From NCBI RefSeq assembly GCF_001648895.1, contig NZ_LXUF01000016.1:62001-126000 (forward strand): a stretch of 64,000 nt of DNA, read 5' to 3'. A program made the position numbers and the translations under genes. Position 1 is the stretch's first letter. Every line of letters starts with the position of its first letter. The notes beneath the pieces were generated by a model. The model was not told the origin of the DNA. It saw nothing but the letters and a program-made list of their open reading frames with translations, and did not search any database. Positions 1 to 64,000 of the stretch are shown piece after piece. The stretch comes from Methylovorus sp. MM2. Its GTDB lineage: Bacteria > Pseudomonadota > Gammaproteobacteria > Burkholderiales > Methylophilaceae.

Positions 1-141
1 AAAGTCCTGCGTGGAGAGGTGATCCCTCTTGAGGAGCGTCTCGAGATTGCCATGGAGCAGACTTATGAACGCCGTACGAAGAAGATGATGGATATTGTGC
101 TCGGCCCTCATCAAGGTGGAACAGAAAATGCATCTGTTTAG
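1..141 (+). CDS. 3' end of an unidentified gene (partial)
   Basis: An open frame enters from the left edge in frame 1 and stops with TAG at 139-141, giving 46 C-terminal residues. The tail is charged and helical (it contains LEERLEIAMEQTYERR) and ends in GTENASV. I do not recognise the family from so short a piece. It lies upstream of exopolysaccharide genes on the same strand, so a role in polysaccharide synthesis is likely but not shown. The 95 bases between its stop and the next start hold no clear terminator, so it may be cotranscribed with the glycosyltransferase that follows. Confidence 0.6.
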   Translation, partial: KVLRGEVIPLEERLEIAMEQTYERRTKKMMDIVLGPHQGGTENASV

Positions 142-236
142 AGGATTTGTTTTTCAGTATTTTTGTATTCGCTAACAGTTGATGGAACGCAAATAGGTAC
201 TGAGAATGAGTTTTATATTGAGTAATCCGGAATAAT

Positions 237-1370
237 ATGACTATACAAGAAAAAAAAGTAGCGATTGTCCACGAGTGGTTCGTTAACTATGCAGGCGCAG
301 AGCGGGTGGTTGAGCAATTGGTTAAGTGTTATCCCAATGCTGATATATTGGGAGTGATAGATTTTCTGCCTGATGATTTGCGTTGGTACATCGACCATAA
401 GCCTGTGACGACTTCTTTTATCCAGAAGCTGCCCTTTGCAAAGAAGCACTATCGAAGCTACCTGCCGCTAATGCCACTTGCTATCGAGCAGCTTGATGTT
501 TCAGCTTATGATATCGTCATATCCAGCGCCCATGCCGTATCAAAAGGGGTGATAACCGGGCCGAATCAACTCCATGTCAGTTATGTGCATTCACCTATGC
601 GCTATGCATGGGATTTACAGCACCAGTACCTAAAAGAGTCTGGTCTTGATACGGGTATAAAGGGGTGGTTCGCGAAATGGTTCCTCCATAAGCTTCGTAT
701 ATGGGATGTCAGGACTGCGAATGGCGTCGATGCCTTTATTGCCAACTCCCATTTTATTGCAAAGCGTATAAAGAAGATTTATGGGCGGGATGCAACGGTT
801 ATTTACCCGCCAGTCGATACGGATGGGTTTGAGTTCAAAGAAAAGAAAGAAGAGTTTTTCTTAACGGCCTCCAGATTAGTGCCATATAAGCGCGTCGATA
901 TGATCGTTGAGGCCTTTGCTAATATGCCTGACCAAAAACTTGTTGTCATTGGCGAAGGGCCAGAAATGGCGAAAGTGAAAGCAAAGGCAGGTCCTAATGT
1001 AGAAATACTTGGTTATCAATCTACCGCCGTATTGAAGGACCATATGCAGCGGGCAAAAGCTTTTGTGTTTGCTGCGGAAGAAGACTTTGGCATTACACCG
1101 GTAGAAGCGCAGGCTTGCGGTACACCAGTGATCGCTTATGGTCGGGGAGGCGCATTAGAAACAGTTTTATCGCCCGATCATGGAAGGGTGGCGACTGGAG
1201 TCTTCTTTCAAGAACAGTCGGTCGCATCAATTATTGATGCCGTGACGCGATTTAATACGATGGATCCAAAAATCTCCCCCCACGCTTGTCGTGATAATGC
1301 GCTTAGGTTTTCTCCCCAAAGATTCAGGCAAGAGATTCAGGAATATATAAACGGGTTGGTTTCGCAATAA
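237..1370 (+). CDS. GT4-family glycosyltransferase (WbaZ-like)
   Basis: A 377-residue cytoplasmic GT-B glycosyltransferase. The N-terminal half starts with AIVHEWFVNYAGAERVVEQL, typical of the WbaZ/mannosyltransferase branch of family GT4. The C-terminal half has the nucleotide-sugar-binding EX7E region (EEDFGITPVE, followed by ACGTPVIAYGRGG). It should transfer a sugar from a nucleotide donor to a growing lipid-linked polysaccharide. With manC two genes downstream, GDP-mannose is a reasonable donor, but the sequence does not prove this. No SD is obvious before the ATG. It is followed after 30 bases by ugd and appears to form an operon with ugd and manC. Confidence 0.85.
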   Translation: MTIQEKKVAIVHEWFVNYAGAERVVEQLVKCYPNADILGVIDFLPDDLRWYIDHKPVTTSFIQKLPFAKKHYRSYLPLMPLAIEQLDVSAYDIVISSAHAVSKGVITGPNQLHVSYVHSPMRYAWDLQHQYLKESGLDTGIKGWFAKWFLHKLRIWDVRTANGVDAFIANSHFIAKRIKKIYGRDATVIYPPVDTDGFEFKEKKEEFFLTASRLVPYKRVDMIVEAFANMPDQKLVVIGEGPEMAKVKAKAGPNVEILGYQSTAVLKDHMQRAKAFVFAAEEDFGITPVEAQACGTPVIAYGRGGALETVLSPDHGRVATGVFFQEQSVASIIDAVTRFNTMDPKISPHACRDNALRFSPQRFRQEIQEYINGLVSQ

Positions 1371-1400
1371 TATTTTGTATTAGAGGATAAGAGCTAAGTA

Positions 1401-2567
1401 ATGAAAATTTCTATCGCCGGAACAGGATACGTTGGTTTATCTATAGCTGTTCTTCTCGCGCAGAACCATGAGGTGGTTGCGCTGGATATCATGCCCGCTA
1501 AAGTGGATATGCTGAATAACAAGGTGTCGCCTATTGCCGATACCGAGATTGAGTATTATCTCAAGAATAAACCCTTGAATCTGCGTGCAACGACTGATAA
1601 AAAAGATGCATATGCTGGCGCTGATTATGTCGTCATTGCCACGCCTACCGACTATGATATTGAGACCAGTACATTTAACACAAAGTCAGTCGAGGCTGTG
1701 ATCCGGGATGTGATGGAAATAGCGCCTGATGCTGTGATGGTAATCAAGTCTACGATTCCGGTTGGATACACCGAGAAAATTCGGGATCAGTTCAAGTGCA
1801 ATAATCTGATATTTTCTCCGGAGTTTTTACGGGAAGGTAAAGCCTTGTATGACAACCTTCATCCTTCACGGATTGTCGTTGGTGAGATTTCAGAACGAGC
1901 CAGGGTTTTTGCGCAGCTATTGCAGGAAGGCGCTATCAAGCAAGATATCCCGGTGTTGTTGAGCAATAGCTCAGAGGCGGAGGCTATCAAGCTCTTCGCG
2001 AATACTTACCTAGCAATGCGTGTCGCTTATTTTAACGAGCTTGATAGTTATGCGATCTCCCATGGGCTGGATAGTCGGCAGATTATAGAAGGTGTGGGGC
2101 TGGATCCTCGGATTGGAAGCCATTATAACAATCCGTCATTTGGTTACGGTGGTTACTGCTTGCCAAAGGATACCAAGCAATTGTTGGCGAATTACAGCAA
2201 CGTTCCTCAGAACCTGATCAATGCGATCGTGCAATCCAATAGCACACGTAAGGACTTTATCGCCGAAAGTATCCTTAGTCGTAAGCCGAGTGTGGTTGGT
2301 ATATACCGCCTAATTATGAAGAGTGGTTCGGATAACTTCCGTGCATCCAGTATCCAAGGCATCATGAAGCGTATCAAGGCCAAAGGTGTTGAAGTGATTG
2401 TGTATGAGCCATCGCTTAATGAGCCGGATTTTTTCAAATCCAAAGTCGTCAACGATTTGAATGCATTCAAAAGCATGGCAGATGTCATTGTATCCAACAG
2501 GATGAGTCAAGAACTGGCCGATGTTGAATCCAAGGTGTTTACACGAGATATTTTCGGTAGTGATTAA
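1401..2567 (+). CDS. ugd: UDP-glucose 6-dehydrogenase
   Basis: Oxidises UDP-glucose to UDP-glucuronate with two NAD+, a precursor for acidic exopolysaccharide. The 388 residues match the short (E. coli Ugd-like) form. The Rossmann motif GTGYVGLS is at residues 7-14, the [19 protein letters not shown] helix carries the substrate-binding Lys/Asn, and the catalytic Cys is C253 in GGYCLPKDT. The C-terminal UDP-binding domain is present. An SD-like AGAGGATAAGAG precedes the ATG. It sits between the glycosyltransferase and manC, so all three probably serve one polysaccharide pathway. Confidence 0.93.
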
Positions 2568-2637
2568 TGAATTTGACCAGTTGAGATTTAAAATATGATT
2601 TACAGAACCCAATTATTAAAAGTTACTAGGATTGTTA

Positions 2638-4056
2638 ATGGCTAAAATTATCCCGGTCATCTTATCCGGCGGCTCTGGCACTCGATTATGGCCATTGTCA
2701 CGGGCAGCACTGCCTAAACAACTGCTCCCGCTCATTTCTGATTACTCGATGTTGCAGGAGACATTGCAGCGTGTTATCGGCTGGGAGCAAGTCGATGCAC
2801 CTGTTGTGGTCTGTGGCAATGATCACCGCTTTCAGGTGGCGGAACAGTTGAGGGCGCTGGATATAGAGCCCAGATCTATCATGCTGGAACCTGTCGGGCG
2901 AAATACCGCCCCAGCTATTGCCGCCGCTGCAATGCTGCTTAAAGATGTCCCGGATGCCTTATTGCTGGTATTGCCTGCTGACCATGTAATACAGGATGTA
3001 GAAGCATTCGAACAAGCGGTAATTAGAGCATCTTCTGCGGCGGCGGCAGGGCGTTTAGTGACGTTTGGTATTCAGCCGGGTAGTCCAGAGACGGGCTACG
3101 GGTATATCCAGTCGGGGACTCAATTATCTGGGTATGAAGGATGTTTCGAGGTGGGTCGTTTTGTCGAGAAACCCGACCTTGAAACCGCAGAGTCATATAT
3201 CCAGAGTGGGGATTTCTACTGGAATAGCGGTATGTTCCTGTTCAAGCCGGATATCTACTTGGCAGAATTAGAAAAATTTAATCCCAAGATTGTACAGCAG
3301 GTGGCGCTTGCGTTCGAACAACGCTATCAGGATCTGGATTTTTGTCGGTTGGAAGAAAAGGCATTTTCCGAATCGCCTTCAGATTCTATCGATTATGCGA
3401 TCATGGAGCAGACCTCATTGGCGGCTGTAGTGCCGGTAGATATCGGCTGGAACGATGTAGGATCGTGGACTGCCTTATGGGAAGTGCAGGAACGTGATGG
3501 ACAGGGTAACGCCATTCGTGGAGATGTCTATCTGGATGGCGTGAAGAACTCGTTGATTCGCAGTGATAGCCGCTTCGTAGCAGTAATCGGTGTTGAAGAT
3601 ATTCTGATTGTCGAGACTGCTGACGCCGTACTTGTTTCCCATAAGGATCGTGCGCAGGATGTAAAGAAAATCGTCGATTATCTTAAGCTTGAGAAGCGTA
3701 GCGAGCATATATCGCATCCCCGCGTTTACCGTCCATGGGGTTGGTATGAGGGCATTGATGCCGGTGATCGCTTCCAGGTGAAGCGTATCATGGTAAAGCC
3801 CGGTCAGAAGCTGTCTTTGCAGATGCACCACCATCGGGCGGAGCACTGGGTGGTTGTAAGCGGATCAGCGATGGTCACGATAGATGGAAAGACAAAGCTC
3901 TTCAGCGAGAATGAGTCGACGTATATCCCGATAGGCTCCACTCATCGCCTTGAAAACCCAGGAAAACTGCCTTTGCATTTGATCGAGGTGCAATCAGGGG
4001 GTTACTTAGGCGAAGATGATATCGTGCGTTTTGAGGATACCTACGGGCGTTCCTGA
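2638..4056 (+). CDS. manC: Mannose-1-phosphate guanylyltransferase / mannose-6-phosphate isomerase
   Basis: A bifunctional 472-residue enzyme of the ManC/AlgA/CpsB type that makes GDP-mannose. The nucleotidyltransferase domain begins with the signature GGSGTRLWPLSR near the N-terminus and contains the FVEKP motif. The C-terminal cupin domain has the metal-binding stretch QMHHHRAEHWVV, expected for the type II phosphomannose isomerase activity. The ATG at 2638 is preferred over the in-frame TTG at 2632 because ACTAGGA lies about 7 bases before it and the family starts at this point. It converges with rfbD, with only 8 bases between the two stops. Confidence 0.93.
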   Translation: MAKIIPVILSGGSGTRLWPLSRAALPKQLLPLISDYSMLQETLQRVIGWEQVDAPVVVCGNDHRFQVAEQLRALDIEPRSIMLEPVGRNTAPAIAAAAMLLKDVPDALLLVLPADHVIQDVEAFEQAVIRASSAAAAGRLVTFGIQPGSPETGYGYIQSGTQLSGYEGCFEVGRFVEKPDLETAESYIQSGDFYWNSGMFLFKPDIYLAELEKFNPKIVQQVALAFEQRYQDLDFCRLEEKAFSESPSDSIDYAIMEQTSLAAVVPVDIGWNDVGSWTALWEVQERDGQGNAIRGDVYLDGVKNSLIRSDSRFVAVIGVEDILIVETADAVLVSHKDRAQDVKKIVDYLKLEKRSEHISHPRVYRPWGWYEGIDAGDRFQVKRIMVKPGQKLSLQMHHHRAEHWVVVSGSAMVTIDGKTKLFSENESTYIPIGSTHRLENPGKLPLHLIEVQSGGYLGEDDIVRFEDTYGRS

Positions 4057-4064
4057 GTTTTTGT

Positions 4065-4976
4065 TTAACCTGTTATAAATTCAGGTGTTTGCATTACGCC
4101 TACTAAAGCTGATCGCCAGTCCTCTAACTCAATATCAAATATCTGCGATAGTTTGCTGCAATCCATGCGTGAGTTGGCTGGGCGATGGGCAGGTGTAGGG
4201 TAATCTGCTGTACTAATGGCTTCGACATGTTCGATCGCTGTTCGCAAGGCAGACCAGCCGTTTAGTTTTTGCAAGAATGAATACTGTTCAATGATTGCCT
4301 GCGCGAAACCATACCAGCTTGTATCACCGCTGTTAGTCAGATGGTAGGTTCCGCTTTTATCTTTATGCCAGTTTAGCAGGCTAGCTACAGTAGTCTCTGC
4401 AATCGAAGTGCTGGATGTTGGCGCGCCCATCTGGTCACCCACGATACGCAAACTATCGCGTTCCATAGCTAGGCGCAGGATCGTACGCAGAAAATTCTTG
4501 CCGTATGACCCATAAACCCAACTGGTACGAAAGATCATGTGTGGAGTGTCTGCGGCACGAATGGCTTCTTCTCCTGCCAGTTTGGTTTTGCCGTAAACGC
4601 TCAGTGGATTTGTGATATCAGTTTCTACATAGGGAGTAGCCTTTGCTCCATCGAATACATAGTCGGTCGAGAAATGTATAAGCAATGCGCCGAGCTTTTT
4701 TGCTTCTTCAGCAATGATGCCCGGGGCAACACCATTGATAGCCATTGCAAGCTCCGGTTCAGATTCTGCCTTATCCACTGCTGTATAAGCCGCAGGGTTA
4801 ACAATCAGATCGGGTTTTATCTGCTGAATGCATCGCCTGATGGCTGAAGTGTCTGTGAGGTCTAGCTGGCTGCGGTCAAGTCCAATGACATTGCCTAAAG
4901 TCGCTAGTTTGCTCTGCAGTGCGTGACCAACCTGGCCATTGATGCCGGTAAGCAGGATTGTTTCAAATCTTGGCAT
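4065..4976 (-). CDS. rfbD: dTDP-4-dehydrorhamnose reductase
   Basis: Last step of dTDP-L-rhamnose synthesis: NAD(P)H-dependent reduction of dTDP-4-keto-L-rhamnose. The 303 residues form an extended short-chain dehydrogenase. The N-terminal nucleotide motif is GINGQVGHAL, STDYVFDG is conserved, and the catalytic YxxxK is YGKTK. It is the last gene of the operon rfbB-rfbA-rfbC-rfbD. Its ATG overlaps the TAA of rfbC by one base (TAATG), so translation is probably coupled. Confidence 0.95.
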   Translation of the reverse strand: MPRFETILLTGINGQVGHALQSKLATLGNVIGLDRSQLDLTDTSAIRRCIQQIKPDLIVNPAAYTAVDKAESEPELAMAINGVAPGIIAEEAKKLGALLIHFSTDYVFDGAKATPYVETDITNPLSVYGKTKLAGEEAIRAADTPHMIFRTSWVYGSYGKNFLRTILRLAMERDSLRIVGDQMGAPTSSTSIAETTVASLLNWHKDKSGTYHLTNSGDTSWYGFAQAIIEQYSFLQKLNGWSALRTAIEHVEAISTADYPTPAHRPANSRMDCSKLSQIFDIELEDWRSALVGVMQTPEFITG

Positions 4977-5521
4977 TACTCAAACACTTCTGCTTCTTGA
5001 AAGCGTGAGCCTAATTGATCCTTGGATGAAAGTATCGGCGGCACATCAAGAGGCCATTCAATGGCGAGCGAAGGGTCGTTCCACTGGATGCATCGTTCAT
5101 GTGCCGGGGCATAAAGTTCTGTGGTTTTATATAAGAACTCAGCAAAATCGGAGAGTACGAGAAACCCATGCGCAAAACCTTCTGGTACCCACATTTGCCG
5201 TTTATTTTCTGCTGAAAGGTATTCACCTACCCATTTCCCGAAAGTCGGGGATGAGCGTCTTAAATCAACGGCAACGTCAAATACCTCGCCCGCAGTCACC
5301 CTCACTAATTTACCCTGTGGTTGATGAATCTGGTAATGCAATCCACGTAAAACCCCCTTGGCTGAACCGGAATGATTATCCTGAACAAAGTTGGGTTTTA
5401 GGCCTGTGGCATTTTGAAAGACAGTTTCATTAAAACTTTCGAAGAAAAATCCACGGGCATCACCAAATACTTTCGGCTCGAAAACTAGGACATCAGCGAT
5501 AGCTGTTTTTACTACATTCAT
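4976..5521 (-). CDS. rfbC: dTDP-4-dehydrorhamnose 3,5-epimerase
   Basis: Third enzyme of dTDP-L-rhamnose synthesis, a cupin-fold epimerase that inverts C3 and C5 of the 4-keto sugar. The 181 residues are of usual length. RGFFFESFNE and QDNHSGSAKGVLRGLHYQ match the family, with the catalytic base His in GLHYQ. The start overlaps the stop of rfbA by one base (TAATG), and the stop overlaps the rfbD start in the same way, a tightly packed operon. Confidence 0.95.
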   Translation of the reverse strand: MNVVKTAIADVLVFEPKVFGDARGFFFESFNETVFQNATGLKPNFVQDNHSGSAKGVLRGLHYQIHQPQGKLVRVTAGEVFDVAVDLRRSSPTFGKWVGEYLSAENKRQMWVPEGFAHGFLVLSDFAEFLYKTTELYAPAHERCIQWNDPSLAIEWPLDVPPILSSKDQLGSRFQEAEVFE

Positions 5522-6399
5522 TAATAAACCTTTTCTTTTAGCATGCGTAGCAAATATTGCCCGTAGCTATTCTTTTTGTATATTTCAGCAATCGCTTCTA
5601 CCTGATCTGCACTGATATAACCCATGCGATATGCAATCTCTTCAGGGCAGGCAATTTTAAGTCCTTGGCGTTTTTCGATCGTTTCTATAAACAATGAGGC
5701 CTCCAATAAAGACTCATGCGTACCTGTATCTAGCCATGCGTGCCCACGCCCCATGCGCTCAACATTGAGTTGGTCTTGTGCAAGATAGTGCTTGTTGATG
5801 TCCGTGATCTCTAGCTCACCTCTTGGAGATGGTTTGAGCGATGCTGCGATATCAATCACTTGGTTATCGTAAAAATATAAACCGGTGACTGCGTATCTTG
5901 ACTTAGGTGTTATTGGTTTTTCTTCAAGACTGATTGCTTGGCCATTGGCATCAAACTCTACGACCCCATAACGTTCTGGATCATTGACTGGATAAGCAAA
6001 GACAGTAGCGCCTTCCTTCTTTGTGTTGGCATTATTCAGGTCGCTGCCAAGGTCATGCCCATAAAATATGTTATCGCCCAGCACCAATGCACTTGGGGAA
6101 TTTTGCAGAAAGTCACTGCCAATGATAAATGCTTGCGCCAGACCATCTGGAGATGCTTGAACGGCATAATTTAAATTGATGCCCCATTGGCTGCCATCAC
6201 CTAATAGTTGCTCAAACCTTGGCGTGTCTTGCGGGGTAGAGATGAGCAAGATATCGCGTATGCCTGCAAGCATCAGGGTCGATAGCGGGTAGTAGACCAT
6301 CGGTTTATCATAGACCGGTAATAGTTGTTTTGAGACAGCTTGAGTGACAGGGTACAGCCTTGTGCCTGAGCCACCTGCAAGTATGATGCCTTTTCTCAC
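5521..6399 (-). CDS. rfbA: Glucose-1-phosphate thymidylyltransferase
   Basis: First step of the dTDP-rhamnose pathway: condenses dTTP with glucose-1-phosphate. The 292 residues include the nucleotidyltransferase signature [20 protein letters not shown] at the N-terminus and [10 protein letters not shown] with the metal-binding Asp. SLEEKP in the middle binds sugar phosphate. It overlaps rfbB by four bases (ATGA) and rfbC by one base. It supplies dTDP-glucose to rfbB. Confidence 0.95.
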
Positions 6400-7499
6400 G
6401 CGGCTCTCCCCGTGTATTGTTGATCGATCCAGCTACGATATTCACCACTGGTTACATTGTTCACCCAGAATTGATGCTCGAGATACCAGAGGACGGTCTT
6501 TCTAATACCGGTTTCAAAGGTTTCTGCCGGTTTCCAGTTTAGTTCACGTTCAAGCTTGCTTGCATCTATCGCGTAACGACGGTCATGACCAGGGCGATCT
6601 TTCACAAAGGTAATCTGTGATTGGTATTTTGTCCCATCAGCTTTCGGTTTTAATTCATTCAGAATCTCACAGAGGATATTGATCACATCAATGTTGGCCT
6701 TCTCATTCCAGCCACCCACGTTGTAAGTTTCGCCCAACTGCCCCGCTTCTAATACCCGACGAATAGCACTGCAGTGATCTTTTACATAAAGCCAATCGCG
6801 AATTTGCTGACCATCACCATAAATAGGTAATGATTTGCCCGCTAACGCATTTAACAGGCAAAGCGGGATCAACTTTTCAGGAAAATGATACGGCCCGTAA
6901 TTGTTGGAGCAATTGGTCGTTACTACAGGTAAATGGTAGGTATGGTAATAAGCCCTGACTAAATGATCAGACGCAGCTTTTGATGCTGAGTAAGGACTAT
7001 TGGGAGCGTAAGGTGTTGTTTCAGTGAAGGCTGGATCACTTGAACTTAATGTGCCATAGACTTCATCTGTAGAAACATGTAGAAAACGAAAGTCCGGGTT
7101 ACTAAATTCTGAAGGCTTTTCTTCACATAGGCGCTGCCAATATGCCCGAACTTCTTCTAGCAAATGAAAAGTACCGACAACGTTTGTCTGGATAAAATCC
7201 TCCGGTCCATGAATCGAGCGGTCTACATGGCTCTCTGCGGCAAAGTTCACGACTGCATATGGTCTGTATTTTGCTAATAGTTCTGCGACGAGGTTTCGAT
7301 CTCCAATATCACCATGCACAAAAACATGTGAGGGATTTTCTTTAACCTCAGCAAGGTTTTCTAAATTGCCAGCATAGGTGAGTTTATCCAGATTAATGAC
7401 CGTGCCTAATCCGGCGTTAATCCAGTCAACTATAAAGTTAGAGCCTATAAAACCAGCTCCTCCCGTTACAAGGATTGTATTATTTAATTGATTTTTCAC
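6396..7499 (-). CDS. rfbB: dTDP-glucose 4,6-dehydratase
   Basis: Second step of dTDP-rhamnose synthesis: converts dTDP-glucose to dTDP-4-keto-6-deoxyglucose with tightly bound NAD+. The 367 residues show the Rossmann motif [17 protein letters not shown] with the catalytic Thr-Asp-Glu, and YSASK for YxxxK. The start is a GTG at 7497-7499, with a weak AAAAGAA before it. It leads the rfbBACD operon and is divergent from galE across 166 AT-rich bases that must hold both promoters. Confidence 0.95.
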
Positions 7500-7665
7500 T
7501 TCTTTTGGGTATTTCTAAAGTAATTGCATCATGCTGATACATATTTAGTATGTTACCAACTAAACAGTCGCATGGCTAAATGCAAATATTGAATTGTGAT
7601 ATATGTAGATAAAATGTACGTGATGCTAGATATTTAACTAAAAGTTTTTAGATTGGACTTACTAA
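7500..7665. promoter_or_regulatory. Divergent promoter region rfbB/galE
   Basis: AT-rich 166-base spacer between the divergent rfbB operon and galE. Both units must start here. I cannot place unambiguous -35/-10 boxes. Several TATATG/TATTTA tracts near 7600-7650 could serve as -10 elements for galE. Confidence 0.4.
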
Positions 7666-8658
7666 ATGATTTTAGTCACCGGAGGTGCCGGATATATAGG
7701 CTCACACGCCTGTATCGCACTTATAGAAGCAGGATATGAAGTTGCTGTGATCGATAATTTCAGCAACAGCCAAAAAACAGTGATAGAGCGTATCGGCAAG
7801 ATTGCCGGAAAGTTACCTATTTTGATTGAGGGTGATGTTCGAGATACAGCTTTACTGGATGCATCTTTTCAAAAATATCCATTTACTGCGGTAATGCACT
7901 TCGCTGGGTTAAAGGCTGTTGGCGAGTCTGTCGCTCAACCACTACGCTATTACAACAACAATGTATATGGCACTCTCACGCTCTTGCAGGTGATGGAAAA
8001 GTACAATATTAAAACATTGGTATTTAGCTCCTCAGCCACTGTTTACGGGGATCCTGCCAGTGTGCCGATTCGGGAGGATTTTCCGTTAAGTGCTACTAAT
8101 CCTTATGGCGCAAGTAAGCTAATGGTTGAGGATATTCTCAGAGACCTGTCTCATTCCGACGACGCATGGCATATTGCGATATTAAGATACTTTAATCCTG
8201 TTGGCGCCCATGCCAGTGGCTTGATTGGAGAGAACCCTAATGGTATTCCTAATAATTTGATGCCGTATATCGCACAGGTCGCACAGGGTAAACGTGAGCA
8301 TCTTTCTGTGTTTGGTAGTGATTACCCGACGATAGATGGCACAGGCGTACGTGACTATATTCATGTGGTCGATTTGGTTGATGGGCATATCAAAGCATTG
8401 AAAAAGCTGAAAAATACTACAGGCGTATTCACTTGCAATCTGGGAACAGGTGAGGGATACAGTGTTCTGGAAATGGTAAAAGCATTTGAATCCGCTACCG
8501 GAAAAACTATTCCTTATCAGCTTGCACCAAGGCGTGCGGGAGATGTGGCAACTTCTTATACCGACCCTGAGTATGCCGAAAATGCATTGGGATGGAAAGC
8601 CGAGAAGACTATTAATGATATGTGTATGGATACATGGCGGTGGCAACTGGCGCAATAA
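7666..8658 (+). CDS. galE: UDP-glucose 4-epimerase
   Basis: Interconverts UDP-glucose and UDP-galactose. The 330 residues show the GalE N-terminus with GGAGYIGSH (NAD binding), SSSATVYGDP (catalytic Ser/Thr) and NPYGASK (YxxxK). Length is normal for a bacterial GalE. It is transcribed away from the rhamnose operon, and its neighbours suggest it supplies UDP-galactose to the same surface polysaccharide. No obvious terminator follows it. Confidence 0.94.
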   Translation: MILVTGGAGYIGSHACIALIEAGYEVAVIDNFSNSQKTVIERIGKIAGKLPILIEGDVRDTALLDASFQKYPFTAVMHFAGLKAVGESVAQPLRYYNNNVYGTLTLLQVMEKYNIKTLVFSSSATVYGDPASVPIREDFPLSATNPYGASKLMVEDILRDLSHSDDAWHIAILRYFNPVGAHASGLIGENPNGIPNNLMPYIAQVAQGKREHLSVFGSDYPTIDGTGVRDYIHVVDLVDGHIKALKKLKNTTGVFTCNLGTGEGYSVLEMVKAFESATGKTIPYQLAPRRAGDVATSYTDPEYAENALGWKAEKTINDMCMDTWRWQLAQ

Positions 8659-8787
8659 TTAGATGTTCACAATAACGCAATAATCTTATGTTCTTATGCA
8701 TTGATAATGAACACGCTCGATGTAATAGCCGAAAATAAATTTAATTATCTTGTTGATTTTTATTGAATTTAAATTGATTTTTAACGG

Positions 8788-8803
8788 TGGCATGAATGTT
8801 GCT
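8788..8803 (+). promoter_or_regulatory. Sigma-54 promoter for the PEP-CTERM genes
   Basis: TGGCAT-GAATG-TTGCT matches the sigma-54 consensus TGGCAC-N5-TTGCW with one mismatch. The invariant GG (8789-8790) and GC (8801-8802) have the required 10 bases between them. The predicted start of transcription is near 8814, 30 bases before the ATG at 8844. PEP-CTERM genes in related bacteria are often controlled by RpoN with the PrsK/PrsR pair, which fits; those regulators are not in this window. Confidence 0.7.
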
Positions 8804-8843
8804 AAAGTAACTTCGTAAATTACTCTAGATTAAAGGTTGAATC

Positions 8844-9332
8844 ATGATAAATAGCAAATTTCTGAATTGGATTGCAGGCGCTGCTATTCTACTCAGCAGT
8901 CTAGTGGCAAGTGCTGATACTGGGTTTCACGAAGAAGGTTTTATTGATGTGACCTCATCCGTGCCCCTCGATAGTACATATTCATTCTATCTTGGTAGTG
9001 GCAGTTACAGTCTTGATCTCGCGGACTATGGCTTCCCTGAGTACTTTATTTCTGGGAGTCTTGGCGTATCGGTTTCGCAGGGCTCAAGCTCGATAGCCAA
9101 CTTTGTCGGCGAGGGCAGTTACAGTTTAACCGGGTTGAGTAGCGGACTCTATACGTTTTATGTGTATGGAAATGCCAACAATGATTTTGGCGTAGGATCT
9201 TATGGACTCACCGTAGCGGCTGCACCTGTACCGGAACCTAACTCAGCTTTATTGCTAGGGAGTGGTATAGGTTTGCTCATGGTATACGCTCGTCGGCGTA
9301 AACCTGCAGTCATTGCAACCAGCAAAATATAA
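8844..9332 (+). CDS. PEP-CTERM sorting domain protein
   Basis: A 162-residue secreted protein. An N-terminal signal peptide (about residues 1-24, ending VASA) is followed by a Ser/Gly/Tyr-rich beta-type middle. The C-terminus is a sorting signal: VPEP at about residue 133, a hydrophobic helix, then RRRK. Exosortase recognises this signal and is thought to cleave and anchor or release such proteins, often in exopolysaccharide-forming bacteria. The next gene is a likely paralogue (similar SF-L-G-YSL-L-D pattern), 10 bases downstream. The sigma-54 site at 8788-8803 probably drives both. Molecular role of the middle domain is unknown. Confidence 0.85.
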   Translation: MINSKFLNWIAGAAILLSSLVASADTGFHEEGFIDVTSSVPLDSTYSFYLGSGSYSLDLADYGFPEYFISGSLGVSVSQGSSSIANFVGEGSYSLTGLSSGLYTFYVYGNANNDFGVGSYGLTVAAAPVPEPNSALLLGSGIGLLMVYARRRKPAVIATSKI

Positions 9333-9342
9333 AGGAGCAAAC

Positions 9343-9792
9343 ATGAAAAGATCAAAGGTATTTAGCCTCTCTGTGCTTGCTGCACTTTTGGGTTTCAATA
9401 TTGCTGCACATGCAGATACGACATTCCTCAATGTTTCCGAGACTGATGTAAGTACTGGCGCCCATAAGTATACTTTTAGCTTGGCGCCAGGTGATTACTC
9501 ACTTTACCTTACGGATGTGAGCGACTCATTTTCTAATCTTGGAGTGACTGTCGGTCAGGGTGTAACGAATTTTGGCAAACTAACCTTGGTTGGCTCGACC
9601 AATTCCGGTGTGCTAAATTTCACCATTCCAACGGGTGTCAGTGATACTTATAGTGCGATTGTCTATGGGAAAACTAGTGGATCAGGCGACTTTACGCTTG
9701 TTGTATCGAGTGTTCCTGAGCCAGCTACTTCAGCCATGCTACTGGCAGGTTTAGGTCTATTTGCTGCGCTACGTCGGCGTGAAAAATCATAA
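9343..9792 (+). CDS. PEP-CTERM sorting domain protein (paralogue of the preceding gene)
   Basis: A 149-residue secreted protein with signal peptide (cleavage near AAHA-DT), a Thr/Ser-rich beta domain, and a C-terminal VPEPATSAML helix ending LRRREKS. The start is ATG 9343, preceded by AAAGGAG; an upstream in-frame start at 9313 would overlap the previous gene and lacks an SD. Spacing suggests cotranscription with the first PEP-CTERM gene. A strong terminator follows. No exosortase is encoded here, so the processing machinery must be elsewhere in the genome. Confidence 0.85.
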   Translation: MKRSKVFSLSVLAALLGFNIAAHADTTFLNVSETDVSTGAHKYTFSLAPGDYSLYLTDVSDSFSNLGVTVGQGVTNFGKLTLVGSTNSGVLNFTIPTGVSDTYSAIVYGKTSGSGDFTLVVSSVPEPATSAMLLAGLGLFAALRRREKS

Positions 9793-9824
9793 TCTTTATC
9801 GGGCTTTAGTTTAAGGTTAGAATC

Positions 9825-9851
9825 AATGGGAGCCTGTGCTCCCATTTTTTT
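9825..9851 (+). terminator. Intrinsic terminator after the PEP-CTERM pair
   Basis: Perfect 9-bp stem AATGGGAGC / GCTCCCATT with a 4-base loop, running into seven T. It closes the two-gene PEP-CTERM unit and separates it from the TIGR03790-type gene. Confidence 0.9.
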
Positions 9852-9869
9852 GGGTATGATGATGTGCAC

Positions 9870-10946
9870 ATGTTTTATAAGGTGAGTGTAGTGCGCATTG
9901 TTTATACTGTCATTTGTCTTTTAGTAATTTCTTTGCAATCAGCCTTGTTGCTAAACACAGCCAATGCGGAAGACATGCCATCTTTTAGAAGGTCGTTTTC
10001 TGGATACGCCCTGAGTGCTCAGAATCTTGCAGTTATAATTAATGATAGCGACCCAAAAAGCGTTGAAGTCGGCGCCTATTACGTGAAAATTCGCAAGATT
10101 CCGACAGCTAATGTGGTACATGTGAACATTCCTGTTGGTCGGGAAAAACTATCAATTACTGCATTCCAGACCTTAAAATCAACAATTGATGCTGCATTAA
10201 GCGATGACATTCAGGCCATCGTCATGATTTGGGCAACCCCTTATGCCGTTGAATGTAATTCCATCACCTCGGCATATACGTTAGGTTTCAATGCCAACCA
10301 ATGTCAAAACACATGTTCCCCAGGAAGTCTAAGTGCTTATTTTGACTCTGCCTCCAAAAAACCATTCAGTGACGTAAAGTACAGGATATCTATGTTGTTG
10401 CCTGTTGTATCAGTCACTGACGCCAAGGCGTTAATTGATCGCGGGTTGAAGAGTGATTACAGCGCACCTAAGGCGAATGCCTATTTCCTATCAACATCTG
10501 ATATTAATCGGAATTCCCGTGCAAGGTTTTTTCCGCAGTCGGGGGAGGTTACCCAACGCTATCTGACAATTAAGACGTTAAAGGCAGATAGTATCGCGAA
10601 TGAGCGGGACATCATGTTTTATGAAACTGGTTTGGCAAAGGTTCCTAGTCTTGAGACGTTAAGATTTTTGCCGGGCGCTTTAGCTGATCACTTGACCTCC
10701 TTCGGTGGGGATTTGTTAAATCATGGTCAGATGAGTAGCATGAAGTGGCTTGAGGCAGGGGCTACTGCGAGTTATGGAACGGTGTCTGAGCCATGTAATT
10801 ACTGGCAGAAGTTCCCAAATCCAGCTGTGTTGATGAAGCACTATCTTAATGGCGCGAGTGCAGTAGAGGCATACTGGAAAAGTGTTGCCTGGCCGACTCA
10901 GGGGGTGTTCATTGGCGAACCGTTGGCCTCTCCCTACCGCCGCTGA
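9870..10946 (+). CDS. TIGR03790-family exported protein of unknown function
   Basis: About 358 residues with an N-terminal hydrophobic signal segment (VYTVICLLVISLQSALLLN) and a mature part that starts after ANAED. Features such as LAVIINDSDPKSVEVGAYYVKIRKIP and VMIWATPYAVECNSITSAYTLGF fit the TIGR03790 family, which occurs mainly in genomes with exosortase. This matches the PEP-CTERM genes just upstream. Its biochemical role is unknown. The start is uncertain: ATG 9870, GTG 9864, or GTG 9891 (with AAGGTGAG before it) would all leave the signal peptide intact. Confidence 0.75.
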   Translation: MFYKVSVVRIVYTVICLLVISLQSALLLNTANAEDMPSFRRSFSGYALSAQNLAVIINDSDPKSVEVGAYYVKIRKIPTANVVHVNIPVGREKLSITAFQTLKSTIDAALSDDIQAIVMIWATPYAVECNSITSAYTLGFNANQCQNTCSPGSLSAYFDSASKKPFSDVKYRISMLLPVVSVTDAKALIDRGLKSDYSAPKANAYFLSTSDINRNSRARFFPQSGEVTQRYLTIKTLKADSIANERDIMFYETGLAKVPSLETLRFLPGALADHLTSFGGDLLNHGQMSSMKWLEAGATASYGTVSEPCNYWQKFPNPAVLMKHYLNGASAVEAYWKSVAWPTQGVFIGEPLASPYRR

Positions 10947-11055
10947 GTTGCATTGGTTGTCGTTCAAGCGCTGGCTATGCGATAATTCCACTCTTATCTA
11001 GGTTTGCTTTAGATTTTTGTAAGTTAAAGTTTTGCAAACTACACCACATTTCGAT

Positions 11056-11076
11056 AAAAGCCGTTCAGCGGCTTTT
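11056..11076 (+). terminator. Hairpin between the TIGR03790 gene and thrS
   Basis: Perfect 8-bp stem AAAAGCCG / CGGCTTTT with a 5-base loop, ending in TTTT. It probably terminates the upstream gene. It lies only 21 bases before the thrS start, so it could also be part of a translational operator for thrS, as is known for the different leader of E. coli thrS. Confidence 0.6.
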
Positions 11077-11097
11077 ACTGTTTATCAGTAGGGATAT

Positions 11098-13005
11098 ATG
11101 CCAGTTATTCGCTTGCCAGATGGTTCTGAACGTAAGTTCGATGCCCCCGTTACTGTTGCTGACGTCGCCATGAATATTGGCGCTGGTTTGGCGCGTGCGG
11201 CGCTCGGCGGTAAAGTCGATGGTAAGGTTGTCGATACCTCTTTTCTGATCGAGCAAGATGCAGACTTGGCTATCATCACGGATCGCGATGCAGAGGGTCT
11301 TGAGATCATCCGTCATTCAACGGCGCATCTATTGGCCTATGCGGTAAAAACATTATTTCCTGATGCACAAGTAACGATTGGCCCCGTGATCGAGAATGGC
11401 TTTTATTATGATTTCTCATATAAACGCCCATTCACTCCCGAAGATCTTGAAACTATCGAGAAAAAGATGGTCGAGCTTGCCAAGAAAGATGAGCAGGTCA
11501 CTCGAAAAGTATTGCCGCGAGATGAGGCTGTCGCTTACTTCAAATCAATAGGTGAAGCATACAAAGCGGAGATTATTTCTTCGATACCGGCAGGTGAAGA
11601 CGTATCCCTTTATAGTGAAGGTGAATTCACAGACTTGTGTCGTGGGCCGCATGTGCCATCTACAGGTAAACTTAAAGCCTTCAAGCTCATGAAACTCGCT
11701 GGAGCATATTGGCGTGGCGACTCTAATAATGAGATGTTACAGCGCATCTATGGTACTGCATGGGCGAAGAAGGAAGATCTTGATGCTCATTTGCATATGC
11801 TTGAAGAAGCGGAAAAGCGTGATCACCGTAAACTCGGCAAGCAATTAGATTACTTCCACATGCAAGATGAGGCGCCGGGCATGGTGTTTTGGCATCCTCG
11901 TGGCTGGAGCATCTGGCAAGAAGTCGAACAGTATATGCGTGAGATGTTCAAGACATACGGCTATCAGGAAGTCCGTACGCCTACCATCATGGATCGTACA
12001 CTTTGGGAAAAATCGGGACATTGGCAAAACTATCGTGACAATATGTTTACGACATCTTCTGAGAGTCGTGACTATGCGGTGAAGCCTATGAATTGCCCCG
12101 GGCACGTGCAGATATTCAATAATTCACTTCACAGCTATCGTGATCTGCCATTACGACTGGCGGAGTTCGGCTCCTGCCATCGCAACGAACCTTCTGGCTC
12201 TCTACACGGATTGATGCGTGTGCGTGGATTTACTCAGGATGATGCACATATTTTCTGTACTGAAAATCAGGTTGAGGCGGAAGTAGCTGACTTTATCAAG
12301 ATGCTTTACAAGGCTTATGCAGATTTTGGTTTCAAAGAGGTTTTGGTCAAGCTATCTACTCGCCCGGAGAAGCGCGTTGGTACTGATGAAGATTGGGATA
12401 AAGCCGAGACATCGCTTGCCAACGCGCTCAAGGTGAATGGTTTGGATTATGAGCTGCAACCAGGTGAAGGTGCATTTTATGGCCCTAAGATCGAATTCAC
12501 GCTGAAAGATAGTTTGGGCCGTCTATGGCAATGCGGCACGATCCAGCTTGATCCTAATCTGCCTGAGCGCCTTGGTGCAGAGTATGTCGCTGAAGATAAC
12601 AGCCGCAAGCACCCAGTGATGTTGCATCGCGCAATTGTAGGTTCAATGGAGCGCTTTATCGGTATTCTTGTGGAGAACTATGCGGGCGCGATGCCTGTTT
12701 GGTTATCGCCTATACAAGCGATGGTTTTGAATATCAGTGACAATCAAACCGAATATGTTGCAAAAGTGGTCTCAGAACTGAAGAAAAATGGCTTCAGAGT
12801 CGATTCGGACTTGAGAAATGAGAAGATAACCTATAAAATCCGCGAACATAGTTTGCAGAAGATGCCTTATCTGCTGATAGCAGGTGAGCGAGAAATGCAA
12901 AGTGGTCAAGTGGCCGTGCGTACCCGACAAGGTGAAGACCTAGGTTCAATGTCTGTAAGTGCGTTTATAGAGCGCCTTAAAAATGACATAGATACAAAGG
13001 TTTAA
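11098..13005 (+). CDS. thrS: Threonyl-tRNA synthetase
   Basis: Charges tRNA-Thr. The 635 residues are of full bacterial length: an N-terminal TGS domain (residues 1-60), the editing domain with [12 protein letters not shown], the class II catalytic core with [10 protein letters not shown] (zinc Cys) and motif 2 around [19 protein letters not shown], and the C-terminal anticodon-binding domain. SD AGTAGGGA precedes the ATG. It heads the conserved block thrS-infC-rpmI-rplT-pheST. Confidence 0.97.
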
Positions 13006-13063
13006 CCTGCGTGTAGCGCGGTTTATTATTTTGGCCTTTTAATAAATAACTGGAGAATTTGCG

Positions 13064-13588
13064 ATAGCTCAAGATAAAGAAGTACGAATCAATGGTGACA
13101 TTACAGCGCCACAAGTTCGTTTGGTAGGGATAGAGGGTGAGCCACTTGGCGTAATGAGTCTGAGTGAAGCGTTTGCAAAAGCGGAAGAAGCTGATATCGA
13201 TTTGGTAGAGATCGCGCCGCAAGCAGCCCCACCGGTGTGTCGTTTGATGGATTACGGCAAGTTCAAGTATGCCGAAAGCAAAAAACAGCACGAAGCCCGT
13301 CTTAAGCAAAAGCAGGTTCAGGTAAAAGAAGTAAAATTTCGCCCTGGAACGGATGATGGCGATTACAACGTCAAGTTGCGTAATCTGATTCGTTTCTTGC
13401 AGGATGGTGATAAAGCCAAAATAACATTGCGTTTTCGTGGTCGTGAGATCACCCATCAGGAGCTTGGTTTAGCCCTGTTGAAGCGTGTTGAGGCAGATTT
13501 GCAGGAGTATGCGGTAGTCGAGCAGTTCCCTAAGATGGAAGGCCGTCAGATGGTGATGGTACTTGGGCCGCACAAGAAAGTGAAATAG
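13064..13588 (+). CDS. infC: Translation initiation factor IF-3 (ATA start codon)
   Basis: IF-3 binds the 30S subunit and rejects non-canonical start codons. The first AUG-like codon in frame (TTG 13121) would remove 19 conserved residues. Reading upstream gives [19 protein letters not shown], the normal IF-3 N-terminus, beginning at ATA 13064-13066 with TGGAGA 7 bases before it. The product is then 174 residues, the usual length. A rare start codon in infC is the basis of its autoregulation in E. coli (AUU there), so ATA probably serves the same purpose. [15 protein letters not shown] and the C-terminal domain ending GPHKKVK are present. Confidence 0.9.
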
Positions 13589-13593
13589 ATTGA

Positions 13594-13651
13594 TTCGATT
13601 CAGGTGAATGCTGAATCGAATGTAAGTTGTAGTAAGTTGTACCAAGCTGTA
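13594..13651 (+). promoter_or_regulatory. Hairpin and 10-bp tandem repeat in the infC-rpmI spacer
   Basis: The spacer begins with a perfect 10-bp stem TTCGATTCAG (13594-13603) / CTGAATCGAA (13611-13620) with a 7-base loop and no T-run. Three 10-base units follow directly: GTAAGTTGTA, GTAAGTTGTA and CCAAGCTGTA (13622-13651). The lack of a T-run argues against a terminator. A leader for ribosomal-protein control of rpmI-rplT (L20 autoregulation in other bacteria) is a reasonable guess. Confidence 0.45.
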
Positions 13652-13710
13652 GCGACGTGGCCTAAAGGCATGCCCGATCGCTCTTTTTATATTCCTTTTA
13701 GGAGAAAAAA

Positions 13711-13908
13711 ATGCCAAAGATGAAGACCAAGAGCGGCGCTAAAAAGCGCTTTAAGTTCTTAGGGAATGGCAAGGTTAAGCGTACCCATTCGCACCTGCGT
13801 CATATCCTGACCAAGAAGACCACCAAGCAAAAGCGTAAACTACGCGGCACGGCGATCGTTTCCCCAACTGATGTCAAACGCGTTCGCGCGATGATGCCAA
13901 CGGCTTAA
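13711..13908 (+). CDS. rpmI: 50S ribosomal protein L35
   Basis: A 65-residue basic protein of the large ribosomal subunit. [21 protein letters not shown] is the family start and [19 protein letters not shown] the core. A strong SD (AGGAGAAAAAA) precedes the ATG. It is followed after 11 bases by rplT, the usual pair. Confidence 0.97.
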
Positions 13909-13919
13909 GGAGATAGATC

Positions 13920-14282
13920 ATGCCTAGAGTCAAACGTGGTGTCATAGCTCGTGCACGTCATAAAAAGGTTCTTGATGCAGCCAAGGGTTACCGTGGTCGC
14001 CGTAAGAACGTTTACCGTGTAGCTAAACAAGCAGTGATGAAGGCGGGGCAATATGCTTACCGCGATCGTCGCCAAAGAAAACGTCAGTTCCGTGCTCTGT
14101 GGATCGCGCGTATCAACGCCGGTGCACGTGAATATGGATTGACATATAGCCGTTTCATCAACGGTTTGAAGAAGTCTGCGATTGAAGTGGATCGTAAAGT
14201 GTTAGCTGATCTTGCTGTATTCGACAAAGTGGCTTTTGCCAAGTTTGCTGAATTGGCTAAATCAGGTCTCGCTGCCGCTTAA
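13920..14282 (+). CDS. rplT: 50S ribosomal protein L20
   Basis: A 120-residue protein that binds 23S rRNA early in large-subunit assembly and in several bacteria represses its own operon. [30 protein letters not shown] and [19 protein letters not shown] are family signatures. SD AAGGAGATAGATC precedes the ATG. The gene ends the infC-rpmI-rplT unit before a strong terminator. Confidence 0.97.
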
Positions 14283-14295
14283 TTCGCTGCAAGTT

Positions 14296-14324
14296 AAAAA
14301 GGAGGCCGAGCGCCTCCTTTTTTT
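14296..14324 (+). terminator. Intrinsic terminator after rplT
   Basis: GGAGGC / GCCTCC stem with a 5-base loop, extended by AAAAA on the left and seven T on the right. pheS must therefore have its own promoter in 14325-14463. Confidence 0.92.
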
Positions 14325-14403
14325 ACGGGTATTTTTATCACTGCTGTGTATGGGCGATTTACTTTAAAATGCTTGCGTTCACTGTATTGTTGAAAATATC
14401 TGA

Positions 14404-15447
<1,044 letters not shown>

Positions 15448-15468
15448 TCGAAGCCAGGATTAAACTAT

Positions 15469-17823
15469 ATGCAATTTTCTGAACAATGGCTGCGTCAATA
15501 CGTAAACCCTGCGCTTGATAGTGAAGCATTAGGTCATGCATTAACCATGGCAGGGCTAGAGGTTGAAGGCCTTGATGCTGTTGGTGCCGCCTTCAGTAAA
15601 GTAGTGATCGGCAAGATCATCAGTGCGGATAAGCACCCTGATGCTGACCGTTTGCAGGTATGTAAAGTCGATGTAGGGGCTACCGAACCTTTACAGATCG
15701 TCTGTGGCGCACAGAATGCACGTGTAGGGCTTAAAGCCCCTTGCGCACTTGTTGGCGCGAAACTGCCGGGCTTTGATATAAAAGAAGCCAAGGTGCGTGG
15801 CGTAGAATCTTTCGGCATGATGTGTTCTGCCAAAGAGCTGGGACTTGCTGAAGAAAGTAGTGGATTGCTAGAGCTTCCTGAAGATGCCATTATCGGTCAG
15901 GATATTCGAGAGTTCCTAGATCTGAACGATAAACTCTTTACACTCAAACTTACGCCAAACCGCAGCGATTGCCTCAGTATCCTAGGTGTAGCACGTGAAG
16001 TCTCTGCGTTGACTGGTGCGGTTTTAACATTACCTCAATCGGAAAGTGTTACAGCATCTGCTGGCGCTAAAAAACAAGTCGTAGTTCAGCAATCAGCAGA
16101 GTGTCCACGCTATACAGGTCGATTTATCCGAGAAGTCAATGCAAGTGCAGTGACGCCTGCTTGGATGGTGCGTCGTCTTGAACGTGGTGGGCTACGCAGC
16201 ATCAGTGCGATTGTCGATGTGACGAATTATGTCTTACTTGAAATGGGGCAGCCGTTGCATGCGTTCGATGCAGCGAAATTTCAAGGTGATGTACAAATCA
16301 GATTCGCCAACCCAAAAGAGCAGATTCAATTATTGAACCAGCAGCAAGTCGAATTACATCCTGATATGCTGGTGATCGCTGATGATACGGGCGCGATTGC
16401 GTTAGCCGGTATCATGGGCGGTGCATCAACGGCTGTTTCTGATACTACTCGGGATATCTTTCTTGAAAGTGCCTTTTTTACCCCGGAGGTGATCGTAGGT
16501 AAAGCGCGTCGTTTAGGCTTGAGTACCGATTCTTCCTATCGATTCGAGCGCGGTGTTGATTATGGCAATACGTTATTTGCATTAGAGCGTGCAACTGCAT
16601 TGATACAGGCGATATGTGGTGGCGAAGCGGGCGAGATAACTGAAGTGCTAGCACCATTGCCTGTGCGTAAGCCAGTCACATTGGGCATGACTAAGTTGGT
16701 TTCGGTGCTTGGTATTTCGCTAGATGAGGCGACAGTTGAACGACTATTCAACCAGCTTGGTTTTCACTATGAAAATAAGGCGGGTGTTTTCACAGTAACG
16801 CCACCTAGCTATCGATTCGATATCAGTATTGAAGAAGATTTGATCGAAGAGGTCGCGCGCCTACATGGCTATGACAATATCCCCGCGATTGCGCCTCAAG
16901 ATATCGTGACCATGCTACCGTCTTCAGAAGGCACACTAAGTCGTAAATGGTTAAGCGATATCTTGACTGGTAGTGGTTATCAAGAGATTGTGAGCTATAG
17001 CTTTGTCGATGAAAGCTGGGAAAAGGAATTGCTTGGTAATCCTGAGTCAATACCACTAAAGAATCCTATTGCCAGCAATATGAGTGTGATGCGGTCTGGC
17101 TTGTGGGGTGGTCTGCTTGATACCTTGGTGTATAACCTGAACCGTAAGCAGGATCGTGTGCGCCTTTTCGAGATTGGTGCTACTTATGCTCGGTCTGCTA
17201 AGGGGTATCATGAGACAACGCGCATATCTGGTTTAGCCTATGGCGATGCAAACCCGGAGCAATGGGCTGAATCCGCACGTGAAGTGGACTTCTTCGATGT
17301 TAAAGCCGAAGTTGATATGCTGACTAACGGACGTGCTGAATATCGCGCTGCACAGCACGCAGCGTTGCATCCTGGTCAATCTGCACAAGTCTATCTGAAT
17401 GGTGTTGCTATTGGTTGGATAGGCAAGCTGCATCCAAAATGGCAGCAACATTATCAGTTGGCGCGGGGTGCCGTACTTTTTGAACTTGATGTTGCGCCGC
17501 TTTTAGAAAGTTCGGTCGCACGTTATGTGGCTGTGCCGAAATTTCCACCGGTAAGACGTGATCTTGCAGTTGTCGTTGATGAAAAAGTCTCGGTGCGAGC
17601 GTTGTTAAAAACGATGACGGAAGCAAACATCCAATATGTCTATGATATTGCTTTGTTTGATGTTTATCGTGGAAAAGGCATAGCGGAAAACAAAAAAAGC
17701 CTTGCATTTCTAGTGCTTATGCAAGATACTCAAAAGACATTAACCGATGCAGAAACTGATGCGGCGATGTCCGCGCTTGTGGAATTAATTGTTCGCCAGC
17801 ATGATGCCGAGTTGAGAAAATAA
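15469..17823 (+). CDS. pheT: Phenylalanyl-tRNA synthetase beta subunit
   Basis: The 784-residue beta subunit, which holds tRNA-binding and editing domains. In order: N-terminal tRNA-binding OB fold (about residues 40-150, with DKHPDADRLQVC), B3/B4 editing domain, B5 domain, catalytic-like core, and C-terminal FDX-ACB anticodon domain (FPPVRRDLAVVVDE onward). It is cotranscribed with pheS. Confidence 0.96.
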   Translation: MQFSEQWLRQYVNPALDSEALGHALTMAGLEVEGLDAVGAAFSKVVIGKIISADKHPDADRLQVCKVDVGATEPLQIVCGAQNARVGLKAPCALVGAKLPGFDIKEAKVRGVESFGMMCSAKELGLAEESSGLLELPEDAIIGQDIREFLDLNDKLFTLKLTPNRSDCLSILGVAREVSALTGAVLTLPQSESVTASAGAKKQVVVQQSAECPRYTGRFIREVNASAVTPAWMVRRLERGGLRSISAIVDVTNYVLLEMGQPLHAFDAAKFQGDVQIRFANPKEQIQLLNQQQVELHPDMLVIADDTGAIALAGIMGGASTAVSDTTRDIFLESAFFTPEVIVGKARRLGLSTDSSYRFERGVDYGNTLFALERATALIQAICGGEAGEITEVLAPLPVRKPVTLGMTKLVSVLGISLDEATVERLFNQLGFHYENKAGVFTVTPPSYRFDISIEEDLIEEVARLHGYDNIPAIAPQDIVTMLPSSEGTLSRKWLSDILTGSGYQEIVSYSFVDESWEKELLGNPESIPLKNPIASNMSVMRSGLWGGLLDTLVYNLNRKQDRVRLFEIGATYARSAKGYHETTRISGLAYGDANPEQWAESAREVDFFDVKAEVDMLTNGRAEYRAAQHAALHPGQSAQVYLNGVAIGWIGKLHPKWQQHYQLARGAVLFELDVAPLLESSVARYVAVPKFPPVRRDLAVVVDEKVSVRALLKTMTEANIQYVYDIALFDVYRGKGIAENKKSLAFLVLMQDTQKTLTDAETDAAMSALVELIVRQHDAELRK

Positions 17824-17859
17824 GCATTAAGAATTTAAGAAAGTAGTTGAGAGGTTTGC

Positions 17860-18162
17860 ATGACACTAACTAAAGCTGATTTAGCTGATTTACTTTTTGA
17901 ACAAGTGGGACTGAATAAACGCGAAGCCAAGGATATGGTTGAAGCGTTTTTTGAAGAAATTCGCACAGCACTTGAAACTGGCGATAGTGTCAAACTTTCT
18001 GGTTTTGGTAACTTTGAGTTACGTAAGAAATCCGAGCGTCCAGGTCGTAATCCAAAAACAGGTGAAGAAATCCCTATCACTGCACGACGCGTTGTAACCT
18101 TCCATGCTAGCCAAAAGCTCAAAAGCAAGGTAGAGGAGGCATATGCCGGAGTCAGCGCTTAA
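17860..18162 (+). CDS. ihfA: Integration host factor alpha subunit
   Basis: A 100-residue DNA-bending protein of the HU/IHF family. [24 protein letters not shown] and [29 protein letters not shown] identify it as IhfA rather than HU. Its position directly behind pheT is conserved in gamma- and betaproteobacteria. It bends DNA by about 160 degrees, which matters at sigma-54 promoters such as the one at 8788. Confidence 0.95.
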
Positions 18163-18568
18163 GGTCGTCTTACCCCCTATCCCTGCCAAGCGTTACTTCA
18201 CCATTGGCGAAGTAAGTGATTTGTGCGGGGTAAAGCCGCATGTGTTGCGCTATTGGGAGCAAGAATTTACGCAGCTTAAGCCTGTAAAACGTCGCGGTAA
18301 TCGTCGCTATTACCAACATCACGAAGTGTTATTGATTCGCCGTATTCGCGAGTTGCTCTATGAGCAAGGCTTTACTATCAGCGGTGCTCGTAATCGCCTC
18401 GATGGTCACGATCATCGTATGAGTGAGGCTGTTACTAACGCAGGGAGTGCGGCGGTCAAGCCGTCGGCTTTTGAGGCCCGGTTGGCTGCTGAGTCGAGCA
18501 GCGGCATTGATTCATTTGCTTTACGTAGTGAGTTGCGAGAAGTGCTGAGTCTTCTCAGGGTCAATTAG
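18143..18568 (+). CDS. MerR-family transcriptional regulator
   Basis: A 141-residue protein with an N-terminal MerR winged helix ([22 protein letters not shown]), then [23 protein letters not shown] and a short C-terminal part without an obvious metal- or drug-binding Cys cluster. The start overlaps the 3' end of ihfA by 20 bases and has a strong GAGGAGG. This small MerR protein between ihfA and tRNA-Pro is conserved in related proteobacteria. Its target is not known to me. Confidence 0.88.
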
Positions 18569-18612
18569 TAGAAAAAACCTGCTCTCTGCTTGGTTTGTAG
18601 TTACATCCTTCT

Positions 18613-18640
18613 GTTTAGACCCCACCTTTTCCGTTATAAT
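18613..18640 (+). promoter_or_regulatory. Promoter of tRNA-Pro
   Basis: A perfect -10 hexamer TATAAT (18635-18640) with TTTAGA at -35 and a 16-base spacer, 35 bases before the tRNA. Confidence 0.6.
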
Positions 18641-18675
18641 ATCTGGCTTGCTGTTGATATTGAACAGCAACGGTT

Positions 18676-18752
18676 CGGGGCGTAGCGCAGCCTGGTAGCG
18701 TACTTGCATGGGGTGCAAGGGGTCGTGTGTTCGAATCACACCGTCCCGACCA
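18676..18752 (+). tRNA. tRNA-Pro (GGG)
   Basis: A 77-base cloverleaf. The acceptor stem pairs CGGGGCG with CGTCCCG, the anticodon stem is CTTGC/GCAAG around loop ATGGGGT (anticodon GGG at 18710-18712), and the T arm is GTGTG-TTCGAAT-CACAC. The CCA end is encoded (ACCA at 18749-18752). The tRNA follows the ihfA-merR pair, as in many betaproteobacteria. Confidence 0.96.
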
Positions 18753-18757
18753 AATAT

Positions 18758-18790
18758 AAATGCCATTTCTAATTAAGAGTGGCATTTTTT
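18758..18790 (+). terminator. Intrinsic terminator after tRNA-Pro
   Basis: AAATGCCA (18758-18765) pairs with TGGCATTT (18780-18787), a 14-base loop between, and the right arm continues into a T-rich stretch. Confidence 0.75.
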
Positions 18791-18829
18791 ATTTTTACCT
18801 CCTCCTTCTATCTGATAGATTCGATTACT

Positions 18830-20386
18830 ATGACCATTGATCATCAGCCATCAATCCTATCATTGAACTCATCCTTGAGTACTGTTGATTACCCCGCTTC
18901 ATTTCCACTTGCACGACGATTGCAACGCAATATTCATTTTCATCTTGGGCCTACTAATTCCGGCAAGACTTATCATGCTTTGCAGATTTTGCAGCAGGCA
19001 AAGTCTGGTGTTTATCTTGCTCCTTTGAGATTGTTGGCGATGGAAATCAGGGATCGCCTCCATGAAGCTGGCGTGCCCTGCAACCTTATCACCGGTGAGG
19101 AACGGGATATCATTCCCGGTGCCCAGCACACGGCTTGTACGGTAGAGATGATGCATTCTGGTCGTGAGGTGGATGTTGCCATCATCGATGAGATCCAGAT
19201 GTTGCATGATGCAGATCGTGGATATGCATGGACTGCGGCGTTGGTGGGTGTTCCAGCTAAAGAGGTGTTCGTTTGTGGTTCAGATGCCGTGACGGATGCT
19301 TGCTTGCGTGTCATTGCAGCTTTAGGCGAGCGCTATGATATAACTCGGCTAGAACGTAAGACGCCATTACTGCTAGAAGAGTACTCTATCTGCGGGTCTC
19401 AATATAACCGCTGGCGATTGAAAGGAAAATTGCAGAAAGGGGATGCGGTCATTGCTTTTTCGCGCAAGGATGTTTTGACCCTCGCGGCCCGTATCCGACA
19501 GTGGGGTTTTGGTGTTGCGACGATCTATGGGGCTTTGTCGCCTGAAGTCAGGCGTACCGAGGCGCGCCGTTTTGTCAGTGGCGAAGCAGATGTTTTGGTG
19601 GCGACCGATGCTATTGGGATGGGACTTAATCTGCCTATTCGGCGCGTGGTATTTTCTGCCATTCATAAGTTCGATGGCGTTGCCAGCCGACCCTTAGGCG
19701 CGACTGAAACACGTCAGATTGCTGGCAGGGCGGGTCGGTATGGCATATACGACATCGGGTATGTGACTGCTTTTGAAGACGATGAGATGTTGCATCTCGA
19801 GCATATGTTGACGACATCTGATGCTGTCAATCTCGGTAAATTACCGGTTGCCCCGAATTGGCCGAATATCAGCGGGCTTTCCAACCGATTACATAATAAC
19901 CGTATAGGCGAGCTTCTCACTTATTTCTGTGAACGCATCGGCATCGATAGCCCGCTATTCGAGGTAGCCCATCTTGAAGGGCAGGTGAATCTTGGTCATA
20001 TCATCGATTTACACGTGCCAGACTTATCGCTTGCGCATAAATTTATCTTCTCCTGCGCCCCGATTTCATTGGATAAAAGTCACGAACTGGATTATTTCCT
20101 TCTTTGTCTCAAGGCTTTTTCAGCTAACTTAAAAAAACCTTTGCCCGCCGATACCCAATGGTTGGATTCGCGCGGAGCACAATATCTGGAGAAGGCGGAG
20201 GCATTGGGTAAAGACATTAGTCTCTATGCATGGCTTGCCTTTAAGTTTCCCCAAACCTTTATTGAGGGTGACTTGGTACCTGCCTTACGTAATAAAGTGA
20301 GTCGCTATATTGAGCAGGCGCTGCTTGTTCAGGCTGGTTATGGGGAGACTTCACGCGAGATATTCTATGACAATGGCCCGCGTTAG
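18830..20386 (+). CDS. SUV3-type RNA helicase
   Basis: A 518-residue superfamily 2 helicase resembling SUV3, the helicase of the mitochondrial RNA degradosome. Walker A is GPTNSGKT near residue 44, Walker B is IDEIQM (DEIQ box), IYGALSPEVRR and DAIGMGLNLP form motifs IV-V, and QIAGRAGRYG is motif VI. A SUV3-like C-terminal helical part follows. It should unwind RNA with ATP, probably in RNA turnover. ATG 18830 is preferred over GTG 18779, which overlaps the terminator of the tRNA. SUV3 homologues are best known from alphaproteobacteria and mitochondria, so its presence here is noteworthy. Confidence 0.85.
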   Translation: MTIDHQPSILSLNSSLSTVDYPASFPLARRLQRNIHFHLGPTNSGKTYHALQILQQAKSGVYLAPLRLLAMEIRDRLHEAGVPCNLITGEERDIIPGAQHTACTVEMMHSGREVDVAIIDEIQMLHDADRGYAWTAALVGVPAKEVFVCGSDAVTDACLRVIAALGERYDITRLERKTPLLLEEYSICGSQYNRWRLKGKLQKGDAVIAFSRKDVLTLAARIRQWGFGVATIYGALSPEVRRTEARRFVSGEADVLVATDAIGMGLNLPIRRVVFSAIHKFDGVASRPLGATETRQIAGRAGRYGIYDIGYVTAFEDDEMLHLEHMLTTSDAVNLGKLPVAPNWPNISGLSNRLHNNRIGELLTYFCERIGIDSPLFEVAHLEGQVNLGHIIDLHVPDLSLAHKFIFSCAPISLDKSHELDYFLLCLKAFSANLKKPLPADTQWLDSRGAQYLEKAEALGKDISLYAWLAFKFPQTFIEGDLVPALRNKVSRYIEQALLVQAGYGETSREIFYDNGPR

Positions 20387-20441
20387 TTTGTTAGTGTTAT
20401 GTACTTTAGCGAAAGCGTTAGCCCATCTGCTAATAGAATTA

Positions 20442-20454
20442 GGGAATTTTTCCC
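20442..20454. promoter_or_regulatory. Palindrome GGGAATTTTTCCC before the first kinase gene
   Basis: GGGAA-TTT-TTCCC, exact match to the GGGAANNNTTCCC motif that recurs around the mxa cluster. It lies in the SUV3-kinase spacer, 29 bases before the chosen start at 20483. Proposed operator; no binding data. Confidence 0.45.
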
Positions 20455-20482
20455 ATTATCGTGCAAGGACATTGACTATAGA

Positions 20483-21838
20483 ATGCGCGTTTCATTGATG
20501 TTTCGGAATATGAGTCTCAAATTACGTCTTAACTTGATGATCACTTTGCTGTTGCTGCTCATGATGGGTATCGGCGGCATCTCAATGGTGATGAATGCGA
20601 GAGAAGACGTGCGTGCAGAGCTTGAGTCGACATCTAAGCTGGCGCTCTATTTATTGGATGCAGAGGTGTCCAGGTATGCCGAAAATCCAAGCCGAAGCAT
20701 ACAAAGCCAACCTTTCAGGTTGCAAAGCCTGAGTGATCTTCGTCATTTGCGTTTGGAGTTCTATGACGCTGATGGCCATCTCAATGACACCAATGCTAGG
20801 CCCGAGCATGAAGAAAAGCTCGATCTACCACCCGCATGGTTCACCACTGCAATGGGATTGGCACCCGTCTCAGAGTGGAAACAGTCACGGCGCGTGATTA
20901 TGGTGAACGGTCAGGTAATCGGCGAGATGGTGATTACGCCTGACCCCTCATACGAGCTTGCCGAAATATGGAGCGATACGCAAAGCACACTCGCTTTGGC
21001 GATATTCTTCTTCATCGCTGTCAATATCATGGTGTATTGGGCTGTAGATCGTGCTTTAAGACCTGTTGAACACATTCTCGATGCATTGAGCCAGCTTGAG
21101 CTAGGTAATCTGCGCGCTCGTTTGCCGGTCTTTAAATTGCCTGAATTGACACGCATCAGCGATAAATTCAATTTGATGGCGAATAAACTGGAAGACAGTA
21201 TTCGTCGTAACCATTTGCTGGCGCAACAGTTGATTAGCGCGCAAGAGGATGAGCGCAAGAACCTTGCACGTGATCTGCATGATGAGATCGGACAAAGCCT
21301 GACGGCTATTAATGCCGATGCCAGTGCGATCTTGAATAACGACGTGAGTAATCACGCGATTAAAGCCAGCGCCGGTGCGATTGTCGATGTTGCGCGCCAT
21401 GTCGTGGCCATCGTGCGGGATATGCTTGAGCATCTCAGGCCGGACACATTGAAGCTGGGTTTAAATATCGCGCTCAATGATCTTGTAGATTCATGGAAGC
21501 AGCGTAATCCGAATATTCAAACCACGCTGACGCTCTCTCATCATTTGGATGATCTCGGGGAGCTAGCACCGATTACCGTCTATCGACTGATACAAGAGTG
21601 TCTCACCAATGTCACCAGACATTCTGCGGCCCATCATCTGGATATTCAGGTAGATCGCGATCAACAGGGGTTACTTGTCACAGTGATAGATGATGGATGC
21701 GGATTCGAGCAGGATAAATTAGTAACAGGATTCGGCCTGGCAGGTATGCGTGAACGGGTTGAAGGGCTAGGGGGCGCTTTTAATCTTGAAAGCAGCCTGG
21801 ATAAAGGTACGCGAATCGTTGCCAAGGTGCCTGTTTAG
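20483..21838 (+). CDS. Sensor histidine kinase with MoxY/LapD-like periplasmic domain
   Basis: About 451 residues. TM1 (LMITLLLLLMMGIGGISMV), then a periplasmic domain with LPPAWFTTAMG and VITPDPSYELAEIW, a pattern of LapD/MoxY N-terminal domains, then TM2 (LALAIFFFIAVNIMVYWAV), HAMP, a HisKA_3 dimerisation helix with phospho-acceptor H266 in RDLHDEIGQ, and an HATPase domain (IDDGCG, GFGLAGMRERV). MoxY/MxaY kinases control methanol oxidation in Paracoccus, and the mxa cluster lies 4 kb away, so a methanol-response role is likely. Start open: ATG 20399, 20483 and 20501 are all in frame; the palindrome at 20442 favours a downstream one. Its regulator follows after 14 bases. Confidence 0.8.
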   Translation: MRVSLMFRNMSLKLRLNLMITLLLLLMMGIGGISMVMNAREDVRAELESTSKLALYLLDAEVSRYAENPSRSIQSQPFRLQSLSDLRHLRLEFYDADGHLNDTNARPEHEEKLDLPPAWFTTAMGLAPVSEWKQSRRVIMVNGQVIGEMVITPDPSYELAEIWSDTQSTLALAIFFFIAVNIMVYWAVDRALRPVEHILDALSQLELGNLRARLPVFKLPELTRISDKFNLMANKLEDSIRRNHLLAQQLISAQEDERKNLARDLHDEIGQSLTAINADASAILNNDVSNHAIKASAGAIVDVARHVVAIVRDMLEHLRPDTLKLGLNIALNDLVDSWKQRNPNIQTTLTLSHHLDDLGELAPITVYRLIQECLTNVTRHSAAHHLDIQVDRDQQGLLVTVIDDGCGFEQDKLVTGFGLAGMRERVEGLGGAFNLESSLDKGTRIVAKVPV

Positions 21839-21852
21839 GAAAAGGGTAGGGG

Positions 21853-22497
21853 ATGAGTGAAGATGTCGTAAGGGTTCTGTTGGCAGATGACCACGCTGTG
21901 GTGCGCTCTGGCTTATGCCGCTTACTTGAACAAAAACCCGGCCTTGAGGTAGTCGCTGAGGCTGAGAGCGGTGAAGAGGCTTACCAGATTTTTGGCGAGC
22001 ATTTACCTGATGTCACTGTGATGGATCTGTCCATGCCTGGCATGGGCGGGCTGGAAGCAATGCGACGTATCATCGCTAGGTATCGCACTGCAAGAATATT
22101 GATATTCTCAATGCATGAGAATGTTGCATTTGCTATGCAGGCACTGAAAGGTGGTGCCCGGGGGTATGTGACCAAGACCGGTGCTTTTGATGAACTGGTG
22201 ACGGCTGTACGTGAAGTCGCGCAGGGGAAGACGTTTATTAGTTCGTCCATTGCTCAAAAGATCGCATTACAAAGTCTGGTTGGAGATACTGATGTCATTA
22301 ATCAGCTATCTCCCCGTGAGTTCGAAGTATTCCGCTTATTAGCGGAGGGCAAGAATTCAGATGAGATATCGGATCTACTTAAAATCAGCCAGAAAACGGT
22401 GGCGAATTACCACACGATGATCAAGCAGAAGCTCGGCTTATCCACTGCAGTCGACATGGTACGTTTTGCCATCAAACATGGGTTGATTGAAGGCTAA
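21853..22497 (+). CDS. LuxR/NarL-type response regulator, partner of the MoxY-like kinase
   Basis: A 214-residue regulator. The receiver domain has LLADDHAVVRSGL, phospho-acceptor D58 (VMDLSMPGMGG) and a conserved Lys in YVTKTG. The C-terminal helix-turn-helix is SPREFEVFRLLAEGKNSDEISDLLKISQKTVANYH. It is in one operon with the kinase upstream, so it is probably its phosphorylation partner (MoxX/MxaX-like). It closely resembles the regulator at 23620-24255 and likely arose by duplication. Confidence 0.88.
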   Translation: MSEDVVRVLLADDHAVVRSGLCRLLEQKPGLEVVAEAESGEEAYQIFGEHLPDVTVMDLSMPGMGGLEAMRRIIARYRTARILIFSMHENVAFAMQALKGGARGYVTKTGAFDELVTAVREVAQGKTFISSSIAQKIALQSLVGDTDVINQLSPREFEVFRLLAEGKNSDEISDLLKISQKTVANYHTMIKQKLGLSTAVDMVRFAIKHGLIEG

Positions 22498-22758
22498 ACT
22501 ACGTCTGCAAGATTTGTCATATCTGGTGCAAAAGCGGTAGTGTTTCTTGCATTCAACTGATGTTCGTCATCTCAGTCACTGCTTAAAATATAATGAGGTT
22601 TTTTATTTAAATCTGAATTATATGTTTTCAAATTATTGATTTGAATAATATATTTTCTTGAATTTCTCTAGGTTTACAATTATTTACGCTTGCCATGGAT
22701 AACCTAGGCACGTGAGTTGCATATAATCTCAAGTCAACTTAATCAAGTGTTTAGGCTA
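22498..22758. promoter_or_regulatory. AT-rich spacer with promoter of the methyltransferase gene
   Basis: 261 bases, very AT-rich between 22590 and 22690, including the inverted repeat ATTATT-N6-AATAAT. A -10 hexamer TATAAT at 22722-22727 places the transcript start near 22734, which supports ATG 22759 rather than TTG 22717 for the next gene. I see no terminator for the upstream regulator. Confidence 0.5.
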
Positions 22759-23442
22759 ATGGAAAATCAACCCTCGAATATTGAACTTGAATTCTCACAA
22801 AAATACGATAAATCACATTCCGAACAATATCTAAAAAAACATCAAGATGGTTTTGCCAGAAAGCTATCTCATTGGCGTGACAATCAGCTTGCAAGAAAAG
22901 CGCTCCAACAAGCAGGTTATCCTAAAATCGTGCTCGATCTACCATCAGGCGCTGGCAGATTTTGGCCTTTATTGGCTGAAGATACTGATCGTGAAATACT
23001 CGCTGCCGATAATTCGGCTGATATGCTGGCTGTTGCCAAGGCAGCCCAGCCTTCTCATGTAGTGGCTAGGGTTAAGACTTTTCAAACCTCTGCGTTCGAT
23101 ATTAAACTTCAAGATCAGGCCGTAGATTGCATATTCAGCATGCGTCTCATGCACCATATTGCGGATAGTCAGCATCGGCTTGCCATGCTGAAAGAGTTCC
23201 ACCGTGTAACGCGCGATACTGTGATTTTGTCGTTATGGGTAGATGGTAACTATAAAGCAGAAAAACGTAGAAAACTGGAAGCAAAGAGACCTGCAACTGT
23301 TAACAACAACCGCTTTGTTATTCCACGCGCTGTAATTGAGAGCGAATTTATACAGGCAGGCTTCGACGTGGTCAGCTACCATGATTTCTTGCCTAAGTAT
23401 GCGATGTGGCGTGTATACGTGTTACGTAAACACCCTAAGTAA
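22759..23442 (+). CDS. Class I SAM-dependent methyltransferase
   Basis: A 227-residue soluble protein. VLDLPSGAGRFWPLL is motif I (SAM binding), LAADNSADML binds the adenosyl ribose, and VDCIFSMRLMHHIAD is motif IV with the MHH seen in small-molecule methyltransferases. The substrate cannot be read from the sequence. It stands alone between two two-component systems, and no link with methanol oxidation is evident. Its 3' side converges with the regulator at 23620. Confidence 0.8.
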   Translation: MENQPSNIELEFSQKYDKSHSEQYLKKHQDGFARKLSHWRDNQLARKALQQAGYPKIVLDLPSGAGRFWPLLAEDTDREILAADNSADMLAVAKAAQPSHVVARVKTFQTSAFDIKLQDQAVDCIFSMRLMHHIADSQHRLAMLKEFHRVTRDTVILSLWVDGNYKAEKRRKLEAKRPATVNNNRFVIPRAVIESEFIQAGFDVVSYHDFLPKYAMWRVYVLRKHPK

Positions 23443-23480
23443 AGAGGTTGACCTGAGTGAATAAACCGCGAGAGTAAGGC

Positions 23481-23509
23481 AAAAAAATGGCCAGCATCAA
23501 ATGCTGGCC
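23481..23509 (-). terminator. Intrinsic terminator of the second response regulator (minus strand)
   Basis: Perfect 9-bp stem GGCCAGCAT / ATGCTGGCC with a 3-base loop. On the minus strand it runs into ATTTTTTT, so it ends the kinase-regulator operon at 23620-25594. On the plus strand it lacks a T-run and would act only weakly for the methyltransferase. Confidence 0.85.
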
Positions 23510-23603
23510 TAATACTATGGAGTTATCAGTTTGGAGATGACAACTGAGTCTAGTGTACTCAACAAGATTATTTAGCCGTGAGAGAGGCTGTCATGATTTA
23601 TAC

Positions 23604-23616
23604 GGGAATTATTCAC
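23604..23616. promoter_or_regulatory. Imperfect palindrome GGGAATTATTCAC
   Basis: One mismatch to GGGAANNNTTCCC. It lies four bases beyond the stop codon of the second regulator. A promoter here on the minus strand would give a transcript of about 100 bases ending at the 23481-23509 terminator, but a chance match is possible. Confidence 0.3.
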
Positions 23617-23619
23617 GAC

Positions 23620-24255
23620 TTACGTTTTGATGATATTCAGGCGGATTGCCAGTAGCATGAGTTGCGCTGAGTTCTCCACATTCAACTTTTGCCTTAATCG
23701 CGTTTGTACATTGGCTATCGTTTTATAATCCAAGTGTAGCGAAGCTGCGATCTCTTCCACCGATCGGCCTTGTGCTAACAAGGTGAATACTTCGAATTCT
23801 CGTGAACTTAAGATATTGAGTATGTCGCCACCGCTGATGTTATGAACGGCAACCTGCTGGGCGATGTCATGGCTGACATATTTGCGGTTATGCGCGATAG
23901 CCATCACAGCTTCAACCAGCACTTCAGGTGCGCTCGCTTTAGTCACATAACCGAAGGCACCCGCCTGCAATGCGCGGGTGGGGAATATGGCATCATCATG
24001 CATGCTAAATACAAGAACGCGGGCGTTTCTATCGCGCGAGATGATGCGGCGTAATGCTTCAAGCCCGCCCATACCAGGCATGGATAAATCGATGATCACT
24101 ACATCGGGATCGGTCTCAGTATAAAGACGATAGGCTTCTTCTCCACTATCGGATTCAGCTACTACCTGAATATTCGATTTTTCTAATAGATGCCTATAGC
24201 CTTGCCGCACAACGGCATGATCATCTACCAAAAGTACGCGTACTTCACCCTGCAT
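23620..24255 (-). CDS. LuxR/NarL-type response regulator
   Basis: 211 residues from ATG 24255, chosen because GAGGAG lies 7 bases before it; an in-frame upstream start at 24294 would add 13 unmatched residues. Receiver: LLVDDHAVVRQGY, phospho-acceptor D56 in IIDLSMPGMGG, YVTKAS. DNA-binding helix-turn-helix: SSREFEVFTLLAQGRSVEEIAASLHLDYKTIANVQ. Near-identical receiver signature to the regulator at 21853 suggests paralogy. It overlaps the end of its kinase gene by 11 bases, so the two are coupled. The unit is divergent from mxaF, which makes it a prime candidate regulator of that promoter. Confidence 0.87.
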   Translation of the reverse strand: MQGEVRVLLVDDHAVVRQGYRHLLEKSNIQVVAESDSGEEAYRLYTETDPDVVIIDLSMPGMGGLEALRRIISRDRNARVLVFSMHDDAIFPTRALQAGAFGYVTKASAPEVLVEAVMAIAHNRKYVSHDIAQQVAVHNISGGDILNILSSREFEVFTLLAQGRSVEEIAASLHLDYKTIANVQTRLRQKLNVENSAQLMLLAIRLNIIKT

Positions 24256-25594
24256 TAAAACTCTCCTCAAACTGCTTGATGGGGATGTGCGCATTGATAT
24301 TTACACCTTTCCCCGATTCACTGGATATATCGAATTTTCCGCCTATGCTCTTGATGCGCTCCCGCATCCCTACCAGACCAAGGCCTTTGTTTGGTTTACC
24401 GAGATCCATGCCCTGACCATCATCTTGAATCTGGATTGCCAGCGTTACATCGACCAAATTTAGGTTGACCGTGATCATTGACGCGTTGGCATGACGCGAT
24501 GCATTGGTCAGGCCTTCCTGAATGATGCGATAGGTATTGATGGCGATATGTTCATCCAAACTATCTAGCGGGCCGGTCATATTCAATGCATAGGTGCTGG
24601 CTTCATCAGGGCTGCGCCACGTGCTGACAAGATGGTTAATCGCTGCTGATAGGCCTAACTCATCAAGCGCCACAGGTCTTAAGCGATGCATGATCTGCCG
24701 TGCTGACCTATAGATATGATCTGAGTGCGAGATGATGCGTTTTGCGAGTAGGGATGCATCATCAGGTAGACCATCGGTCTTTATGATGTTTGTGGTATCC
24801 GCTTTGATGGCATTCAAGTATTGACCCAGATCATCATGCAGATCACGCGCGATGTTACGGCGCTCTTCTTCCTGTAGGTCGAGGGCATGGCGTAATAGGT
24901 AATTATTCTCTTTTAGCAGTTCTGATATTTCAGACTCGGCCATCTTTAGCTCAGTCACATCGGCTGCAAAAAGATGCAGGGATGTAAGCATATCGGCCTC
25001 ATCAAAATGACCAACGGCGCGTGCGATGGCTTTTGTGCGTTTGCCATAAATGCCGATGATGCTTAGTTCACCGATATCCGCTTTTTTCGCGAGTTGGATG
25101 CGACTCACGATGTTTTCCCAAGAGGTTTCTTTTTTAAAGTAATCCGTTAGATTGCTGCCTAGTGCCTGTTCTGGGCTGCTGATTTCCAGAAACTGTGCGA
25201 ATGATGGATTGCACATCAATATCAAGCCTTGCTTTGAGACAACCGCATTGCCTGCCAGATTTTCATTGAACAAGGTTTGAAACTGGATCCGTTCTGAAAT
25301 CAGTTTTTTTTCTATCTCCAAGCGGCGGGTAATTTCTTGATTTGCTTCTTGCCAGCGCCGCCATGCGAACCAGCAAAGCGTGATGGCAGAGATCAATAGC
25401 GAGTGAGGCATCTCATCGAAGTTATAGTGATCCGCCGTTTGTTGCGTCCACGCGGCGATGCGTTCTGAAATATCGAAATAGGCGGATACACCAAAGGCGA
25501 TAAGAAAGGTAATCGGTACCCAAGCGAACTCACGTAATACGCGTTTTCTGTTGCCGAGGTAGTCAGGAATGGTTGGGAACAAAGACTTTGGCAT
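24245..25594 (-). CDS. Membrane PAS histidine kinase
   Basis: 449 residues. Two membrane segments near the N-terminus (WVPITFLIAFGVSAYF, SLLISAITLCWFAW) leave only a short periplasmic loop, so the signal is probably sensed in the membrane or by the PAS domain (about residues 95-210, FNENLAGNAVVSKQGLILMCNPSF). HisKA_3 carries H253 in RDLHDDLGQ, and the HATPase domain shows IQDDGQGMD and GLGLVGMRERI. SD AAGGAC precedes the ATG. The gene is divergent from mxaF across 256 bases. Confidence 0.88.
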   Translation of the reverse strand: MPKSLFPTIPDYLGNRKRVLREFAWVPITFLIAFGVSAYFDISERIAAWTQQTADHYNFDEMPHSLLISAITLCWFAWRRWQEANQEITRRLEIEKKLISERIQFQTLFNENLAGNAVVSKQGLILMCNPSFAQFLEISSPEQALGSNLTDYFKKETSWENIVSRIQLAKKADIGELSIIGIYGKRTKAIARAVGHFDEADMLTSLHLFAADVTELKMAESEISELLKENNYLLRHALDLQEEERRNIARDLHDDLGQYLNAIKADTTNIIKTDGLPDDASLLAKRIISHSDHIYRSARQIMHRLRPVALDELGLSAAINHLVSTWRSPDEASTYALNMTGPLDSLDEHIAINTYRIIQEGLTNASRHANASMITVNLNLVDVTLAIQIQDDGQGMDLGKPNKGLGLVGMRERIKSIGGKFDISSESGKGVNINAHIPIKQFEESFNAG

Positions 25595-25657
25595 AAAGTC
25601 CTTGAGTATGTATGGTTACTTGGGTATATGCCTAGCGATAAGCTCCTGATGGCAGCA

Positions 25658-25670
25658 GGGATTATTTCCC
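25658..25670. promoter_or_regulatory. Palindrome GGGATTATTTCCC before mxaF
   Basis: One mismatch to GGGAANNNTTCCC. It lies 64 bases before the kinase start and about 180 before mxaF. Proposed operator. Confidence 0.4.
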
Positions 25671-25712
25671 TTAATTGTTTCAATATGTAATAAAAATAAC
25701 AATTTGTAATAA

Positions 25713-25725
25713 GTGAATTTTTCCC
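25713..25725. promoter_or_regulatory. Imperfect palindrome GTGAATTTTTCCC before mxaF
   Basis: One mismatch to GGGAANNNTTCCC, centred 55 bases (about five helical turns) from the site at 25658 and directly abutting the second direct repeat. Proposed operator. Confidence 0.4.
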
Positions 25726-25850
25726 CTGTTAAATGTGAATGGCACACCTCGTGTGATTAGCCAAGGTTTGCGATAGTTTGCCTCGCTCAAAGCCGAATGG
25801 ATTTGGGTGGAGGGAGTAGGACTATATCAACACATGAGGAGGATTCCGAG

Positions 25851-27647
25851 ATGAAGTCAATAATAACAGCCGCAGGCTTTGGTGCTGCGAGCCTGGCGTT
25901 GACTGCGATGTTTCCGGCGGCAGCTTTTGCTGCCGATTCACTGGAAGCATTGCAAGCAAATTCAAGCAACTGGACGATGCAAACGGGCGACTATACTGGT
26001 CAGCATTACAGCAAACTTTCACAAATCAATACCGGTAACGTCAAGAATCTAAAGGCGGCCTGGTCGTTCTCGACCGGTTTGCTGCATGGTCACGAAGGTG
26101 CGCCATTGATCATTGGCGACATGATGTATATCAACACGCCATTTCCTAACAATACATTCGCTTTGAATCTGGCTGAGCCAGAGAAGATCGTATGGCAGCA
26201 CAAACCTAAGCAGGATGCCTCTGTTAAGTCGGTGGCTTGCTGTGACATCGTGAACCGCGGCCTTGCGTATGACGATGGTCGAATCTTCAAAACGCAGCTT
26301 GATGGTCACATGGTGGCTTTGGATGCTAAGACAGGTAAAGAGCTTTGGAAGATGGAAAACTGTGACCCTGCAGTTGGTTCTACCATCACACAGGCGCCAT
26401 TTGCGGTTAAGGGCAAAGTCTTGGTCGGCTGTTCAGGTGCTGAGTTGGGTGTACGTGGTTATGTAACGGCTTACGACCAAAAGACAGGTGAGATCATCTG
26501 GCGTTCTTTCGCGACTGGTCCTGACAATGAGCTGAACCTTTCAAAAGACTTCAATAAAGATAATCCTCACTACGGCCAGTTCGGTCTTGGTACCAAGACA
26601 TGGGAAGGCGAGGCCTGGAAAATCGGGGGCGGTACTAATTGGGGTTGGTATGCCTATGACCCTAAACTGAACCTCTTCTACTATGGTTCAGGCAACCCGG
26701 CACCTTGGAATGAGACGATGCGTCCTGGCGATAACAAATGGACGATGACTATTTGGGCACGTGATGTGGACACTGGCGCTGCAAAATGGGGTTACCAAAA
26801 GACGCCTCATGATGAGTGGGATTTCGCTGGTGTGAACCAGATGATCCTGACCGATCAACCTGTCGATGGCAAGGTCACCCCTCTGCTAACCCACGTTGAC
26901 CGTAACGGCATCATGTACACATTGAACCGTAATACCGGTTCTATCGTGCAAGCTGCAAAAGTTGATCCTGCCGTGAATGTGTTCAAAAAAGTGGATTTGA
27001 AGACTGGTCTGCCAGTTCGCGATCCAGAGTTCAGTACACGTATGGATCATAAAGGTACCAATATCTGTCCTTCTGCGATGGGTTTCCATAACCAAGGTCT
27101 TGATGCTTACGACCCGGATAGCCGTACGTTCTTCTTTGGCTTGAACCATATCTGTATGGATTGGGAGCCGTTCATGCTGCCATACCGTGCTGGTCAGTTC
27201 TTCGTTGGCGCCACGCTGGCGATGTATCCCGGGCCAAATGGCCCGACCAAGAAAGAAATGGGGCAAGTCCGTGCGATGGATGGCGTGACGGGTGCTGTGA
27301 AGTGGACCAAATGGGAGAAGTTCTCAGTTTGGGGTGGCACATTGGCAACCAAAGGTGGCCTGGTGTTCTACAACACACTCGATGGCAAGATCAAAGCGCT
27401 TGATAAGACCAATGGTAAGGAACTTTGGAACTTCAAGATGCCTTCTGGCGCAATCGGTGCACCAATGTCTTATTCATATAAAGGCAAGCAGTTCGTTGCT
27501 ACTAACTATGGTGTAGGCGGTTGGCCCGGCGTTGGTCTGGTATTCGACCTGACTGATCCAAGTGCTGGTCTTGGTGCTGTAGGTGCTTTCAAAGAACTCC
27601 AGAACTATACCCAAATGGGTGGTGGTGTGATGGTGTTTGGTCTGTAA
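25851..27647 (+). CDS. mxaF: Methanol dehydrogenase large subunit (Ca-dependent, PQQ)
   Basis: Periplasmic quinoprotein that oxidises methanol to formaldehyde and passes electrons to cytochrome cL. 598 residues with a signal peptide ending AAAFAA-DS. An eight-bladed PQQ propeller with the vicinal disulfide C130-C131, calcium ligands E198 and N282, and catalytic D324 in HDEWDFAG. The residue two after D324 is Ala; XoxF lanthanide enzymes have Asp there, so this is MxaF. Start ATG 25851 with SD GAGGAGG; the in-frame ATG 54 bases upstream would spoil the signal peptide. It heads the mxa cluster and is followed by a hairpin that may set its high expression. Confidence 0.96.
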
Positions 27648-27660
27648 GTTGATGTGAAAT

Positions 27661-27691
27661 AACCGCCAATGCTTTGATGGTGTTGGCGGTT
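27661..27691 (+). promoter_or_regulatory. mxaF-mxaJ intergenic hairpin
   Basis: Perfect 9-bp stem AACCGCCAA / TTGGCGGTT with a 13-base loop and no T-run. It lies 13 bases after the mxaF stop. It more probably protects the mxaF 3' end or causes partial polarity than fully terminates, since mxaJ has no evident promoter. Confidence 0.6.
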
Positions 27692-27733
27692 CTATCGAAT
27701 GTTAGAAAAGACATGTTAAAGGAAGTCGATGCA

Positions 27734-28642
27734 ATGAAACCGATCCAATTAAGTCTGGCTAAGCTAGGTCTGCTGCTAGCGACAAGTATCTTTGTGATGA
27801 GTAGCAATGCGATTGCTGCTGAAGATGCCAAAGATGGAAAAGAGCCATTAAGGATCTGTGCAGGGGAGGATGAGTTGCCCTATTCGAACACGAATCTTGA
27901 AGGGTTTGAGAATCGGATCGCAAAGGTGCTGGCGGATGAGCTGGGGCGCAAAGTCGAATATGTGTGGTGGAAAGATGCGCGTTATGTCGTACGCGATTTT
28001 CTGGACAAGGATAAATGTGATGTGGTCATTGGCGCGGATATTAATGATCCCCGCATGGCGACGACCTCACCGTATTACAAATCAGGTTATGTCTTTATTT
28101 ATAAGAAAGATAAAGGTGATCTGGGTCTGACCGATTGGAATAGCGAGTATCTGAAGAATCCAAAAACGCAGATCGGCTGGATTCCTGAAACACCGCCAGA
28201 AGTCATGCTGGTGCAGATCGAACGTTTTGTGGATATGTTCCAGTACAAAGCTGAGATATCGAATTACAAATCTCCGCGCAATCATTACATCAAATACGAC
28301 CCATCGCGGGTAGTCAATGATGTCTTGAATGGCCGCGTGGATGTTGCCGTGTTATGGGCACCAGCCGCTGCCCGTTATGTGAAGCAATCAAGCGTGCCTT
28401 TGGTAGAGAAACTGGTTGTTGATAACGCCAAAAAATCCAACGGTGAGAAAGTGCCGCACCAGTTCTCAGTCAGCATCGGGGTACGTAAGTCAGATACCGA
28501 GCTTGAGTCGCAGCTGGAGCGCGCATTGGTGAAAAGAAAGAATGACGTCGACGCTATCTTGCGGGCAGAGGGGATTCCTTTGTTGCCTATAGAGAAAGCA
28601 AAGTCGGTGAGTGAGAGTTTCGTTAACGGTAGTAAGGGGTAA
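27734..28642 (+). CDS. mxaJ: MxaJ, periplasmic protein of the methanol dehydrogenase system
   Basis: 302 residues, a periplasmic protein with the fold of solute-binding proteins (family 3), needed for an active methanol dehydrogenase though its exact role is unsettled. Signal peptide to about residue 30 (SSNAIAAED). The mature part begins LRICAGEDELPYSN and includes KCDVVIGADINDPRMATTSPYYKSGYVFIY. Start ATG 27734 with AAAGGAAG 8 bases upstream; upstream in-frame starts lack this spacing. Confidence 0.9.
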   Translation: MKPIQLSLAKLGLLLATSIFVMSSNAIAAEDAKDGKEPLRICAGEDELPYSNTNLEGFENRIAKVLADELGRKVEYVWWKDARYVVRDFLDKDKCDVVIGADINDPRMATTSPYYKSGYVFIYKKDKGDLGLTDWNSEYLKNPKTQIGWIPETPPEVMLVQIERFVDMFQYKAEISNYKSPRNHYIKYDPSRVVNDVLNGRVDVAVLWAPAAARYVKQSSVPLVEKLVVDNAKKSNGEKVPHQFSVSIGVRKSDTELESQLERALVKRKNDVDAILRAEGIPLLPIEKAKSVSESFVNGSKG

Positions 28643-28647
28643 TAGTG

Positions 28648-29127
28648 ATGAGTAAAGGGCATAAGCTGATGGTTTTGTCAGCGTTGTTAGCCGCAGTGGT
28701 GTCTGCCATGGCCATGGCAGATGATTTGATATTCAGAGGGACGATATCGGGCGAGATGCTTGATTTTAGCGGTTTGAGTGAAGTTGAAACGCCTGCTGTG
28801 AAGCAGTTCAAGCAGACGGGTGTTAATCCCTATAACAGCAATGCTGAAATAATCCACCATGGCGAGAGTCTATTCTCGACAGCTTGCTCTGGTTGTCATG
28901 GACATTTGGCCGAAGGCAAGCTGGGGCCAGCCTTGTCGGATGATTATTGGACTTATCCAAAGAACATGACCGACAAAGGGTTGTTCGAGACTATCTTCGG
29001 TGGTGCAGAAGGCATGATGGGTCCCCAGCGTGGCCGTCTTACGCAGGACGAGATGTTGCAGATCATGAGCTGGGTACGTTCTATCTATACCGGTGATCCT
29101 GATAAAGCCAAATGGATTACCAATTAA
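28648..29127 (+). CDS. mxaG: Cytochrome cL, electron acceptor of methanol dehydrogenase
   Basis: A 159-residue periplasmic class I c-type cytochrome. Signal peptide ends MAMA-DD. The haem motif is C80-S-G-C-H84 (FSTACSGCHGHL). Met residues in the GAEGMMGPQRG stretch are candidates for the sixth haem ligand. It takes electrons from MxaF/PQQ and passes them to cytochrome cH. ATG 28648 is preferred over GTG 28645; SD AAGGGGT is close by. Confidence 0.93.
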   Translation: MSKGHKLMVLSALLAAVVSAMAMADDLIFRGTISGEMLDFSGLSEVETPAVKQFKQTGVNPYNSNAEIIHHGESLFSTACSGCHGHLAEGKLGPALSDDYWTYPKNMTDKGLFETIFGGAEGMMGPQRGRLTQDEMLQIMSWVRSIYTGDPDKAKWITN

Positions 29128-29151
29128 CAATTAATTCGATTGATTTAGATC

Positions 29152-29191
29152 CTTTTCGCGATATGCGCCTGGCCTTCGCGAAGAGATTTTT
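29152..29191 (+). terminator. Hairpin with T-run before mxaI
   Basis: CTTTTCGCG (29152-29160) pairs with CGCGAAGAG (29177-29185, one G-T pair); ATTTTTA follows. It looks like an intrinsic, possibly leaky, terminator within the cluster, 28 bases before mxaI. Confidence 0.55.
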
Positions 29192-29218
29192 AACTGCCAG
29201 GGATTCGGAGGAAATAAA

Positions 29219-29503
29219 ATGCAAAGTAAGAACTGGTTAAAGATTAGCCTGATGGGCGCCGTGGTATTCGCCTTCTCAGCGAGTGCATTCGCATATGACG
29301 GACAGAACTGTAAAGAGCCGGGCAATTGCTGGGAACCGAAACCTGGTTTCCCGGACAAAATCGCTGGATCCAAGTACGACCCTAAGCACGATGCGGTAGA
29401 AATCAGCAAGCAAGAGAAGGCTATCAATGCCATGAACGAGCGTAATGCTAAACGTGTTGCCAACCTTAAGGCCACTGGTACGTTCAAGTACGACGTGAAG
29501 TAA
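29219..29503 (+). CDS. mxaI: Methanol dehydrogenase small subunit
   Basis: A 94-residue precursor; the mature subunit is about 72 residues and wraps the large subunit. The signal peptide ends ASAFA-YD, followed by the disulfide Cys pair in DGQNCKEPGNCWEPKPGFP and a Lys-rich helix (KQEKAINAMNERNAKRV). An SD GGAGG precedes the ATG. The alpha2-beta2 enzyme needs equimolar MxaF and MxaI. XoxF enzymes have no such subunit, so its presence confirms the Ca-type system. Confidence 0.96.
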   Translation: MQSKNWLKISLMGAVVFAFSASAFAYDGQNCKEPGNCWEPKPGFPDKIAGSKYDPKHDAVEISKQEKAINAMNERNAKRVANLKATGTFKYDVK

Positions 29504-29509
29504 ATCATT

Positions 29510-29540
29510 CGGGCAACGTTCCTCTCCCTTTCGTTGCCCG
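29510..29540 (+). promoter_or_regulatory. mxaI-mxaR intergenic hairpin
   Basis: Perfect 9-bp stem CGGGCAACG / CGTTGCCCG, 13-base loop, starting 6 bases after mxaI, no long T-run. A second, shorter hairpin CGACAG-N7-CTGTCG follows at 29560-29578. Together they separate the structural genes from the assembly genes. Confidence 0.6.
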
Positions 29541-29658
29541 GATGTTTCTCCCAGTGGCGCGACAGCAAATATCTGTCGGGTTATTTCAATTCCGCCGTAT
29601 TGCAGGCTACATATTTCCCAGTATGTCCGGTAGTTGGCCAAGCTGATGGTGATACTCC

Positions 29659-30681
29659 ATGAACCAGACGAATTCCGCACTTGCTGATTGGCAGCATCGT
29701 GCATTTGCCTTTGAACAGGCCATCAACCATGTGACCCTAGGTCAGGAACATCCAGTCAGGCAGTTACTTGTCGCTTTGTTCGCCCGAGGACATGTGTTGC
29801 TTGAAGGTGATGTAGGGGTAGGTAAGACAACATTACTGCGCGCTGCTGCCCGTGCGCTTGGCGGCGCATATCAGCGTGTAGAGGGCACGGTTGACCTGAT
29901 GCCATCTGACCTTATCTACCACACTTGGATAGATGACACCGGCCAGATGCGTATCGACCCCGGCCCGCTGTTGGCAAAAGGCGAAGACCTCTCCGTATTT
30001 TTTTTCAATGAGATTAACCGTGCCCGCCCGCAGGTGCACTCTCTCTTGTTACGAGCGATGGCCGAACGCAGTGTCACTGCATTCAACCGTGAGTATTTCT
30101 TCCCCCATTTTCTATTATTCGCCGACCGTAACCGTGTAGAGAAAGAAGAAACCTTCGAGTTGCCCGGTGCCGCCCGTGACCGTTTCTTTATGGAGATATT
30201 GATCGAATCTCCCACGGACAATGTGTTGCGCAAACAGTTAATGTTCGATACCCGTTTTCAGGATACCGATCATTTGATCTCCAGCGTTCCTGAAGCGGTC
30301 TTGCCGTATGCTGAGCTTAATCAGGTGGCAGCGAATATACAGACTTCTATTCAGGCTAGCCCTACCTTGCAGGAATATGCTTTGCAATTATGGCAGGCGA
30401 CTGTGACGCCAGGCCAGTATGGCGTGCAATTGTCTGATATCGATATGAGCAATCTGGTGCTTGCAGGGGCGAGCCCGCGCGGTATGGGTATGTTGATGCG
30501 CGGTGCGCGCGTGGTTGCATGGCTGGCCGGCCGCGATTACCTGTTGCCGGAAGATATCCGTGCTGTGTTTTACGAAATCGTCGCACATCGGGTCTTCTTC
30601 CAGCCGGTATATGAGCTGAATCGGGACGTTGTCGCGCCTGCGTTGATGGCCCAGATACTGAATCAGGTAGCTGCACCTTGA
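29659..30681 (+). CDS. mxaR: MoxR-type AAA+ ATPase for methanol dehydrogenase activation
   Basis: 340 residues, a cytoplasmic MoxR ATPase. Walker A is GDVGVGKT at residues 50-57; Walker B with the following sensor is FFFNEINRARPQVHSLLLRAM. With the VWA proteins encoded downstream it is needed to insert calcium and activate the dehydrogenase. It starts the assembly part of the cluster, 155 bases after mxaI, and overlaps mxaS. Confidence 0.93.
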   Translation: MNQTNSALADWQHRAFAFEQAINHVTLGQEHPVRQLLVALFARGHVLLEGDVGVGKTTLLRAAARALGGAYQRVEGTVDLMPSDLIYHTWIDDTGQMRIDPGPLLAKGEDLSVFFFNEINRARPQVHSLLLRAMAERSVTAFNREYFFPHFLLFADRNRVEKEETFELPGAARDRFFMEILIESPTDNVLRKQLMFDTRFQDTDHLISSVPEAVLPYAELNQVAANIQTSIQASPTLQEYALQLWQATVTPGQYGVQLSDIDMSNLVLAGASPRGMGMLMRGARVVAWLAGRDYLLPEDIRAVFYEIVAHRVFFQPVYELNRDVVAPALMAQILNQVAAP

Positions 30682-31592
30682 CCGCAGGTAGCCTAGTGGG
30701 CCCAGATCAAATGGTGGAACGAGATAAATTGGGCCGCGCCAATGAGTTAATCCATTATCGGTTGGATTGGCGTACATCAGGCGTGCGACCCGGTGCGCAT
30801 GTGGGTCGCATGGCAGGCAATGGTGCGATATTTCGCGGGCATGGGTTATTGATCGACCATCCCGATCCAAGAAGAGTTGATCTACGGGCAACAGCGCGAG
30901 ACCCGTATCGCCGTATGTTGGTGAAAATATTCCAGCAGAATGCGGCTATTCCTGTATGGGTTATTGCCGACTGGTCCGCCTCTATGGGGTTTAGGGGCAA
31001 TATCAATAAAGCTGCACAGATTGCCGAGATCAGCGATCAGCTCGCATGGTCTACTTGGCGAATGGGTGACAGGCTAGGTTTTGTTGCATGCAATGAGCGT
31101 GTTAACCGCGACCTGTTTGTGCCCCCAAGATGCAGCCGTCGATTAGGTATGGAGATACGTCAGCGTATCGCAAGTGCTCCCCCGCCTTCTGGCAGTGCCG
31201 AGGGATTAAATCTAGCGGCGAATGCCATAGGGCGAGAGCGGGCGCTGGTATTTCTCATTTCGGATTTTCATTTTTCAGTAGCTTCACTCAAGACTATCTT
31301 GCAGTCACTTTCCCATCACGATGTCGTTCCTGTTGTCTTGTGGGATCAGGCGGAGTTCGCCGACCTGCCTGATTGGGGTCTGGGGCGCGTGCGTGATTCA
31401 GAGGGCAGCCAGGAACAACTATTGTGGTTTCGGCCGTCACTGAAGCGCGATATCGCAGCTAGTTACGAGCGACGCAGGCAAGAGCTGCGAAGTGTCTGCC
31501 AAAACTTTGGCCGTGCTCCCTTTTTTGTTACAGGGCGATTCCATGCCAGTGCGATGACGCGTTATTTTTTGGAGCCTTTGCGTTGCGATTAA
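30678..31592 (+). CDS. mxaS: MxaS, DUF58 protein for methanol dehydrogenase maturation
   Basis: About 304 residues, DUF58 family, found in operons with MoxR ATPases. A VWA-like segment PVWVIADWSASMGF has DxSxS. The TTG at 30678 overlaps the mxaR stop by 4 bases; GTG 30696 and ATG 30711 are in-frame alternatives. Needed together with MxaA, MxaC, MxaK and MxaL for calcium insertion in methylobacteria. Confidence 0.87.
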   Translation: MTAGSLVGPDQMVERDKLGRANELIHYRLDWRTSGVRPGAHVGRMAGNGAIFRGHGLLIDHPDPRRVDLRATARDPYRRMLVKIFQQNAAIPVWVIADWSASMGFRGNINKAAQIAEISDQLAWSTWRMGDRLGFVACNERVNRDLFVPPRCSRRLGMEIRQRIASAPPPSGSAEGLNLAANAIGRERALVFLISDFHFSVASLKTILQSLSHHDVVPVVLWDQAEFADLPDWGLGRVRDSEGSQEQLLWFRPSLKRDIAASYERRRQELRSVCQNFGRAPFFVTGRFHASAMTRYFLEPLRCD

Positions 31593-32470
31593 TCCCATTT
31601 ATTCGATGCCTGCTTTTGTTATCTCTTGCATGGGCGAGCATAGCGGCTGCAAGTGATGTCAAGGTAGAAAGCCATCTACGGCCAGGTGGATATTTCGTCG
31701 GCGATGTCATCAATGAATCCATCATGATCCAAGGGCCTGCAGGCGCTGTGCTGGCGGAAGACTCACTGCCGCGCTCAGGGGAAGGTCAATGGGTCGAGTT
31801 ACGCGACATGAAAGTCGTCTCCGCAAATCCAGAGCAAGGGCATTACACCTTACGGTTGACCTGGCAGATATTCAAGGCAGTGAGGGAGACGCGAAATATT
31901 GCCATCCCGGGGTTCTCAGCCACCATGCACCTTGGTAAGGAGGCATTGTCAGTCAACGTGCATGAACGGCAAGTCATGGTATCTCAATTGCTGCCTATTA
32001 TGCTTGACCCAATAGCAGCGACTTTACAGGCAGATGCGTTACCGCCAAAGATATCTTTAGTCGTGATGCTACGCGCGATGTCATTTGCTATTCCCATTTT
32101 TATCATCACTTCACTGTGGCTGTTGTGGCGATACGATATGCGGCCTTTTAGATGGTTGCGAGGCGGTCCATTCACACAAGCTTGCCGCCTGCTTACCCGA
32201 ATTCGTAGCCGCAAGATTGAAAACGCTGAGGCCTTTGCCATTGCCCATCATGCATTGAACGCTTCCGCAGGCGGTGCTGTGTTTGCTGGCGATATTGGCA
32301 AACTATTGCAGTCGAAACCTGCGCTGGCTGTCATGAAAGATGAGATCGCCGAGTTTTACCGACAATCCAACCTGTTATTTTTCGCATCAGATCAAGTCAC
32401 TTGGGATGTAACCATGGTTAGAAAGTTCTGCCTTAAAGGGCGTGCGATCGAGAGAGGGCGAAAACCATGA
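31583..32470 (+). CDS. mxaA: MxaA, methanol dehydrogenase maturation factor
   Basis: 295 residues. Signal peptide LLLLSLAWASIAAAS, a periplasmic beta-rich domain (KVESHLRPGGYFVGDVINES), and one membrane helix at about residues 155-175 (FAIPIFIITSLWLLWRY), then a cytoplasmic tail. Needed for calcium insertion in known mxa systems. Start TTG 31583 with GGAGCC upstream; overlaps mxaS by 10 bases and mxaC by 4. Confidence 0.85.
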   Translation: MRLIPFIRCLLLLSLAWASIAAASDVKVESHLRPGGYFVGDVINESIMIQGPAGAVLAEDSLPRSGEGQWVELRDMKVVSANPEQGHYTLRLTWQIFKAVRETRNIAIPGFSATMHLGKEALSVNVHERQVMVSQLLPIMLDPIAATLQADALPPKISLVVMLRAMSFAIPIFIITSLWLLWRYDMRPFRWLRGGPFTQACRLLTRIRSRKIENAEAFAIAHHALNASAGGAVFAGDIGKLLQSKPALAVMKDEIAEFYRQSNLLFFASDQVTWDVTMVRKFCLKGRAIERGRKP

Positions 32471-33477
32471 ATGCAGATGCTTTCAACGCTATAGGGTTCG
32501 ATTCACCCATGGTGCTTTGGATATTGTCACTGCTGCTGGTGCCATTCTTTTTGCACGGGCAGCGCCTGTTCGATTATCCGGCCATAATCCTTCTGCCCGT
32601 TGACTGCACATCAAGATGGATCGAGCGTACCCTCAAGTTACTGGGCATCATCATGATCTTGGGGTTGGTCATGGGCATGGCGGGGCTGCATTTGAAGCAG
32701 TCTGAGATAGAGCGTATCGGGCATGGCGCCCATATCATGATGGTGCTTGATCGAAGCGCCAGTATGAATGACGACTTTGCCGGGCGTTACATCAGCAAGC
32801 CTGCGGATCAGTCACTTTCTAAGAGTGCTGTCGCACGCGATGTGATCGCGCAGTTTATTGAGAGTCGCAAGCAGGATCTGGTCGGGCTCATCACATTCAG
32901 CACCTCCCCTGTGTTTGTCGTGCCGCTAACACATGACCAAGAGGCGCTGAAGTCGGCGCTGGCTAGTGCTGATGTAAAAGGCATGGGGTTCACGGCGGTC
33001 GCACGTGGTTTGGGTATGGCGCTTGATTACTTTAAGGGTAAGCCCGTCACCGGTGCACGATTGATACTACTTGTGTCTGATGGCGGTGCCCACATCGACA
33101 GCCAGACCCAAGACCAGATCAGGACATGGTTTGCACGTGAACATGCCGCCTTGGCTTGGATATACATACGCGGGGTGAATTCCCCCAGTATTTTTATCAA
33201 ACCGGAAGATGGTGACGATTCAGCCAGTGCGCCCGAGTATTTTCTGCATGAGTATTTCAAGACATTGAATGTTCCCTACCAAGCCTATGAAGCTGAGAAC
33301 CCCACAGCACTCAAGGCCGCGATGGAGGATGTTGGTCGCATGCATAACCTGCCTTCCCATTATTTTGAAAAACAACCGCGACGCGACCTAGCAGGGTGGG
33401 GTTATGCCATAGCACTTATGGCACTTGGGCTACTGATCACGGCTAAGCGAATGGAGATCAACACATGGCACGCATGA
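32467..33477 (+). CDS. mxaC: MxaC, von Willebrand A domain membrane protein
   Basis: 336 residues. Two N-terminal membrane helices and a C-terminal helix (ALMALGLLI) flank a VWA domain with the metal-ion site DRSAS (MVLDRSASMNDD). The metal site may bind divalent cations and so relate to calcium supply. Starts in an ATGA overlap with mxaA and overlaps mxaK by 13 bases. Confidence 0.88.
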   Translation: MNADAFNAIGFDSPMVLWILSLLLVPFFLHGQRLFDYPAIILLPVDCTSRWIERTLKLLGIIMILGLVMGMAGLHLKQSEIERIGHGAHIMMVLDRSASMNDDFAGRYISKPADQSLSKSAVARDVIAQFIESRKQDLVGLITFSTSPVFVVPLTHDQEALKSALASADVKGMGFTAVARGLGMALDYFKGKPVTGARLILLVSDGGAHIDSQTQDQIRTWFAREHAALAWIYIRGVNSPSIFIKPEDGDDSASAPEYFLHEYFKTLNVPYQAYEAENPTALKAAMEDVGRMHNLPSHYFEKQPRRDLAGWGYAIALMALGLLITAKRMEINTWHA

Positions 33478-34049
33478 TCTTTTGGCGGGATATTCTGGCT
33501 TGGGCCATATTGACGGTCACCTCTATTGTTATTCTAGGGTGCGGGTGGTACTGGTATCAGGCATCCCAGATTAATCAGGCATTGAGCGACCCTCATCAAG
33601 TTGTCACTAACCAATCGATCATGAATGCGCCTGAAATCAGGTTTCTCACAGCACAGCAGGCGGCTAATAAAGAAGATACGACCAAAGCACTCAGCCTTTA
33701 TGGTGAATTGGATCGCGATGTCCCCCGCGAAATATCAGCATTAGCCAAGTACAACATGGGCAATATCTATCTCCAGACAGCGCTGACAGCATTGCGCGAA
33801 GAAGGAGCGCTTGCCTATAACGAAGCCTCACCCCTGCTTGCAATGGCAAAAGAAAGCTACCGGCAATCCTTGAGATTGGCACCCGAATACTGGAATGCGC
33901 GCCACAACATGGAATTGGCGCAAAGAGCCAGCCCTGACCTGACACCGGGGATACGTAACGAGCAGGAGCAGGATGAGACGGAAGAACTCAAAACTTCCAC
34001 GGAACGTGCATGGCCGACTATCCCCGGTTTTCCCAAAGGCATGCCGTGA
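33465..34049 (+). CDS. mxaK: MxaK, TPR-like methanol dehydrogenase maturation protein
   Basis: 194 residues. An N-terminal membrane helix (AWAILTVTSIVILGCGWYW) anchors a TPR-like domain (QAANKEDTTKALSLYGELDRD, ALAKYNMGNIYLQ, ARHNMELAQRA), which probably binds partner proteins. It sits between mxaC and mxaL, overlapping both genes. Confidence 0.85.
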   Translation: MARMIFWRDILAWAILTVTSIVILGCGWYWYQASQINQALSDPHQVVTNQSIMNAPEIRFLTAQQAANKEDTTKALSLYGELDRDVPREISALAKYNMGNIYLQTALTALREEGALAYNEASPLLAMAKESYRQSLRLAPEYWNARHNMELAQRASPDLTPGIRNEQEQDETEELKTSTERAWPTIPGFPKGMP

Positions 34050-35134
34050 AGAAATGGAGGTTGGTACGCTGGGTACACCCGCTATGGGAACATCATCCGG
34101 CACTTTTTCTATTAATGGCTGCAGCCATTATGTTGCTGCCTGTATTTTTACATCCATCAATACCCATGCCACGCAAGGTCTATTCTGTTGTGTTTGTGGT
34201 CGATATTACCCAGAGCATGAATGTGCGGGATGCAGGGGCTGCCGGTCGGTCTCGCCTTGAGTTTTCACGGGCAGCAGTCAGGGATGCATTAAGTAGTCTG
34301 CCTTGCGGCTCAAATGCCAGCATTGGCTTATTTACTGAACGTGATGTCTTGATGTTGTTCAAGCCGCTTGAGGTGTGCGCACACTTTGCTGTGCTCGATG
34401 AAGCAGCCGAAAATCTTGACTGGCGTATGGCATGGGCGGCAGATTCGTTTATCGCTCACGGGGTATTTCGGGGTATTGAAGAAGCAAAAAGAATCGGTGC
34501 CAGCACCTTGGTGTTTTTTACCGATGGCCATCAGGCACCGCCAGCAAATCCTAAATATATGCCCGAATTCGATGGTAAGCCCGGCGAGATAGGCGGGCTC
34601 GTCGTAGGTGTAGGAGATGTCATCCCGCAAGAGATACCGCACCTGGATGAGCACGACACCATCACCGGATACTGGACAGAGGACGAAGTCATGCAATTTG
34701 CGACATTCGGCATGGCAGATGTTATGTCGGTGCTGGAGATGGAAGGCTACCACGGGCGTAATGCACCGCATGGTGCTGATCCGGGACATGGCAATCACGA
34801 GAATCTATCTGCCTTGAATGAAGATGGCTTGCAAAAGCTAGCCAAAGTCACAGGTTTGACTTATATGCATCTTGAGCAGACAAAAAAACTGCCCCCAGCA
34901 CTTAAGCAATCTGCTGTAGAACGTAAATGGGTGGCGACAGATATACGACCTGTCTTTGGCATGGCATCCCTGTTGTTATTCATCGCGTCGTTCTTTATGG
35001 TCGAACGACCTAGCCTATTTAGGGAAATATTCAATGCGCACCGCCTCGTGCGTAATGTATTTCCTAATCAACGATTTTCAGTATTCCATTTTATCCAAGT
35101 AATTTTATCCAAGTACAAGAAAGGTACGTCATGA
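34046..35134 (+). CDS. mxaL: MxaL, von Willebrand A domain membrane protein
   Basis: About 362 residues. N-terminal helix (FLLMAAAIMLLPVFL), a VWA domain with DITQSMNV as the metal site (DxTxS), and a C-terminal helix (ASLLLFIASFFMV). The GTG at 34046 makes a GTGA overlap with the mxaK stop and has AAAGG 6 bases before it, so I prefer it to ATG 34010, which lies 36 bases into mxaK. A second VWA protein next to MxaC is typical of mxa clusters. Confidence 0.86.
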   Translation: MKKWRLVRWVHPLWEHHPALFLLMAAAIMLLPVFLHPSIPMPRKVYSVVFVVDITQSMNVRDAGAAGRSRLEFSRAAVRDALSSLPCGSNASIGLFTERDVLMLFKPLEVCAHFAVLDEAAENLDWRMAWAADSFIAHGVFRGIEEAKRIGASTLVFFTDGHQAPPANPKYMPEFDGKPGEIGGLVVGVGDVIPQEIPHLDEHDTITGYWTEDEVMQFATFGMADVMSVLEMEGYHGRNAPHGADPGHGNHENLSALNEDGLQKLAKVTGLTYMHLEQTKKLPPALKQSAVERKWVATDIRPVFGMASLLLFIASFFMVERPSLFREIFNAHRLVRNVFPNQRFSVFHFIQVILSKYKKGTS

Positions 35135-35655
35135 AGAAAATCCTATCGTTAATCGCTATGTTGCCGCTGGTCTGTTTTGCACACGGCCCGACACCGCAAA
35201 AGGCTGAAGAAAGTATCGTGATCGATGCTCCCTTGGCCAAGGTTTGGGCGGTAGCGAGTGACTTTGGCGCTATTGCAAACTGGCACCCGGCATTGCAAAA
35301 ATCGACCGGTGAAGGTGGTCATGCGTCTGGCGCATCTCGCACGATGAATTTTAAAAGTGGTGGCGTATTGAAAGACGAGCTGGATGATTACTCAGAATCT
35401 GAAACGCGCTATGCTTACCGCATGGGGCGAGATGTCGATATTACTGCCTTGCCAGTAAGCTCCTTGAATGGTCGCTTTGAGTTGACCGCGAATGCTGAGG
35501 GCAAAACAGTCGTCACTTGGAAGGCACGTTTCTATCGCGCATTTACTGGCAATGAACCACCTGCGGGGCAGGATGACGAATCTGCGGTAACCGGTGTGAC
35601 AGCGTTCTTTCAAACAGGCTTAGCTGGTTTAAAGGCGAAAGTTGAAGCTAAATAG
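35131..35655 (+). CDS. mxaD: MxaD, periplasmic SRPBCC protein
   Basis: 174 residues, a START/SRPBCC-fold protein with signal peptide (MKKILSLIAMLPLVCFAHG). In methylobacteria MxaD stimulates the interaction of methanol dehydrogenase with cytochrome cL. It overlaps mxaL by 4 bases (ATGA) and is the last gene of the cluster here: no mxaE or mxaH follows, unlike in several related clusters. Confidence 0.86.
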   Translation: MKKILSLIAMLPLVCFAHGPTPQKAEESIVIDAPLAKVWAVASDFGAIANWHPALQKSTGEGGHASGASRTMNFKSGGVLKDELDDYSESETRYAYRMGRDVDITALPVSSLNGRFELTANAEGKTVVTWKARFYRAFTGNEPPAGQDDESAVTGVTAFFQTGLAGLKAKVEAK

Positions 35656-35693
35656 AGACTGATGGCGGTGAATATCGCTTATAAAATCAATTC

Positions 35694-35706
35694 GGGAATT
35701 ATTCCC
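35694..35706. promoter_or_regulatory. Palindrome GGGAATTATTCCC after mxaD
   Basis: Exact GGGAA-TTA-TTCCC palindrome, 39 bases after mxaD and about 245 before the third kinase. Another TTTCGGGA half-site-like string follows at 35713-35720. Proposed operator. Confidence 0.45.
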
Positions 35707-35848
35707 ATACTATTTCGGGAGGTAAGGCGTAGGGCGTAAATGTTCAAACCGCTTATAGTGTGTTCCATGCAAGCTGTTATGTGTAACTGATCTGGAAATT
35801 CAGGTTATAGCTCATCTACCGTGTTCATGCATACTCCATAGATATCTC

Positions 35849-35878
35849 AACCAGGCACTTTGTGTCTGGTTTTTTTTT
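35849..35878 (+). terminator. Strong intrinsic terminator between mxaD and the third kinase
   Basis: 10-bp stem AACCAGGCAC / GTGTCTGGTT (one G-T pair) with a TTT loop, followed by seven T. It ends the mxa transcript or a short transcript starting in this spacer. Confidence 0.9.
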
Positions 35879-35949
35879 GCCTTTTAGGTCTATCATAATG
35901 GCATGTGTTGTTATGTCATGTTTGCCAGATAATAAAGAGGCCTTATCCA

Positions 35950-37395
35950 TTGAGTCATTCCTCAGAAATTCTTGAGTTATTTAACGTAATGACCCTAGAT
36001 GTATCCGATGAAGTATTCCTGATTGATGCTTTATCCATGCAAGTCATCAGTGCTAATAAAAGCGTAGCAGAGCATTTTGTTTGTGATGTCGATAAATTAG
36101 ATATCTATGATTTGAAAACCCTATTAGGCATTGACCAGTCTGTGCTGATTGAATATCTCAATAACCATCGACAGACAGCCAATCTTTTTACGATTGGAAA
36201 AAAGGTTGGAGAGCAGAACTATATATATCAGGATGATCGATTAAAGGTATTGCTTGTCCGTATTAATCAGCAAGATTACTTGATTGCCACAAAAAGCAGC
36301 TGGGCTACTAAAAAAGCCATGCTACAGGCACTGGATGAAAGCGAGTCACGTTTTCATGCAATCGTCTCTAATACTCCTAGCTTAGTATTTCAATTTCGTT
36401 TTGATGAAGATGGACATATTGTATTCATCTTCTTAAGTGAAGCCTGCAAAGCTTTGCTTGGGCTGATGCCTGAGGTACTTAAGAAAGTGCCCGCAATGTT
36501 CTCAGAGATGATGTTGCCTGAAGACCGCACGTCTTTTGAAGAAAGTATCACCCTCTCTGCGAGTGAGTTGACCGTATTGAATTGGGAAGGCCGCATCTGG
36601 ATCGATGAATGGCAAGATACGAAATGGATCAACCTGCGCTCTAGTCCAAGAATCTTGAATGATGGAGCTATTCAATGGGAAGGCATCATGACCAACATCA
36701 CGCAGAGCAAGAATGAAAAGCATGAGATTGAGCAATCACGTCAGCGGCTAGCAGAGCTATCGGCTCATATGGAGCAGATCAAGGAGCAAGAACGGCAGAG
36801 GATAGGCCGCGAGATCCATGATGATCTGGGTGGAAACCTCACCGCCATCAAAATAGGTCTTTCATCCATCGTTAAACGCATCAAGCCAGACCAGACCGAG
36901 TTGCTTGAAAAAGCCAAGCAATTGGAAGGTATCGTCGATAATACCTTTGAAGCAGCACACCGCATTTCTGGCGATTTAAGGCCAAATATCCTAGAGCTTG
37001 GCATCGTGGCAGCTATTGAATGGCAAACCAAGGAATTTGAGAAGCAGATCGGCGTCACATCAGTATTCACCTCTAATCAACAAGAACTTTCTGTAACGCA
37101 GGATCAAGCGATTACCCTGTTCCGCATATGCCAAGAGGCTTTATTTAATATCGCCAAGCACGCGAAAGCCAAGCTGGTGAAAGTTGCACTCACCGCAGAT
37201 GAGAGGGAAATCACGCTAGAAGTCGTGGATGATGGCATAGGCATAGAACCAAGTGATATGCTAAAAGCGAATTCATATGGGTTACGTGGGATGTCAGAGC
37301 GGCTGACACTATTGAATGGCAGCTTTAATATTCAGCGTGCAGCAAAGAGCGGCACGCGTATTGTGGTAAAACTCCCTTGTGAAACGGTACATTAG
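35950..37395 (+). CDS. Cytoplasmic PAS histidine kinase
   Basis: About 481 residues, no membrane helix. N-terminal PAS-like region (SDEVFLIDALSMQVISANKS), a second PAS (ESRFHAIVSNTPSLVFQFRFDEDGHIVFIFLSEAC), HisKA_3 with H290 in REIHDDLGG, and HATPase with VDDGIG and YGLRGMSERL. TTG 35950 is chosen because AAAGAGG lies 9 bases upstream; GTG 35905 gives 15 more residues. The regulator follows after 14 bases. Being soluble, it should sense an internal signal. Confidence 0.82.
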   Translation: MSHSSEILELFNVMTLDVSDEVFLIDALSMQVISANKSVAEHFVCDVDKLDIYDLKTLLGIDQSVLIEYLNNHRQTANLFTIGKKVGEQNYIYQDDRLKVLLVRINQQDYLIATKSSWATKKAMLQALDESESRFHAIVSNTPSLVFQFRFDEDGHIVFIFLSEACKALLGLMPEVLKKVPAMFSEMMLPEDRTSFEESITLSASELTVLNWEGRIWIDEWQDTKWINLRSSPRILNDGAIQWEGIMTNITQSKNEKHEIEQSRQRLAELSAHMEQIKEQERQRIGREIHDDLGGNLTAIKIGLSSIVKRIKPDQTELLEKAKQLEGIVDNTFEAAHRISGDLRPNILELGIVAAIEWQTKEFEKQIGVTSVFTSNQQELSVTQDQAITLFRICQEALFNIAKHAKAKLVKVALTADEREITLEVVDDGIGIEPSDMLKANSYGLRGMSERLTLLNGSFNIQRAAKSGTRIVVKLPCETVH

Positions 37396-37409
37396 GATGC
37401 AATCTGTTA

Positions 37410-38054
37410 ATGGATAATAAAAAGATAAAAGTGATTCTGGCCGATGATCATGCCATCTTACGGCAGGGGCTGGCGCAGATTCTGGCTGAGACAGACGATA
37501 TTGAAGTGATCGCTCAGGCAAATAATGCTTCAGAAGCCATCAAACTTACCACGAAGACCGATGCTGATGTGCTCGTGCTCGATATTTCCCTGCCTGATCG
37601 TAGCGGGCTTGAAGCGCTTAAGCTGATTAAGCGTAATAATTACCACTTGGCAGTGCTTATGCTCTCCATGCATCGAGAAGACCAGTATGCGATTCGATCT
37701 TTAAAAGCAGGCGCGGCCGGGTATCTTAGTAAACAAAGCGCATCATCAGAGTTGGTGAACGCGATTCGCATCGTGGCAACTGGTAAAAAATTCATCACGC
37801 CCGAGGTTGCAGAGGCCTTGGCTAACCAAGTCGGCATGGAGTCGGATGCGCCAGCGCATGAATCATTGTCTGATCGTGAGTTCCAGACACTGACGCTGAT
37901 TGCATCCGGATTATCTGTTAGCGAAATCGCGCTTAAATTATCGTTATCAGTGAAAACCATCAGCATGTATCGCGCACGCTTACTTGAGAAGATGAAGCTA
38001 AAGCACAATGCTGAGCTGACACATTATGCGATTAAGAATCATCTTGTAGATTGA
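37410..38054 (+). CDS. LuxR/NarL-type response regulator
   Basis: 214 residues. Receiver: ILADDHAILRQGL, phospho-acceptor D58 (LDISLPDRSG), YLSKQS. Helix-turn-helix: SDREFQTLTLIASGLSVSEIALKLSLSVKTISMYRARL. It is more distant from the regulators at 21853 and 23620 than those are from each other; its recognition helix differs (KTISMYRAR versus KTVANYHTM/KTIANVQTR). It partners the kinase upstream. Confidence 0.87.
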   Translation: MDNKKIKVILADDHAILRQGLAQILAETDDIEVIAQANNASEAIKLTTKTDADVLVLDISLPDRSGLEALKLIKRNNYHLAVLMLSMHREDQYAIRSLKAGAAGYLSKQSASSELVNAIRIVATGKKFITPEVAEALANQVGMESDAPAHESLSDREFQTLTLIASGLSVSEIALKLSLSVKTISMYRARLLEKMKLKHNAELTHYAIKNHLVD

Positions 38055-38061
38055 TTTTTAG

Positions 38062-38109
38062 GCCTAATATATTGATTAAGACTATTTTTGCCCAGCTATT
38101 AGGCTTTTT
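38062..38109 (+). terminator. Possible terminator after the third regulator
   Basis: GCCTAAT (38062-38068) pairs with ATTAGGC (38098-38104), followed by TTTTT. The loop is 29 bases, so the structure is weak. Confidence 0.4.
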
Positions 38110-38155
38110 GTATTGGCCAAATGTTGAATAAGATAACTGCTTATCCCCTACATCG

Positions 38156-38191
38156 TTTTAACGCATTCTTTAACGCACTTTTTAACGAATC
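38156..38191 (+). repeat. Three tandem 12-bp repeats before the 38210 gene
   Basis: TTTTAACGCATT, CTTTAACGCACT and TTTTAACGAATC, starting at 38156, 38168 and 38180, with an exact 12-base period. An in-frame stop at 38201 shows that they are not coding for the next gene. They could be binding sites or a slippage-prone leader. Confidence 0.75.
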
Positions 38192-38209
38192 TTGGGTAAT
38201 TGACTTTTC

Positions 38210-38959
38210 ATGACTGAAGAAACTGTACAGCCTATCCCCCAATCATCTGCGGAGCTTGCCCAAGAGATATTGCGGAAGCTACATGAAAAGAACATAGAAG
38301 CGACACCAGAAGCGTACGAGGCGATGTATAACGAGCTTACTGGTGTTAGGCACTTCGAGGTTAAGTTTGACGTGGCCATGTTGCGCATGGCACGGCTGCT
38401 CGCCAAAACCGGTACTGATAAAGGCTTGAGGCTGGCATCTGCGATTGAGAACGATGATTGGGCAAAATTCAGTAATGAAGTGGTAGATTTGGTCAAAGCA
38501 TCTGTAGCCGAAACACCTAAAAGCACGCCGTTCTCTGCATTTGGTGAAGATACGCAGTCAACACGCTTTTGGCGTGACCTGCTTTCAAAAACCATGACTT
38601 TGACCTTGCCGGGTCTATTGCATGCTGAACCCACTTTGGCTAAGCGCGCCGAGCGTTTAGGCAACCAAGTGAAAGAGGCAACCCTTAGGCAAGAGATGGT
38701 TGCTTTATCTCTTGAGATGAAGAGTCTGTATTTTCATATCAATTTATTTGCAGAAGAGGCGTCCGGAAAAAATAAGGCATTTATTAAACTGCTCTATTTA
38801 TTAATGGAAAGTGTCCTTGTTTCTTTGGACTCAAAAAGCTGGATTACAAAAGAAATCTACGATTTTCAAGCGATGTTAAAAGAACCGTTAGACCAGAAAC
38901 AAATGGAAAAAGTATCTCAACATATACGAGATATTGTGTTGAAGCAGAAGGATTCGTAA
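38210..38959 (+). CDS. Helical protein resembling the N-terminal domain of diguanylate cyclases, without GGDEF
   Basis: 249 residues, no signal peptide or membrane helix. The start AELAQEILRKLHEKNIEATPEAYEAMYNELTGV resembles the N-terminal helical domain (ATPENY-like) of a group of betaproteobacterial GGDEF proteins. No GGDEF domain follows: after the stop the sequence becomes AT-rich and non-coding. Either a stand-alone domain or a degenerate cyclase. Its place just before fliC suggests a tie with flagella or c-di-GMP signalling. No clear SD precedes the ATG. Confidence 0.6.
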   Translation: MTEETVQPIPQSSAELAQEILRKLHEKNIEATPEAYEAMYNELTGVRHFEVKFDVAMLRMARLLAKTGTDKGLRLASAIENDDWAKFSNEVVDLVKASVAETPKSTPFSAFGEDTQSTRFWRDLLSKTMTLTLPGLLHAEPTLAKRAERLGNQVKEATLRQEMVALSLEMKSLYFHINLFAEEASGKNKAFIKLLYLLMESVLVSLDSKSWITKEIYDFQAMLKEPLDQKQMEKVSQHIRDIVLKQKDS

Positions 38960-39017
38960 ATAAATTTTTAATAAAAATATTTATTATCAATAAGTTAGGT
39001 TTTATTTAATTATTTAT

Positions 39018-39045
39018 TAAAGGTTTTAACGATTGGAGCCGTCAT
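39018..39045 (+). promoter_or_regulatory. Sigma-28-like promoter of fliC
   Basis: TAAAGGTT-N12-GCCGTCAT resembles the flagellar sigma-28 consensus TAAAGTTT-N11-GCCGATAA, with a spacer one base longer. The start of transcription would be near 39052, giving a leader of about 165 bases. Confidence 0.55.
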
Positions 39046-39217
39046 CAGTTACACAACGTGCCTGTGTTTTCGGTGAGTTGAGAAAAACAAAGTTAGCGTT
39101 TTATTAAACTTTCTCAAAACACTACCGATAATAATTTCAACAGCCTCGCATTTGAAGCAAAGCTGAAGGCAACACGGATGTAATTGAAATTTAACTTTAA
39201 ATTGAAGGAGAATTAAC

Positions 39218-40015
39218 ATGGCTTCAGTAATTAACACCAACATCGCTTCTTTGAATGCTCAACGTAACCTGAGCTCATCTCAATCAAGCCTGAACACTTC
39301 CATCCAACGTTTGTCATCAGGTTTGCGTGTTAACAGTGCAAAAGATGACGCTGCTGGTTTAGCGATTGCAACACGTATGGATGCACAAGTGCGTGGTCAA
39401 ACAGTTGCGATCCGTAATGCGAATGACGCGATTTCTTTCTCACAAGTTGCTGAAGGCGCTTTGGGTAAAGTAACTGATGCATTGCAACGTATGCGTGAAT
39501 TGGCTGTTCAATCTGCCAACGGTACGAACACTTCTGGCGACCGTGCCAACTTACAAGCAGAGTTTGCGCAATTAACTTCTGAAGTTACACGTTTGGGTAC
39601 TGATACCAAGTTCAACGGTAGTGCCGTATTCGGTGCAGCGATGACTTTCCAAGTGGGTGCTGATAACGGTCAAACTATCGTAACAACAGCGGTAGCTGCT
39701 TCAACGATCACAGGTGATATCAGTACAGATACTGGTGCTAACACTGCACTAACTGCGATTGATACTGCGTTGACTACTGCCAATACGAACCGTGCGACAC
39801 TGGGTGCGATTCAGAACCGTTTTGAGTCCGTGATCTCTAGCTTGCAAATCTCTGTTGAGAACCAATCTGCTGCTAAATCACGTATCCTGGATGCTGACTA
39901 CGCAGTAGAAACAGCTAACCTGACACGTACACAGATCCTTCAACAAGCAGGTACAGCGATGCTGGCACAAGCCAACTCCTTGCCAAGCAGCGTGTTGACA
40001 CTGTTACAAGGTTAA
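39218..40015 (+). CDS. fliC: Flagellin
   Basis: The filament protein, 265 residues, thus a small flagellin. The conserved N-terminal helices (MASVINTNIASLNAQRNLSSSQSSLNTSIQRLSSGLRVNSAKDDAAGLAIA, in part) and C-terminal helices (AVETANLTRTQILQQAGTAMLAQAN) form D0/D1; the variable D2 is reduced to about 70 Thr/Ala-rich residues. SD AAGGAG precedes the ATG. It is exported by the flagellar type III apparatus encoded downstream; FliS, encoded at 42504, is its chaperone. Confidence 0.97.
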   Translation: MASVINTNIASLNAQRNLSSSQSSLNTSIQRLSSGLRVNSAKDDAAGLAIATRMDAQVRGQTVAIRNANDAISFSQVAEGALGKVTDALQRMRELAVQSANGTNTSGDRANLQAEFAQLTSEVTRLGTDTKFNGSAVFGAAMTFQVGADNGQTIVTTAVAASTITGDISTDTGANTALTAIDTALTTANTNRATLGAIQNRFESVISSLQISVENQSAAKSRILDADYAVETANLTRTQILQQAGTAMLAQANSLPSSVLTLLQG

Positions 40016-40040
40016 TTTAACGGTAATACATGAAGCGCTA

Positions 40041-40068
40041 CCTACAGGATGATTAATCATCCTGTAGG
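40041..40068 (+). terminator. Perfect inverted repeat after fliC
   Basis: 13-bp stem CCTACAGGATGAT / ATCATCCTGTAGG with a 2-base loop, then CATTTAAAAAA. The T-run is poor, so it may stabilise the abundant flagellin mRNA as well as terminate. Confidence 0.7.
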
Positions 40069-40091
40069 CATTTAAAAAAGGAGGGTTGAAT

Positions 40092-40472
40092 ATGTCGATT
40101 TCAAGTTTAGATGCATACAGTGCGGCTAGAGCAATGGTTTCGGCTTCAACTAGTGTTAAACCAACTCAGACTGCGACACCTACACCACCGCCGACTAGCC
40201 AAGTAGCTGCTGTTACTAATGTGCCAGCAACACAAAGCAAGCCTATCAGTGATGAAGAGTTATCAGATGCAGTGCAAAGTATCAATGAGTTTGTAACCCC
40301 GGTGGCGAATAGCATTACGTTCTCTATCGATAAGGATACTGGTAGAACTATTGTGAAAGTAATCGATAAACATACGCAAGAAGTCATCAGGCAGATTCCG
40401 GATGATGAAGTATTGGCAATATCAAAGGCGCTGGATAAGTTACAAGGTTTGTTGCTAAAGCAAACGGCGTAA
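40092..40472 (+). CDS. flaG: FlaG-family flagellar protein
   Basis: 126 residues. The first half is Thr/Pro-rich; the FlaG domain is in the second half (ITFSIDKDTGRTIVKVIDKHTQEVIRQIPDDEVLAISKAL). FlaG proteins affect filament length in some bacteria. ATG 40092 has AAGGAGGG 6 bases upstream. It lies between fliC and fliD as usual. Confidence 0.9.
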   Translation: MSISSLDAYSAARAMVSASTSVKPTQTATPTPPPTSQVAAVTNVPATQSKPISDEELSDAVQSINEFVTPVANSITFSIDKDTGRTIVKVIDKHTQEVIRQIPDDEVLAISKALDKLQGLLLKQTA

Positions 40473-40494
40473 TCACTGTTTTAAGGATACGAAT

Positions 40495-42483
40495 ATGACT
40501 GCTATTACCTCTACTACAGGTGTTGCCTCTGGCCTCGATGTCGATGCCATCGTAACCGCGTTGGTGACGGGTGAGTCAGGTACGCTGACTAAGCTGACGC
40601 AACAGCAGACCGCTTACAATGCTAAAGTATCCGCATACGGTACGCTTACCAGCGCACTTTCTACTTTTCAGACTGCGATTGCAAAATTATCGACTGCATC
40701 GGGATTCAATTCCTTACTTGCAAAAGCGTCAGATAGTAGTGTTTTTACTGCAACTGCAACTAGCAACGCGACTGTAGGTAGCTATAGCGTCAATGTCTCT
40801 CAGCTAGCTCAGCAACAAAAACTATCTTCAAGTGGTTTTGCGTCAACTAACAGTGCGATTGGTTCTGGTACGCTGACGATCTCATTCGGTAGTTATGACA
40901 GCGGCACCAATACATTCTCAGCAAATGGTGCTGGCAGCACTACTTCTATTAATATCACGTCAGGCAATAACACTCTCTCAGGTGTACGCGATGCAATCAA
41001 TGCCGCGGGTGCGGGGGTAACAGCTACCATCATTAACGATGGTTCGACCAATCGGCTGGTGGTGACATCAACTGCAACAGGTACGAGTAATTCGATCAAG
41101 ATCGACGTGACAGATAGCGATGGTAATAGCACTGATTCTACAGGCCTTTCACAGCTTGCTTATGACCCAACAGCGACTGTTGGCAGTGGTAAGAACATGA
41201 CTGAGAAACAGGCGGCTAAAGATGCGCTACTGACGATTGATGGTATTGCCGTGACTAAATCCAGCAATACCATTACAGATGCGATCGATGGGGTTACCTT
41301 GAAGCTTGTGAAAGAAAGTGCTGGCAGCAATGTATCGCTTGATGTGACTAAAGATACAACAACAGTGCAAGCCTCCGTGCAGGCTTTTGTCGATGCATAT
41401 AATGCGCTGGATAGCAAGATCAGGACATTAACCAAATTCGTTGCCGTTGATTCAACCAGTAACGGTGAGTTATTGGGCGACTCAACCGCGCGTGCTATCT
41501 CTACCCAGCTAAAAAGTATCATGACGCAGGCTGTGACAGGTGCGGGTTCTTACACGAGTTTGTCACAGATCGGGGTGGCATTCCAGAGTGATGGCACCTT
41601 GAAGTTGGATACGACCAAGTTAGCAACAGCGATGGATAGTAATTTCAGCGATATCGCCGCCTTATTTTCTACAAGCAGCACCAGTACTGATGCACTTGTG
41701 AAAGTGACAGGAAACAGCACAAGTACAAAACCAGGATCCTATGCCGTCAATATCACCCAAGCAGCGCAGCAAGGCTCATTGTTGGGCAGTAGTGGCCCAA
41801 ATCTTAATATAGTCGCTGGTGTGAATGACCATTTAGACCTCAATATTAGTGGTGTGAGTTATGGCATCAATGTAGCCGCTGGCAGTTACGCAAATACGGC
41901 AGACCTGATTGCAGCTATTCAGGCAAAATTAACCGCTGCTGGCGCAAAAGCTTCAGTGAGTCTAGATAGCGGTGCGCTCAAGATCACGACTACTAATTAT
42001 GGTGCGAGTGAATCCGTTGCGATTACCGGCGGAAATGGCGCAACAGATCTTTTCGGAGGTAGTCCAACTGCTGTGGCTGGACTGGATGTAGCCGGCACGA
42101 TTAATGGAGTAGCAGCGACTGGTACTGGTCAAAGCCTAGTGAGCACTTCCGGTGATAGTACCGGCTTGATCGTGAATATTACGGGCGCTACATTGGGTAG
42201 CCGCGGAACAGTTACTTACGCGCAAGGCGCCGCTTACAAGCTGAATCAGTACGCTCAGCAGATGTTAGGCTCAGATGGGCTGATAGAGGCACGTACCGAT
42301 GGATTAGCCACTTCTCTTGATCGTATTGCAGACCAGATAGATGAGCAAAATGTCCGGTTGGCAAAAGTCGAAGCGCGTTATCGCGCACAGTTCGCATCTC
42401 TTGAAACATTGATTAGTAGTATGCAGACAACCAGCAGTTACCTGACACAACAAATCGCGCAATTTAATGCTAACTCTAAATAA
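40495..42483 (+). CDS. fliD: Flagellar filament cap protein
   Basis: 662 residues, the pentameric cap (HAP2) that assembles flagellin at the tip. Conserved N-terminal STTGVASGLDVDAIVTALV and C-terminal coiled part (RLAKVEARYRAQFASLETLISSMQTTSSYL). Middle domains are Ser/Thr/Gly-rich. SD AAGGATACGA precedes the ATG. FliT is its usual export chaperone and is encoded two genes on. Confidence 0.95.
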   Translation: MTAITSTTGVASGLDVDAIVTALVTGESGTLTKLTQQQTAYNAKVSAYGTLTSALSTFQTAIAKLSTASGFNSLLAKASDSSVFTATATSNATVGSYSVNVSQLAQQQKLSSSGFASTNSAIGSGTLTISFGSYDSGTNTFSANGAGSTTSINITSGNNTLSGVRDAINAAGAGVTATIINDGSTNRLVVTSTATGTSNSIKIDVTDSDGNSTDSTGLSQLAYDPTATVGSGKNMTEKQAAKDALLTIDGIAVTKSSNTITDAIDGVTLKLVKESAGSNVSLDVTKDTTTVQASVQAFVDAYNALDSKIRTLTKFVAVDSTSNGELLGDSTARAISTQLKSIMTQAVTGAGSYTSLSQIGVAFQSDGTLKLDTTKLATAMDSNFSDIAALFSTSSTSTDALVKVTGNSTSTKPGSYAVNITQAAQQGSLLGSSGPNLNIVAGVNDHLDLNISGVSYGINVAAGSYANTADLIAAIQAKLTAAGAKASVSLDSGALKITTTNYGASESVAITGGNGATDLFGGSPTAVAGLDVAGTINGVAATGTGQSLVSTSGDSTGLIVNITGATLGSRGTVTYAQGAAYKLNQYAQQMLGSDGLIEARTDGLATSLDRIADQIDEQNVRLAKVEARYRAQFASLETLISSMQTTSSYLTQQIAQFNANSK

Positions 42484-42503
42484 GCTAATAAGGAGTCGAA
42501 ATC

Positions 42504-42944
42504 ATGTTTGGATCAAATAAAGGCATAGGCGAATACGCAAGAGTCGGGATTGAGACCGGCGTTGCCGCCGCCAATCCACATAAATTGATCGTGATGCTAT
42601 ATGACGGTGCGATCGTTGCATGTCGGTCTGCCATTATGCCGATGAAAGAGCATGACATTGCACAGAAAAGTGCGTTGATCTCCAAGGCGATCATGATTAT
42701 TGAAAGCGGTTTAAGGTTAAGCTTGGATAAAAAAGCAGGTGGAGAAATCGCTGAAAGTCTTGATGCGCTATATGCTTATATGAGTAATCGCCTATATATC
42801 GCTAATTTAAAGAATCAACCTGAGTTGATTGAAGAAGTGATCAAGCTGTTAGTTGACTTGAAGGGATCGTGGGAGGCGATCGGCCAATCGGCACAAACAA
42901 AAAGTATAAATCCAGAACCGTATTATGCTGTTGCAGGAGCCTAA
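42504..42944 (+). CDS. fliS: Flagellin export chaperone
   Basis: 146 residues, the helical chaperone that prevents early flagellin polymerisation in the cytoplasm. EYARVGIETGVAAANPHKLIVMLYDGAI is the family signature. SD AGGAG precedes the ATG. It is followed by fliT with a 2-base gap. Confidence 0.95.
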   Translation: MFGSNKGIGEYARVGIETGVAAANPHKLIVMLYDGAIVACRSAIMPMKEHDIAQKSALISKAIMIIESGLRLSLDKKAGGEIAESLDALYAYMSNRLYIANLKNQPELIEEVIKLLVDLKGSWEAIGQSAQTKSINPEPYYAVAGA

Positions 42945-42946
42945 TA

Positions 42947-43267
42947 ATGGGACAAAACACCACCGTAGCGATTTATGAGTCTGTTGCAAAGATCACCAAC
43001 CAGATGTTGTTGGCTGCCCAGCAGCAGAATTGGGAAAAGCTTGCCCAGTTAGAGCTAGATTGTGCGGCTTATGTGAAGAAATTACAGAATAGCGATGAAG
43101 AATCTTTGAGTGGTAGGGCACTTGAGCGTAAAGTAGCCAGCTTGAAGAAGATTCTTGAAGATGATCGAGAGATTCGTAACCTCGTCAACCCTTGGGAAGA
43201 CAAGATTGCCAAGATCATCAATACAACGCATTTTGATAAGAGGCGTCGCCATCATTCTCTACAATGA
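42947..43267 (+). CDS. fliT: FliT-like flagellar chaperone
   Basis: 106 residues, helical, in the usual fliT place behind fliS. WEKLAQLELDCAAYVKKLQ resembles the FliT core. Start ATG 42947 has AGGAG 8 bases before it; a longer frame that begins inside fliS is out-of-frame background. Weak sequence conservation, hence moderate confidence. Confidence 0.8.
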   Translation: MGQNTTVAIYESVAKITNQMLLAAQQQNWEKLAQLELDCAAYVKKLQNSDEESLSGRALERKVASLKKILEDDREIRNLVNPWEDKIAKIINTTHFDKRRRHHSLQ

Positions 43268-43281
43268 TTTAGTGCAATAGT

Positions 43282-44232
43282 ATGATTAAACTACCAGACA
43301 TGATCAGCGTGCAGCCGATGGATAAGGTCACGCCGATTTTGCCTACGGTACGGATCGCCGATGCGATCCAAGACCTTGATTTCCGCGCGACGCAGTTACT
43401 CAAGGGGCAGGATTATTATGCGCATGTCCTATCAAAAGTCGACGATAAGACCTTTATGGTCAAAGTCGAAGGCGCCATTCTTAAAATGGACCTTAGTAAA
43501 TCCACCACGGTAGGTCAGACCCTACTGCTCAAATATATCAATGATGCCCCTCAACCGACATTCATGCTAGTGCAGCAGAATGTCACCGCACCGAAGAACG
43601 AGGCAAATTTAAGTCCCACGGGCCGTTGGATAGACCAAAAGCTTAAAGAGGCCGAGAAGCAGGGTGTAACAGCGCAATATGTTTCTGATGATGTGGTGAC
43701 TAATACACCTAAGACACCGCAAGTGGTAGCGCAGGAATTAAAAAACGCATTGACGAATAGCGGCTTGTTCTATGAATCGCATCTACGTGATTTCGTTGAG
43801 GGCCAGCGTACGCTTCAAGCTGTGATGCAAGAGCCGCAAAATCAGCCGAATGCGCCCACGACTGCGCTAATGGCACAGCAGTTGGCCATTCTTGAAAACC
43901 AGCGACTAGTATGGCGCGGTGAGGTATGGCCGGGTCAGATGATGGATTGGGAGGTTGAGCGCCGGGATGAGAGTAGTAATGAAGATCAAGCAGCATCTTC
44001 ATCGCAAACCCCTGAGCAGCCGCCTATCTCCAGTGTAATTGTTCTGCATTTACCTAAACTCGGTAAAGTGTCTGCGCGTATTCGTATCGCCAATGATCAG
44101 GTGCAGGTGAATATCTCGGCTCTAAATGCGGTCACATTAAACAAACTTAAAGTGCAGAGTATGCATTTGGTCAATGCTTTTGAGCTACATGGGCAAAAGC
44201 TTGAAGCGTTAACGGTAACTGCGGATGAGTAA
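43282..44232 (+). CDS. FliK-like hook-length control protein (second copy)
   Basis: 316 residues. The C-terminal part (IVLHLPKLGKVSARIRIANDQVQVNISALNAVTLNKLKVQSMHLVNAFELHG) resembles the hook-length control domain of FliK, while the N-terminal part (RATQLLKGQDYYAHVLSKVDDKTFMVKVEGAILKMDL) is unlike that of the true FliK at 50451. It is followed, with 8 bases overlap, by a FlhB C-terminal-like gene. FliK and the FlhB C-terminus interact to switch export, so the two may work as a pair. Confidence 0.7.
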   Translation: MIKLPDMISVQPMDKVTPILPTVRIADAIQDLDFRATQLLKGQDYYAHVLSKVDDKTFMVKVEGAILKMDLSKSTTVGQTLLLKYINDAPQPTFMLVQQNVTAPKNEANLSPTGRWIDQKLKEAEKQGVTAQYVSDDVVTNTPKTPQVVAQELKNALTNSGLFYESHLRDFVEGQRTLQAVMQEPQNQPNAPTTALMAQQLAILENQRLVWRGEVWPGQMMDWEVERRDESSNEDQAASSSQTPEQPPISSVIVLHLPKLGKVSARIRIANDQVQVNISALNAVTLNKLKVQSMHLVNAFELHGQKLEALTVTADE

Positions 44233-44584
44233 AGCTGCTTCATCACATCAGCAAGCGGTCGCGTTAGCTTACGTGACAGGAGATCTCGCACCGAAGGTGG
44301 TAGCAAGAGGGCGGGGTGTGATTGCTGAACAGATCATCGCTAAAGCCAAAGAGCACGAAGTGTTCGTGCATGAATCAAAAGACTTGGTGGCTTTATTGAT
44401 GCAGGTAGACTTGGATGACCATATTCCAGCTGCACTTTATCAGGCGATCGCCGAAATCTTGGCCTGGTTATACCATGTTGAGAATAATGAAAGTCCGGAA
44501 AATATCTATAAAGGCGATGAGAAACCATCAGAGCCCCAATACAACACGATACCGCAGCCTTTGCTCTTGACTGAGGAAAAGTAA
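44225..44584 (+). CDS. FlhB C-terminal domain-like protein (FlhX/YlqH type)
   Basis: 119 residues matching only the cytoplasmic C-terminal domain of FlhB (AVALAYVTGDLAPKVVARGRGVIAEQIIAKAKEHEVFV, DLDDHIPAALYQAIAEILAWLY). No membrane part and no NPTH autocleavage site. Similar stand-alone proteins (FlhX in Campylobacter, YlqH in Bacillus) can partly replace the FlhB C-terminal fragment. Overlaps the FliK-like gene by 8 bases. The full-length flhB is not in the window. Confidence 0.85.
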   Translation: MSKAASSHQQAVALAYVTGDLAPKVVARGRGVIAEQIIAKAKEHEVFVHESKDLVALLMQVDLDDHIPAALYQAIAEILAWLYHVENNESPENIYKGDEKPSEPQYNTIPQPLLLTEEK

Positions 44585-44619
44585 TCTCGTCTGGGCGTAT
44601 TGTCTGGCGAGCTAGTTGA

Positions 44620-44988
44620 CTAGATCGCCATATTCATGATGTCGTGGTAAGCCGAAACCAGTTTATTACGTACCTGAATAGTGGCCTGAAATGAGATGTT
44701 GGCTTTTTGCCCGGCAATCATCACATCTGAAAGGCTCACCTTGTCGTCGCCCATGGCAAAGTTCTTGCCCATGCTCTCTGCATCGATCTGCATTTTGTTG
44801 ACGTTATCAAGTGATGACTTTAACGCATCGGAGAAATCGACGCGTTTCGTCTCCTGATTCGCCTGTATGTTGGCTAATGCTGCCCCACCCTTGGCGGCGG
44901 TGCTTTCTGAGGCAGGTTTTTGTGCTGCAGCCTTTAACTGTGCTAGCATGGCTTCGATTCTGCCGGAATCAATCGCATTAATCGTCAT
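44620..44988 (-). CDS. fliE: Flagellar hook-basal body protein FliE
   Basis: 122 residues, links the MS ring to the rod. The C-terminal part (KVSLSDVMIAGQKANISFQATIQVRNKLVSAYHDIMNM) is the FliE family core. It lies divergent from fliF, whereas in most genomes fliE is upstream of fliF on the same strand. A 191-base spacer holds both promoters. Confidence 0.93.
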   Translation of the reverse strand: MTINAIDSGRIEAMLAQLKAAAQKPASESTAAKGGAALANIQANQETKRVDFSDALKSSLDNVNKMQIDAESMGKNFAMGDDKVSLSDVMIAGQKANISFQATIQVRNKLVSAYHDIMNMAI

Positions 44989-45179
44989 TCTGGGTACCTC
45001 GCTTCTACTGAGACTCCCAGCTAATTTATCACCATAAAAAATACGTCAGTCATCAAATAAGATGGTGAAAATCGCTCTATTCCGACATTTAAAATTTAAA
45101 TGAGCTAAGATAATGACATCCAATAGGTCACCCATGCAGTCTTGTTTTATGACAAACGCATTTGAATTGGAGAGTCATT
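44989..45179. promoter_or_regulatory. Divergent fliE/fliF promoter region
   Basis: 191 bases between divergent flagellar genes; AT-rich from about 45030 to 45110. I find no good sigma-54 or sigma-28 site and cannot place -35/-10 boxes with confidence. An SD (GGAGAG) before fliF is clear. Confidence 0.4.
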
Positions 45180-46895
45180 ATGGCAGCAGTAACAGAAGCG
45201 GCCTTTAATAACGGCAATTTGCTTGAGATTAACAGGTCGCTATTGAGCAACAAGTTTGTTCTCGGCCTCGGCGTGGCAGTCGTTGCTGCGATCATGGTGG
45301 TTTTCTGGCTATGGAGTCAGCAACCAGACTACCGTGTGCTCTTCTCCAATTATGCCGATAAAGATGGCGGCGCTATTGTTGCCGCGTTGGAGCAAATGAA
45401 TGTTCCCTACAAATTCTCTGACAGTGGTACTGCCATCCTTGTGCCTGCCACAGATGTCCACCAAACCCGTTTAAAATTAGCTGCGCAAGGCTTACCTAAG
45501 GGCGGCAATATCGGTTTTGAGCTACTTGAGAACCAGAAATTCGGCGTTTCACAATTCGTTGAGCAGGTGAATTTTCAGCGTGCGCTTGAAGGTGAGTTGG
45601 AGCGTACTATTCAGGCTGTATCTGCGGTCGAAGTCGCAAGAATCCATCTTGCGATACCTAAACCTTCTGTATTCGTGCGTGATCAACAAAGGCCTACTGC
45701 GTCTGTGTTGTTGAATCTGCGTCAAGGCCGAGTATTGGATCCACAGCAAGTCAGTGCGATCGTGCATCTTGTAGCGACTAGCGTACCTGAGTTATCAGTA
45801 TCGAATGTCACGGTGGTAGACCAGAATGGCAACCTGTTGTCAGATACCAGCAAAAAAAGCGGCTTGAATAATCTAGACCCTAGCCAGCTTAAATATGTAG
45901 ATGAGTTGCAGCAGAACATCGCAAAACGTGTCGAGTCGATCATCTCGCCCATCATCGGCGCAAAGAATGTTCATGCAGAAGCCAGTGCCGAAGTTGACTT
46001 CTCAACCCAAGAGCAAGCGGCCGAAATATATAAGCCCAATCAAACTCCGGAAGAGGCTGCGATTCGCAGCATGCAATCTAACGAGTCAAAAACAGTGGGC
46101 GACCAAACCAACGGTGGTGTGCCTGGTGCATTATCTAATCAGCCGCCAGTCCCTAACACTGCGCCATTAAATACCCCTGCACCTGCGACTGCTGCCAATG
46201 GCGCGACGCCTGCACCGGGCACTGCGGCAGCACAGGCAGCTGCAGCCGCCGCCGCGGCGGCTCAAACACCGAAAGAGCCATTGAACTCACAAAAGAATGT
46301 GACGACTAACTATGAGGTAGATAAGACCGTACGCTATACCCAGCAGCCAATGGGTGGTATCAAACGCTTGAGCGTTGCTGTGGTGGTGAACAATATTCAG
46401 AGTATGGATGCCAAAGGCAAGGTCACAAGCCGCGCACTGACAGATGCTGAAAAAACACAGATCAGTGATCTGGCTAAACAGGCTATGGGCTTCAATACTG
46501 AACGCGGTGACTCGCTCACTGTGGTGAACAGCTCTTTTGTTGCGGATCAGGGTGAATTGTTGCCAAGCATCCCATTCTGGAAAGACCCAGAGTATATTGG
46601 TATGGCAAAAGAGTTTTTGCGTATTGGTGTAGTGTTGTTGATTCTGTTCATGCTGTATTCGCGTGTCATGAAGCCTATGCTACGCAAGATGACACAGCCG
46701 CCAGTTGAGAATTTGCCCGCGCCTGGCGATAATCAGGATACGGTGGTGAATATCGGTGGCGACCCCCTGCTTGAGGCGAGAAAAATTCAGCCTAAGGGCT
46801 ATGAACAAAGTCTTATCGCGGCAAAGCAGATCGCTAAGGAAAATCCAAAGCTGGTCGCAAATATGGTAACTAACTGGGTGAGTGGCAATGAGTGA
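45180..46895 (+). CDS. fliF: Flagellar MS-ring protein
   Basis: 571 residues. N-terminal membrane helix (FVLGLGVAVVAAIMVVFWLW), secretin-like ring-building motifs (LPKGGNIGFELLENQKFGVSQFVEQVNFQRALEGEL), a long Pro/Ala-rich linker with a run of Ala/Gln, a second helix (FLRIGVVLLILFMLYS), and a C-terminal FliG-binding tail. Start ATG 45180 with GGAGAG upstream; a TTG 18 bases earlier is less likely. Heads fliFGHIJK and overlaps fliG by 8 bases. Confidence 0.95.
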   Translation: MAAVTEAAFNNGNLLEINRSLLSNKFVLGLGVAVVAAIMVVFWLWSQQPDYRVLFSNYADKDGGAIVAALEQMNVPYKFSDSGTAILVPATDVHQTRLKLAAQGLPKGGNIGFELLENQKFGVSQFVEQVNFQRALEGELERTIQAVSAVEVARIHLAIPKPSVFVRDQQRPTASVLLNLRQGRVLDPQQVSAIVHLVATSVPELSVSNVTVVDQNGNLLSDTSKKSGLNNLDPSQLKYVDELQQNIAKRVESIISPIIGAKNVHAEASAEVDFSTQEQAAEIYKPNQTPEEAAIRSMQSNESKTVGDQTNGGVPGALSNQPPVPNTAPLNTPAPATAANGATPAPGTAAAQAAAAAAAAAQTPKEPLNSQKNVTTNYEVDKTVRYTQQPMGGIKRLSVAVVVNNIQSMDAKGKVTSRALTDAEKTQISDLAKQAMGFNTERGDSLTVVNSSFVADQGELLPSIPFWKDPEYIGMAKEFLRIGVVLLILFMLYSRVMKPMLRKMTQPPVENLPAPGDNQDTVVNIGGDPLLEARKIQPKGYEQSLIAAKQIAKENPKLVANMVTNWVSGNE

Positions 46896-47883
46896 TGCCG
46901 GAGTGATGAAAAGCGCGATCCTCATGCTCGCTTTGGGTGAGGATGAGGCTGCGGAAGTGATGCGCCATCTAGCACCTAAAGAGGTGCAGAAGCTTGGCAC
47001 TGTCATGGCTACTTTGACGTCGGTGGGCCATGATCAGGTTGAAGCCGTCATAGAAGAGTTCTTGGCTGAAACCGACAAGAGCGCTTCATTCTCTTTTGAT
47101 TCTGATGAATATATCCGCTCCGTACTCACAAAAGCCTTAGGCGATGACAAAGCCTCAGGTTTGCTTAACCGTATTTTGCAGACCAAAGATTCAAGCGGTA
47201 TTGAAAGTTTGAAGTGGATGGATGCGCAAACCGTTGCCGACTTCATCAGAAACGAACATCCTCAAATCATCGCCACTATCCTTGTGCATTTGGATCCAGA
47301 TCATGCTTCAGCTGTGCTCGGGTTTTTCACAGATCGTTTACGTCAGGACGTGATGTTGCGTATTGCGACACTAGATGGCGTAAAACCAGCTGCCTTGCGT
47401 GAACTGAATGATGTGTTGTCGAAGTTGCTCACAGGTAATGAAAATATCAAGAAACAACAAATGGGTGGTGTGCGTACAGCAGCCGAGATCATGAACTACA
47501 TGAGCGGTGAGAATGAGGCCACTGTCATGGAAGGCCTCAAGAGTTACGATGAGGACATGGCGCAGAAGATATTGGATGAAATGTTTGTCTTCGAAAACAT
47601 TCTTGAGATCGATGACAAGGGTATTCAGGTCATGTTGCGTGAAGTGCAGTCTGAAACATTGATTGTTGCGCTCAAAGGCGCTAGCGCTGAAATTCGTGAA
47701 AAAGTCTTCAAGAATATGTCCAGCCGGGCAGCTGAAATGATGAAAGAGGATCTGGAGAGCAAAGGGCCTGTGCGTTTGTCCGATGTTGAGTCTCAACAGA
47801 AACAGATATTGCAGATCATCAGGCGTCTGGCGGATGAAGGCCAGATCATGCTAGCCGGTAAGGGGGATGATACTTATGTCTAG
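46888..47883 (+). CDS. fliG: Flagellar motor switch protein FliG
   Basis: 331 residues, the rotor protein that transmits torque from the stator and binds FliF and FliM. KSAILMLALGEDEAAEVMRHL at the N-terminus, EHPQIIATILVHLDPDHASAVL in the middle, and the charged torque helix region (LKGASAEIREKVFKNMSSRAAEM) in the C-terminal domain. ATG 46888 overlaps the fliF stop; GTG 46882 is an alternative. Confidence 0.96.
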   Translation: MSDAGVMKSAILMLALGEDEAAEVMRHLAPKEVQKLGTVMATLTSVGHDQVEAVIEEFLAETDKSASFSFDSDEYIRSVLTKALGDDKASGLLNRILQTKDSSGIESLKWMDAQTVADFIRNEHPQIIATILVHLDPDHASAVLGFFTDRLRQDVMLRIATLDGVKPAALRELNDVLSKLLTGNENIKKQQMGGVRTAAEIMNYMSGENEATVMEGLKSYDEDMAQKILDEMFVFENILEIDDKGIQVMLREVQSETLIVALKGASAEIREKVFKNMSSRAAEMMKEDLESKGPVRLSDVESQQKQILQIIRRLADEGQIMLAGKGDDTYV

Positions 47884-48541
47884 CGCACCTGTACCTAAAG
47901 AGCAGCAGACAGCCTATCAGCGATGGGAGTTGTCTTCTTTTGCTGACGGCAAAGCAGGTGTCACGCCGATTAAACCTAAAAAAGAGATGCCGAAGAATGA
48001 TCCGGTTGAGCAAGAGAGGTTAGCTAATATTGTTGAAGGCTTACGCAAAGAGGCTTTTACTAAAGGCATGCAGGAGGGTTTTGCCGTTGGTATGGCACAA
48101 GCCCGTGAACGCGAGCAGGAAGAGCGAGATGAGCTCAAGAACCTGGCACAAGGATTTAGTGAGGCCTTGCATAAAGCCGATGAAGAAGTAGCCGAACAAC
48201 TATTGGAGTTGGCCTTGGATATCGCCAAGGCAATGCTCAAGGCAAAGATGAGCGTAGACCCGATGGTGATTATTCCTGTGGTTAAAGATGCGATTCATTA
48301 CCTGCCTTATGTGCAGAAGCCAGCCAAGATCCTTGTACACCCTGAAGATGCGAAATTGCTAAAAGAGCATATGTCCGTCGAGCTGACTGAGCAGAACTGG
48401 ATGGTGCTAGAGGAGGCCGGTATCGAACGAGGCGGGTGCATCGTCGAGACTGCTGCCAACCAGATCGATGCAACCAATGCCACGCGTTGGAAGCGCATCA
48501 GCGATGCTCTGGCACAAAGTGGCGACTGGATAGAAGAATGA
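47876..48541 (+). CDS. fliH: Flagellar assembly protein FliH
   Basis: 221 residues, regulator of the export ATPase FliI. Charged coiled coil ([20 protein letters not shown]) and C-terminal domain with [14 protein letters not shown] 47876 has AAGGGGG 9 bases upstream and overlaps the fliG end by 8 bases; ATG 47867 sits directly on the SD and is unlikely. Confidence 0.9.
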
Positions 48542-49944
48542 GTAATGTGCTAGCACATCACAAGCATTGGCAGAACTACATGAAAGATTGTAGTGAGATA
48601 CTTAGTATCGTTGAGCCGCTTGAGGTCGCTGGACGGATCACCAAATTGACAGGGCTGGTGATGGAAGCTGTTGGCATCAAGCTTCCTATCGGCTGTGCTT
48701 GCATCGTACCGCTTGCCGAAGGACGCAAAGTAGAGGCTGAAGTTGTTGGGTTTGATGGTGAAAAATTGCTTTTGATGCCGCAAAGTGGTGTCGAAGGCAT
48801 TACGCCGGGTGCCAAGGTATATGCGATGGATGTCTCCGATGCGTTACCTAAACCTAGCCAGCGCACAGCACCACGCCGCAGGACATCAGACCGTGCGCGT
48901 CACTTGCCTGTAGGGGATGGCCTGCTTGGTCGTGTTGTCGATGGCGCAGGCCGTCCTTTGGATGACCTAGGCCCATTGTTAACTAATGATAGCTCTCCAT
49001 TGACTGCGCGTCCGCTGAATCCGTTGATGCGCGCACCGATCAAGGATGTATTGGATGTTGGCGTACGTGCGATCAACAGCATGCTGACAGTAGGTCGTGG
49101 TCAACGCATGGGTTTGTTTGCTGGTTCCGGCGTTGGTAAGAGTGTGCTACTCGGCATGATGGCGCGCTATACAACAGCAGATGTCATTGTGGTCGGTCTG
49201 ATCGGTGAACGCGGACGTGAAGTTCAGGAGTTTATCGAGCAGATTCTGGGTGAAGAAGGCTTGGCGCGCTCAGTTGTTGTGGCAGCTCCTGCCGATGTGC
49301 CTGCATTGATGCGTTTGCAAGGTGCCAGCTATGCAACCGCCATCGCCGAGTTTTTCCGTAATCAAGGCAAGAATGTATTATTGATTATGGATTCATTGAC
49401 ACGGTATGCCATGGCGCAGCGTGAAGTCGCTTTAGCGGTCGGTGAACCGCCAGCGACAAAAGGGTATCCGCCATCCGTCTTCGCGAAGTTGCCGGCCTTG
49501 GTTGAGCGCGCTGGTAACGGTCGCCCGGGTGAGGGGTCGATCACCGCTTTTTATACTGTACTGACCGAGGGTGATGATCAGCAGGACCCTATCGCCGATG
49601 CTGCGCGCGCGATTCTTGATGGACATATCGTGTTAAGTCGTAGTCTTGCGGAGAGTGGGCATTACCCCGCGATTGATATAGAACAATCTATTAGTCGGGC
49701 GATGCATAACATCACCACACCGCATCACCAGAAGCTTTCAAGAAAGCTCAAGCAGTTAAATTCTCGTTATACCCGCAGTATGGATCTGATCAATGTTGGT
49801 GCCTATGAGCCGGGCAGTGACCCTATCCTAGATGAAGCAATCGCAAGGCATGAAAGCGTCGAGGCGTTTTTGCAGCAAGATATCGCTGAACGTGCAGATG
49901 TGGCACAGAGTATCCAGCAACTGACGGATATTCTCGAGGCATAG
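48538..49944 (+). CDS. fliI: Flagellum-specific export ATPase
   Basis: 468 residues, F1-beta-like hexameric ATPase of the flagellar export machine. Walker A GSGVGKS at 196-202; the catalytic [12 protein letters not shown] and Walker [19 protein letters not shown] are present. ATG 48538 gives an ATGA overlap with fliH; the open frame runs 34 residues further upstream but inside fliH. Confidence 0.96.
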
Positions 49945-49971
49945 TGAAGTACTGATTGGAGGAGAGATCAC

Positions 49972-50418
49972 ATGGCAACACAGCAATCAGTGGTACTAAC
50001 AACATTAAAAGAAATAGCCTCAAAAGAGGTCGATGCTGCTGCGGAAAAACTTGCAGCCGCTAATCAATTATTGAAAGATGCAAATAGCAAGCTTGATATG
50101 TTGAATGAATATCGTGGCGATTACGTCAAAAAGCTGGATGGGATTCTTGTTTCAGGCTTTAGTGCAGATGCTTACCAGAATTATCAGAGTTTTTTAAGAA
50201 AGCTCGATCAGGCTATTCTGGGGCAGCAAGATGTCGTTGACTCTTCACGTTACCAAGTCAACGCGCAGCGTGAGATTTGGCAAGAGTGCCAAAAGAAAAA
50301 GTTGTCTTATGAAGTGCTGGCTGACCGATCAGATAAACGTGCGCACCAGCAGCAGTTGAAGCAAGACCAGAAGATGATGGATGAACACGCAATGCGGATG
50401 AATAAATTTAATCGTTAA
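49972..50418 (+). CDS. fliJ: Flagellar export chaperone FliJ
   Basis: 148 residues, an antiparallel coiled coil that connects the ATPase ring to FlhA. Ala/Lys/Glu/Gln-rich heptads throughout, FliJ-typical QNYQSFLRKLDQAILGQQ. A strong SD GGAGGAGAG precedes the ATG. Confidence 0.9.
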   Translation: MATQQSVVLTTLKEIASKEVDAAAEKLAAANQLLKDANSKLDMLNEYRGDYVKKLDGILVSGFSADAYQNYQSFLRKLDQAILGQQDVVDSSRYQVNAQREIWQECQKKKLSYEVLADRSDKRAHQQQLKQDQKMMDEHAMRMNKFNR

Positions 50419-50450
50419 TCTTGAATGTATTGAGAATAGGTGACTGGATC

Positions 50451-51746
50451 ATGCAAAACTTATCATTATTGATTTCACAAAGTAATCCTGCGCAGACTGT
50501 TCCATCAGCCGTTAGCAACCCCGATAAAAGCTCGGCGAATGCATCTGCGAACGAGGGCGCTTCTTTTAAAGAGTTGCTTTCAACGCAAGTGAGAAATAAA
50601 CAGGCGCAGACCGATCAAACACGTGCTGCGCAAGCAAGAATCGATGAAAAATCACGTTTGGCTGAACAGCAAGTGGCGAAGAAAATAGTCAATGCTGGTG
50701 ATACCAACGTCAAAACAACCACTGCTTCAGCCCCATCAGCTGAACCTGTTTCTGAAAAAGCTAAAGAGATTGTTGATAGCAATATCAAGGATCAAGCGCT
50801 TTCCATAACGCAAGATAAAGCCGATGTTGACACTAAAAAAACAGCAATCGTCGCAGATGCCAAAGATGTTCCGGTAGAAGATGTACCTGCGTTGACCGCT
50901 GATGCCGCTACTGTTATTGCGGCGCCAATCGTGCCGATTACCCCGCAAGTAGAATCGACAAGTGTGAGCGAGATAAAAACAGGGAATGCAGCCGCTGATA
51001 TCACCGCACAGAAACGCAGTGCCTTAGATGCTGATCTACGTGCCGAACTCGCGCAACATAAAAAGGCTGGCGATGCGAAAGATATTGCTGTCTCAGGTAA
51101 ATCTTCTGAGCATGCTGCTGATCTCTCCGAGTGGGTTGATAGTATATTGCCGAATGCGGCTAAAGTGGCTGATGCCACGGATGCACAAACGAACAAGCTG
51201 ATGGCGGGTGCTAAAGAATCAGTGGCAAAAGATGCTGCCTTAACTTCAGCAATTCAAGCGCCTGTGCCGCAAGCCACACAACAAACAAGCCAGCTTCAGG
51301 TAGCGCAGGCAGCAAGCTCGAATGTGATTAGTACGCCACCCGGTAAAACCGGTTGGGATCAGGCGATTGGTCAAAAAGTGGTTTGGATGGTAGGCGCTGC
51401 TGAACAATCTGCCACCCTGACCTTGAACCCGCCTGATCTTGGCCCGCTGCAAGTGGTGATCCATGTGCATAACGATCAAGCGGATGCTACTTTTATCTCG
51501 GATAATTCCGAGGTGCGCAAAGCTCTGGAAGATGGGCTGTCTAACCTGCGTGACATGATGAACCAGTCGGGAATCAATCTGGGGCAAACTAATATTGGTT
51601 CGGGAAGCCAGCAGAAAGAGTTTGAGCAAATGGCAAAAGCCCGTTCTGAACGTTTGGCTGGCGATAGCGGTGTGCAAGAAAGCGCCGTCGCTCATATACC
51701 AACTGTCAGTCGAGTAAGTAACGGTTTGGTAGATACTTTCGCCTGA
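50451..51746 (+). CDS. fliK: Flagellar hook-length control protein
   Basis: 431 residues. The N-terminal two thirds are Ala/Ser/Asp/Lys-rich and unstructured, as in molecular-ruler FliK. The C-terminal domain has ATLTLNPPDLGPLQVVIHVHNDQADATFISDNSEVRKALEDGLSNLRDMM (in part), the FliK hallmark. ATG 50451 has AGGTGA 7 bases before it. It determines hook length and triggers the FlhB substrate switch. Confidence 0.93.
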   Translation: MQNLSLLISQSNPAQTVPSAVSNPDKSSANASANEGASFKELLSTQVRNKQAQTDQTRAAQARIDEKSRLAEQQVAKKIVNAGDTNVKTTTASAPSAEPVSEKAKEIVDSNIKDQALSITQDKADVDTKKTAIVADAKDVPVEDVPALTADAATVIAAPIVPITPQVESTSVSEIKTGNAAADITAQKRSALDADLRAELAQHKKAGDAKDIAVSGKSSEHAADLSEWVDSILPNAAKVADATDAQTNKLMAGAKESVAKDAALTSAIQAPVPQATQQTSQLQVAQAASSNVISTPPGKTGWDQAIGQKVVWMVGAAEQSATLTLNPPDLGPLQVVIHVHNDQADATFISDNSEVRKALEDGLSNLRDMMNQSGINLGQTNIGSGSQQKEFEQMAKARSERLAGDSGVQESAVAHIPTVSRVSNGLVDTFA

Positions 51747-51751
51747 TATAT

Positions 51752-51801
51752 TTCCTTATGCGGTTAGATATTTTTCTTACATAAGGAATGTCTAACCGCA
51801 T
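51752..51801 (+). promoter_or_regulatory. Interlocking inverted repeats in the fliK-fliL spacer
   Basis: Two stems overlap: TTCCTTAT (51752-51759) / ATAAGGAA (51781-51788) and ATGCGGTTAGA (51758-51768) / TCTAACCGCAT (51791-51801). They interlock, so they are either mutually exclusive or form a pseudoknot. No clear T-run, so not a simple terminator. Confidence 0.5.
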
Positions 51802-51931
51802 TCTTGCTGCAAATCGTTTTCAAGCTTAGATTTGACCCATTTTATCCCTTTTGTTCAACACATCTGCGGAAGGCTATTTTTTTGATAATATAGCTGTTCC
51901 ATACATCAGAAGTGTTTTTAGGGGTTATAAG

Positions 51932-52426
51932 ATGGCACAAGATTTCGACGAAGAAAGTCCAAAAAAGAAATCAAGCAGTAAGAAGTTAATTATTATTTTG
52001 CTCCTCGTGCTGATCATCGGCGGCGGTGGGGCTGCGGGTGCATGGTATTTCCTTTCACAACAACATGCTGCACCGCATAAAGAGGCTGAAGCCAAGCCAG
52101 AACCTGCTAAACCCCCAGTATTTCTTGCGCTTGAAACATTTACCGTGAATCTTCAGCCTGATCCTGATGACCAGTATCTGCAAGTGGAACTCACTTTAAA
52201 GGTCGCGAACAATGAGACAGCTGAACTGTTGAAACTTCATATGCCAGAAGTGCGTAACCGCGTTCTATTATTATTATCTAGCAAGAAAAGTAGTGAAGTT
52301 ACTTCGCTAGAGGGTAAAAAAGTATTGTCGGACGAGATCATCGCTCAGCTAAAAGAACCATTTTCTCAAGGTGCTAAACCTCAAGAAGTTGATGGTGTCT
52401 TCTTTACTTCTTTTGTTGTTCAATAA
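51932..52426 (+). CDS. fliL: Flagellar basal body protein FliL
   Basis: 164 residues, a single-pass inner-membrane protein near the stator. Cytoplasmic N-terminus, helix KLIIILLLVLIIGGGGAAGAWYFL, and a periplasmic domain with TFTVNLQPDPDDQYLQVELTLK. ATG 51932 follows TAGGGGTT; the longer open frame upstream has no family match. It begins the fliLMNOPQR operon. Confidence 0.93.
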   Translation: MAQDFDEESPKKKSSSKKLIIILLLVLIIGGGGAAGAWYFLSQQHAAPHKEAEAKPEPAKPPVFLALETFTVNLQPDPDDQYLQVELTLKVANNETAELLKLHMPEVRNRVLLLLSSKKSSEVTSLEGKKVLSDEIIAQLKEPFSQGAKPQEVDGVFFTSFVVQ

Positions 52427-52435
52427 AACCTGACC

Positions 52436-53446
52436 ATGGCTGATAACTTTTTATCTCAAGACGAAGTCGATGCGCTACTTAAAGGTGTCGGCGGCGATCA
52501 GGATGAAGTTCAGCCTGAGATTGATCCTGCGGCTGTTCGCTCATACAACCTTGCGACGCAAGAGCGCATCGTACGTGGGCGTATGCCGACGCTGGAAATC
52601 ATCAATGAGCGGTTTGCCAGGCTGTTACGTATTGGGCTCTTTAACTTCCTCCGTCGCAATGTGGAAATTTCTGTAGGCCCTGTCCGTATCTCTAAATACA
52701 GCGAGTTCATCCGCAATCTTGTTGTGCCGACTAATCTTAACTTGGTGCAAATGCAACCGATGCGAGGGACGGCGCTGATCGTCTTTGATCCATCTCTCGT
52801 GTTTTCAGTGGTTGATGGTCTCTTTGGTGGTGATGGACGTTTCCATACGCGGGTTGAAGGGCGTGACTTTACGCAGACAGAGCAGCGTATCATCCAGCGC
52901 GTGCTGGCTATCGTATTAGAGAACTATGAGAAATCATGGGAGCCTGTGTATCCGGTCAAGTTTGAATATATCCGTTCAGAGATGAATACCCAGTTTGCCA
53001 ATATTGCCACCCCTAATGAAGTAGTGATTGCGACTACTTTCAGTGTTGAGTTGGGGGCTACAACGGGAGAGATTCATTTCTGCTTCCCATACTCGATGAT
53101 CGAACCTGTACGTGACGTATTGACGTCTAGCTTGCAGGGCGAAGTGTTGGGTGTCGATAAACGTTGGGTGAAGCTGATGACACAGCAGATACAATCTGCG
53201 GAAGTGAAATTGGTGGCTGACCTAGCTCAGACCAATATGCAATTAGGTGACGTGCTTAATATGAAAGTGGGTGATGTGATCCCGCTTTCTATCAAGGATG
53301 AGATCGAAGCTAAAGTAGATGGTGTACCAGTCATGCAGTGCAAATACGGCATGTTTAACGGGCAATATGCATTACGCGTTGAGAAGCTATTAAGAGCGAA
53401 CTCTTCGGAATACATTAAAGGAGAACCAAATGGCGATCAATCCTGA
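52436..53446 (+). CDS. fliM: Flagellar motor switch protein FliM
   Basis: 336 residues. The N-terminal CheY-P-binding helix is FLSQDEVDALLKGV; the middle CheC-like domain includes SVGPVRISKYSEFIRNLVVPTNLN; the C-terminal FliN-like domain ends the protein. 9 bases after fliL; overlaps fliN by 17 bases. Confidence 0.96.
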   Translation: MADNFLSQDEVDALLKGVGGDQDEVQPEIDPAAVRSYNLATQERIVRGRMPTLEIINERFARLLRIGLFNFLRRNVEISVGPVRISKYSEFIRNLVVPTNLNLVQMQPMRGTALIVFDPSLVFSVVDGLFGGDGRFHTRVEGRDFTQTEQRIIQRVLAIVLENYEKSWEPVYPVKFEYIRSEMNTQFANIATPNEVVIATTFSVELGATTGEIHFCFPYSMIEPVRDVLTSSLQGEVLGVDKRWVKLMTQQIQSAEVKLVADLAQTNMQLGDVLNMKVGDVIPLSIKDEIEAKVDGVPVMQCKYGMFNGQYALRVEKLLRANSSEYIKGEPNGDQS

Positions 53447-53876
53447 AGATCTTGAGGCTACAGAAGCCCCTGAAGCCGCAACTGAAGTGGCTGAAGACGA
53501 TTGGGGCGCAGCAATGGCTGAGCAGCAGTCATCTGAGTCTGCCTTACAGACTAAAACAGAACAAGCGCCTGTGTTTACTGAGTTTTCAGCAAAGAACAAG
53601 TTAGGCGAAACACAGAATGATATTGATTTCATTCTGGATATCCCCGTGCAGCTTACCGTTGAGCTTGGACGTACCAAAATCGCGATCAAGAACCTGTTGC
53701 AATTAGCACAAGGCTCCGTGGTTGAGCTGGATGGTATGGCGGGCGAACCGATGGATGTCTTGGTAAATGGCTGCTTGATCGCACAAGGTGAGGTGGTTGT
53801 GGTGAATGATAAGTTTGGTATTCGCCTGACTGATATCATCACGCCCGCAGAGCGCATCCGCAAAATTAACAAGTAA
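53430..53876 (+). CDS. fliN: Flagellar motor switch protein FliN
   Basis: 148 residues. Acidic N-terminal extension, then the SpoA domain (FILDIPVQLTVELGRTKIAIKNLLQLAQGSVVELDGMAGEPMDVLVNG, in part). Forms the C-ring with FliM and FliG. SD AAAGGAG lies inside the fliM end. Confidence 0.96.
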   Translation: MAINPEDLEATEAPEAATEVAEDDWGAAMAEQQSSESALQTKTEQAPVFTEFSAKNKLGETQNDIDFILDIPVQLTVELGRTKIAIKNLLQLAQGSVVELDGMAGEPMDVLVNGCLIAQGEVVVVNDKFGIRLTDIITPAERIRKINK

Positions 53877-53925
53877 CAGACCAATCGGTAACAATTCCAA
53901 TAAATGATGAGTGAAAGCGGGTTGT

Positions 53926-54402
53926 ATGCATCGTTGGCTTAAAACGAACAAGGCGCTTAAGAGCTGGGTCATCTTCGTATTTTTTTCATTTCTACAGACA
54001 CAGACACAGGCATATGCTGCAGATGCAGCGATGCCATCACCAACCACCAGTGCATTTAAAATGGTATTCGGGCTGATTATCGTACTAGGTATCATGGCGG
54101 CAATCGCTTGGATATTCAAACGTATGATGCCTATGGCACAGGGCCAAAGCTCAGTTGCCAAAGTCATCGGTGGTGTGAGTGTGGGCACACGCGAGCGCGT
54201 AGTCGTCATCCAGATAGCGGATCGCTGGGTTGTTGTGGGTGTAGCGCCAGGGAGCGTGAATGCGATTGCGAATATAGAGCCTGGGGCGTTTGCCATAGAA
54301 GATATCGAAGTGACCGATACGACACATCCCTTGAGCACCCATCCATTTGCAAAATGGTTGAAGAAATCAATTGAGAAATCTGATGGAAAAATCGCCAAAT
54401 AA
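53926..54402 (+). CDS. fliO: Flagellar biosynthetic protein FliO
   Basis: About 158 residues. N-terminal hydrophobic segment ([22 protein letters not shown]), a membrane helix ([19 protein letters not shown]) and a cytoplasmic tail with [27 protein letters not shown]. Assists FliP assembly. GTG 53911 is an in-frame alternative start. Confidence 0.86.
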
Positions 54403-55153
54403 ATTATTCAGGGTTTCTATCTTTGGCTTAATCATCGGTTTGCTGATGTTTGTGCCTTTTATGGCAAATGCTGCAGATGCCGGTATGCCGCTCGTAAATG
54501 CGACTCCGGCAGCGGGTGGCGGGCAGAACTATACGCTTAGCTTGCAAACATTGATTCTGCTGACAGCTTTATCGTTCCTGCCTTCGGCATTACTGATGAT
54601 GACAAGTTTTACACGTATCATCATCGTGCTGTCTTTATTGAGACAAGCATTGGGTACACAGTCATCTCCGCCGAATCAGGTGTTGATTGGCCTAGCATTA
54701 TTTCTCACTCTTTTTGTGATGAGCCCGGTTTTTGACAAGATATATACAGATGCCTACCAGCCGCTTTCCGAGAACAAGATCACGATGCAAGAGGCCATGG
54801 ATAAAGGTGTTGCGCCGCTAAAAACATTCATGCTCAAGCAGACGCGTGAAGGTGATCTGGCACTATTCCTAAAGATGGCACAGACCAAACCTATCGAGAA
54901 TGCTGATCAGATACCGCTCCGTGTACTGGTACCAGCCTTTATGACGAGCGAGCTCAAGACGGCGTTCCAGATCGGTTTTGCAATCTTCATCCCGTTTCTG
55001 ATTATTGATATGGTTGTTGCCAGTGTGCTGATGGCCATGGGGATGATGATGGTATCGCCAGCCATCGTGGCCTTGCCATTTAAGCTGATGTTATTCGTAT
55101 TAGTGGATGGCTGGCAGTTGCTGCTGGGTTCACTCGTACAAAGTTTCTATTGA
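54383..55153 (+). CDS. fliP: Flagellar export gate protein FliP
   Basis: 256 residues. Cleavable signal peptide ([17 protein letters not shown]) then four membrane helices. [39 protein letters not shown] is the family signature (in part). ATG 54383 overlaps the fliO end by 20 bases. Forms the FliP5Q4R1 export gate. Confidence 0.95.
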
Positions 55154-55164
55154 GGAGAGCATAA

Positions 55165-55437
55165 ATGACGCCAGAAGGTGTGATGACGCTTGGTCACCAA
55201 GCGATGGAAGTGACATTGATGGTAGCGGCTCCAATGCTGATCGTCGTATTGTTGATCGGCCTGATTGTCAGTATCTTTCAGGCCGCCACTCAAATCAATG
55301 AAGCAACGCTCTCATTTATTCCCAAACTTATCGGCGTATTTGTCGTGCTGGTGATCGCAGGCCCTTGGATGTTGACCACCATGACAGATTACATGCGGCT
55401 TGTATTCACTAGCGTCCCAATGATGGCAGCGGGCTAG
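55165..55437 (+). CDS. fliQ: Flagellar export gate protein FliQ
   Basis: 90 residues, two membrane helices (MLIVVLLIGLIVSIFQAAT, LIGVFVVLVIAGPWML). TPEGVMTLGHQAMEVTL is the usual start. Between fliP and fliR; a component of the export gate. Confidence 0.96.
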   Translation: MTPEGVMTLGHQAMEVTLMVAAPMLIVVLLIGLIVSIFQAATQINEATLSFIPKLIGVFVVLVIAGPWMLTTMTDYMRLVFTSVPMMAAG

Positions 55438-55485
55438 TTAGCCTCAGTTATTTCCAACTTTAGATTCCCACTCTAGTATTTGCCG

Positions 55486-56283
55486 ATGATCTCAATTAGC
55501 AGTGATGTACTGAATGCTTGGGTCATCGGTTTGCTATGGCCGCTGGCAAGAGTGCTTGCCATGATTGCTGCCTCCCCGATTTTTAGTCACGGTGCTATTC
55601 CCACACGTGTTCAGGCGGGTGTCGGAGTATTGATCACGTTGGCAACGATGCCTATGCTGCCGCCAATGCCACATTTCGATATTATTTCTCTACAAGGCTT
55701 GTTGATTCTGGCGCAGCAGATACTTATAGGTGCTGCCATTGGCTTGAGTATGCGTATTGTTTTTTCTGCTGTTGAAATGGCAGGGCAGTTGATCGGTATG
55801 ACAATGGGCTTGGGTTTTGCCACCTTTTTTGACCCGCAATCACAAGGGCAGAGTAATGCGATCAGTCAGTTTCTGATGCTATTCGCCATGTTGGTATTTT
55901 TGAGTATTGATGGGCATTTGCTGATTATTTCAGCGGTGGCAAATAGTTTTGTCACCATTCCTATTTCCACGGATGTAGGTGGTGGGCTGAATTACATGAA
56001 GATCGCGCTTTGGGGTGAAAAGGTCTTTAGTGCCGGGCTGCTTTTGGCTTTACCGGCAGTGGCTGCTTTGTTAATCGCCAATATGGCGCTGGGCGTATTA
56101 ACCAGAACAGCGCCACAGCTGAATATTTTTGGTATTGGTTTCCCCATTACGATTAGTATGGGGTTTATTGTGATTGCGTTTACCTTGCCAGGCATGTTGC
56201 AGCCGATTCAGCATATCATTCAGGAAGGCATTATCACGATGAATAGTGTCGGGATGCCTTCAGCAACGCCATTACCTAAATAA
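55486..56283 (+). CDS. fliR: Flagellar export gate protein FliR
   Basis: 265 residues, polytopic membrane protein. WPLARVLAMIAASPIFSHGAIPTRVQAGVGVLITL and GQLIGMTMGLGFATFFDPQSQGQSN match FliR. ATG 55486 is preferred to the TTG at 55480; no strong SD. It ends the operon and converges with flgL with 20 bases between. Confidence 0.94.
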   Translation: MISISSDVLNAWVIGLLWPLARVLAMIAASPIFSHGAIPTRVQAGVGVLITLATMPMLPPMPHFDIISLQGLLILAQQILIGAAIGLSMRIVFSAVEMAGQLIGMTMGLGFATFFDPQSQGQSNAISQFLMLFAMLVFLSIDGHLLIISAVANSFVTIPISTDVGGGLNYMKIALWGEKVFSAGLLLALPAVAALLIANMALGVLTRTAPQLNIFGIGFPITISMGFIVIAFTLPGMLQPIQHIIQEGIITMNSVGMPSATPLPK

Positions 56284-56303
56284 TATTTCTGGCTAGGCAT
56301 GGA

Positions 56304-57218
56304 TTACAACATGCTGAATAGTGAGAGTCCTGTAGTCATCGTAAATGATTGCATGGCGGCATCAAGTACCGTTTTTTGTTTAGTCAGGTCAGAGAGGGCT
56401 TTCGTATAATCCAGATCCTGAATATTCGAAAGCGTTGCTTGGTACTGGATATCTTTCTCTGAGCCTGCTGTATCTAAGGCTTCCAGTTCTTGCAATTTAG
56501 TGCCGACAGACGCGCGTGCAGTGACTACGTTATCCAGTGACCCTGCAACACTGGCATTGAGCGTGCCAAGTCCGGTACTTAATGCATCACGGTCAGCATC
56601 TGTTACCACAGGCGTCTGGAGTAAGGTAACCAAGCTTTTTAATGACGCGAAAATGTCATTGCCATTCGCTTGAAAGATGCTTGAGCCCGTTTCGTTAATG
56701 GCAATCTGGCGGCTACTGTCTACCTGTACTAGATGTGTGCCATCATCCCCCGTGTAGGTTGCGCCCGTTGCGGTCTCTACATAAGGGGCTGTCTTGATAT
56801 TGAAACCTGCAAACAGGTAATTGCTTGAAGCGTCTTTGCTATTCGCCAATGCAACAAGCTGGCTTAGCGAGCTTTGGATTTGTGTTGCCAAGTCACCGCG
56901 TTGTTGGTTGGATAATACGGCATTGCCTGCGCCAACGATGTTGGATTGTACTGAAAGTATTACGTCACTGATGCTTGAAAGTGCACCTTCGACAGTGTTT
57001 AACTGAGCAGTTGCATTGCTGCGATTGTCTTTATATTGGGAGTTGATGCTTTGCGCTTGTGTCAGCTCGACCACGCGGGCTGAGCCAACAGGGTCATCCG
57101 AGGGCTTATTGATTCTCTTCATTGTGGCGATCTGTTCTTGCAGTTTGACCTGATCCGCCTGAATATTGCTGATCCGTGCGATGCCGGAGTCATAAATAGT
57201 GTTTGTACTGATGCGCAT
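56304..57218 (-). CDS. flgL: Hook-filament junction protein FlgL
   Basis: 304 residues, HAP3. RISTNTIYDSGIARISNIQADQVKLQEQIATMKRINKPSDDPVGSARV is the family N-terminus (in part), flagellin-like; the C-terminal helix is KALSDLTKQKTVLDAAMQSF. It lies 28 bases after flgK and is probably cotranscribed from the sigma-28 site before flgK. Confidence 0.95.
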   Translation of the reverse strand: MRISTNTIYDSGIARISNIQADQVKLQEQIATMKRINKPSDDPVGSARVVELTQAQSINSQYKDNRSNATAQLNTVEGALSSISDVILSVQSNIVGAGNAVLSNQQRGDLATQIQSSLSQLVALANSKDASSNYLFAGFNIKTAPYVETATGATYTGDDGTHLVQVDSSRQIAINETGSSIFQANGNDIFASLKSLVTLLQTPVVTDADRDALSTGLGTLNASVAGSLDNVVTARASVGTKLQELEALDTAGSEKDIQYQATLSNIQDLDYTKALSDLTKQKTVLDAAMQSFTMTTGLSLFSML

Positions 57219-57246
57219 GATCTTGATTCCTTATGTGCTCAATGTG

Positions 57247-59178
57247 TTAAATGGCTAATATCGAATCAAACAATTCACTGGCGATCTGCATCATTTTACC
57301 TGCTGCCTGATACGCCTGTTGATAACGTAGAAGATTCGTTGCTTCTTCATCTAGATTCACACCCGACAATGATTGCTGTGCCGAAACCGATTGTGCAACC
57401 AGCGTGCTGGCGGCTTCACCTGTGATCTGTAGTTCACGTGTCTTATTGCCAACGGTACTGACTAGCTTAGAGAAAGCACCTTCATAGCTGGTATTGCCAT
57501 CGATCGTGTTTGCTGTTTGCAAGCCTGACATCAAGAGTGCATTGCGATTATCACCAGCTGCCGTCGTGGTATTGGCTGTCAGGGTGAACGTGTCACCATT
57601 GGCTGGTGTGCCACTCATCTGAAAGCTCACGCCTGCGACGCTATAGCTAGCGCCACTGGTGTAAGGAATAGTGCTACCGGCAGGGTATACAGTACTGGTT
57701 GAACCCACTGTTACTGTGACTGCCTGCGATGCAGGGAAGCCCGAAAGTGATGTCGTGCCACTATTGTAGGTAAGTGTTAATGGTGAGGCGAGGGGGCTTG
57801 CTGCATAGGTACTGCTGACGGATGCAGTGCCTATCGACGCACTCCCTGTATTCGTTGTTGTGGCGGCAGAGCTGACAGCAGGTGCGCCTGCTGCGATCTT
57901 GCTTGTATCTGTCATTGAGACTGAAAGCGAGTTTGCGGCATTCTTTGTCGGTTGAATCACGAATGTATCACCAGTGCCTATCGTGCCGGAGGCAATATCG
58001 ACACTCATGCCATCAATGGTTTGTGGAAAGCTGGCGAATGTGAATGTCTGGCCATCACCCGAGCGGGTCAATGTGTAGTTCGCACCATCATATTTAAGTT
58101 TGTAATCGCTCGTGGTAATAGCCGATGCATCAGTGATCGAGGCGCTGATTGTGGCTGAACCTGTGTTGTTGGTACTGGCATTCACTTTTGGTACAGGCAG
58201 GTTGAATATATTCACGCCAGGATCACCATTAGCATCAAGCCCTTGCTGGTTCTGCGTATTGAGTGAATTTGCTAGCCCGATAGCGATCTGCCCAAGGCGG
58301 TTCTGGGCATCATCCAGCGAATTGCGAAATTCCAATATGCCGCCGATATTACCACCAGAGATGCTATTGCTATTGAGTAGCGATGTGCCACCTGAGGGAG
58401 TCTGATAAGCGAGCTCAAGTCTGCTACTGTCAGTCGGTGATGGTACGGTAGTCAACGAATAAGTGTTGATACCAGATACCAAGGGCAAGCCGTTGCTGAC
58501 ATAAACGTTATAACTATTGCCTTGTGTGACTACATTGACTTTGATCTCCTTACTTAACTCGGAGACCAGATTGTCACGCTGATCCATTAAATCATTAGGT
58601 GGCTGACCTGTGGCATTGATCGCTTTTTCAATTGAGCTATTCAACTGTGCGATCTGGGTGGCATAAGAATTTACCAGTGTCATGCTGCTACTGAGCTGTG
58701 AATTCACGGCCGTTTGCATCTCGGCTAATCGACCACCAATGCTCTGGAATCGGCTAGTCAGTGATTGCGCAGAGGATAGAAACGCCTGACGCGATGCCGA
58801 ATCACTGGGGCTGGATGATAGGTCCTGAACGCTATCAAAGAAATCTTCTAACGCGGGTGTCAGGCTGGCGGATGAGTTTGCCAACAAATCATCGATCTGC
58901 GCCATTTGGGTCGCGTAAGTATTCAGTTCGCTGCTGGTAGACTGGTGGCTATTCACCTGCTTTGCCAAGAGGTCGCTGTAGATGCGCGTAATCGTACTTA
59001 CCTGAACCCCTTGACCCACATAACCATACCCATAATTGATCGCTAAAGCCGATGCCTGAATCGTCGTTTGTCTGGAGTATCCAGGGGTCGATGCATTCGC
59101 GATATTGTTTCCTGTCGTGTTTATCCCTGCCTGTGCGGCGGCGAGTGCTGTCTTGCCTATATTTAGAATGTTCGACAT
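57247..59178 (-). CDS. flgK: Hook-filament junction protein FlgK
   Basis: 643 residues, HAP1. N-terminal ILNIGKTALAAAQAGINTTGNNIANASTPGYSRQT and C-terminal GVNLDEEATNLLRYQQAYQAAGKMMQIASELFDSIL are conserved. The middle holds a Thr/Ser/Gly-rich insert with two related stretches (TNNTGSATIS and TTNTGSASIG), which explains the size. A sigma-28-like promoter precedes it. Confidence 0.95.
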   Translation of the reverse strand: MSNILNIGKTALAAAQAGINTTGNNIANASTPGYSRQTTIQASALAINYGYGYVGQGVQVSTITRIYSDLLAKQVNSHQSTSSELNTYATQMAQIDDLLANSSASLTPALEDFFDSVQDLSSSPSDSASRQAFLSSAQSLTSRFQSIGGRLAEMQTAVNSQLSSSMTLVNSYATQIAQLNSSIEKAINATGQPPNDLMDQRDNLVSELSKEIKVNVVTQGNSYNVYVSNGLPLVSGINTYSLTTVPSPTDSSRLELAYQTPSGGTSLLNSNSISGGNIGGILEFRNSLDDAQNRLGQIAIGLANSLNTQNQQGLDANGDPGVNIFNLPVPKVNASTNNTGSATISASITDASAITTSDYKLKYDGANYTLTRSGDGQTFTFASFPQTIDGMSVDIASGTIGTGDTFVIQPTKNAANSLSVSMTDTSKIAAGAPAVSSAATTTNTGSASIGTASVSSTYAASPLASPLTLTYNSGTTSLSGFPASQAVTVTVGSTSTVYPAGSTIPYTSGASYSVAGVSFQMSGTPANGDTFTLTANTTTAAGDNRNALLMSGLQTANTIDGNTSYEGAFSKLVSTVGNKTRELQITGEAASTLVAQSVSAQQSLSGVNLDEEATNLLRYQQAYQAAGKMMQIASELFDSILAI

Positions 59179-59238
59179 AACGTTGCCCGTTTCGGATAAA
59201 CCACTTTGTTTCTTTCTCGCATCACCTATTACTTTAGG

Positions 59239-59265
59239 TTGACGACAAAATTAGCGAAAACTTTA
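59239..59265 (-). promoter_or_regulatory. Sigma-28 promoter of flgKL
   Basis: On the minus strand TAAAGTTT (59265-59258), 11-base spacer, GTCGTCAA (59246-59239). Against TAAAGTTT-N11-GCCGATAA the -35 half and spacer match exactly. It lies in the 98-base flgJ-flgK gap and allows late expression of flgK and flgL apart from the upstream flg operon. Confidence 0.75.
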
Positions 59266-59276
59266 AAGCCTATGTG

Positions 59277-60191
59277 TCAGGCAGAAGACACTTTCTGGAT
59301 GACACGTGATAGTTTGCTTGCATAGTTAGGGTCGGTCGCATAGCCTGCATCTTGTATCGCCTGTGCATATCCATTTGGGTTTTGCAGATTATTCATGACA
59401 TTTGCATAGCGCGGATTATTTTGCATCAGGTTCGCAAAGTCCTTGAATGAATCCGCGTATGAATCATAAGCGCGGAATTTCTCGACCTTGGTCTGTTTTA
59501 CGCCATTCACGTATTCAGTGGTGGTGGCTTCGACTACTTTGCCTGTCCAATTGCCGGTCGCTTTTATGCCAAAGAGGTTATAGCTTTGCTCGCCATTGCT
59601 ACCTTTGATCTCACGTTTTCCCCAACCACTTTCGAGGGCAGCCTGACCTAACATGAAGCTGGCAGGGATGCCTGTTGTCTTGCTGGCTTCCTCTGCGTGA
59701 GAAGACATCGTGTTCTGGAATGCTGTAGGCGAGGCGCTGCTATCAGCGCTATTTTTACTTGATGATGCAATGGCGTCACTATCTGCCGTTACCCCACCAG
59801 CCGCATACGGGTTCTTGTAGTAGTAGCCATCATTCTGTGAGAACTTCAGGTTATTGACCGCTTGCTCTAATGAGTCCTGAGACTTTGGGGTATAGCCACT
59901 TAACTGTCTGGTCAAGACTTCAGCAAGTCCTATGCCTTTCGATGACATCGATTGGCTGAGCTGCTGGTCCAGCATCGCAGTGAAAGTGCGTGTTTGCTCG
60001 TTATCGAATTCACCATCTTGCGGGGTAGCATCCCGCATGCTTTTCATCATCATGTTCACGAAGATAGATTCGAACTGCTTTGCGACGGCCTTGATGGCTT
60101 CAGGCGAGTTATCTTTTGCTGCCAATTTCAGGTTATTAAGCCCGTTGGCATCGATTGCTAATTTCCCGGAAAGATCAGCTGAGTTCACCAT
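59277..60191 (-). CDS. flgJ: Flagellar rod assembly protein / muramidase FlgJ
   Basis: 304 residues, bifunctional. N-terminal rod-binding domain (AVAKQFESIFVNMMMKSMRDATPQDGEFDNEQTRTF, in part) and C-terminal glucosaminidase domain (SFMLGQAALESGWGKREI with the catalytic Glu). Cuts peptidoglycan locally for rod passage. 12 bases after flgI. Confidence 0.95.
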   Translation of the reverse strand: MVNSADLSGKLAIDANGLNNLKLAAKDNSPEAIKAVAKQFESIFVNMMMKSMRDATPQDGEFDNEQTRTFTAMLDQQLSQSMSSKGIGLAEVLTRQLSGYTPKSQDSLEQAVNNLKFSQNDGYYYKNPYAAGGVTADSDAIASSSKNSADSSASPTAFQNTMSSHAEEASKTTGIPASFMLGQAALESGWGKREIKGSNGEQSYNLFGIKATGNWTGKVVEATTTEYVNGVKQTKVEKFRAYDSYADSFKDFANLMQNNPRYANVMNNLQNPNGYAQAIQDAGYATDPNYASKLSRVIQKVSSA

Positions 60192-60203
60192 GGCCGTGCT
60201 CGC

Positions 60204-61328
60204 TTAGATGACTTCCAGATCTGCACGTAGAGACCCTGCAGCTTTCATGGCTTGCAGAATCGCCAGCAGATCTTGCGGTGTAGCGCCGATGGCATTCAAG
60301 GCTTTGATCACATCAGAGAGTGAAGCACCACCATCCACTTTTAATACTTTGCCCGGTTCTTTTTCTATCGTAATTTCAGAGCGCGCTGCAACCACGGTCT
60401 GCCCACCAGATAGTGCGCCAGGCTGACTGATGACAGGCGCAGTATTGATCACAACGGATAGATTGCCGTGAGAGACCGCACAATCTTCAAGCGTTACAGA
60501 TTGGTTCATGACTACAGAGCCTGTGCGCGCATTGAGAATGATCTTTGCGTAACCCGGGGCAGGGTTCACATCAATCGTTTCAAGCGATGCTAAAAATGAG
60601 ACCCGGCTCAGGTTGGCTGGTGCCATTACCTTGATGACGCGTGCATCTTGTGCTGCTGCGATGCTGGTGCCGAATTTTTTGTTGATCGCATCCGCCACGA
60701 TGTTCGCTGTGGAGAAATCAGACTCTTTCAGCTCAAGGCTGATGGTGTCGCTAAGGTTGAGTGTGCTCGGTACCGCACGTTCGACAGTAGCGCCTGAAGA
60801 TATGCGCCCTACGCCCAGATGGTTGATCTGTGTTTGGCTGCCGTTTGCTGAGGCACCTACACCACCTACCACTAGGTTACCTTGTGCCATCGCATAGACC
60901 TGATTATCCGCACCTTTAAGTGGTGTCATTACCAAGGTGCCGCCGCGCAGGCTTTTAGCATTACCCATCGATGAAACGGTGACATCCAAGTTTTGCCCAG
61001 GCTGCGAAAAGGCGGGCAGGGATGCAGTTACCATCACGGCAGCTACGTTCTTTAATTGCAGGTTAGTTCCGATAGGGATATTGATCCCCATCTGCTGCAT
61101 CATGCTGATAATACTTTGCACGGTGAAGGGTGTTTGTGTGGTCTGGTCGCCTGTGCCATCAAGACCGACAACCAAGCCGTAACCTACCAATTGGTTAGAA
61201 CGTACCCCTTGGATCGAAGCCAAGTCTTTAAGGCGCTCGGCATGTGCACTACCAATCACCATGATGCTTAGCATCATGGCTGTTGTTAAGCGCTTGAGTA
61301 AAGGATTAAAAGTTAACATATTGACCAT
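60204..61328 (-). CDS. flgI: Flagellar P-ring protein
   Basis: 374 residues, periplasmic. Signal peptide ending GSAHA-ER, then RLKDLASIQGVRSNQLVGYGLVVGLDGTGDQT, the family signature (in part). AAAGGA lies before ATG 61328. Forms the bushing in the peptidoglycan layer. Confidence 0.96.
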   Translation of the reverse strand: MVNMLTFNPLLKRLTTAMMLSIMVIGSAHAERLKDLASIQGVRSNQLVGYGLVVGLDGTGDQTTQTPFTVQSIISMMQQMGINIPIGTNLQLKNVAAVMVTASLPAFSQPGQNLDVTVSSMGNAKSLRGGTLVMTPLKGADNQVYAMAQGNLVVGGVGASANGSQTQINHLGVGRISSGATVERAVPSTLNLSDTISLELKESDFSTANIVADAINKKFGTSIAAAQDARVIKVMAPANLSRVSFLASLETIDVNPAPGYAKIILNARTGSVVMNQSVTLEDCAVSHGNLSVVINTAPVISQPGALSGGQTVVAARSEITIEKEPGKVLKVDGGASLSDVIKALNAIGATPQDLLAILQAMKAAGSLRADLEVI

Positions 61329-61341
61329 GATCTTTGTCCTT

Positions 61342-62073
61342 TTACAACGGAGCCAAGCTTAGGAAGAAACGCGTCAGGATGGAGGCGACTTGTGCGGCAT
61401 CTATTTTCGAGTTGGTTCTATATTCGATGCGTGCATCGGAAACCTTGGTTGAAGGCACGACATTGCCTGCCGCTACGCTGTCAGGGTTTACCACACCAGA
61501 AAAACGTACGAACTCGGTACCTTTATCAAGGCCGACTTGTTTCTCGCCAGCGACGACCATGTAGCCATTAGGTAATACATCTAGAACCGTCACCGTGATC
61601 GAACCGCTGAATACATTACTGGAGTTTGCTGCGGCTTTGTCTTCATATGAAGTGGCTGAAGTCGCACCAAATGTCGCTCTTGGTACAGGGCTGCCTAAAG
61701 AGGCGCTGATACCACTGGCAACAGAGCCATCTTTTGTAGCCGATGCGCCATTTGATTTAGTCGCTGATGTATTCTCAACCAGATTGATCGTGATGGAATC
61801 GCCAACCAAACGTGCGCGGCGGTCTTCCAGCATCGGGCGGAAAGTTGCCGGACTGTATATGCCGCCACTGTTGTAACTGACGTTTGTAGGCACGGCTGGT
61901 TTTGTTGTGCGATCTGGTTGAACGATAGATGTTGGCGTGATAGCGCAAGCACTTAATACCAGCAAATTGCCTGCCACAAGTAGACGTACCAGTGATTGGC
62001 GGATAGATGATAATGTTAGCCTGGTGCCAATCTTCATCACCCCAGTCTTGATCATCTCAACCTGAATCATCAT
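61342..62073 (-). CDS. flgH: Flagellar L-ring lipoprotein
   Basis: About 243 residues. A lipobox LVLSAC about 40 residues in, and family motifs (IYSPATFRPMLEDRRARLVGDSITINLVENTSA, in part). ATG 62073 (or 62070) has AAGGAG just upstream; the open frame continues 15 codons further without an SD. Forms the outer-membrane ring. A longer than usual region lies before the lipobox. Confidence 0.92.
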   Translation of the reverse strand: MMIQVEMIKTGVMKIGTRLTLSSIRQSLVRLLVAGNLLVLSACAITPTSIVQPDRTTKPAVPTNVSYNSGGIYSPATFRPMLEDRRARLVGDSITINLVENTSATKSNGASATKDGSVASGISASLGSPVPRATFGATSATSYEDKAAANSSNVFSGSITVTVLDVLPNGYMVVAGEKQVGLDKGTEFVRFSGVVNPDSVAAGNVVPSTKVSDARIEYRTNSKIDAAQVASILTRFFLSLAPL

Positions 62074-62136
62074 AGTCTCCTTGAATCTTTCAGCGTGCTT
62101 TAGCATTGGTAATAGCATGGTTAAACAATACTCAAA

Positions 62137-62919
62137 CTACATCTGCGAAAGTTTCTGCAACATCTGGTCGGATGTTGTGATGGCTTTACTGTTCATTTCG
62201 TAAGCGCGTTGGGTTTGGATCATATTGACCAGCTCTTCCACCACGTTCACGTTCGAAGTTTCTACATAGCCTTGTGATAAGAGGCCAGCACCATTGGCAC
62301 CAGGTGTATTGGTTGTTGGTGTACCAGAAGCTGAAGTCTCAACGAACATGTTCTCGCCTTTTGAAAGCAAGCCGGCCGGGTTGATAAACGTTGCAAGCTG
62401 GATCGTACCTATCTGTACTGCATTGGCCGAGCCCGGTTGCGTGATAGACACCGTACCGTCACGACCCACAGTCAGTGATAGTGCATTGTTAGGAATGGTA
62501 ATTGCAGGTTGCACAGTAAAACCGCTTGAAGTCACTAATTGACCCTGATTATCGGTCTGAAATGCGCCATCGCGGGTATATGCCGTTGTACCGTCAGGTA
62601 GCAATACCTGAAAGAAGCCATCACCCTGAATCGCCACATCCTTGCTGTTCGATGTCTGTTGCAGATTGCCTTGGGAAAATATGCGTTCGGTTGCCACAGG
62701 GCGTACACCTGTGCCTAGCTGCAAGCCTGAAGGTAATTGTGTCTGCTGGGATGATTGCGCCCCAGGTTGACGAATGTTCTGGTAGAGCAGGTCTTCGAAC
62801 ACGGCGCGTGAACGTTTAAACCCATTTGTGCTGACGTTTGCCAAGTTATTGGCGATCACGTCCATCTGGGTCTGTTGTGCATCAAGTCCGGTTTTGGATA
62901 TCCAAAGTGAGCGAATCAT
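62137..62919 (-). CDS. flgG: Flagellar distal rod protein FlgG
   Basis: 260 residues. [47 protein letters not shown] (in part) at the N-terminus and [33 protein letters not shown] at the C-terminus identify it. Exported axial protein. Confidence 0.96.
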
Positions 62920-62993
62920 GTTCGTTTCCTCTCATTAAATTAGCGGTTTAAAGCCAATTGGTGTTGCTCATGGTTATGCTATTACACATGGGC

Positions 62994-63737
62994 TTAACTT
63001 AAACTCAAGATCTGCGTTGCTTTACTATCGTTATTCTCAGCGTTCTGCAATAACTTCATGTGGGTATCGAATTGGCGTGCGAGGTCGATCATATTGACCA
63101 TCGCATCGATCACATTGACGTTACTACCTTCTAGCGCTCCATTGACTACGCGGACAGTGGCATCAGGTAATACATTGGATTTATCTGCTGTCTCAAAAAG
63201 CCCATCGCCGCCACGTACAAGATTAGACTCTGAAGGATTTACCAGTTTAAGACGATCAACGATATTGGTCGGCCCCGGTGCCGTGAGGCTCTGCATCGAT
63301 GAGATCGTGCCATCTTTACCGATCGCAATCCTGACATCAGGCGGAATGCTGATAGGGCCGCCACTTTCACTTAATACACTTAAGCCATTTTCTGTCTGCA
63401 GTAGCCCATTTTCACTGATTTTCAGTGAGCCATTACGGGTATAAGCCTCGCTGCCATCTGCTCTCCGCACAGCTAACCAACCCTTGCCCTCAATGGCTAA
63501 ATCGAGATCGCGATTGGTCTGCTGGATAGGGCCGGGTTTGAAGTCGGCAGTGACTGTCGTATCGACCACAAAAGTGCGCGTCGGTAGGCCTGGGCCTTGA
63601 ATCGGGACTGCACGGAATGAATCGACCTGTGCCTTGAACCCCGTCGTGGAAACGTTGGCCAGATTATGGGTCGTCGTTGCCTGTTGTTCAAAGATCTGTT
63701 TTGCACCTGACATACCAGTGTAAATGACGCGATCCAT
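62994..63737 (-). CDS. flgF: Flagellar proximal rod protein FlgF
   Basis: 247 residues. MDRVIYTGMSGAKQIFEQQATTTHNLANVSTTGFKAQ (in part) and the C-terminal SNVNVIDAMVNMIDLARQFDTHMKLLQNAEN match FlgF. SD AGGAGG precedes the ATG. Between flgE and flgG as usual. Confidence 0.95.
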   Translation of the reverse strand: MDRVIYTGMSGAKQIFEQQATTTHNLANVSTTGFKAQVDSFRAVPIQGPGLPTRTFVVDTTVTADFKPGPIQQTNRDLDLAIEGKGWLAVRRADGSEAYTRNGSLKISENGLLQTENGLSVLSESGGPISIPPDVRIAIGKDGTISSMQSLTAPGPTNIVDRLKLVNPSESNLVRGGDGLFETADKSNVLPDATVRVVNGALEGSNVNVIDAMVNMIDLARQFDTHMKLLQNAENNDSKATQILSLS

Positions 63738-63774
63738 ACCGTACCTCCTTTACTGATCCAGCCTACTAAATTAA

Positions 63775-64000
63775 TTAACGCAAGTTAACCAATGTCTGTA
63801 GCACCTGATCCTGTGTCTTAATGGTCTGCGCATTGGCTTGATAGAAGCGTTGCGCAGTGATCATGTTCACGAGTTCAGATGTCAGGTCGACGTTAGACTC
63901 TTCAAGTGCTGATGACTGCAAGATACCCAAGCCGCCAGTACCTGCGGTACCTACGACAGCTAAACCTGAGTCAGGCGTTTCTGCCCATTGGTTATTGCCC
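63775..64000 (-). CDS. flgE: 3' end of the flagellar hook protein gene (partial)
   Basis: The minus-strand frame from the right edge to the stop at 63777-63775 encodes 74 C-terminal residues, including ESNVDLTSELVNMITAQRFYQANAQTI and ending QVLQTLVNLR, the hook-protein C-terminus. The rest lies beyond the window. It is 37 bases upstream of flgF. Confidence 0.93.
   Translation of the reverse strand, partial: GNNQWAETPDSGLAVVGTAGTGGLGILQSSALEESNVDLTSELVNMITAQRFYQANAQTIKTQDQVLQTLVNLR

Follow-up and report, generated by a model that had tools for sequence, protein, structure and literature searches.

A fliK-like gene overlapping a free-standing FlhB C-terminal domain in Methylovorus sp. MM2: a candidate auxiliary unit of the flagellar export switch

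The mechanism by which the flagellar export gate changes its substrates has been an open question for decades. In Salmonella, the cleaved C-terminal domain of FlhB (FlhB-CCD) is described as keeping the gate in the early mode and as bearing the pocket for early substrates; it is reported to disappear at the switch in a FliK-dependent manner, and its deletion to block early secretion of FlgE-Bla (PMC13344023). The same 2026 study proposes that the last residues of FliK physically eject FlhB-CCD. The core of FliK-C is described as binding FlhB-C and as being followed by a disordered tail, which in Salmonella comprises residues 353-405 (PMC6972891).

A locus of Methylovorus sp. MM2 raises the question of what a second FliK and a second FlhB-CCD might do in a genome that encodes both canonical proteins. 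The locus lies in a window of 64,000 nucleotides, the whole stretch of DNA analysed here (contig NZ_LXUF01000016.1, positions 62,001 to 126,000). In the present study we describe the two genes, their retention among relatives and their age, and we weigh the roles that they may have in export.

Gene layout and the two predicted products

The names fliK2 and flhX were chosen here, and FlhX is labelled FhlB in the alignments and trees. The pair closes a run of flagellar genes on the forward strand:

40495..43267, + strand: fliD, fliS and fliT, directly 5' of fliK2; the run ends with fliK2-flhX
43282..44232, + strand: fliK2, FliK-like, 316 aa (PF02120 match, profile matches to 2RRL and 5CUK, AF2 model)
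44225..44584, + strand: flhX (FhlB), free-standing FlhB cleaved C-terminal domain, 119 aa (PF01312, fold match 3b0z_B, tree)
44225..44232, + strand: overlap of fliK2 and flhX, 8 bases
44620..44988, - strand: fliE, convergent with flhX
50451..51746, + strand: canonical fliK, 431 aa from ATG 50451 (PF02120, 79.6 bits; ATG confirmed)

The full flhB (389 aa, with NPTH) is on the same contig beyond the window; this gene and flhX are the two FlhB-family matches of the genome. Named genomes were also scanned, and 80 relatives, the best of at least 467, were retained; the majority carry beta-proteobacterial titles, with Methylophilaceae and Methylotenera among the nearest. The stretch around each of these 80 named loci held fliS in 68, fliD in 63 and fliT in 47. 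Promoter and terminator scanning gave no excess over shuffled sequences.

By its sequence, FlhX is a short, membrane-free homologue of FlhB-CCD in a genome that also has a full FlhB. Pfam PF01312 (Bac_export_2) matches it over profile positions 262-335 of 335 only (62.6 bits, cut-off 24.4). Its best NCBIfam match is TIGR00789 (flhB_rel; E 7.7e-27), at 93.3 bits and thus below the curated cut-off of 117.35, as are the scores of all 249 genomes sampled from the phylum of the window. TIGR00789 also matches four controls including B. subtilis, two of them above the cut-off, in matches that do not distinguish the short from the full protein. No membrane segment was found in FlhX, the maximum 19-residue hydropathy being 1.2 versus 2.6 in full FlhB. 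The AF2 model is moderately confident (pLDDT 71.8, pTM 0.38), and its best fold match is 3b0z_B, a Salmonella FlhB fragment.

The cleavage site is missing: NPTH is absent from the window FlhX, and the alignment places SSHQQ at the position of NPTHY in FlhB. An NP dipeptide before the AVAL strand occurs in 5 of 102 FlhX rows, in which the window sequence is counted twice, and in none is it followed by TH. The initial annotation had described a 316-aa FliK-like gene overlapping a soluble FlhB C-terminal domain without NPTH, and had placed the true fliK at 50451; the reading frames, the overlap, the two Pfam matches, the hydropathy and SSHQQ agree with the former, and the canonical gene does open at that ATG. 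A few full-length FlhB sequences also depart from NPTH, with the N-P bond kept: L185, L201, L214 (NPTR), L187 (NPAH), L204 (NPSH) and L219 (NPLH).

FlhB of beta- and gamma-proteobacteria is described as having a proline-rich tail pattern (PMC7771051). In its strict form this pattern was found in 27 of 30 FlhB versus 0 of 102 FlhX rows. As a counter-point, the window FlhX has a tail of 38 residues whose several prolines, though outside the pattern, faintly recall the tail of FlhB.

The early-substrate pocket residues of Salmonella FlhB, as named in PMC13344023 and PMC9307174, align with the following codons of flhX:

44288..44293, + strand: codons A22-P23, corresponding to Salmonella FlhB A286-P287 of the pocket (alignment)
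44450..44461, + strand: codons A76 to L79, corresponding to A341 and L344 of the pocket (alignment)

A286, P287, A341 and L344 (Salmonella numbering) are kept in 28, 29, 29 and 29 of 29 FlhX, respectively. Retention of the pocket may reflect the fold alone, since both families conserve it together with many positions of the core (common to the 29 FlhX and 28 FlhB domains in the alignment). FlhX and FlhB also show fixed differences, e.g. L313 to H, A319 to V, a gap at R320, and Y323 to L.

FliK2 combines a FliK switch core with N-terminal and middle parts of its own, and its AF2 model has a mean pLDDT of 83 with residues 1-32 disordered. The parts are as follows:

43384..43575, + strand: residues 35-98, predicted five-stranded OB-like beta barrel (AF2)
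43615..43899, + strand: residues 112-206, predicted mainly helical middle (AF2)
43759..43782, + strand: SGLFYESH motif, residues 160-167, the most conserved part of the family
43903..44223, + strand: residues 208-314, FliK-C / T3S4 switch core, which stops 2 residues short of the C-terminus

PF02120 (Flg_hook) matches residues 251-314 at 38.8 bits (Pfam gathering cut-off 29.8), and NCBIfam gave zero matches for FliK2 at E values up to 1. A profile of 66 FliK2 sequences matches the C-domain of Salmonella FliK (2RRL, E 5.5e-8) and PscP (5CUK, E 5.7e-6). The barrel is closest to S1/OB domains, with a best Z of 6.7 (VIA-align). No fold family is claimed for it, because OB-like matches at Z of 6.7 or below are common.

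Within SGLFYESH, G161, F163, Y164, E165 and H167 are invariant in 29 FliK2 sequences, and S160, G161, F163, Y164 and E165 in 66; a conserved G and EPQ come after the motif. The pattern is found in 71 of 76 FliK2 of the named loci; of the five that it missed, three are short pieces. Alignment A3 held 72 of the 80 loci plus the window, and A4 held 65 of the 76 FliK2 plus the window. The motif was not found in the canonical fliK of the window or in any of the 16 scored canonical FliK of the order. These 16 are the sequences that matched the profile among 20 fetched stretches, and four of them come from genomes without FlhX.

FliK2 differs most from canonical FliK at its end. The tail beyond the switch core has a median of 2 aa in 66 FliK2 versus 36.5 aa in the 16 canonical FliK, counted in both from the end of the profile built on FliK2. 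The window FliK2 ends in ADE. A frequent C-terminus of canonical FliK in the order is G-x-[VI]-[DN]-x-[FY]-[AV], e.g. GLVDTFA, as seen in 13 of 17 sequences (the window and L231-L250; the end of L247 is missing).

Joint retention and age of the pair

The two genes are kept together almost without exception among relatives. Of 41 genomes (the window's own and relatives), 30 had an FlhB-family match, 29 of these with a short FlhB, and 11 had neither. FliK2 was matched in the same 29 genomes (the own genome and 28 relatives) and lies directly 5' of the short gene in 29/29, an adjacency far above chance. The overlap is possible in 25 of the 29, judged from candidate starts. Among the named loci, FliK2 is present in 77 of 80, and with automatic choice of start codons 73 of the 77 overlap.

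One of the four named loci lacking the overlap, in Massilia sp. H-1 (L117, 5116-6858), has FliK2 and FlhX in a single open frame, with the FliK2 N-terminal part in another frame. We give no weight to it as a natural fusion because the FliK2 part is split over two frames; it is either a sequencing error or a real fusion. A Thauera locus (L139) has two tandem FliK2-like genes (2829-4394 and 4398-5537) 5' of FlhX. Three Accumulibacter loci first appeared to have FlhX without FliK2, and this was overturned for two of them (L144 and L145; genomes G379 and G380), in which both genes are kept on one contig with ∼12 kb between them. The third (G381) has the FliK core only, and a full FlhB was not found in it.

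Sampling of 120 genomes of the order gave FlhX in 74, with a strong FliK2 in 71 of these and an adjacent partner in 73 of the 74; a strong FliK2 without FlhX was found in none of the 120. The other three FlhX genomes (G287, G359 and G318) have a divergent FliK-like gene, which in two is adjacent to FlhX (for G359 a judgement by eye) and in the third lies 4.1 kb 5' of it. The G318 locus (L251, 1163-2263 and 6314-6613) combines FlhX with a divergent FliK-like gene ∼4 kb away, and also has fliS-like and fliT-like genes, identified by eye.

FlhX is not retained everywhere. Ten of the 84 matching genomes of the order are without it and have a weaker match only, of the full-length kind in 7/7 with rows listed; eight of the ten match the FliK2 profile over the FliK core alone and two not at all. 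A single match was likewise found in 6 of 7 genomes of one family (f18). FlhX therefore looks dispensable, with a role that is not essential in all genomes. Beyond the class the two genes are less tightly linked: a match to a FliK-like HMM (E ≤ 1) lies directly 5' of 18 of 29 short genes, and none does for the other 11. One of three out-of-class partners examined (L079, L082, L093) has SGIFLEASL, which is similar to SGLFYESH. At five out-of-class loci (L067, L070, L072, L076 and L088) the gene directly 5' of FlhX resembles, by eye, a CorA/ZntB-type transporter rather than a FliK.

In a tree of 84 columns, unrooted and restricted to one phylum, 58 short and 49 full-length FlhB domains fall on the two sides of one branch (support 98/95); long branches and a bootstrap that is not fully settled call for some caution. 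The full FlhB were drawn from this order and from elsewhere in the phylum, with 29 of 30 rows in one tree, 45 of 50 stretches in a later one and 49 in the final one, after four were restored (L221 never fitted). Given this split, FlhX is probably an old separate paralogue and not a recent truncation, and recent or repeated local truncation of flhB is disfavoured. Mirror-tree analysis gave a partial correlation of 0.38 between FhlB and FliK2 given FlhB, with 2 of 2000 permutations as high. The value for FliK2 and FlhB given FhlB is higher (0.55), and co-evolution is therefore not specific to the pair.

Relation to known FliK and FlhB systems

Short relatives of FlhB accompanied by a FliK-like gene are a known kind, and it is their architecture and mechanism that are little studied. 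The ylqG-ylqH pair of Bacillus, to which the initial annotation had likened the locus, is described as a FliK-like gene and a short FlhB. Published work on Campylobacterota, Actinobacteria and Leptospira calls short FlhB paralogues FlhX (PMC9321776, PMC10746217, PMC4894983, PMC4758666), and an flhX-fliK pair is named for Nitratiruptor (PMC9321776). The latter resembles the present pair by description, in that a FliK-like gene is named with a short FlhB. Compared with Nitratiruptor flhX-fliK and Bacillus ylqG-ylqH, the pair described here stands within a flagellar cluster, after fliD-fliS-fliT. A ylqG mutation of B. subtilis appears in PMC11523185, where, in the part of the paper seen, function is not addressed.

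The FlhX/FhlB paralogues HP1575 of H. pylori and Cj0848c (flhX) of C. jejuni, associated with TIGR00789, are likewise short, membrane-free homologues of the FlhB C-terminus beside a full FlhB. The present family differs from that group in its partner, a FliK2 with SGLFYESH, and in scoring below the TIGR00789 cut-off; the likeness is one of description. HP1575, listed as flhB2, is reported as a 'spare part' when FlhB-CC is deleted.

FliK2 has the C-terminal T3S4 core in common with canonical FliK and differs from it in its tail (∼2 versus ∼36 residues), its predicted folded N-terminal and middle parts, and SGLFYESH. FlhX has the core and the four pocket residues in common with Salmonella FlhB-CCD; it differs in being made as a separate protein, with neither an NPTH junction nor the strict proline-rich tail pattern, and differs from full FlhB in lacking the membrane domain as well as NPTH. 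A query with E. coli Flk (Fluke, the second lock of Salmonella), run without a positive control, matched 0 of 41 genomes. Among the open-licence literature matches listed, none describes the FliK2 architecture, its near-strict joint retention with FlhX in the order, or a link between FlhX and CCD ejection, and none is by title a study of FliK2 or of beta-proteobacterial FlhX. The word FlhX was not found in the text available for PMC13344023.

Possible roles at the export gate

Homology to the cleaved domain of FlhB and to the FliK core, together with co-occurrence, makes a link of fliK2-flhX to the export switch well supported. The initial annotation had suggested that the pair may tune or replace this switch. 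Tuning is plausible from sequence comparison, and the pair may provide a spare lock or one that can be reset; 'replace' is unsupported because canonical fliK and an NPTH-bearing flhB are present in the same genome. Full flhB is also found in 29/29 genomes of the relatives' set that have the short gene, and at least a second FlhB-family match in 72 of the 74 FlhX genomes of the order sample.

We tentatively propose that fliK2-flhX encodes an auxiliary export-switch unit, in which FlhX would be a free CCD acting in trans and FliK2 its dedicated partner. FlhX would correspond to the piece that autocleavage releases from FlhB, encoded on its own and made without the membrane anchor, the cleavage site and the usual proline-rich tail motif. 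It might dock at the export gate in trans, at the seat of FlhB-CCD, and offer the same early-substrate pocket, so that the early (rod/hook) mode would be held or restored. FliK2, with a switch core of the kind that binds FlhB-CCD, would be the dedicated binding partner of FlhX. As it is without the ejecting tail end, it would hold, deliver or shield FlhX and would not fire the switch. Homology, conservation, joint retention, the gene overlap, the missing tail and cleavage site and the kept pocket residues are observed, whereas contact between FliK2 and FlhX, attachment to the gate and an influence on the switch are inferred. Points that count against the proposal are the non-specific mirror-tree signal, the 11 of 29 out-of-class short genes without a FliK-like neighbour, the genomes without FlhX, and the moderate model of FlhX.

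To our knowledge, Salmonella has no FlhX. The 'spare part' report from H. pylori contrasts with this, and fits a detached CCD. The most economical reading, we infer, is that a detached CCD, served by a partner of its own, would support or restore the early mode.

FlhX might instead never reach the gate and serve as a cytosolic sink or chaperone, binding the FliK2 core, or early subunits via its pocket, and thereby buffering their supply. Its predicted solubility, the retained substrate pocket, and the overlap of flhX with the gene of its presumed partner, 3' of the chaperone genes fliS and fliT, are all consistent with such a role. The title of the H. pylori report, however, points to a role in export when FlhB-CC is missing, and we consider buffering to be on the unlikely side.

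A further step beyond the auxiliary unit would be a resettable lock, which we hold to be unlikely: after FliK ejects FlhB-CCD, FlhX brought by FliK2 would refill the site and return the gate to the early mode, or a premature switch would be blocked. If FlhX refilled the vacant CCD site, the switch would not be irreversible in these lineages.

FlhX could also be a redundant spare of FlhB-CCD, idle while FlhB is intact, with FliK2 merely on the same transcript. The naming of HP1575 as a 'spare part' and the occurrence of genomes without FlhX speak for this, but the near-perfect co-retention with FliK2 in the order and the family-specific motif of FliK2 argue for a selected joint role, and we regard a pure back-up as quite unlikely. 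A second ruler, in which a secreted FliK2 would act via FlhX to give hooks or rods another length, is highly improbable: the FliK switch core is present, but there is almost no tail after it, and the model shows residues 35-98 and the greater part of 112-206 as folded and not as an extended ruler (AF2; prediction for FliK2 alone).

The auxiliary unit thus remains our preferred, if tentative, reading. Many bacteria of the order encode the FlhB-CCD as a free protein together with a tail-less FliK partner, and so provide a natural test of the switch. In cells that contain FlhX, early export would be expected to survive the loss of FlhB-CCD, and whether the switch is irreversible could then be tested.
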